Both the position numbers and the translations under genes were made by a program. Under the pieces are notes generated by a model. The model did no database searches. It was not told the origin of the DNA and saw only the letters and a program-made list of their open reading frames with translations. 33,311 nt of DNA, from assembly GCA_025360345.1 (NCBI GenBank), contig JANYCJ010000173.1:1-33311 (forward strand). Direction: 5' to 3'. Source of the stretch: Alphaproteobacteria bacterium. GTDB lineage: Bacteria; Pseudomonadota; Alphaproteobacteria; Rickettsiales; SXRF01. Position 1 is the stretch's first letter; every line of letters begins with the position of its first letter. Positions 1 through 33,311 of the stretch are shown here, in pieces.

Positions 1-1
1 C

Positions 2-670
2 ATCATTGACGGCGTAGGCGACAAGGCCGCTATCGAAGCACGCTGCGGTCAGCTCCGTGGTCAAATCAACGACACCACCTCTGACTATGACCGCGAAAAA
101 CTGCAGGAACGCCTTGCTAAACTCGCAGGCGGCGTTGCCGTCCTGAAAGTTGGTGGCAGCACTGAAGTAGAAGTAAAAGAACGCAAGGACCGCGTTGACG
201 ACGCCCTGCACGCAACCCGCGCAGCCGTTGAAGAAGGCATCGTCCCGGGCGGCGGTTCCACCCTGCTTTACGCTTCGCGCGCTCTTGACAATATCAAGGC
301 CAAGAACGATGAAGAAAAAGCGGGTATCAACATCATCCGCCGCGCCCTTCAGGCTCCGCTGCGTCAGATCGTTGAAAACGCTGGCCTCGACGGCGCAGTC
401 GTTGCTGGCAAACTGCTCGAAAGCAAAGACACCAACTACGGTTTCGATGCCCAGAAGCTGGAATATTGCGATCTTATCAAAGCCGGCATCATCGACCCCA
501 CCAAGGTTGTGCGCGCCGCTTTGCAGAACGCAGCCTCCATCGCATCCCTCTTAATCACCACTGAAGCAGTCATCGCAGACCTGCCCGAAGACAAAAAGTC
601 CGGCAGCAATGGCGGCGGTGGCATGGGTGGCATGGGCGGCATGGGTGGCATGGGCGACATGGACTTCTAG
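2..670 (+). CDS. groEL: 60 kDa chaperonin GroEL, C-terminal part (5' truncated by window edge)
   Basis: Frame 2 is open from the window start: [22 protein letters not shown]...[40 protein letters not shown]...[17 protein letters not shown], the classic GroEL C-terminus. Absent from the ORF track because it lacks a start. Confidence 0.98.
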
Positions 671-699
671 TCCAACCGCTTAATAAACCTACGCAAATC

Positions 700-731
700 A
701 AAAGGCTGTGGAAGAAATTCCACAGCCTTTT
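700..731. terminator. Intrinsic terminator-like hairpin after groEL
   Basis: Perfect inverted repeat AAAAGGCTGTGGAA-GAAA-TTCCACAGCCTTTT, 14-bp stem with GAAA loop, 30 nt after the groEL stop. Confidence 0.85.
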
Positions 732-841
732 GTGTTGGATAGTCACAAAACTTTAATGAGAAAAAATCTAGGAAAACTGCGATAATAATGCTAGTTACAC
801 AACCCGCAAAAGTTATTGGATTAATTATACATAAATAAAAA

Positions 842-1852
842 GTGAATACTACTCCGACAAAACCCCAAGCCTTAGCGAATGATACCATTCAGCTATTCCC
901 GCCCCCCTTGCCCAAAACAGAGCAGGAATCTACGCGCGCAAGTGAAATAGCTCCCACCACCCCCGTCCATAAGCACCGCACTGTAGGTAACAAGATTTAC
1001 GACTGGGGTATTTATACGACCTTCGCATGGGCTGGCGTGGCTGGCCTATCGCTCCTCTCCGCGCATGAAGCCATGCACGGCAAAAATCCCAATTTTAACT
1101 GGCTCCGCTCACTGAACGACAATGTGTCCAGCGGACTGACCAAAGCCCTTTCCAACGGCATCATGAAGGGCCATCCTAAGGAAACCATCGAAGGTTGGGC
1201 CAAGGGCACCACCATGTTCGTCACCCTCGGCCTTGGCGGCTGCGCCATGATGGTTCCCATCAAATGGATGGAAGACAACCGCGAAAAAAACGCCGCCCGC
1301 ATTGATAATTTCCTCGGCTGCACCCCGCCCTCCAAGGAAACCCTTGAAAAAGAAATCCCCCAGACCTGGAAAAGCGTGCTGGAAGGCCGCCTGATGTCAT
1401 GGGGCCTCAGCTATCTGGCTTTTGCCGCCATGGGCCCCAAAACCACCGGTAAAGTCAGTAATTGGTTCGGCGATAAGGCCACCAAGGTCATCGTCGCCCT
1501 GAGCCCCAAGTCAAATCCCGCCACCGTGCGCCGCTGGGCAGATATCGGCGCTTTCGATGCCACCTTCACCGTCATCACCGCCGCCGCCACCTATGTCTTC
1601 AGCAGGGGCATCGCCAAGCGCCAGAACAAGACCCTCGACAGCGAAGACACGCTGATGACCATTGACCCCGCCACGCCCACCCCGCAGGCTCCCATATTCG
1701 GCACGAACGCCGACGAAGCCCAAACCCCGCAGAAGCGTTTCACCGACACCCACAAGCCCGTAGAGCGCGCTGCTCCGCGCAAAGAAGGTTCTTTCTTGCA
1801 AAGCGCCATAAAAAGCAAAGATTTATCGGGCGAAGCGCCCCAGCTCGGCTAA
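842..1852 (+). CDS. Uncharacterised membrane protein, paralog 1 of 3
   Basis: 336 aa ORF with GTG start and hydrophobic segments. Shares VPIKWMEDN and PQTWKSVLEGR motifs and a similar C-terminal tail with the ORF at 2992..3993. Confidence 0.8.
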   Translation: MNTTPTKPQALANDTIQLFPPPLPKTEQESTRASEIAPTTPVHKHRTVGNKIYDWGIYTTFAWAGVAGLSLLSAHEAMHGKNPNFNWLRSLNDNVSSGLTKALSNGIMKGHPKETIEGWAKGTTMFVTLGLGGCAMMVPIKWMEDNREKNAARIDNFLGCTPPSKETLEKEIPQTWKSVLEGRLMSWGLSYLAFAAMGPKTTGKVSNWFGDKATKVIVALSPKSNPATVRRWADIGAFDATFTVITAAATYVFSRGIAKRQNKTLDSEDTLMTIDPATPTPQAPIFGTNADEAQTPQKRFTDTHKPVERAAPRKEGSFLQSAIKSKDLSGEAPQLG

Positions 1853-1963
1853 GTCCGGGCTTTACCCCTAAAAGATTAAGAAAACCCTTGTGTTCACATA
1901 ACCTTAACAATACTTAGCCGCGCCCTGTGCTATAGTGAAAATGGACTATTCTAGGAATAAAAC

Positions 1964-2995
1964 TTGGCGCAAAACACCGATCTTCCCATTGATAAACCTT
2001 CACAAAGCCCGGTAAAGCCATTGGCTTCGCACACCGCGCCAGCCATCGACGCGCCCTCCATCGCCTCCGCCACCTCCGACGCCATCCCCGATGACCCGAA
2101 CCAGAAAGTAGCCGCCACCGCCGGTGAAAAGATTCACAAATGGGGCACCTATCTGAGCGTAGACTGGATCTTCAATGCTGCCGCGGGCGTAGCATTCGCC
2201 TATTGGGGTAAATACACCAAGCCCGGCCAGAAATATTTTACCAAGCCCCTGACCGCGATGTTTACCACGGGCTTAAAGCCCCTCATCAAAAATCCTGAGA
2301 GCCTTGAAAAAAGCGTCGAAGTGGGCAACACCTTCGTAAGCATCATTACCGGTGGCTTGTTCACCCTCCCCCCCTTGATGGCGTTAGAAGAAAACCACGT
2401 CAAAAGATCCATATCAGAATCCCTCGACACCATGATCTACGGCAAAAATGCCGTGGAAAACGACCCCCGCTTCAAGGAAGCCTATGAAGCCATAGAAAAT
2501 GCTCCTAAGAAAGATTTCATATCCGGCATGGGTTCGCGCTATGTTGCGCTTGCGCCATTACTCGCCTCCGTGCTCATTCCCTATTCGCGTGATAAGCTCA
2601 CCAAGCATTACTTCAGCCACATCAACAGCTCCACCACCAGTCTCTGCACCAAGGCCGGCATCACTGCCGAGAAGGTCTTCCCTAAACTTCATCCGGAAGA
2701 AGCGGCGAAACGGTTTAATTTCATCCACGATAATTTCGCCGTGGATTTCGGCTTCGGCGTGCCATACGCCATCATGCATTCCATCTTTTACAATAAATTC
2801 GCCAATCAGAAGGATAAGGACAGCAAAGCTGCAGCACAGCCGGAACCTGCCGCCTCACAACAGCCGCAGCCTACTGAAGATAAGAAATGGGTAGCCCATG
2901 TTGGTGAAAAGCAAAGCCCTGCCGCTATGCCCAAATATGCGAATTTCAGCGAACGCATGGCCCAAACCACTCACATGGAGCACCACCTGGCATGA
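1964..2995 (+). CDS. Uncharacterised membrane protein, paralog 2 of 3
   Basis: 343 aa ORF, TTG start proposed by the track. Same architecture (GEKIHKWGTYLS, GGLFTLPPLMALEENH, PKKDFISGMGSRY). Overlaps the next ORF by 4 nt (ATGA). Confidence 0.8.
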   Translation: MAQNTDLPIDKPSQSPVKPLASHTAPAIDAPSIASATSDAIPDDPNQKVAATAGEKIHKWGTYLSVDWIFNAAAGVAFAYWGKYTKPGQKYFTKPLTAMFTTGLKPLIKNPESLEKSVEVGNTFVSIITGGLFTLPPLMALEENHVKRSISESLDTMIYGKNAVENDPRFKEAYEAIENAPKKDFISGMGSRYVALAPLLASVLIPYSRDKLTKHYFSHINSSTTSLCTKAGITAEKVFPKLHPEEAAKRFNFIHDNFAVDFGFGVPYAIMHSIFYNKFANQKDKDSKAAAQPEPAASQQPQPTEDKKWVAHVGEKQSPAAMPKYANFSERMAQTTHMEHHLA

Positions 2996-3993
2996 GCGGC
3001 GGCCCTCCTCCTTCAGATCCTAATGTCCCAGCGCGTGAAAAACTTCCCGCTGAGAAAAAATTTGACCAGGCCGTGTATGGCGGTATTTCCTATGCCGCGC
3101 AGGCAGGCACAGGCATTGCCCTTACCTACTGGCTGAAATACGGCAGCGGCAAACAACATTTCGACAAAGTAGCGAAATGGGTAGGCAGCAAAATCCACCC
3201 ATCCAAGGCCACCGCGCAGGCCATTGAAGATGTAAGCCCCCTGCTCATGGTTTCGACCATGATTATGGTCGGGAACACCTTCCTGCTGCCCGTGAAATGG
3301 CTCGAAAACCACAAGCCCGAAATTGTGCGCAAATGGCATGAAAACCATGTGCAGAAAAAACAGGCCAGCGGAGATCCCTACACGCCCGAAGAGCTGGCCC
3401 ATCAACAGGAATGCCTGAAACAGCTGGAGGAAACACCCAAACAAACCTGGGGCTCCCTCATCGGCGGCCGCGCCTTCGGCCTTGCCAGCGTATACACCGT
3501 GCTTATCGGCATGGATATCGGCAAAAAGCGCAATAAGGCCGCGGAAGAATATTCCGCCAAGGTAATCCTCAAAGGCCTCGACAAAGTGGGCCTGAAAAGC
3601 CTCTCTAAAAACCAGACCCTTGAAAAATACATTCACGTAGGCTTCCTGGATGTCTTCTATTCCATGGTTTCCGCAGGTGGCCTGTATGTATACAGCCACT
3701 TCATCAAGCCCCCCAAACACGCTAAGGACGAAGGCCTCCTGCCCGATATGATCGTAGGCCCAACCCCGGCCACCCCCGCCCTCAATGCGCTGGAAACGGA
3801 CTCGAACAAATATGAATCCTCCATTGAACTGGACAAAAAGCCCCGCCAGTTCACCGAAACCATTACTCCCCGGAAATCCGCCGCCGATCTGGAAAAGCCA
3901 CGCCAGAAACCCTCCAATGCCGCGGAATCTTTCCGTCAGAAAATCGCAATGGAAGATCTCTCCAAGGACACGCGGACACTTTCAGGCGTGTAA
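2992..3993 (+). CDS. Uncharacterised membrane protein, paralog 3 of 3
   Basis: 333 aa ORF. GNTFLLPVKWLENHK and ETPKQTWGSLIGGR align with paralogs 1 and 2; ATGA overlap with the upstream ORF. Confidence 0.82.
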   Translation: MSGGPPPSDPNVPAREKLPAEKKFDQAVYGGISYAAQAGTGIALTYWLKYGSGKQHFDKVAKWVGSKIHPSKATAQAIEDVSPLLMVSTMIMVGNTFLLPVKWLENHKPEIVRKWHENHVQKKQASGDPYTPEELAHQQECLKQLEETPKQTWGSLIGGRAFGLASVYTVLIGMDIGKKRNKAAEEYSAKVILKGLDKVGLKSLSKNQTLEKYIHVGFLDVFYSMVSAGGLYVYSHFIKPPKHAKDEGLLPDMIVGPTPATPALNALETDSNKYESSIELDKKPRQFTETITPRKSAADLEKPRQKPSNAAESFRQKIAMEDLSKDTRTLSGV

Positions 3994-3997
3994 GCGC

Positions 3998-4156
3998 CTA
4001 CCCCGCCCTGTGATAAAGCGAGTATCCCCAAAGGCTTAACGCTGCAAACAAGCATATCATCGCGCAAAGCATCAGCACATTAGAACCGCCGGGGTCTTTC
4101 CGCGCAGCCACCGCCCCGGTAAAGAAAACTGAAAACATAATCAAAGCGGTGGACAT
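3998..4156 (-). CDS. Small (52 aa) putative two-TM membrane protein, missed by the ORF track
   Basis: Translated by hand: MSTALIMFSVFFTGAVAARKDPGGSNVLMLCAMICLFAALSLWGYSLYHRAG*. Upstream CCTGAGGAGAGGCCATG carries a strong RBS-like GAGGAG. Confidence 0.55.
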   Translation of the reverse strand: MSTALIMFSVFFTGAVAARKDPGGSNVLMLCAMICLFAALSLWGYSLYHRAG

Positions 4157-4322
4157 GGCCTCTCCTCAGGGAAAAAATGAGCCCCGAACCATAAACGCAA
4201 CCCCACCTTCAAAGCCACAATAAAAGCGGCAAATCATCCAAAAAGCATAAACCTGCTATTTTTCTGCCACTTGCCCTTTATGCAATATAGGTCTACCCCA
4301 CCAGAAATCCTAAAAAACCCCC

Positions 4323-4351
4323 TTGACTGAACACGCTAAAACGCTTAAAAA
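4323..4351 (+). promoter_or_regulatory. Putative sigma70-type promoter of rpmB
   Basis: TTGACT-N17-TAAAAA, about 30 nt upstream of the rpmB ATG. Confidence 0.45.
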
Positions 4352-4379
4352 CTGCCCTCTAAATTAAAAGGATATATAT

Positions 4380-4682
4380 ATGGCACGGCGTTGTTCAATT
4401 ACCGGTACCGGTTCGCAATACGGCAATTTGGTTTCTCACTCGAACCACAAAACCCGCACCCGGTTTCTCCCTAACCTGCAGCACGTCTCGCTGGTAAGCG
4501 AAATCCTCGGCACCACCGTGCCCCTGCGCGTCACCGCCGCAACGCTGCGCAGCATCGAGCATAACGGTGGCCTCGACGGTTACCTCCTGTCGCACTCCTC
4601 GCTGAAAATGACCCCTGAAGCTGCAAAGCTGAAGCGTCAGCTGAAGCGCAAGCAGGCAAAGCTGGCTGCAAAGGCCGCCTAA
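4380..4682 (+). CDS. rpmB: 50S ribosomal protein L28
   Basis: MARRCSITGTGSQYGNLVSHSNHKTRTRFLPNLQ...; L28 family sequence with Lys-rich C-terminus. Confidence 0.96.
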   Translation: MARRCSITGTGSQYGNLVSHSNHKTRTRFLPNLQHVSLVSEILGTTVPLRVTAATLRSIEHNGGLDGYLLSHSSLKMTPEAAKLKRQLKRKQAKLAAKAA

Positions 4683-4704
4683 GCAGGTTCCGGGGTAGCC
4701 AGCC

Positions 4705-5436
4705 ATGGAACCCCATATCTACGATGAGCTGATAAAGCAGGAAAAGAAGCACTGGTGGTTTATCGCCCGGCGCGCCATCACCTACACCCTGCTGCGTGGC
4801 ATCACCATGGCGCCTTCCCCCCTTATTCTGGATGCCGGCTGCGGCTCGGGTGGAAACCTGAAAATGCTCTCCACCTTCGGCGATGTCTTCGCCATGGAAA
4901 TACACCCGCAAGTCCTCGAAATCGCCCAACGGCGTAAAATCGGCCATGTCGAATACGGCCAGCTTCCTGACCAAATTCCCTTCCCCGAGGTCAACTTCGA
5001 CCTCGTAACCCTGTTCGACGTCCTCGAACATCTCGATGATGATCTGGCCGCGCTGCAAGCTCTGCATGAGCGCATGAACCCCGAAGCGGTGCTTTGCCTC
5101 ACCGTGCCCGCCCACCAGTGGCTGTTTTCCCGCTTGGATACCGAGCATCACCACCGCCGCCGCTACAGCAAGAAGCGGCTCCGTGCCTTGCTGCTGGAAG
5201 CAGGCTTCCGGATACACTGTATCAATTACTGGAACTGCCTGCTCTTCCCGGCCGCCATCATTGTGCGGATACTGGAAAAATTGCAGCCAAATCGCGACTA
5301 CACCATCGGCAGCCGAATTCCCAAACCCTGGCTAAATGATCTTTTGAAAAAAACAGTGTCCGCCGAGCACAGTATCATTCCCCACGTTCCCCTGCCCTTC
5401 GGCCTGTCTATCGTGGCTCTCGCCCGCAAAGCTTAA
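4705..5436 (+). CDS. Class I SAM-dependent methyltransferase
   Basis: Motif [52 protein letters not shown], as in the UbiG-like methyltransferase superfamily. Confidence 0.9.
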
Positions 5437-7241
5437 GCTTCGGCGAAAAGCTTCACCAACTGCTCAGTCATCGTCTCACCCAGCTTGTCAATTTCAGAAA
5501 TCGTCACCGCGCGCTTGTAATAGCGCGTCACGTCATGCCCGATGCCAATGGCCACCAGCTCAATGCCGCCTTCCTTCTTGCCCTCTGTGGTTTTCTCCAC
5601 CCGCGCAATCACTTCCCGCAGGTGCTGGTCGAGATAGCTGCCGGAGTTCACCGAAAGCGTGCTGTCATCCACAGGCGCACCATCAGAAATCACCATTAGA
5701 ATGCGCCGCTGTTCCGGCCTCGCCATCAGCCGCTCGCACGCCCATAGAATAGCCTCGCCGTCAATATTCTCCTTCAGCAATCCGTCCTTAAGCATCAGCC
5801 CAAGGTTCCGCCGCGATTTGCGCCAGCTCACATCGGCCGGCTTGTAAATGATATGCCGCAGGTCATTCAGCCGTCCCGGATGCGCAGGCTTTCCATCTTT
5901 TAGCCATTGCTTGTAAGAAAGTCCGCCCTTCCACTCCTTCGTGGTAAAGCCCAGCACCTCCACCTTCACTCCGCAGCGCTCCAACGTGCGGCTGATAATA
6001 TCCGCCGAAAGCGCGGCAATAGTAATTGGCCTGCCGCGCATGGAGCCAGAATTGTCGATCAGCAGCGTCACCACCGTATCGCGGAACTCCGTATCCTGCT
6101 CACGCTTGTAAATCTGTTCATACCCCGGATGGATAATCAGGCGCGACAGCTTACGGCTGTCAATCATCCCGTCTTCCTCGTCAAACACCCATTTGCGTGC
6201 TTGCTTGGCCATCAGAAACCGCTGCAACCGGCTGGCCAGCCGCGCCGTCACGCTCTGGAACTGCGTGAGCTTCTGGTCTAGCTGATGGCGCAGGCTATCC
6301 AGCTCCGCAGGGCCGGTAAGCGTACTCGCCGTCACCACCTCGTCAAACTGCGTGGTAAAAGCCGTATAAGGCTTCCTGCTCAGCAATTCCTCATTATGGT
6401 TAAAAGGATAGGATGAAGGCTTATGGCTCACCTCCTCGCCCACGCTGGGCAGGGCCTGCTGGCTCATCTGCCCGCCTTCGCTTTGCACCTTGGGCGAGGG
6501 CGCGCTTTCCGTCATTTCCGGGGCCGCAGCGGTGGCCATGCTGCTCTCCGCCGAATCCGTCTGCGGCTGCTCGGCATCGCTCAACTCCTGCCCTGCCGCG
6601 TCCTCGCCTTTCTCTTTATTCTTCTCCAGCGGGTTCGCGCCGCGTGACACTTCCTCGATCACCTTCAGCGAAAGCTCGCCATATTTCCCCTGCTCGCCCT
6701 GCACCGCCTGCATGTCTTTCAGCAGCGGCAGCACGTTGTGTAGCTGTATCTCCGCCTTGGCAATACCAACTTCTAAAAAATCTGGTATGGGCAAGCCCTG
6801 CACATAGCGCCGCGCCAGCATTTCCACCTGCTGCGCCAGCGTCAATGCGCCTGCGCGCATCCCAGCCTGCATGGATTGCAGCTCATAGCGGCGGTACAGG
6901 TTGTAACGCACCCCCTTCAGGTCGCGGCTGCCTTGCGCCTCCACTCGCACCCGCTCCAGCATGTCGAACATCCCGCCCGAAGCGCCCCCCGGGCGCTGCT
7001 GGCGGTGTGCGTTTTCATCATGATAGCGCAAAGTAAGCGCCGCCACGTCCGCCTCGCCCCGCAAGGAAGAAAGCGTCTCATTCACCGGCATTTCAGGAAG
7101 CGCGGGCAAAATCACCTCGCCCTTCCCCAGCGGCCCGCCAAACTGCACGTCGAGCTTAGGCTTCTGCGCCAGCGCGCGCGTGGTGGAAACCAGCGCCTGC
7201 TTAAAATCCGTCAGCGTTTGGTCAGTATCGGAAAATCTCAA
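5433..7241 (-). CDS. cobT: Cobaltochelatase subunit CobT-like (VWA domain)
   Basis: [36 protein letters not shown]-terminus, acidic linker, directly downstream of cobS with ATGA overlap. Confidence 0.92.
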
Positions 7242-8215
7242 CCCTGCCCCGTAATGTCATGGTTGAAACTGCGTTGATAGTATTCGCCGATGATATGGCG
7301 CTCATTCTCGTCGCACTTGTTGAAGAAAGTAAGCCTGAACGCAAGGTGCACATCCGCGAAAATCACCATGTTCTCCGCCCAGTTAATCACCGTGCGCGGG
7401 CTCATCACCGTGGAAAGATCGCCCTGCATGAATCCCTGCCGCGTCAGGTTCGCCATGGCAATCATGTTGCGAAGGACATCCTTGTGCTTGCTCATCTCCT
7501 TCACCTTGGCCAGCACCACCTTCATTTCTTCGTCATCGGAAAGATAGTTAAGCGTCGCCACAATATTCCATCGGTCCATCTGCCCTTGGTTGATGGGTTG
7601 TGTGCCGTGGTAAAGCCCCGTGGCATCCCCCAGTCCCACCGTGTTGGCTGTCGCAAACAGGCGGAAATACGGATGCGCCGAAATCACCCGGTTTTGGTCT
7701 AGCAGCGTCAACCGTCCTTGCGCTTCCAGCACGCGCTGGATCACGAACATCACATCCGGCCGCCCAGCATCATATTCATCAAACACCAGTGCCATCGGCC
7801 GCGATAGCGACCACGGCAGGATACCCTCTTGGAACTGTGTCACCTGCTTACCCTCTTTGAGCAGGATAATATCCCGACCGATCAGGTCCGTGCGGCTGAT
7901 ATGGCTGTCAAGGTTCACCCGCACGCAAGGCCAGTTCAGCCGCGCCGCCACCTGCTCGATATGTGTGGATTTCCCAGTACCGTGATACCCCTGCACCAGC
8001 ACCCGGCGGTTATGCACGAACCCCGCAAGGATCGCCTTGGTCGTGTCCGGCTCAAACTGGTAGTCCGGGTCAATATCAGGCACATGCTCGTTAGGTGTGG
8101 AAAAAGCGGGCACGGAATGCAGCCATTTAAATCCAAAAACTTTATCGGTGGCAATGGTCTTGTCCGGCGCTTGCATATCAGGCTGCATAGGTTCTTTCAG
8201 GGCTGTTTTGGTCAT
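7238..8215 (-). CDS. cobS: Cobaltochelatase subunit CobS-like (MoxR-type AAA+ ATPase)
   Basis: [41 protein letters not shown], Walker [10 protein letters not shown], Walker [24 protein letters not shown]. Confidence 0.94.
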
Positions 8216-8222
8216 GGAAACT

Positions 8223-8735
8223 CTAGTAAAGGGTTTGGATACAATCAGTGCGATGGCTGGGGTTATAGTTTTCCCGGTGGCTTTCTACCCAGTAGCTCTC
8301 ATCGTCGGCTACGTTAGAAATAAGCATAAGGCTTTCAGGATTCAATACCGGGATACTCGCCGTCTCGGTCGTTAGCACCACCATGCTGTCCGGATAGTCC
8401 CGCAGGAAGTCCTCCCGCTTGGATTCATTGAGCCGGTATGAAACATACTCCCCGTTCTCAATCTTGTAGCGCATTAAATTGCCGCCCTTGCTTTTCATAT
8501 CTTCGCGTATCATCAGCAGCGTGTGCTTACCCACCCTGAGCGAGCGCATCAGCAGTGGCTTGGTGGAAGCGCTGCGCGGCCGGGCATAATCATGGCTGCT
8601 CATCACGATATCGTTCACACAATTATCAATGAAGCCTTTTTCCCAATAGCCGCCAAAATCATCGACCACGATGCAGCTGGCGAGCGCAAAAGCTAATATG
8701 CCCAGTCCCAGGCATCGGCGTAAGAAAATTCTCAT
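8223..8735 (-). CDS. Hypothetical lipoprotein
   Basis: N-terminus MRIFLRRCLGLGILAFALASC resembles a signal peptide with lipobox LASC; no recognised domain. Confidence 0.65.
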   Translation of the reverse strand: MRIFLRRCLGLGILAFALASCIVVDDFGGYWEKGFIDNCVNDIVMSSHDYARPRSASTKPLLMRSLRVGKHTLLMIREDMKSKGGNLMRYKIENGEYVSYRLNESKREDFLRDYPDSMVVLTTETASIPVLNPESLMLISNVADDESYWVESHRENYNPSHRTDCIQTLY

Positions 8736-8738
8736 GCG

Positions 8739-9176
8739 TTATGAGGCCTTGTCCCTGTTGGCCCCTCTGACCTTGCGGCCGGCAGCTTTACCATTCCCTT
8801 TTTTCACGCGTCCCGCTTTCTTGTTGCCGCGCTTTGCGTGCGTCGCCCCGGCATCTTTGAAAGCCTGCATTTCCTGTAAATCCGCAGGCGTCATCTTTTT
8901 GCCTACATCGTTCTTATGCGCCTTCTCACACTGGCTTTGGTCCTGCTGGATTGTCTTGTACCGGCCCTCGCAGAAGGCGGTTACGTCATCCTTCGTCCAT
9001 ACCGGCAACTGGTCGTTGGACGGTAGCGTTTTATTTTCCACCGGGTCCAGCTTCAACGTGTATTTGCCGCCGCTTTGCCCGCCACCGCCGCCGCCACGGT
9101 TGCCCCGTGCAAGCGCGGGCTGAGACGCTACAGCCGCCGTCAACACAATAACCATCAACATAATGCGCGGTTTCAT
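8739..9176 (-). CDS. Hypothetical secreted basic protein
   Basis: Signal peptide-like MKPRIMLMVIVLTAAVASQPALA, Gly-rich stretch, Lys/Arg-rich C-terminus. Confidence 0.65.
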   Translation of the reverse strand: MKPRIMLMVIVLTAAVASQPALARGNRGGGGGGQSGGKYTLKLDPVENKTLPSNDQLPVWTKDDVTAFCEGRYKTIQQDQSQCEKAHKNDVGKKMTPADLQEMQAFKDAGATHAKRGNKKAGRVKKGNGKAAGRKVRGANRDKAS

Positions 9177-9230
9177 AATACTCCCCTACCTAATAGCATC
9201 AATCTATAGCAAATGGACCAGCCTCACAAG

Positions 9231-9788
9231 TTAAGAACTTTTTAGGTACTCCGATAGCAGCGTATAGGCCGTACTGATCTGCTTGAAACGCTCCTCGGCC
9301 TTCTTGTCTCCCTTGTTCACATCCGGGTGGAATTTCTTCACCAGCGTCCGGTACTGCGCCTTCAGGGATTGCTCGGTATAAGGATATTCAATATCCATGG
9401 TCGCCATGGCGCGGCGCATTTTGCCGTTCATGTTCGGCGGCGCCCCCCTCTCGCGCGTCTGCGTTCCGGAAAGGAATTCGTACAGCACATCCTGCAGCTT
9501 GTGATACTGGTCCCGGATGCGGCTTTCCCGCGACCATGTCGGGCGGTGCCCGGTAACGGACTCCTTCACAAATTCCTCAATCTCATCGGCGCCCCTTCCT
9601 GCGAAATAATCCCATTGGGAATTATACTGGCGGATATGCTCAAGGCAGAACCACTGGTACTCCCCCAGCGTATCCCGGGATTTTGGCGCCTTATACCCGC
9701 CCGGCTCTACGCAGCCCGCCACATTGCAAGGCGGGGCCTTCTCAAGCTCGATATGTGGGATAAAATCTTTTTTACTTTTGCTCACCAT
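9231..9788 (-). CDS. J-domain (DnaJ-like) protein
   Basis: C-terminal J-domain LKAQYRTLVKKFHPDVNKGDKKAEERFKQISTAYTLLSEYL with HPD motif. Confidence 0.92.
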   Translation of the reverse strand: MVSKSKKDFIPHIELEKAPPCNVAGCVEPGGYKAPKSRDTLGEYQWFCLEHIRQYNSQWDYFAGRGADEIEEFVKESVTGHRPTWSRESRIRDQYHKLQDVLYEFLSGTQTRERGAPPNMNGKMRRAMATMDIEYPYTEQSLKAQYRTLVKKFHPDVNKGDKKAEERFKQISTAYTLLSEYLKSS

Positions 9789-9847
9789 GCCCGCATCTGC
9801 TAATTATGCACCCAATTATACACCAACATCAGCCAAACCGAAACCAC

Positions 9848-10114
9848 ATGAACAGGCACAGCCGCATCCTCGCCACACTCCAGTCGCATTTTTCCCCTAA
9901 GTTAATGGAGTTAAACGATGATTCCCATAAACATCATGGGCATGTCGGCGCCAGCCCGTCTGGTGAAACCCATTATTCCCTGTTGATAGAGGCCGAAGCC
10001 TTCCGTGGCCTGCCCCGGGTCAAGGCCCATCAGGCCATATATGAGCTGCTGAAATCAGAGTTTGAAACCGGCCTGCACGCACTGGCCATCACCGCCCGTG
10101 CACCACAGCCATAG
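9848..10114 (+). CDS. bolA: BolA family protein
   Basis: MELNDDSHKHHGHVGASPSGETHYSLLIEAEAFRGLPRVKAHQAIYELL matches the BolA fold signature. Start placed at MNRHSRI within the ORF. Confidence 0.9.
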   Translation: MNRHSRILATLQSHFSPKLMELNDDSHKHHGHVGASPSGETHYSLLIEAEAFRGLPRVKAHQAIYELLKSEFETGLHALAITARAPQP

Positions 10115-10116
10115 CG

Positions 10117-10809
10117 CTACGCGTCGGCTAGCGCTTTTTTCTTTTTCTTGGCTTTGGGTTCTTCCGCCACTTCTTCTTCCTCTTCAGGGTTCAAAAGCGC
10201 CACAATTTCCGCCACAAGGCTCTTGATTTCCTTTGCAGCCACGCTGGACGGATCAATTTCCGTGGCGCAGCGCCCTTCCATCAGCGAGGAAGCAAATAAT
10301 ACGCGGTTGCCCAGCGTCACCTCGGAAAGCTCCGGCAGCTCCGCGGCAATCGTCACCGCAAGGCGCGAATTAGCAGGTACGCGGTTCATCACCACCTTCA
10401 CCGGCACGCGCTCCGCCTTGGCCAATTCCAGCGTGGCTTTGGTAGCCCATAAATCGGTCGGGCTTGGCTGCACTGGAATCACCACAAGGTCAGCGCCGCG
10501 AATAGCGGTGCGCGCTTCCGTTTCCGTATGCGGAGGGCTGTCGATCACGATATAATCAGCGCCTTTTTTAAGGCGTGAAATTTCGCTGGCCACGCGCCAT
10601 CCGGAAACCGAGGTAAACGAAACCCCCGTATACCCCTCACCCAGCGCCTGCTCGCGGATATTATGCCAATAGCTCATGGACCCCTGCGGATCAATATCCA
10701 CAATCGCCACCCGGTTCCCCTTCTGGCTGAGGGCCACGGCCAGATGCGCGGCTACCGTCGTTTTGCCCGCGCCGCCTTTTTGCTGTGCCACGGTGATAAC
10801 TTTTGCCAT
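10117..10809 (-). CDS. ParA-family partition-type ATPase
   Basis: Deviant Walker A QQKGGAGKTTVAAHLA, VDIDPQGSMSYW, YIVIDSPPHTETEARTAIRGADLVVIPVQPSPTDLWA. Confidence 0.92.
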   Translation of the reverse strand: MAKVITVAQQKGGAGKTTVAAHLAVALSQKGNRVAIVDIDPQGSMSYWHNIREQALGEGYTGVSFTSVSGWRVASEISRLKKGADYIVIDSPPHTETEARTAIRGADLVVIPVQPSPTDLWATKATLELAKAERVPVKVVMNRVPANSRLAVTIAAELPELSEVTLGNRVLFASSLMEGRCATEIDPSSVAAKEIKSLVAEIVALLNPEEEEEVAEEPKAKKKKKALADA

Positions 10810-10896
10810 AATCCCCTCACTAAATATTAATTAACACACGTTACCATAGACAAAATCAAAACGCCGCACAACCCTTTCTGCATCATTTATTCACTT

Positions 10897-11916
10897 ATGT
10901 CCGTCACTTCCAAACACATCCGCAATGCTGCCTCCCATCTGCATCAGGAACAGCTCGTCGCCTTCCCCACCGAAACCGTGTACGGCCTCGGCGGCAACGC
11001 GCTTTCCGACACCGCCATCGCAGCAATCTATGCCGCAAAAGAGCGCCCCAGTTTCAACCCCCTTATCGTCCATGTGCGCAGCCTCGAAGATGCAAACCGC
11101 TACGCCATTTTTTCCGAATCCGCCCTCCTCCTCGCCCGCGCCTTATGGCCCGGCCCGCTGACGCTTGTGCTGCCCCGCCGCGAACATTGCAAACTGTCAC
11201 TTCTCCTCAGCGCCGGTCTCGATTCCGTAGCCATCCGCGTGCCCGCCCACCCGCTCGCCCAGGCCCTGCTGCATGAGGCAAAAATTCCCATCGCCGCGCC
11301 CAGCGCAAACCGCTCGGGCCGCATCAGCCCCACCGAAGCCGCGCATGTGCACGAAGAACTTGGCGCCCGCGTATCCATGGTTTTAGATGGCGGCCCCTGC
11401 CATGTCGGCATAGAATCCACCGTGCTCGATGCAACGGGCGAACATATCCGCATTCTTCGCCCCGGCAGTATCACCCCTCCCATGCTGGAAAAACTGCTCG
11501 GCCGCAAACTCGCCACTAGCGCAGAGGGCGAAACCCCCATCAGCCCCGGGATGCTCGCCAGCCATTATGCGCCCACACTTCCCGTGCGCCTGCAGGCAAA
11601 AACCGTCAACAGCAATGAAGCTCTCCTCGCTTTCGGCGCACCGCTGAAAGGCAGCTTGCTTACCCAAAATTTAAGTGCCACCGAAAACCTTCAGGAAGCC
11701 GCTGCAAATCTCTTCCGCATGATCCGCTATCTGGATACGAATGCATCCGCACTGGGCGCGCGCGGCATCGCCGTCATGCCCATCCCCGATCAGGGAGATG
11801 CCAACGCCCTCGGCCTCGCCATCAACGACCGCCTGAAACGCGCAGCGGCGCCCAGAACCGAAAGTGGCTTGAGTTTGCCTCATCCCACTAGCATACTGCA
11901 CAAAAACAAGTCGTAA
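10897..11916 (+). CDS. L-threonylcarbamoyladenylate synthase (Sua5/YwlC type)
   Basis: VAFPTETVYGLGGNAL, KERPSFNPLIVHV, APSANRSGRISPTEAAHV, plus C-terminal Sua5-type extension (SPGMLASHYAPTLPVRL). Confidence 0.94.
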   Translation: MSVTSKHIRNAASHLHQEQLVAFPTETVYGLGGNALSDTAIAAIYAAKERPSFNPLIVHVRSLEDANRYAIFSESALLLARALWPGPLTLVLPRREHCKLSLLLSAGLDSVAIRVPAHPLAQALLHEAKIPIAAPSANRSGRISPTEAAHVHEELGARVSMVLDGGPCHVGIESTVLDATGEHIRILRPGSITPPMLEKLLGRKLATSAEGETPISPGMLASHYAPTLPVRLQAKTVNSNEALLAFGAPLKGSLLTQNLSATENLQEAAANLFRMIRYLDTNASALGARGIAVMPIPDQGDANALGLAINDRLKRAAAPRTESGLSLPHPTSILHKNKS

Positions 11917-11930
11917 GGGGGGAAGGCCAG

Positions 11931-12338
11931 ATGGAAAACTACCTGAAAGTATTTTATGAAGCGGTGTGGACCAACAGCATGTTCCCCTTCGCCTCAGATG
12001 CTACCTTCACCGCGCTGAATCTTTTCGGTGGCTACAATATGCATATGGCCGCCATCATCGCCACCGCAGGCGCTACCGTGGGCCTCATTTCAAACTGGCT
12101 GATCGGCCAGTTCCTGCTGAAACTCCATACCACTTCCACCCTGCATATCCGCCAAGACTATTACGAAAAAATTTGTTACGTCTTCAACAAATATCTCATC
12201 TTCGTCCTGCTGTTCAGCTGGCTGCCGTTGTGCAAAGTGATTTTGCTGCTCGCAGGTTTCCTGAATTCCCGCCTGAAATTCGTGCTGCCGCTTACCGTCA
12301 TAGGCCAGTTGCTGTTTTACCTAAGCCAGATTTCATAA
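11931..12338 (+). CDS. YqaA/VTT-like small integral membrane protein
   Basis: Hydrophobic 135 aa ORF (SMFPFASDATFTALNLFGG...GATVGLISNWLIGQF...LFSWLPLCKVILLLAGF) resembling YqaA/SNARE-associated family. Confidence 0.6.
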   Translation: MENYLKVFYEAVWTNSMFPFASDATFTALNLFGGYNMHMAAIIATAGATVGLISNWLIGQFLLKLHTTSTLHIRQDYYEKICYVFNKYLIFVLLFSWLPLCKVILLLAGFLNSRLKFVLPLTVIGQLLFYLSQIS

Positions 12339-14321
12339 CTGGCGCACCAGCTTCCGCCCCGATAGCACGCTGCTGGCATAGCCATTGGCAAGCATAGGCG
12401 TTTCAGCCACGCTATGCTGCTCCGCCACTTTCACTTTCAGGTCACGCGCCCGCTGCAAAAGGCTCTCCGCCAGCCCACCCATATCATGCGATTGCCCACG
12501 CGTAAAATCTGTAACGTCAATGCCTATCACCATCCCTGCCGGCGGATTGGGTAAATGCGGGCTGGAAACATATGCCCCGTGCCCGCGTATCCGCGCGATA
12601 GTGCCGGTGGCATAATCCCTGCCCTGCCCCAGAATCTGCGACTGGAATACCTCGATGATCTGCTGCAGCTTCACCAGGTGGTCATTGCCCACCTCAAACA
12701 CTGAAAGCATGGATTCCGGCAAGCCCGTAAGCCCGCCCCACACTTCCATGCCATAAGCTTTTTCGAGCTTGGGTGGCTTGGCCGCGCGCAAAGCTGCCGT
12801 TTGTGCTGCAAAGACCGCAATATGCGTCGGGTGCTTGTCCAGCGGGTTATGCCCGAACACCCGCTCCACGTTAGGCGTGGCGGCGAATAAAGTGCCCAGC
12901 GCATAAGCCGCCTCGTTCTTCTTTCCCACCCCCATATGCCCGTTCACCGTCGCGCTGGGGTATTTCAGCTGTATCACCGGCGCATTCGCAAGCTTTGCTG
13001 CTTTGCGCTGCTCCAACTGCCGCATATCGGTCAGCTGCTTGGGGCTAAGCTCCGTTGCGCAGCCGTTCAGCACACTTTTAGAGGCCGCGCCATCTGTCAC
13101 GATCACCGAAAGCCACTGCTTGTTCGGCGCCTTCACCGTGTCAAGCATCATCGGCCCCGCCATGATCTCCACATCATCCTGATGCGCGCCCACCGATACA
13201 TCCGTAGCGTGCTGCAACACCCGCTGCAGCGCCTGTACATGGCGTCCGTTTTTCAGGTCGAACTTTTCATCCAGCCCCATCACTTCCGGGTCATAAAAAT
13301 CAAAACCAGCAGGGATAAACAGCTTTTTGCCATCATCCAGCCGCAACTCCTGGGCGGAAAACTTGCTGAGCAAAGCTTCCACAGCCCCGAATTTCAGGTT
13401 ACTCCGCTGCAACAAATGGCTAGGCCGCGTCATGCTCGCCGCCTCTTCATCCACCAGCAGCGTCACATGCGGGTGGTCGTGCAGCGCACGGGCCGGCAAA
13501 TCCTCCACCGGCTTCGCATCCCGCTTGCCATCGGCCTGCCGTGCTTCAAAAAACGCATCCACATCCGCAATCGGCATCGGGTTTCCCGTTGCCGCCTTGG
13601 TGAGCTGTTGCATCTGGCGCAGCTCTAGTGTGGAAAGCTCTTCCGAAACCTTTCCTGTCGGTTCCATCAGGTTGCGCACCGCCCATGCCTTGTTCTGGTT
13701 ATTCGCCAGCGCGATGATTTCTTTAGCTTCCAGGATCGTGCCGATACCCATCGTATAGGCGGCGTCCGGCACTTTCTCCCCCGGGCGATTGAAATAGGTG
13801 CCGTTATCCTCTTTGGTGCGTGCCGAAAGCGTAACCTCCCTCGTTCGCGAATCCCGCGCAGAGCCCACCTCGTTAAATCCGATATGCCCTTCACCGCCAA
13901 TCCCCAGCAGCTGGATATCAATCCCGCCCGCATCTTTGATTTTGCGCTCATAGGCCGCGGGGTCGAAATTAAAACCCTGCACTAGGTTGATATTTTCTTC
14001 CCGCGCCTTGACCTTTTTTAGGAATAACTCGCGCAGCTGGAAATCATAGGAATTGCGGTTGGTAGATTCTAATCCCTTGTAATGGTCGAGGTTGAAAAAC
14101 CGCGCCTTGGAAAAATCCAGCCCTTCCTTCTCGTGCATCCGCACCAGCTCGGCATATACTGGCTCCATCGTCGCCCCTGTGGCCAGTCCCAGCACCAGGT
14201 CGGGCTTTTCTTTAAGCCGCTGCGCAATGCGCAGCGCCGCAGCCTTAGCAATCGCCGCGTGGTCGCTCATTACGGATAAATTCAGCTTGTCCTTCGGCTC
14301 AAAAATATCGCTATCGCTCAT
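12333..14321 (-). CDS. Glucosamine-6-phosphate deaminase-like (NagB) fused to PIG-L/LmbE deacetylase-like domain
   Basis: NagB-like LVLGLATGATMEPVYAEL, FFNLDHYKGL, LLGIGGEGHIGFNEVGSARDSRTREVTL; PIG-L-like VGAHQDDVEIMAG and VFGHNPLDKHPTHIAVFAAQ. Confidence 0.88.
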   Translation of the reverse strand: MSDSDIFEPKDKLNLSVMSDHAAIAKAAALRIAQRLKEKPDLVLGLATGATMEPVYAELVRMHEKEGLDFSKARFFNLDHYKGLESTNRNSYDFQLRELFLKKVKAREENINLVQGFNFDPAAYERKIKDAGGIDIQLLGIGGEGHIGFNEVGSARDSRTREVTLSARTKEDNGTYFNRPGEKVPDAAYTMGIGTILEAKEIIALANNQNKAWAVRNLMEPTGKVSEELSTLELRQMQQLTKAATGNPMPIADVDAFFEARQADGKRDAKPVEDLPARALHDHPHVTLLVDEEAASMTRPSHLLQRSNLKFGAVEALLSKFSAQELRLDDGKKLFIPAGFDFYDPEVMGLDEKFDLKNGRHVQALQRVLQHATDVSVGAHQDDVEIMAGPMMLDTVKAPNKQWLSVIVTDGAASKSVLNGCATELSPKQLTDMRQLEQRKAAKLANAPVIQLKYPSATVNGHMGVGKKNEAAYALGTLFAATPNVERVFGHNPLDKHPTHIAVFAAQTAALRAAKPPKLEKAYGMEVWGGLTGLPESMLSVFEVGNDHLVKLQQIIEVFQSQILGQGRDYATGTIARIRGHGAYVSSPHLPNPPAGMVIGIDVTDFTRGQSHDMGGLAESLLQRARDLKVKVAEQHSVAETPMLANGYASSVLSGRKLVRQL

Positions 14322-14381
14322 GTGTCCCCCTGTGCTCGGGCCAGTGTAAGGAAAAGGTTAATTCTGTCAATCACAAGCCAT

Positions 14382-14418
14382 AAAAAAAACCCCGCAGAGC
14401 CGCAGCCCTACGGGGTTT
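14382..14418 (-). terminator. Intrinsic terminator of hppA
   Basis: Minus strand: AAACCCCGTAG-GGCTGCGGCT-CTGCGGGGTTTTTTTT, GC-rich stem followed by a T run. Confidence 0.88.
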
Positions 14419-14433
14419 CAGCAGGTTAAAACA

Positions 14434-16518
14434 CTAAACCGTATGCGCCAGCAGCGCCAATAGCAGAATGGCTACGATATTAGCAATTTTAATCATAGGG
14501 TTAATAGCAGGCCCCGCCGTATCTTTATACGGGTCGCCCACCGTGTCTCCGGTCACAGCCGCCTTATGGGCTTCTGAGCCTTTGCCGCCATGATGTCCTT
14601 CTTCAATATACTTCTTGGCATTATCCCATGCCCCGCCACCGGCGGTCATGGAAATCGCGACGAAAAATCCGGTCACGATAATACCAAGCAACATCGCTCC
14701 CAGCGCCGAGAAAGCCGCAGCCTGCCCGCCGATAGGTAATACGATGAAGTAAAGCAGCACCGGCGAAACCACCGGCAGCATCGAAGGCAGGATCATTTCG
14801 CGGATGGCAGCCTTGGTCAGCATGTCCACCGCCTTGCCGTAATCCGGCTTGGCAGTCCCGGCCATGATGCCCGGGATTTCCTTGAACTGGCGGCGCACTT
14901 CCACCACCACCGAACCTGCGGCCCGGCCCACTGCCATCATGCCCATCGCGCCAAACAGGTAAGGCAGCAAGCCCCCCATCAGCAGCCCGATAACCACATA
15001 CGGGTCGGACAGCATGAACTGCACGTTAAGCTCAGGATAGTAGTAATGCAGGTCCTGCGTATAAGCCGCAAACAGCACCAGCGAGGCAAGCGCGGCAGAG
15101 CCAATGGCATAGCCCTTGGTCACCGCCTTCGTGGTGTTGCCCACTGCGTCCAGCGCATCCGTAATCACCCGGATATCTTTCGGCAGCCCGGACATTTCCG
15201 CAATGCCCCCGGCATTATCGGTCACCGGCCCATATGCGTCCAGCGCCACGATAAATCCGGCCAAAGCCAGCATCGTCGTCGCCGCGATCGCAATACCGAA
15301 CAAACCGCACTGCAGGAACGCGAACAGGATGCCCACGCAGATCACCACGGCGGGAAGCGCCGTCGCTTCCATGGAAACCGCAAGCCCCTGGATCACATTC
15401 GTACCATGCCCCGTGGTCGAAGCCTGCGCGATGCTGCGCACCGGCCGAAACGCCGTGGAGGTGTAATACTCCGTGATCCACACCAGAAGGCCCGTGATGG
15501 CCAGCCCGCAGAACGAGCAGTTCAGCACATTCATCCCGGTAAAGGTCTGCTCACCCAGCGTAAACACGTTGGAAAGACCGAGGATATGGTCAGTTACCCC
15601 GATGATGATGCCTGCGGAAAGCACGCCCGTCACAAGCAGGCCCTTATACAAAGCCCGCATAATGTGCTGCGTCTTGCCCAGCTTCACAAAGAAAGTGCCA
15701 ACAATGGAAGCAAGGATACACCCTGCGCCCACAACCAGCGGATACATCATCATCCGGCTCTGCACATCCCCGGTAAAGTAAATGGAGGCCAGCAACATTG
15801 TGGCAACCAGCGTCACTACGTAAGTCTCGAACAAATCAGCAGCCATCCCGGCGCAATCGCCTACGTTGTCGCCAACGTTATCGGCGATAACGGCTGGGTT
15901 GCGTGGGTCGTCTTCGGGAATATTCGCTTCCACCTTGCCAACAAGATCCGCGCCCACATCCGCGCCTTTGGTAAAAATACCGCCGCCAAGACGGGCAAAA
16001 ATGGAAATCAGCGAAGCGCCAAACGATAAGGCAACCAATGCTTCAAGAATTTTGCGCGTATCCAGCCCCATATGGGTCAGCGTGAAATAATACAGTGAAA
16101 TACTGAGCAGCCCGAGCCCGACCACCAGCATCCCCGTCACTGCGCCGGATTTGAACGCGATGTCCAGCGCCGGTTGCATCCCCTTGGTCGCGGCCTGCGC
16201 GGTGCGTACATTTGCCCGCACCGAAATATTCATGCCCACAAACCCGGCAATGCCCGAGCTGATAGCGCCGATAGCAAAGCCGATGCCCACATAAGCCCCA
16301 AGCTTCAGGCTAATAAGAATGCAGATCACCACCCCCACAATACCAATCGCCTGGTACTGGCGGTTCAGGTAAGCGCGCGCGCCTTCCTGAATAGCGGCGG
16401 CAATGGCCACCATTTTTTCCGACCCCGTCGGCGCAGTCATGATTGAGCGCCCCGCAAATATCCCGTAGAGCAGCGACGCCAAGCCACAAGCTACGATAAA
16501 TAACATCTCTGACGACAT
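14434..16518 (-). CDS. hppA: Membrane-bound proton-translocating pyrophosphatase (predicted K+-independent)
   Basis: [54 protein letters not shown] and [20 protein letters not shown] are family hallmarks; GNTTKAVT carries Lys. Confidence 0.97.
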
Positions 16519-16665
16519 AATTTTTTATCCCTCTGCTGTTATGCCTTTTTGCAAAAGCTAAAAAGTCATGGCAGATGGTTTCCCACTATGCAAGTGCGAA
16601 GAAGTAAACGTGAGATTTGGCTGGAGAATTAACAGTAGCACCGGCGCACGGTGAATATCAAAAAA

Positions 16666-17691
16666 TTAATAGGATCTTGTAACGCTCCCTGGGCCTGTGG
16701 GGCCTGCTGCGTTATGCAGCAGAAAACGTGTATTCCGCTGAGTTTCAGGAATGGCAGCAATTTTCGCTTCATCCCCATTATGCCCTTGGTGAAAAATTCG
16801 ATCTTCACCAAAAACAAGAATATCCCCTTTTTCAAGAATGACACGATCACTATGTTTGGCAATTGCATCCATAATCATAGCAGTATCTGCTGGTGTATTC
16901 GCTACAGCATAATGCCCTCCGTTGGGATCTGCCAGGTCACTTTTAAAATTCCTGGGATCGAAAACAGAAATTGTTTGCGAAGTCTTGGATGGGTCTTGTA
17001 GGTGATCAAGAATCTGCTGAAGCGTCATAATAGTCGGCGGGGCATCCTCGTCAAAGCTCTGCAACTGAAAATGTTCAACAAGAGCTTTTGACCGCTTTCG
17101 CACATCTTCAGGCAAGGATGCGCGTACCTTTTCGAGAATAAAAAGGTCCGTCGGCGCTCTTTCATCATTAATAGGGGCGGAAAAAGCAGCATAAGAAACT
17201 GGCTTCGCCTGCGACATCATATCATTGCCGGGGAAATCCCTGTGCGGGTGAGTACCGATGTGGGGAGATTTTTTCACTTTTGCAAAATCCGCATGCTTAG
17301 GGTTGACGCGTATGTTTGTAAATGCGCTGGCTTTATGCTGCAGTCCCGACATTTCAAAAAGGGCTACGCCGATATGATGAGCGAATATATCCTTTTCCAA
17401 CTTACTTGTGCTGGTAACATTGCCAAAATCGACAGCACTGTTTTCCGGCATATTTCTAAAATGAATGGCGTATTCAGAATTGCCTTCTAAAACCCGCCCC
17501 ACATGATCCAGAACAACTTTTGGAAACACCCCGGGCTTGCCATCGGAACCTCTTATCAACTCTACCAATGCCCTTTTTGCTGCAGGGTCACCTGCGTTCA
17601 AAGCTTTCAAGTTTTTAGTAAGGAACTCACCCAGCTCCCGCTTGGGTTCCTCACACATGGAAAACTCTGAAATAATTTTATCGCCGCTCAT
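16666..17691 (-). CDS. Putative Fe(II)/2-oxoglutarate-dependent dioxygenase (TauD-like fold)
   Basis: Possible HxD in GTHPHRDFPGND; C-terminal EKGDILVFGEDRIFHQGHNG...ETQRNTRFLLHN resembles the distal His and Arg region of TauD/clavaminate synthase-like enzymes. Confidence 0.5.
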   Translation of the reverse strand: MSGDKIISEFSMCEEPKRELGEFLTKNLKALNAGDPAAKRALVELIRGSDGKPGVFPKVVLDHVGRVLEGNSEYAIHFRNMPENSAVDFGNVTSTSKLEKDIFAHHIGVALFEMSGLQHKASAFTNIRVNPKHADFAKVKKSPHIGTHPHRDFPGNDMMSQAKPVSYAAFSAPINDERAPTDLFILEKVRASLPEDVRKRSKALVEHFQLQSFDEDAPPTIMTLQQILDHLQDPSKTSQTISVFDPRNFKSDLADPNGGHYAVANTPADTAMIMDAIAKHSDRVILEKGDILVFGEDRIFHQGHNGDEAKIAAIPETQRNTRFLLHNAAGPTGPGSVTRSY

Positions 17692-17723
17692 AGGCTGCCC
17701 TATAGAAATGCATATATTTTGAA

Positions 17724-17753
17724 TCAGGATAATAGTCCTGAACCGTACCGGTT
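17724..17753. promoter_or_regulatory. Two adjacent inverted repeats upstream of the dioxygenase-like gene
   Basis: TCAGGA-TAATAG-TCCTGA (17724-17741) immediately followed by AACCG-TAC-CGGTT (17741-17753). Confidence 0.4.
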
Positions 17754-17835
17754 TATTGCCCTAATTATTAACACACCCTCCTTAAAAGAAGCATTAAGAA
17801 AACTGTGAATTCATTGTGACAACGCCCCTGAACGC

Positions 17836-17866
17836 AAAAAAGCGGCGCAGGCCGAAGCCGCGCCGC
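17836..17866 (-). terminator. Intrinsic terminator of ppa
   Basis: Minus strand: GGCGGCGCGGCTTCGGCCTGCGCCGCTTTTTT, GC stem with TTCG loop and T run. Confidence 0.85.
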
Positions 17867-17889
17867 CTTATAAGTTCCTGAGAAAAAGC

Positions 17890-18417
17890 TTACTTTTTAT
17901 CGCGGTTAATAGCGTCCTGAATCATTTCCGCCGCCACTTCCGGGCCCTTCCAGCCAAGGATTTTAACCCATTTATTGGATTCCAGGTCCTTGTAATGCTC
18001 AAAGAAATGTGAAATCTGCTTAATCAGGATCGGCGGCAGGTCGTTATAGGATTCCACTTCGCTGAAAAATGGGTGCAGGCGCGTCTGCGGCACGGCAAGG
18101 ATCTTCTCGTCCTGCCCGCCCTCATCCTCCATCAGCAACACGCCAATGGGGCGCACCGCCAGCACGCAGCCCGGCATCAGCGGGCGCCGGCCCACCACCA
18201 GCACGTCAGCCGGGTCGCCATCGCCTGAAAGCGTGTGCGGGATAAAGCCGTAATTGCACGGATACTGCATAGCGGTATGCAAAAAGCGGTCTACATACAA
18301 AGCGCCGGAATCCTTGCACATTTCATACTTGATCGGCTCCGAGCCCATCGGCACTTCAATAATGACATTTACATCCCACGGGGCATTTTTGCCAACAGGC
18401 ACTTTAGTGATATCCAT
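17890..18417 (-). CDS. ppa: Inorganic pyrophosphatase (family I, soluble)
   Basis: [57 protein letters not shown]. Confidence 0.97.
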
Positions 18418-18444
18418 GACGCTTCCTTAGATAAGTTAACAGGG

Positions 18445-19078
18445 CTACTCAGCCTTCACCGACTGAGCCACATTAAGAAAGCCCTGCTTATCTACCAAAC
18501 CGAATATCTCTGCAACCATTTTTCCTTTGGAATTAAAGAAACCTACATAAGGAATTGCGCCATTAAACGTGCTGCCGGTCTTAGACATCACCTCCGGCAG
18601 GTTATTATAAAAGATTTCTTGCAGCATTCTCGGCACAAAAACTTTTATAATATTGTGTTTTTACAAGGTACTTACTAAAAAGCCGGGGTTGCGAATCCAT
18701 GGAAACGAAGATCGGCTTCACATTGTCCAGCTGGTGGTCGGCCATCATTTCCAGAATCCGGGGCATCAGCCGTCCGCAATAGCTGCACCAGGAGGCATAA
18801 AACACCAGCATCACCGGTTTTTCCTCGCCCGTAGTAAGCAAACTCACGATTTGCTTAGGGTAAACCCGCTCAACAGATTGCTCAACCCTCTTAACTTCCT
18901 CAAGATTCGGATTATTCCCAAACTCCATGTAAGGAGCGAATTCAAGGATGATGGCCAGGATAATTAGCGAGAGCCCGAAAGCATTGAACAGGAACACCCC
19001 ATCCTTGGACAGCAGCATTCGCTCGGAGTTATCCACCGGCGGCACGTCAATTTTTTTCTTCTTTAAAAATCCACGCAT
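18445..19078 (-). pseudogene. Thioredoxin-like membrane-anchored protein, disrupted by one frameshift
   Basis: First frame: TM segment then VMLVFYASWCSYCGRLMPRILEMMADHQLDNVKPIFVSMDSQPRLFSKYLVK; second frame: KVFVPRMLQEIFYNNLPEVMSKTGSTFNGAIPYVGFFNSKGKMVAEIFGLVDKQGF. A 1-nt excess in a homopolymer near 18637-18662 joins them. Confidence 0.75.
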
Positions 19079-19215
19079 TTTCCGCCAATCTCCCAATCCC
19101 CGTACCGTGTGGGGTCCAGGCCTTTAGGCCCTCCAATTTCCTTGGGCAGCACATCTGCCTGCGCACCGCTATCCTCTTCGCTGGCATCCTTCTCATGTGT
19201 TTTAGGGTCAGTCAT
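19063..19215 (-). CDS. DUF1674 / SDHAF4-like small protein (50 aa), missed by the ORF track
   Basis: Hand translation: MTDPKTHEKDASEEDSGAQADVLPKEIGGPKGLDPTRYGDWEIGGKCVDF*; matches the family signature GPKG-EPTRYGDWE-KG-C-DF. Confidence 0.92.
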   Translation of the reverse strand: MTDPKTHEKDASEEDSGAQADVLPKEIGGPKGLDPTRYGDWEIGGKCVDF

Positions 19216-19217
19216 GG

Positions 19218-20012
19218 CTATTCAAGGGAAAAGGTTACGTTGACCGTCTCATGCACCGTAATCGCGCCCGGCATGGATGGCGCAACCGATGGCGCATCCG
19301 CTGAAGCCATCTTGGCCATGCTCATCATAGGCATTGGCCGGGGCATGTCCACCGCGCCGCTGGTATTGATGCTGACCACCTGCCCCAGCTTGGCTCCCGC
19401 AGCTTCTGCCAGCGCCAGCGCCTGCGCCTTGGCATCCGCAAACGCCCTGACCCGCACTTCCGAACCCGCCTTCTGTGGGTCGGAAAGCTCGAATTGCACG
19501 TTGTTTACCTCATCAATCTTGATATCCGTAAGCGCCGAAAGCAGCTCTTCCTCCTTGGATAGGTCCTTGGTCGTCACCCGCATATTCCGTGTGACTGAAT
19601 ACCCCACCACCTGCGGGCGCTCATGCTTGCGGCTGTAATCGTATTCCGGCGCAATAAACACACCCGACGCCACCACCTTCTCTTTGGGAATAGCAAATTT
19701 CTCGGTCACCCCCTGCAATCGGCCCATCATCTCGTCGTTGTTTTTCTTAGTATCGGCCAGCACTTTCCCGTGTGATGCCACCGCAAAGGAAATCACCGCT
19801 TGGTCAGGGTCATACTCGCCCTGCGCCTCTCCCACCACGCTGATGCTGCGCATAATTTTAGGGGGCGGCGGCGGCGGAGGGGGCGGAGGAGCTTCCGCAG
19901 GCGGCGGGCCCGGCGGCGCATCCGCCTGTGCAACAACAGGAAAAGCAAGGAACACAGCCGCAAAACCCACCATAAGCGGCAATTGTTTCACAGCCTTAAG
20001 AAGTTCCTTCAT
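19218..20012 (-). CDS. SIMPL (DUF541) domain periplasmic protein
   Basis: Signal peptide MKELLKAVKQLPLMVGFAAVFLAFPVVAQA, Pro-rich linker, then ISVVGEAQGEYDPDQAVISFAVASHGK...YSVTRNMRVTTKDLSK. RBS GGAGA precedes this internal ATG. Confidence 0.88.
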   Translation of the reverse strand: MKELLKAVKQLPLMVGFAAVFLAFPVVAQADAPPGPPPAEAPPPPPPPPPPKIMRSISVVGEAQGEYDPDQAVISFAVASHGKVLADTKKNNDEMMGRLQGVTEKFAIPKEKVVASGVFIAPEYDYSRKHERPQVVGYSVTRNMRVTTKDLSKEEELLSALTDIKIDEVNNVQFELSDPQKAGSEVRVRAFADAKAQALALAEAAGAKLGQVVSINTSGAVDMPRPMPMMSMAKMASADAPSVAPSMPGAITVHETVNVTFSLE

Positions 20013-20066
20013 TCTTTCTCTCCAGTATGTCATAACAGCATCAGAGAAGTAGAAGTGTATCAATAA

Positions 20067-21383
20067 ATGATTCCAAAACAAAACCCTATTTTATCCCCCA
20101 GTGCCCGCCTCTGCGCACTCGGCGCGCTCGTCCATACGCTGGACAAGCAAAAACCGCTGGATTCCGCGTGGGTGAATGATCGCCACTTCACTACCATGAG
20201 CCCGTCAGACCGCGCCTTTGCCCAGCTTTTGGCTAAAACCACCCTTCGCCGCATCGGCCAGATTGACGATATCCTCGCCCAGTTCATGGACCGCCCCCTG
20301 GCCTCCGGCGCATCACGCATTAAGCACATCCTGCGCCTCGGCGTCGCCCAGCTAATCTGGCTGGACACCCCTCCCCATGCCGCCGTGCATTGCGCAGTGG
20401 AAATGACCAAACAGGTCAAAATGGAAAAATTCGGCGGGCTGGTAAATGCCGTGCTGAAAAAAGTCTCTACCGCAGGCAAGCAACTGACAGAAAAACAGGA
20501 TGCCGCAAAACTCAATACGCCCGAATGGCTGTGGAAAAGCTGGGAAAAAGCCTATGGCCCCGAAGCCTGCCGCAAAATGGCCGAAGCGCATCTGCGTGAA
20601 CCACCCCTGGATTTAAGCGTCAAGGCAGACCCGGCCTTCTGGGCAGAGCAGCTCGGCGGCGTGGTGATGCCCATGGGCTCCGTGCGCCTGCGCGACGCCC
20701 GCAACATCACCCAGCTTAAAGGCTTCGCCGAAGGCTATTGGTGGGTGCAGGACATGGCAGCAACCATCCCGGCGCGCCTGCTGGGCGACGTGCGTGAAAA
20801 ACGCGTGATCGACCTCTGCGCCGCACCAGGCGGCAAAACCGCGCAGCTCGCCGCGGGCGGGGCCAAGGTCTCCGCCGTGGACCGCTCCAAAGAGCGCATC
20901 GCCATGCTCAAAACCAATGTCCACCGCCTAAAATTGCAAGCAGACTACGTCACCACCGATGCCTCAAAATGGCTTCCCTCCTTTGCGCCCGACGCCATCC
21001 TGCTCGATGCCCCCTGCTCCGCCACCGGCACCCTGCGCCGCCACCCTGACGTGGCATGGCACCGCCAGCCTGAAGACATCGCCCGCATGGTGGAAACTCA
21101 GGCCAATATGCTGAACCACGCCCTCGACATGCTAAGCCCCGGCGGTATGCTGGTCTATTCCGTCTGCTCCCTCCAGCCCGAAGAGGGCGAGAACCAGATC
21201 ACCGCCATCCTCAAATCCCGTAACGATATCACGCTGGACCCGGTTCAGCCTGCGCTGCTTGGCGGCCTCAGCCAGTGCATCACAGCGCGTGGCGAAGTGC
21301 GCACCCTCCCCTTCCACCTCTCCGAGCTGGACGGCATGGACGGGTTTTATGCCGCCCGCTTCATCAAAAAAGCCGCATCATAA
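20067..21383 (+). CDS. rsmB: 16S rRNA m5C methyltransferase RsmB
   Basis: N-terminal NusB-like domain; VIDLCAAPGGKTAQLA, ILLDAPCSATGTLRRHPDVAW, LVYSVCSLQPEEGENQI. Confidence 0.94.
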   Translation: MIPKQNPILSPSARLCALGALVHTLDKQKPLDSAWVNDRHFTTMSPSDRAFAQLLAKTTLRRIGQIDDILAQFMDRPLASGASRIKHILRLGVAQLIWLDTPPHAAVHCAVEMTKQVKMEKFGGLVNAVLKKVSTAGKQLTEKQDAAKLNTPEWLWKSWEKAYGPEACRKMAEAHLREPPLDLSVKADPAFWAEQLGGVVMPMGSVRLRDARNITQLKGFAEGYWWVQDMAATIPARLLGDVREKRVIDLCAAPGGKTAQLAAGGAKVSAVDRSKERIAMLKTNVHRLKLQADYVTTDASKWLPSFAPDAILLDAPCSATGTLRRHPDVAWHRQPEDIARMVETQANMLNHALDMLSPGGMLVYSVCSLQPEEGENQITAILKSRNDITLDPVQPALLGGLSQCITARGEVRTLPFHLSELDGMDGFYAARFIKKAAS

Positions 21384-21489
21384 TCATTTCAACTCCCAGA
21401 TATAGCTCGGCATTCACCCTCCAAACACTAGGAATTGGATGGTTTTTTTATGCTGCAATACCCATAAAAAGAAGCTAACATATTGCTCC

Positions 21490-21972
21490 ATGGGAAACCG
21501 CATAACACGTTTTTATGATGAGGGAAATTCATGGCAGTCGCTGGTGAGCCGTTCCCACCTGCCCACCAAGCACATTGACGCAAGCCTGCTTGTTGAAAAA
21601 ACCCAGTGGCCTTCAGGCGACAAAGAGCTGGAAGAAGATCCTGCCTTCCGCAAAAAACTCCACCGCCTTCGTAACGAACTGGCCGATTTCACCATAAGTA
21701 TCGAAGAGCGCATCCAGCTGGCCGAAGACCATACGGTTCGCACCCAGAAAAAATTGGGCCTGACCCCGGAATATGAGCTTAGCCCAAAAGAAGAACATCA
21801 GCGCCAAAGTATCCTCCGGCGTTTCGAACGCCTCTATCGCCAGCTGGGCCTGACCGCAGATGATTTTTGCGCCACCCTTGCAGAAAACAACGAAACCCGG
21901 ATGCAGCAGGCCGTACGGGATCTGAAAAGCGAAGGTTACCGCCTGAGCGACATAAGGGCGCGTAATAACTGA
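21490..21972 (+). CDS. Uncharacterised protein, member 1 of tandem paralog pair
   Basis: MGNRITRFYDEGNSWQ...LLVEKTQWPSGD...LSPKEEHQRQSILRRFERLYRQLG...LKSEGYRLSD; similar to the next ORF. Confidence 0.75.
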   Translation: MGNRITRFYDEGNSWQSLVSRSHLPTKHIDASLLVEKTQWPSGDKELEEDPAFRKKLHRLRNELADFTISIEERIQLAEDHTVRTQKKLGLTPEYELSPKEEHQRQSILRRFERLYRQLGLTADDFCATLAENNETRMQQAVRDLKSEGYRLSDIRARNN

Positions 21973-22457
21973 TGGCCGACGATGGCTGCAACGAACAGTG
22001 GCGAAATCGGCTCGATCACCAGCGCCGGGAAAAAATTATAACCCCAGAACTTTTGCTCCAGCACACCGAATGGCCGGCAGCGGACGAGCGCATAATCCGC
22101 AGCCCAAAACTAGGCCCCCGCCTGGCACAAACCCGCATGGAAATGGTGCGCTTCGCCCTTGGCTTCGAGGAAAAGTCACTGCTTGATCCCCATCTCCTCC
22201 CGGAAACCTCTCTCACCCTTATCGGCCTGAACCAACCCCTGCACAGTGACTATGATGGCGACCTCACGCCAAAGGAACAACGTCAGCAATATCGCCTCAT
22301 CAGGAAATTTGAGCGTATCTACCAGCTCGCGGGCGAAACGTCAGAACCCGCCCGCTATCGCCGCGCCTCCTCCAATATAGACCTGATAGATACGGCGCTG
22401 GAAAAGCTAAAAGGCGAAGGCTACACCCTGTCCCAGAACTATCTGAGCCATAACTGA
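21972..22457 (+). CDS. Uncharacterised protein, member 2 of tandem paralog pair
   Basis: [13 protein letters not shown]...[24 protein letters not shown]...[10 protein letters not shown]; start overlaps the upstream stop (TGATG). Confidence 0.75.
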
Positions 22458-22524
22458 GGCTAATCTTTTTGCAAATTCACTCAATCCATCCTATATAACG
22501 GTAACAACCTTAAGAAAGAATACC

Positions 22525-23178
22525 ATGGCCGTTAAGATCGCCCCCTCTATCCTGTCCGCAGATTTCGCCCGCCTCGGTGAGGAGATCAAAGCCATTGACG
22601 AAGCCGGTGCCGATTATATCCATGTGGATGTGATGGATGGCCATTTCGTGCCGAATCTCACCATCGGCCCGGTAGTCGTCAAATCCATCCGCCCCTACAC
22701 GAAAAAGGTTTTCGACGTGCATCTCATGATCGAACCCGTAGACCCCTTTATCGAATCCTACGTAAAGGCAGGCGCCGATATCGTCACCGTACATGCCGAA
22801 GCCACCAAGCATCTGGACCGCACACTGGCACATATCAAATCTCTTGGCGTAAAAGCTGGCGTATCCTTGGTGCCCCACAGCCCCGTAAGCTTGATTGAAT
22901 ATGTCATGGACAAGCTGGACCTCATTCTCGTCATGTCCGTAAACCCCGGCTTCGGTGGTCAGGCCTTCCTGCCCTCCCAGCTGAAGAAAATAACCGAACT
23001 CCGCTCCATGATTACAGCCACAGGCCGCCACATTGACCTGCAGGTAGATGGCGGCATCAACCCCGAAACCGCCAGGCAGGTTATCGCCGCGGGCGCAGAC
23101 GTGCTGGTGGCCGGATCAGCCGTGTTCGGTGGCGATAGCAGGGAATACGCCGCCCGCATCAAGCAGCTCCGGGGCTAA
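22525..23178 (+). CDS. rpe: Ribulose-phosphate 3-epimerase
   Basis: [61 protein letters not shown]. Confidence 0.97.
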
Positions 23179-23181
23179 CCC

Positions 23182-23394
23182 ATGCCCTGCCCCATTTGCG
23201 GCAAGGAGGCCGTAGACACCTTGAAACCTTTTTGCTCCCTGCGCTGTAAGGATGTCGATCTCAACCGCTGGTTCACCGCAAGCTATGCGGTTCCCGTGGT
23301 GGAAGATGATGACGAAGACGGTGATGAAGCCCCCCCGCCCTATGAGGAAACTAACCCGCGCCCTACCTTTGTGCTGCCCAGCTATCGCTTTTAA
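23182..23394 (+). CDS. yacG: YacG-family zinc protein (DNA gyrase inhibitor family)
   Basis: CPICGK...FCSLRCKDVDLNRW matches the YacG zinc motif. Confidence 0.9.
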   Translation: MPCPICGKEAVDTLKPFCSLRCKDVDLNRWFTASYAVPVVEDDDEDGDEAPPPYEETNPRPTFVLPSYRF

Positions 23395-25108
23395 CCGGCG
23401 AAGGTTTGTTCAGGGTTTTTTGCCGTATATGCCCAATTGCAGCCTCCGCTACGGCCGAAGTCCCCGTATTCCCATCGGCAACCGCGACGAGGTTACCCGG
23501 CGCCGCATCGTGCATTAGTGCCACGGCAGTTATGTTATCATGCGAATGCGGCATGGCAGCTTCCACGGCCGCCTTCGATATCTCCCCCGGGCTGGGGTTT
23601 GCCCCATTGGCGAATAAAGGCTTTAGCGCCTTTTGAACCTCGCCTTTTTTAATGCCACTCAAAATACCGTCGGAACACACCAGCAGCCCCTTGCTGACAA
23701 ATCCCGGCGGGCATATCTTCTGTATGTCTACAGCAAAAACATCAGGTGTATAGCCTGAGGGTTCCCTCTTCTCCTGCCCCATAGAACCCAGCGACTTCGT
23801 AATTGTAGAGGCAAATCTTTTTTCCACATTCTCCAAGACATCGCGGAAGTCCGTGGCCATCCCCGCCTTAGCAACCTCCATGCGCTTGTCCCAAAAAACT
23901 TCGTTAGGGTATTTCGCCAGCTCCCCTCGCACCAGTCCCCCGGCCAGCGTATCGGGAACACTGATTTGGCCGAGATAGATATCCCCGGTTTTTTCATTCT
24001 GCATGATGGAAAGAACAGGCGAATCCCCGAGGGTGGCTACGACAAAATGCCCGTCCTTGGTTTTAAGGGCCATGCTCAGCGTAGAGCCTGCGGCCTCGTC
24101 TTTGAGCGCGTGCCCGATTTCGTCTTTAATCAGGGTCCGGGAAAAATCCATTCCCTGTTGTTTGTCCATGCCGATATACATGCCGGCATACCCTACGTCC
24201 TCATTAGTTTTGCGCCCATTTCCCGGCTTTTTGTTTTCCTCGGTGTAGCCCCCTCCGGTGCCGCCGCCTTCAGCCGCTATGGCCTTCTGTCCTTTCAGGG
24301 GTGCCAATGGGTAAGCCGCAACTTCCCCACTCCCAACTTTTGATGACCATGAATCCGGCGCAAGCCCCTCCGGTTCCGGGCCACTATAATGGGGATTAAA
24401 AATTGGATTCGTACCGCTCAGGTGCTCATACACCACTTGTCCACGGTGGAGCTTGATCTCACCATGCTTGCCGGAAATAACCGCGTCAGGCACATAAATT
24501 TCGCTCACGGGGTTTCTCCCAATGCGGATAGGCCCCTTGGCGAGGTCCCATTCCCGCGAAACCGGCCCGCTGGGAGCTACATATTCCACCAGCACCCTTG
24601 TGCCCCGCAGCCCTCTGGTAGTCACGGGCGTATCCTTAAAAAGCAAGGTGGTACCGTTTTCCATGGGAATCACATCCCCTTGGTTCAGAAGATCTTTGTC
24701 GGCTAATTTTCCAATTTGAACAGCAGCGGCATCCGGGACTGGCTTGGCCTGCGCCACGTAATGCGGATTCAAAATATCATTCGTAGTGCTGATATGCTTA
24801 TAGCTGAGCGTCCCATTGCTTTTTAAGCGAATCTGGGCATGGTCGCGTGAAACCGTAAGGTCTGACTCCGGAAGTTGAAATTCATTGCGCGGAGACCTCC
24901 CGATCGTAAGCGCACCGTGCGAAAAGTCATAGCTGTGCGAATGCGCTTCGCCTTGGGGGTCAATATGCGTAAAATCAAGTGTATTGCCCTGCTGCTTACC
25001 GAGCACAATAAAGCCATGCCCACAGGGGATCCGTGTCCCTTCCTCAACGGCAATCACATCATTGGCGCTAAGGAGCCTTTTCTGTGTCATCTTTCTATCA
25101 TCGGACAT
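23363..25108 (-). CDS. Tandem FHA-like domains fused to a PP2C-like phosphatase domain
   Basis: Two repeats LTIGRSPRNEF...VSRDHAQIRL and IRIGRNPVSEI...ISGKHGEIKL; then GRKTNEDVGYAG, AGSTLSMAL, VVATLGDSPVLSI, GLLVCSDGILS, SHDNITAVAL. Confidence 0.82.
   Translation of the reverse strand: MSDDRKMTQKRLLSANDVIAVEEGTRIPCGHGFIVLGKQQGNTLDFTHIDPQGEAHSHSYDFSHGALTIGRSPRNEFQLPESDLTVSRDHAQIRLKSNGTLSYKHISTTNDILNPHYVAQAKPVPDAAAVQIGKLADKDLLNQGDVIPMENGTTLLFKDTPVTTRGLRGTRVLVEYVAPSGPVSREWDLAKGPIRIGRNPVSEIYVPDAVISGKHGEIKLHRGQVVYEHLSGTNPIFNPHYSGPEPEGLAPDSWSSKVGSGEVAAYPLAPLKGQKAIAAEGGGTGGGYTEENKKPGNGRKTNEDVGYAGMYIGMDKQQGMDFSRTLIKDEIGHALKDEAAGSTLSMALKTKDGHFVVATLGDSPVLSIMQNEKTGDIYLGQISVPDTLAGGLVRGELAKYPNEVFWDKRMEVAKAGMATDFRDVLENVEKRFASTITKSLGSMGQEKREPSGYTPDVFAVDIQKICPPGFVSKGLLVCSDGILSGIKKGEVQKALKPLFANGANPSPGEISKAAVEAAMPHSHDNITAVALMHDAAPGNLVAVADGNTGTSAVAEAAIGHIRQKTLNKPSPVKSDSWAAQR
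24386..24691 (-). repeat. Intragenic duplicated unit, copy 2 (FHA-like plus HLSGTNPIFNPHY)
   Basis: Protein-level repeat within the same ORF (about aa 140-241). Confidence 0.7.
24758..25075 (-). repeat. Intragenic duplicated unit, copy 1 (FHA-like plus HISTTNDILNPHY)
   Basis: Protein-level repeat within the FHA-PP2C ORF (about aa 12-117). Confidence 0.7.
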
Positions 25109-25235
25109 AATATGAACACCCCCTAAATTTTTCTTACTATAACACTAGAAAATAAGCTAATTATGTTAAACATATGTGAAACTCGCTAATAATCTTTAAC
25201 CTCCTGCAAATAACCTCGATCCGCATTAAGAAAAA

Positions 25236-25253
25236 TATTGAAATATTTCAATA
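25236..25253. promoter_or_regulatory. 18-bp perfect palindrome in the FHA-PP2C / valS divergent intergenic region
   Basis: TATTGAAATATTTCAATA is its own reverse complement. Confidence 0.45.
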
Positions 25254-25315
25254 CTAAACGTACAAAAGAGCCCTGACCGGATTTTCCCCAAATCAACACA
25301 TAAGCATCTGGAATC

Positions 25316-28093
25316 ATGAAAACATTACCACAAACCTATGACCATCAGGCCCGCGAGAAACATTGGCAGGAGCATTGGGTAAACGCGGGCACCTATCATT
25401 TCCAGAATGACAAGCCCCGGGACCAAACCTATGTCATAGACACCCCGCCCCCCACCGTATCCGGCGTGCTCCACATGGGGCATATTTTCAGCTACACTCA
25501 GGCAGACTTTATCGCCCGCTACAAGCGCATGTCCGGCCAGGACGTTTTCTACCCCATGGGCTTCGACGATAACGGCCTGCCCACAGAGCGCCTCGTAGAA
25601 AAAACCCTGAACATCAAGGGCTCGGCCATGCCCCGCGAGGAATTCGTGGAAAAATGCCGCGTCGTGGTAAAAGACGCCGAAGACGAATTCCGCAAACTCT
25701 TCAAAAGCACCGCCTTAAGCGTAGACTGGCGTCAGGAATACCACACCATCAGCGACGATGTTCGCAGGCTTTCCCAAGCCTCCTTCGTAGACCTCATGAA
25801 AAAGGGAGAAGCCTACCGCGACTTCCGCCCCACCTACTGGGACTGGGTAGACCAGACCGCCATCGCACAGGCCGAGATCGAAAACAAGGACATGCCCGGC
25901 GCAATGAACGATATCGAATTCGCCATTGAAGCAGGCGGCACCATCACTATCGCCACCACCCGCCCCGAGCTTCTCGGTGCCTGCGTTGCCGTCATGTACC
26001 ACCCGGAAGACCCCAACGCCGCAAAATACGAAGGCGCAACCGCCATCACCCCCTTATTTGGCGTCAAAGTCCCCATGCTCCCTGATGAGCTGGTGGAGCG
26101 CGACAAAGGCACAGGCCTTGTCATGTGCTGCACCTTCGGCGACGACACCGACAAGGAATGGTGGCGCAAGCACAACCTGCCCACCCGCACCATCCTCGGC
26201 CTCGACGGCAAAATCACCATCCTCCGCCGCCCTTATGATGGCGGCGAGCCTACCGAGATCGACTTCCGCGGCAGCCGCGATGGCGACTATGCCGCCAAGC
26301 TGGACCGCATCAACTGCGTGGATTTCCCCTTCACCAACAGCGTATTCGTCCAGCTTGAAGGCCTTAAGCCCAAACAGGCCAACGCCAAAATGCTCGAACT
26401 GCTTCAGGCCTCAGGCAAATTACTCAAGCAAACTCAAATTGTTCACAGCGTCAAATGCGCGGAACGTTCCGGCACCCCCATTGAAATCATTCCGACCTAC
26501 CAGTGGTTCATCAAAATTGTGAACAAGAAGGAGCAACTTCTTGCAAAAGGTGAAGAATGCACTTGGCACCCCGAATATATGCGCATCCGCCTAAACCAGT
26601 GGATTGAAGGTCTCAAGGAAGACTGGTGCATCTCCCGCCAGCGGTTCTTCGGCATCCCATTCCCGGTCTGGCACTCAAAACGCCCCGGGGAAGAGGGCAA
26701 GATTCTATACGCCGATTTCAATCAGCTCCCCGTAGATCCTTTGCGCGACCTCCCTCCCGGCTACACGCGCGAAGAAGTCACCGCCGACAAAGATGTCATG
26801 GACACATGGGCCACCAGCTCCATCTCCCCCCAGCTGAACTCCCGCGGCATCAATAAAGACTTCACCGTGGACAAAGAGCGCCACGCTAAACTCTTCCCCG
26901 CCGACCTCCGCCCACAGGCGCACGAGATCATCCGCACATGGGCCTTTTACACCATTGTCAAAGCCCATCTTCATGGCGATACCATACCGTGGAAAAACGT
27001 GATGATTTCCGGCTGGTGCCTCGCCGCCGACAAATCCAAGATGAGCAAGTCCAAGGGCAATGTCATCACCCCCGTCGCCCTCATCGAAGACAAAGGCTCC
27101 GACGCGGTGCGCTACTGGGCCTCAACATCCCGCCTCGCCACCGATACGGCCTTCTCTGAAGACCTGTTAAAAATTGGCCGCAAGCTTGTGAATAAACTGT
27201 GGAATGCCTCAAACTTCGCCGCCCAGAATTTAAGCCGCATCGAAGGCACACCCACTACCGCTGCCGGCGATGCCAAGAGCGGAATAATTACAGAGACCCT
27301 CGACATCTGGATTCTCTCGCGCTTAAACCAGTGCATTAAGAAAGCCACACAGCAATTTGAATCATATGAATATTGCGACTCCCGAGTAGCAATCGAAGAT
27401 TTTTTCTGGAACGACTTCTGCGACAACTATCTGGAACTGGTCAAAAACCGCGCTTATGGCAGCGAAGGCGCCTCCGCCAAGGCCCAGCAATCAGCGCTCT
27501 ACACCATATATCACTGCCTTGAAACCTTGCTGCGCCTTTTTGCCCCCTTCGTGCCTCATATCACCGAAGACCTCTACAGCCATATTTTCGATGAACGCTA
27601 CGCGAAAAGCGGCTCCGTCCACGCTCGTGGCACATGGCCCAATGAAGCCGATTACCCCTATGAGGCCACCGCCGAGCGCAGCGGTATGGCCTGTGTCGAT
27701 ATCCTGAACGTTATCCGCAAAGCCAAATCAGAAGCCAATGTCTCCATTAAGTTCCCCGTCTCCCAGGTAGAACTCAAAGCCACCGGCTCCGAAACCACAT
27801 GGGCACATCTGAAACCCATCATCGAAGATTTGAAAGCCGCCGGCAACGCTGCCGCCATTGTCGCCGCCGATGACGCAAACCTGCCCTACACCACCGAGTC
27901 AGGCTGGTTCGCCGTGCGCGTCACCCTCACTAAGGTCGAGGAGCACAAGCGCAACCCCGACCAGCAGGAGCATGAAAAAATAGATGGCAACAAAATCCTC
28001 CACGCCCCCGGCTCGCCCGACCTCAGCAAGCACGTGGTAAAACTTAAGGTGGCCGAAGTGCCCCAGTCGCTGGATAAAAGCAAAGGCCGATGA
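25316..28093 (+). CDS. valS: Valyl-tRNA synthetase, archaeal/rickettsial type
   Basis: DTPPPTVSGVLHMGHIFSYTQADFIARY, YPMGFDDNGLPTERLVEK, KMSKSKGN. Confidence 0.96.
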   Translation: MKTLPQTYDHQAREKHWQEHWVNAGTYHFQNDKPRDQTYVIDTPPPTVSGVLHMGHIFSYTQADFIARYKRMSGQDVFYPMGFDDNGLPTERLVEKTLNIKGSAMPREEFVEKCRVVVKDAEDEFRKLFKSTALSVDWRQEYHTISDDVRRLSQASFVDLMKKGEAYRDFRPTYWDWVDQTAIAQAEIENKDMPGAMNDIEFAIEAGGTITIATTRPELLGACVAVMYHPEDPNAAKYEGATAITPLFGVKVPMLPDELVERDKGTGLVMCCTFGDDTDKEWWRKHNLPTRTILGLDGKITILRRPYDGGEPTEIDFRGSRDGDYAAKLDRINCVDFPFTNSVFVQLEGLKPKQANAKMLELLQASGKLLKQTQIVHSVKCAERSGTPIEIIPTYQWFIKIVNKKEQLLAKGEECTWHPEYMRIRLNQWIEGLKEDWCISRQRFFGIPFPVWHSKRPGEEGKILYADFNQLPVDPLRDLPPGYTREEVTADKDVMDTWATSSISPQLNSRGINKDFTVDKERHAKLFPADLRPQAHEIIRTWAFYTIVKAHLHGDTIPWKNVMISGWCLAADKSKMSKSKGNVITPVALIEDKGSDAVRYWASTSRLATDTAFSEDLLKIGRKLVNKLWNASNFAAQNLSRIEGTPTTAAGDAKSGIITETLDIWILSRLNQCIKKATQQFESYEYCDSRVAIEDFFWNDFCDNYLELVKNRAYGSEGASAKAQQSALYTIYHCLETLLRLFAPFVPHITEDLYSHIFDERYAKSGSVHARGTWPNEADYPYEATAERSGMACVDILNVIRKAKSEANVSIKFPVSQVELKATGSETTWAHLKPIIEDLKAAGNAAAIVAADDANLPYTTESGWFAVRVTLTKVEEHKRNPDQQEHEKIDGNKILHAPGSPDLSKHVVKLKVAEVPQSLDKSKGR

Positions 28094-28404
28094 CCGAAGC
28101 CCCCGATAATATGATGGAGCAACTGCCCCATTACCGCTCCAAATACGACGCGGCCAAGAAAATCCACGTCTACTTCGTCCCCGCCTTCGACGAATTGCGC
28201 AAAGAAAAAATGTATTTCTACGCCATTGCCAGCGAAATGCTTCACGAAGAAACCCTCCGCTGCCTGAAAAAAGGCGACATCCCCCACTTCGCCGTGGTTG
28301 TGGATAAGGGCTATGGCGAGCCAACCGCCGAGGTTAAGGCCAAGGTAAAAGCCTATTACGGCTTCGATCACGATAAAGAGGAAAGCGGCCGCCTAGCCCG
28401 CTAA
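28090..28404 (+). CDS. Hypothetical protein coupled to valS
   Basis: 104 aa ORF overlapping the valS stop by 4 nt (ATGA); coding-like composition, no recognised domain. Confidence 0.7.
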   Translation: MTEAPDNMMEQLPHYRSKYDAAKKIHVYFVPAFDELRKEKMYFYAIASEMLHEETLRCLKKGDIPHFAVVVDKGYGEPTAEVKAKVKAYYGFDHDKEESGRLAR

Positions 28405-30069
28405 GCCCAGCGTAACACTTTTCCCGCTGCGCTGCTCCGCCAGCTTCTGCACGAAGCCCGAATCAATTTTGAAATCTTTTGGCAGGTTAAAGATGTTGAT
28501 CTGCACCTGCGAAGCTTTGGAAGGCTCGGTCACCTTATATTCCTGCTGCTCCAGCTTCTGCTTTACCAGCCCAAGAATTTTTTCCTGCCGCGCCCCATCA
28601 TTCGGCACGCGTTCGGCCAGCTTCGCCGCCACTTCCGGCGATATGCCACCCTTCCGCACCTGATCGAGCGCGGCGTCGGAAAGCTTAGCCATGCTGAAGG
28701 CCATGCGCAAATTGCCCTTATCCATCTGCAAATGCGGCAATAGCTCCATATTGACCTTGCCGCTCTGCGCTTCCTTGAACACCCGTGCCGTGTCCACGGC
28801 ATCCGTCTGCCCATGGGCAATATTCTTGTAAGCGGCAATGATCTTTACATCCTGCGCGGTATACCCGTCGGCCTCGCGCAGCACCATCGCCGCCATCTTG
28901 CCCGGGCCTGTTCCTTTGGCATTCAGCGTCTTGGCCAGATCCACGCGGTGATGCCCATCCGCCACAAACACCCGCCCGTCCAGCCGCTCATGCACCAGTA
29001 TCGGGTCGCCATGCAGCAGCGGGTCCCACTGCTCCGTATGATAGCGCCCCTTTTCCGTCACACCCGCTTTGTCCCCGCCGGAGCGGAACTGGTAGGTCGG
29101 CGCATCCACTTGGATTTCTTTCGGGTCGATCAGCACCAGCTGCGCCTCCAGCTTGGGCTTGCGCATTTTCAGGCGCTCCTGCAGCTTGTCGAAACCCACG
29201 TCAATCTGCCGCGCCAGCGTATCCGCCGCCACGCTGATCTTAATATCTCGCGGCGCAGCCTCTCCCACCGTATCCACATGGAAATTGCGCGGCACCGCCG
29301 CCTTGATCGCTGCATCCTGGTATTTCACATAAGGATGGCTGGAAATCGCCAGCACCTCGCCCGCTTCCGGGTGCGTCTGCTGCCACGCTTCTATCGTATC
29401 TTTAGTGGTCGCACGTGCGCCATCCGGCTTGTTGTAAGTATTCACTTCGAACACGCGCACATTTTGCATATCCTTGGGCCAGCTCGCAGCCTTTTCGTAA
29501 TACCGCGCTTCCATCATATCCATTTCAATGCGGCTGGCCGCGCCGTTTGGCCCACGCCTGCCGGCGCTCTGCTCTTGCTCAGCGACCAGCGGCCGCTCGC
29601 TTCCCAGCAGCTGTATCTTGCCAAAACGCACCCCTTGGTCCCACATCTGCTTCAGCGTATCAAGGCGCTTATCCACCTCTGCTTCGGTCGCGCCCAGCAC
29701 CAGCACATGGTCGTAATATTTCTGTGTGGGCTTCACCCCTTCGGTCATGCCCGCCTGCTCCAGCACCTGCAGAAGCTCAGCGCGGTGCTGCTTGAAAGAT
29801 TCCGGTTCATTGATCTGGCTTCGCTCTTCACCCTTTGGGCGGATCATATGTTCCTGCGTAATATCATGCAGTACCTTGGAAGCCTGCTGCAAATCATTGA
29901 ACGTCAGGTTATTCAGGATCGCGTCGGCCTTTTTATCACAAAGAATGCCGTTCACGCCCTCCACCTCGCCAAAGGCGCCGGCAGCCTGCAACAGCTTAAC
30001 CACCGCCCGCTGCTGCGTAGCGTTGGAATAGCCAAGGGCGTCCAGAACAGGTTTTAAAGTAACGGTCAT
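28393..30069 (-). CDS. Large ORFan with YdcF/DUF218-like N-terminal region and ParB/Srx-like C-terminal region
   Basis: YDHVLVLGATEAEVDKRLDTLKQMWDQGVRFGKIQLLGSERPL...TTKDTIEAWQQTHPEAGEVLAISSHPYVKYQD; then LIDPKEIQVDAP...ILVHERLDGRVFVADGHHRVDLAKTL. Confidence 0.65.
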   Translation of the reverse strand: MTVTLKPVLDALGYSNATQQRAVVKLLQAAGAFGEVEGVNGILCDKKADAILNNLTFNDLQQASKVLHDITQEHMIRPKGEERSQINEPESFKQHRAELLQVLEQAGMTEGVKPTQKYYDHVLVLGATEAEVDKRLDTLKQMWDQGVRFGKIQLLGSERPLVAEQEQSAGRRGPNGAASRIEMDMMEARYYEKAASWPKDMQNVRVFEVNTYNKPDGARATTKDTIEAWQQTHPEAGEVLAISSHPYVKYQDAAIKAAVPRNFHVDTVGEAAPRDIKISVAADTLARQIDVGFDKLQERLKMRKPKLEAQLVLIDPKEIQVDAPTYQFRSGGDKAGVTEKGRYHTEQWDPLLHGDPILVHERLDGRVFVADGHHRVDLAKTLNAKGTGPGKMAAMVLREADGYTAQDVKIIAAYKNIAHGQTDAVDTARVFKEAQSGKVNMELLPHLQMDKGNLRMAFSMAKLSDAALDQVRKGGISPEVAAKLAERVPNDGARQEKILGLVKQKLEQQEYKVTEPSKASQVQINIFNLPKDFKIDSGFVQKLAEQRSGKSVTLGLAG

Positions 30070-30160
30070 GCTATCTTTTTACGCTTTATCCACCCTTCAG
30101 TTTAGCATTTTTGTATGAAGCTTTGATGACAAACCCCCGCTAACTAAAGATTTAAACAAT

Positions 30161-30191
30161 AAAAAAACCCCCTTCCTTTGCAGGAAGGGGG
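30161..30191 (-). terminator. Intrinsic terminator downstream of the 30235..30897 gene
   Basis: Minus strand: CCCCCTTCCT-GCAA-AGGAAGGGGG-TTTTTTT, perfect 10-bp stem. Confidence 0.92.
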
Positions 30192-30234
30192 TCAGAGAGA
30201 GTAACCTAGAGAACTATATAATATCCAACACGAT

Positions 30235-30897
30235 CTATTTTGCGCTGGCGGAAGCCGTAGTAGCCACACCAAGGCCACGGCCTTCTTCATTTTGCTTAAT
30301 GCCTAAACGGTCCAGAAGCTCTTTGGCTTTAGAATCGGGAGGGCCTTCATTGGCAGTAGAAAGCGCCGCAGAGGCGACAATGCCCTGCTGGGGGGAAACA
30401 GTGGTCTCGGTAAGCGCGGCAGTTTTATCGGTAACCACGGCTGAGCCTGCACCAAGATTACCCTGTCCGTCCGCGGCCGTACCGGCAGCAACAACCGTAG
30501 GAGTTTTCTCAGGCCCGCTGGTCGTTTCAACAGCGCCGCCGCTGGCAGCAACCTTCGCATTGGCATCGCCAACCGCAAGGGCAGCACCCTGTGCCGGCGG
30601 GTTAACGCCTTCTTTAATTTGCTTCATTTCATCGGCGCTAGGTTGCAGGGCCTGCAATTCTTTTGCTTCGGCAACTGCACCCGCACCGCTCAAAATCCCG
30701 ACCAATCCCGCAACACCATTATCGGTAGCAGCAGCCGCAGCTACATCGCCATCAGCAAGCGCCGCTTTAATCGCCGCCACATTAGGGCTTGCCAGGATAG
30801 CACCAATAAGTGCGCTAACGCGTGCCGAACGTGCCGCTGCATCTGCATCTGCGGCAGTTTTGTTGTCGGCAACAGGCATAGCTACTGATTCCGCCAT
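30235..30897 (-). CDS. Ala-rich hypothetical protein
   Basis: MAESVAMPVADNKTAADADAAARSARVSALIGAILASP...; RBS AAGGA upstream of this ATG. Confidence 0.7.
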   Translation of the reverse strand: MAESVAMPVADNKTAADADAAARSARVSALIGAILASPNVAAIKAALADGDVAAAAATDNGVAGLVGILSGAGAVAEAKELQALQPSADEMKQIKEGVNPPAQGAALAVGDANAKVAASGGAVETTSGPEKTPTVVAAGTAADGQGNLGAGSAVVTDKTAALTETTVSPQQGIVASAALSTANEGPPDSKAKELLDRLGIKQNEEGRGLGVATTASASAK

Positions 30898-30954
30898 GAT
30901 AAAAAATCCTTTCTTCACTTATAAACAAAAACCAATAACCGGAAGACCGGGCAG

Positions 30955-31893
30955 TTACTTAGCCAGGCCGAGAGCCTTGCCACCTTTAAGCACCGTAAGG
31001 TAAGTAACAGCAGCACCGCCTGCAAGCTCAGCGGCAGCCTTGAACAGCTTGCCACCATCAGCCGGTATTTCCTGGCCTTTTTCGTCCGTATCAGCACCGA
31101 TAATGCCCATAACCTGTCCCAGATCCTTCAAGCCGTAGCCGCTGATGATAACGCCAAGCGCCGCACCACCAACCTTCATGCTCTTGCCAAGGAACTTCGA
31201 CTCGGTAATAACGCCCGTGCTCTTGTCAATGCTGGCAACATTCACGTTTGCCTTCACATTGGCCATGATCTTCTGCACAAAGTTCTTACCCTTCATGCCT
31301 TCTTCGCCAATAACGCCAAGCTTCACGGCTTCGGGCGTATTTCTATAAATCTTGCCACCCACGCTTGCAGCCGCGCCAACTGCGCTGGTAGCAGTTTCCA
31401 GTGCGCCGCTCGGGCCGCCGCCAATATGTTCATGGCCACCCAAAACCTTAGCTTCGGTGCGGTAACGGGTCAGGTGTTCCTGATCCTTGGCAACTTCCGC
31501 AAGTGCTTTGTCACGAGCCTTTGCCAAAGCATCAATTTCAGCTTTGTTAGCCGCGCTGGCAACACCGGTTTCATAAGTAGCCACGGCAGCTTTTTTGGAA
31601 GCTTCCAGCTCAGCCTGCAGGCGAGCGGCAGCGGTTTCGAATTTACCACCGGTTTCCTTCAGCGTCTGTGCGGCTGCCTGGCCATCAGTTGAAGTAGCCC
31701 ATTTGCTATCCGGCGCTTCAAGTTTTGCCTTATTAACGGAATGCTGCGTATTGAGCGTGTCCCAATGATCGTTCAGCGCCTTAGCAGTATCGTTGGCTGA
31801 ATTGAAAATAGCTTCGGGTACTGCCTTGCCCTGCGTAGAGGGATGTACCGGCTGTGCAGCAACGTCATAAGGTTTGAATAGGGGCTCAGACAT
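30955..31893 (-). CDS. Ala/Lys-rich hypothetical protein with predicted coiled coil and hydrophobic C-terminus
   Basis: 312 aa: MSEPLFKPYDVAAQPVHPSTQGK...AARLQAELEASKKAAVATYETGVASAANKAEIDALAKARDKALAEVAKDQEHL...GGAAVTYLTVLKGGKALGLAK. Confidence 0.72.
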   Translation of the reverse strand: MSEPLFKPYDVAAQPVHPSTQGKAVPEAIFNSANDTAKALNDHWDTLNTQHSVNKAKLEAPDSKWATSTDGQAAAQTLKETGGKFETAAARLQAELEASKKAAVATYETGVASAANKAEIDALAKARDKALAEVAKDQEHLTRYRTEAKVLGGHEHIGGGPSGALETATSAVGAAASVGGKIYRNTPEAVKLGVIGEEGMKGKNFVQKIMANVKANVNVASIDKSTGVITESKFLGKSMKVGGAALGVIISGYGLKDLGQVMGIIGADTDEKGQEIPADGGKLFKAAAELAGGAAVTYLTVLKGGKALGLAK

Positions 31894-32033
31894 AAAAGTT
31901 CTCCGCGTTAAAAAGAATTGATGGGTTAAATCGTTTTTCTACTTAACTGTATAATACCCAAAAACACCACAAGTTGTGTTACAGTTTTATGAAACTGCCC
32001 ATATTTTATTCCGCACCCCATATCGCATTGTTT

Positions 32034-32486
32034 TTATTCAAAGAAAATAATGCTAACAGGATAAAAAAAGTGTTTTTCCGCTTCCCGTCTTTGCACCAGC
32101 CCGGGAAGTTTCACATTCCCTGCAAAAACCCAGCGCCCGAACTGCTCCGCCGCCAGTTCCATCTCTCCTTGGGTAACAAACCGGCATAAAGTAGATTTTT
32201 CAAATGCATAAACACCAATATTATACGCAAGGCAGACCACCGCGTCAAACTGCCCCTGCGTAAGACCGCAGCCAACCACCCGCGACACCCCCGCCTCCAC
32301 AACACTAATATCCTGTTTAAGCAAGTTTTCAGCCGCAATCTCACTGATGGCCGCCACATCGTCGCCCTCATGCATCACATGCCCATACCCAATCGTCCGC
32401 TTGCCAGCCGGGCACAGGTAAGCAGCCGCTGAAAACCCTTCAAACTGCTTGAGCAGCGCAATACCCCGTTCAGAAATATGCATCAT
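32034..32486 (-). CDS. Phage-type lysozyme / endolysin (GH24)
   Basis: ISERGIALLKQFEGFSAAAYLCPAGKRTIGYGHV with catalytic E and T/GYGH motif, LTQGQFDAVVCLAYNIG, WVFAGNVKLPGLVQRREAEKHFF. Confidence 0.92.
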   Translation of the reverse strand: MMHISERGIALLKQFEGFSAAAYLCPAGKRTIGYGHVMHEGDDVAAISEIAAENLLKQDISVVEAGVSRVVGCGLTQGQFDAVVCLAYNIGVYAFEKSTLCRFVTQGEMELAAEQFGRWVFAGNVKLPGLVQRREAEKHFFYPVSIIFFE

Positions 32487-32490
32487 GGGA

Positions 32491-32772
32491 CTAATGGATA
32501 TTGATAAGGCGTTTATTGATCTGCTCTGTTTGCCTGTGCATACTTTCAATTTCCTTTTTCAAATATTCCAGCCTTTCATCCAGCCGCGCGAATTTCTCAT
32601 TCAGCATCACTGTATTCACCGACTGGCGCTCTACGCTGCTCACCCGCGCATCAAGTTGGGTGGCCCATACCAGCGCGCCCGCGGCCTGTATCACAACCGA
32701 AAAAAGCACCGCCCCCGGCATCCTGCGCAACCATGAAAACAGAACCGGAAATCGCTGTTCATCCCCTGACAT
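32491..32772 (-). CDS. Small one-TM plus coiled-coil protein, holin-like or lysis-associated
   Basis: TM AVLFSVVIQAAGALVWA followed by heptad-like VERQSVNTVMLNEKFARLDERLEYLKKEIESMHRQTEQINKRL; located just upstream of the lysozyme. Confidence 0.6.
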   Translation of the reverse strand: MSGDEQRFPVLFSWLRRMPGAVLFSVVIQAAGALVWATQLDARVSSVERQSVNTVMLNEKFARLDERLEYLKKEIESMHRQTEQINKRLINIH

Positions 32773-32783
32773 AACATGCCCGC

Positions 32784-33311
32784 TTAAAAGATGTTTTGCG
32801 CAACAGAATCACTCACCGCCGCTGCCGCAACAGGGGTAGGGTGCGTGCCATCCAGCGTCTTGCCCGGCGTCGCTGCCGCCCAAAGCCCGCTGTCTCGCGC
32901 AGACATTGCCCCATCCGCCGCCTCGATGCACCGGCTGACACCCGCGGGCAACCCCCGTACGTAGTTATTATAGGTGTTAAGGTCCGAAAGTGCCCACGGC
33001 GCTGCTTTCTGCGTCTGCCCGCCGGTGGTGGCCCAGCTGTCCGTGCTGTCCGTACGCGGCGTAAGCGTACAAACGCTTTTTCGCCCATTATATAGGGAAA
33101 GATAGCTCAGCATTTCACTTTCCAGCTGGCTGACATTGCCCCGCAGCCGCAAATCATTGACGCCATATTGAAAGACAACGTCGGTATAGCTTCCGTTTAG
33201 CGCGGCAATAAGCGCTTGCAGCCGCGTTGTGCCGCCCAGCGCCTCATGCACCCCCTGCCCCTGTCGGCATATCTTCATATAAGAAGCCTTGCTCGCCAGT
33301 GCCCTTGCCAG
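32784..33311 (-). CDS. SGNH/GDSL-like hydrolase, N-terminus truncated by window edge
   Basis: VVFQYGVNDLRLRG (GxND block) and DGTHPTPVAAAAVSDSVA (DxxH block). Frame remains open to 33311 (LARALASKASYMKICRQG...). Confidence 0.7.
   Translation of the reverse strand: MARALASKASYMKICRQGQGVHEALGGTTRLQALIAALNGSYTDVVFQYGVNDLRLRGNVSQLESEMLSYLSLYNGRKSVCTLTPRTDSTDSWATTGGQTQKAAPWALSDLNTYNNYVRGLPAGVSRCIEAADGAMSARDSGLWAAATPGKTLDGTHPTPVAAAAVSDSVAQNIF

Follow-up and report, generated by a model that had tools for sequence, protein, structure and literature searches.

A predicted ParB/Noc-like module joined to a divergent DUF218-like domain, usually encoded beside gene transfer agent lysis genes in one alphaproteobacterial family

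The window, by which we mean the whole stretch of 33,311 nucleotides that was analysed, is the entire contig 194 of a MAG of 212 contigs (2.49 Mb, 80% complete). Towards its end, a series of reverse-strand genes runs from homologues of the lysis genes of a gene transfer agent (GTA, a domesticated virus particle) to a gene for a two-part protein, P0001. Read along that strand, the features are the following.

32784..33311, (-): partial ORF, by eye resembling the end of an SGNH/GDSL hydrolase; the contig ends inside it
32491..32772, (-): small holin-like membrane protein with a homologue in the GTA cluster of relatives
32034..32549, (-): phage lysozyme/GTA endolysin, homologue of the endolysin ending the GTA cluster of relatives
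30955..31893, (-): 312-aa ORF, its glycine-rich, hydrophobic C-terminal part conserved at the same place in relatives G001 and G002
30235..30918, (-): Ala-rich 227-aa ORF between the lysis genes and the fusion gene
30166..30193, (-): intrinsic-terminator-like hairpin, 12 pairs and a T-run, separating the fusion gene from the 227-aa ORF
28393..30069, (-): fusion gene (P0001), 558 aa, stop codon included
29170..30069, (-): N-terminal half, residues 1-300, a helical leader and a divergent DUF218/YdcF-like domain
29245..29727, (-): DUF218-like Rossmann core, residues 115-275, placed by profile alignment and secondary structure
28780..29145, (-): predicted ParB-like NTP-fold, residues 309-430, with YQFR (Box I-like), VADGHHR (Box II, GxxR) and AAYKNIAHGQTDAVDTARV (Box III-like)
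28945..28959, (-): DGHHR, residues 371-375
28540..28779, (-): helical HTH/M-domain-like region, residues 431-510, placed by AF2, Foldseek and hhalign
28396..28539, (-): basic tail, residues 511-558, of low confidence (pLDDT about 30) and pI 9.6

Because the contig ends within the first of these ORFs, the upstream GTA genes fall outside the window. The 227-aa ORF had no significant family match in Pfam, NCBIfam or PHROG. The terminator-like hairpin is the longest stem in the region, where the number of hairpin matches is not above that in shuffles. Elsewhere in the window lie a 581-aa protein that has two FHA regions and ends in a PP2C-like part (23363-25108, -) and a 662-aa protein in which a glucosamine-6-phosphate isomerase domain is joined to a PIG-L deacetylase domain (12333-14321, -).

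A preliminary description of this DNA had reported a YdcF-like region followed by a ParB/sulfiredoxin-like one, and both the strings it quoted and the two-part layout are real. In translation of the window, the reading frame of P0001 is intact over 558 aa with zero internal stops, and it contains all the motifs: VLVLGAT at residues 122-128, LLGSERPL at 154-161, TTKDTI at 221-226, LAISSHPYVKYQD at 240-252 and VADGHHRVDLAKTL at 369-382. The codon pattern of VADGHHR occurs a single time across the whole genome. The AF2 model has a mean pLDDT of 81.6, rising to 88.8 in the N-terminal half, where strands alternate with helices. Among 55 relatives searched, two-part homologues with 43-59% identity are found in six other genomes of the family (G001, G002, G003, G007, G011 and G012), and they share the start methionine, G003 differing in details; in G001, the gene (L020 10001-11134) stops at 378 aa, shortly past DGHHR and close to the contig end. 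Residues invariant in all seven fusion members include G126, R135, R159, E182, D224, T225, S243, P246, D371, G372, H373, H374 and R375. As the same layout recurs in six family genomes, the fusion is not due to chance: the fragmentation of the MAG into 212 contigs is the sort of circumstance in which two ORFs might be wrongly juxtaposed, but the same fusion in six other assemblies, with one clade for each half, already refutes this explanation, and we regard its probability as negligible. In the literature searched, as the preliminary description had expected, we found no characterised protein with this combination. The taxonomic survey it called for places the fusion, among the genomes searched, in one alphaproteobacterial family.

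The N-terminal half, about residues 1-300, appears from sequence profiles and models to be a divergent DUF218/YdcF-type Rossmann protein, recognisable as remote homology below the curated HMM cut-offs. No curated Pfam or NCBIfam family was above its cut-off for this half in P0001 or the relatives scanned, and in Pfam, P0001 itself had no match to PF02698; that family was nevertheless touched by 7 of 34 N-half relatives at E 0.1 or better, with a best E of 9.5e-4. An earlier hhalign comparison with a narrow DUF218 set was unconvincing (probability 4%). A second one, with a broader DUF218 set and more N-half members, was collinear with 41 DUF218 domains over 112 columns at a score of 31.9, where 40 column shuffles reached no more than 14.7, and with a pairwise probability of only 49%; since its set-up was picked after the first had failed, we count its support only in combination with the Pfam and Foldseek results. 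In Foldseek, the full-length model matched viral models of YdcF (Edafosvirus, probability 1.00) and DUF218 (S-SRM01, probability 0.98) at ranks 36 and 38, and no DUF218 structure was among the top 50 PDB matches of the N-terminal half. Several other candidates were set aside. Stathmin matches of the N-half profile in solved structures (E down to 1.3e-6) cover a charged helical stretch and were judged spurious, and the sequence search against solved structures gave nothing useful; weak, isolated Pfam matches to tropomodulin and APOBEC-like families were rejected; and the Foldseek likeness to SRP54 NG, with TM-scores of at most about 0.35 and an rmsd above 10 A, reflects generic Rossmann similarity.

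The correspondence with the DUF218 family (YdcF, SanA, ElyC) extends to the order of Rossmann strands and helices and to R135, E182 and T222, which align with the DUF218 Arg, Glu and Thr, and the 34-member alignment has G126, R135, R159, S243 and P246 invariant. Unlike the family, however, P0001 carries an extra helical leader and has not kept the His and Arg of YHMPR, the stretch having an invariant P246 and a near-invariant Q251 instead. The kinship proposed in the preliminary description is supported as remote homology, with these two residues missing. In SanA, a Thr-His-Glu set has been proposed as catalytic (PMC12176290); T222 and a Glu (E182, which may not be the Glu of that paper) align with the set, but the His does not, and with this residue lost, any activity of the DUF218-like half should differ from that of DUF218. 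E. coli SanA and ElyC have a predicted inner-membrane anchor and a periplasmic domain (PMC12176290). Many of the stand-alone N-half proteins start, as read by eye, with a signal-peptide or lipobox-like leader, whereas the fusion is without one.

The C-terminal half (about residues 309-510) is, as judged from profile and model comparisons, probably a ParB/Noc-like NTP-fold followed by an HTH-like region, again a remote homologue below the curated cut-offs. The best PDB match in Foldseek is Noc (7nfu_A, E 9.8e-5, probability 1.00), and Noc 7ng0 and ParB with CDP or CTPgammaS also match at probability 1.0; the TM-scores, depressed by the two-domain nature of the query model, are low, at 0.14-0.23 by query and at most 0.50 by target. 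Against 28 chromosomal ParBs, hhalign was collinear over 160 columns with a score of 38.1, the best of 40 shuffles reaching 24.0, and the alignment path runs through Boxes I-III, with QPR, GERR and the ENxxR region, and through the HTH to a segment of the form LP..V...G.ls.GHA. The GxxR P-motif of Box II is present as G372-H-H-R375, with D371, G372, H373 and R375 in 36 of 36 sequences; the full set of residues invariant across these C-half sequences is Q327, F328, G336, G365, D371, G372, H373, R375, E399, G402, A413, N416 and A428. The ParB-type fold that the preliminary description had read from DGHHR is upheld as remote homology, and the likeness is wider than that motif, taking in a ParB/Noc-type N-domain, an HTH-like region and kin in phage polyvalent proteins.

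In contrast to Noc and chromosomal ParB, Box II of P0001 reads DGHHR in place of GERR, and hhalign puts a Lys where ParB has the Box III Glu, which makes ParB-like hydrolysis doubtful. The ParA-binding motif [LFI]G[KR]G[LFI] is absent from P0001, no ParB C-terminal dimerisation domain is predicted in the tail (511-558) of the AF2 model, and there is no adjacent parA, the ORFs flanking the fusion gene not being parA-like. The start of a ParA/MinD-like ATPase (KGGAGKTT) was seen at 10117-10809 (-), 18 kb away and not next to the fusion gene. Many ParB-fold fusions are described in a 2025 survey, which finds that binding of CTP, ATP or GTP is not predictable from sequence (PMC12704722). P0001 resembles the orphan ParB-CTPase-fold fusions of that survey in its GxxR P-motif, fused domain, mobile-element kin and missing ParA-binding motif; unlike them, it has no match to PF02195 (Pfam; none in the relatives scanned either) or TIGR00180 (NCBIfam). 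The main text of the survey mentions neither DUF218 nor gene transfer agents.

The preliminary description had also raised the prospect of a kinase, and DGHHR might indeed suggest a SerK/sulfiredoxin-type small-molecule kinase or phosphotransferase: the motif aligns with DUF1015 with a good local score, and relatives have sub-threshold DUF1015 matches. This likeness is, however, that of the DGHHR string, 21 columns long, and ends at the motif; outside it the sequence, the HTH part included, follows ParB collinearly but does not follow DUF1015, and Foldseek prefers Noc/ParB. We consider such a function very improbable.

By sequence, the closest known kin of the C-terminal half lie inside giant phage polyvalent proteins. 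P0001 matched phrog_10691 (E 2.6e-16), phrog_21 (E 1.5e-12) and the ParB-like phrog_1033 (E 2e-5). The portal label of phrog_21 was not taken to indicate a portal role: matches were confined to its last third, and phrog_10691 was the stronger match for the proteins checked. A viral scan with the ParB-like module located it on 71 contigs, in sampled frames of about 780-3600 aa, many running beyond the stretch examined; two long frames carried further domains, LPD38 in one and LPD5, LPD1 and ART-PolyVal in the other. Viruses were scanned with this module alone, since no part of the N-half alignment was sufficiently conserved to serve as a query. In Ruegeria phage 45A6, the module sits in an 11.7-kb ORF after the tail genes. 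Across 28 aligned viral sequences, the phage module (phrog_10691; ANH49087.1 of phage 45A6) shares with P0001 the conserved DGH(H/Q)R, QF(R/K), AA..N and D.AKV; unlike P0001, where it stands alone behind a DUF218-like domain in a cellular protein, it is one domain of phage proteins of about 800-3900 aa. Foldseek against viral models likewise matched phage polyvalent and ParB proteins. The phage polyvalent context and the ParB/Srx fold are shared with the DdrB-like ParB domains described in a 2017 paper on polyvalent proteins (PMC5512222).

Trees place the seven fusion N-halves all on one side of one branch (100/98), and the eight C-halves of the family all on one side of another (100/100), apart from the viral ones. 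This fits a single origin of each half within the family, with the N-half standing alone elsewhere. Among the 55 relatives, G008 and G009 have C-half-only proteins, and five genomes from other families of the same order have N-half-only ones; the N-terminal half of P0001 has about the length of its stand-alone relatives (roughly 275-400 aa). The C-only protein of G008 has kept a match to fusion residues 1-34 (score 55 vs. at most 45 in 500 shuffles), which suggests a secondary loss of the DUF218-like part in that genome. When 385 genomes of the class were sampled with a profile of 12 N-half members, 29 of them, our own included, had matches; nearly all are small genomes, and no recurrent neighbour gene was found beside the stand-alone N-halves among these matches. 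A plasmid search found no homologues. Two N-half relatives adjoin each other on contig 51 of G075 (L049/L055), and another lies in a 532-aa frame (L046 1381-2976, -) whose first part resembles a CdsA-type membrane protein, possibly another fusion. Most likely, the ParB module was acquired once from a phage and then joined to a resident DUF218-like protein, a direction of transfer that we infer.

The GTA context is absent from the preliminary description. In five of the six family genomes with readable neighbours, the fusion gene lies behind the lysis-gene end of a GTA cluster; the neighbours in G011 are unreadable and were left out of this count. In G001, G002, G007 and G012, the gene shares a contig with GTA_TIM, after DUF2793-type (confirmed by HMM only in G007), holin-like and endolysin genes, G012 being without the endolysin and having the fusion after the holin; the window is the fifth, linked by its holin and endolysin. 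The GTA genes of G007 include DUF2793 and lysozyme as well as, upstream of the fusion, terminase, portal, capsid and baseplate hub genes, and a capsid on contig 98 of our own genome is 75% identical to that of G007. GTA_TIM and DUF2793 were not found in our own assembly, consistent with its incompleteness. Among the head and tail genes of the G007 and G002 regions (L071, L073) are large ORFs (350-990 aa) with no obvious kin in phages, as well as cytochrome b561-like and YceI-like genes. On the side away from the GTA, the flank varies between genomes (a 104-aa ORF and valS, MFS or asd). In the window, this 104-aa ORF (28090-28404, +) adjoins valS, is convergent with the fusion gene and overlaps its stop region; a 75% identical copy lies beside valS in G007, a genome whose GTA region also holds a weaker relative (L071 12335-12580; 31%, E 2e-6).

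On the other hand, G003 carries a full-length fusion on a 13.6-kb contig without GTA genes, and the C-halves of G008 and G009 are unlinked as well; GTA_TIM is found in 12 of 12 high-quality family genomes, and six high-quality genomes have the GTA and no fusion. With such unlinked members and GTA genomes without the fusion, the link is suggestive, not proved. The protein could instead belong to the host chromosome, as an orphan ParB-fold/DUF218 protein acting as a nucleotide-dependent regulator in housekeeping or stress, its proximity to the GTA inherited by descent and functionally meaningless. This would agree with the unlinked copies, with the terminator-like hairpin in front of the fusion gene and with the stand-alone N-halves of mostly small genomes. 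Yet three genera, at about 50% identity, have retained the linkage despite turnover of the flank on the other side, and the nearest known kin of the ParB module are phage proteins; a serious alternative, it strikes us as rather unlikely.

Injection together with the phage DNA has been proposed for polyvalent proteins, and phage P1 packages a processed form of DdrB in its head (PMC5512222). With the module occurring in such proteins and the fusion gene sitting behind late GTA genes, one may envisage a phage-derived nuclease or an anti-competitor effector, roles suggested for DdrB-like ParB domains, that the GTA particle delivers into recipient cells. Against this, neither P0001 (E up to 1) nor the relatives scanned (E up to 5) matched a DdrB-like ParB family in Pfam, no packaging signal is known, the nuclease activity of these domains is itself an inferred one, and unlinked members exist. 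Such delivery seems to us improbable.

Our best explanation, held tentatively and at somewhat less than even confidence, is that P0001 is an NTP-binding, DNA-handling orphan ParB-like/DUF218-like protein with a phage-derived module, serving as a late accessory of the GTA. It would be a ParA-independent ParB-fold protein in which a DUF218-like domain is followed by a ParB/Noc-type nucleotide-binding domain and then by an HTH-like one. An NTP would probably be bound through the GxxR of DGHHR and might switch the state in which the protein handles DNA, and the protein may assist the adjoining GTA either within the cell that makes the particle or by travelling with it. A bolder proposal, and one that we consider doubtful, is that a GTA lineage recruited the phage polyvalent ParB module, in fusion with a DUF218-like domain, to form a particle protein that is switched by NTP and handles DNA or serves as cargo.

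The roles of ParB-fold proteins beyond chromosome segregation are an active question, the fused partners and the choice of nucleotide being mostly unknown. The fusion is compact and confined to one clade, and its other half is known as a stand-alone protein; each half is therefore testable alone. If the GTA link is functional, a domain of the phage virion type would have been retained in a domesticated particle, offering a way into the handling of DNA by such particles; and if the recruitment by a GTA lineage is true, the protein would be both a new GTA component and a new class of ParB-fold fusion.
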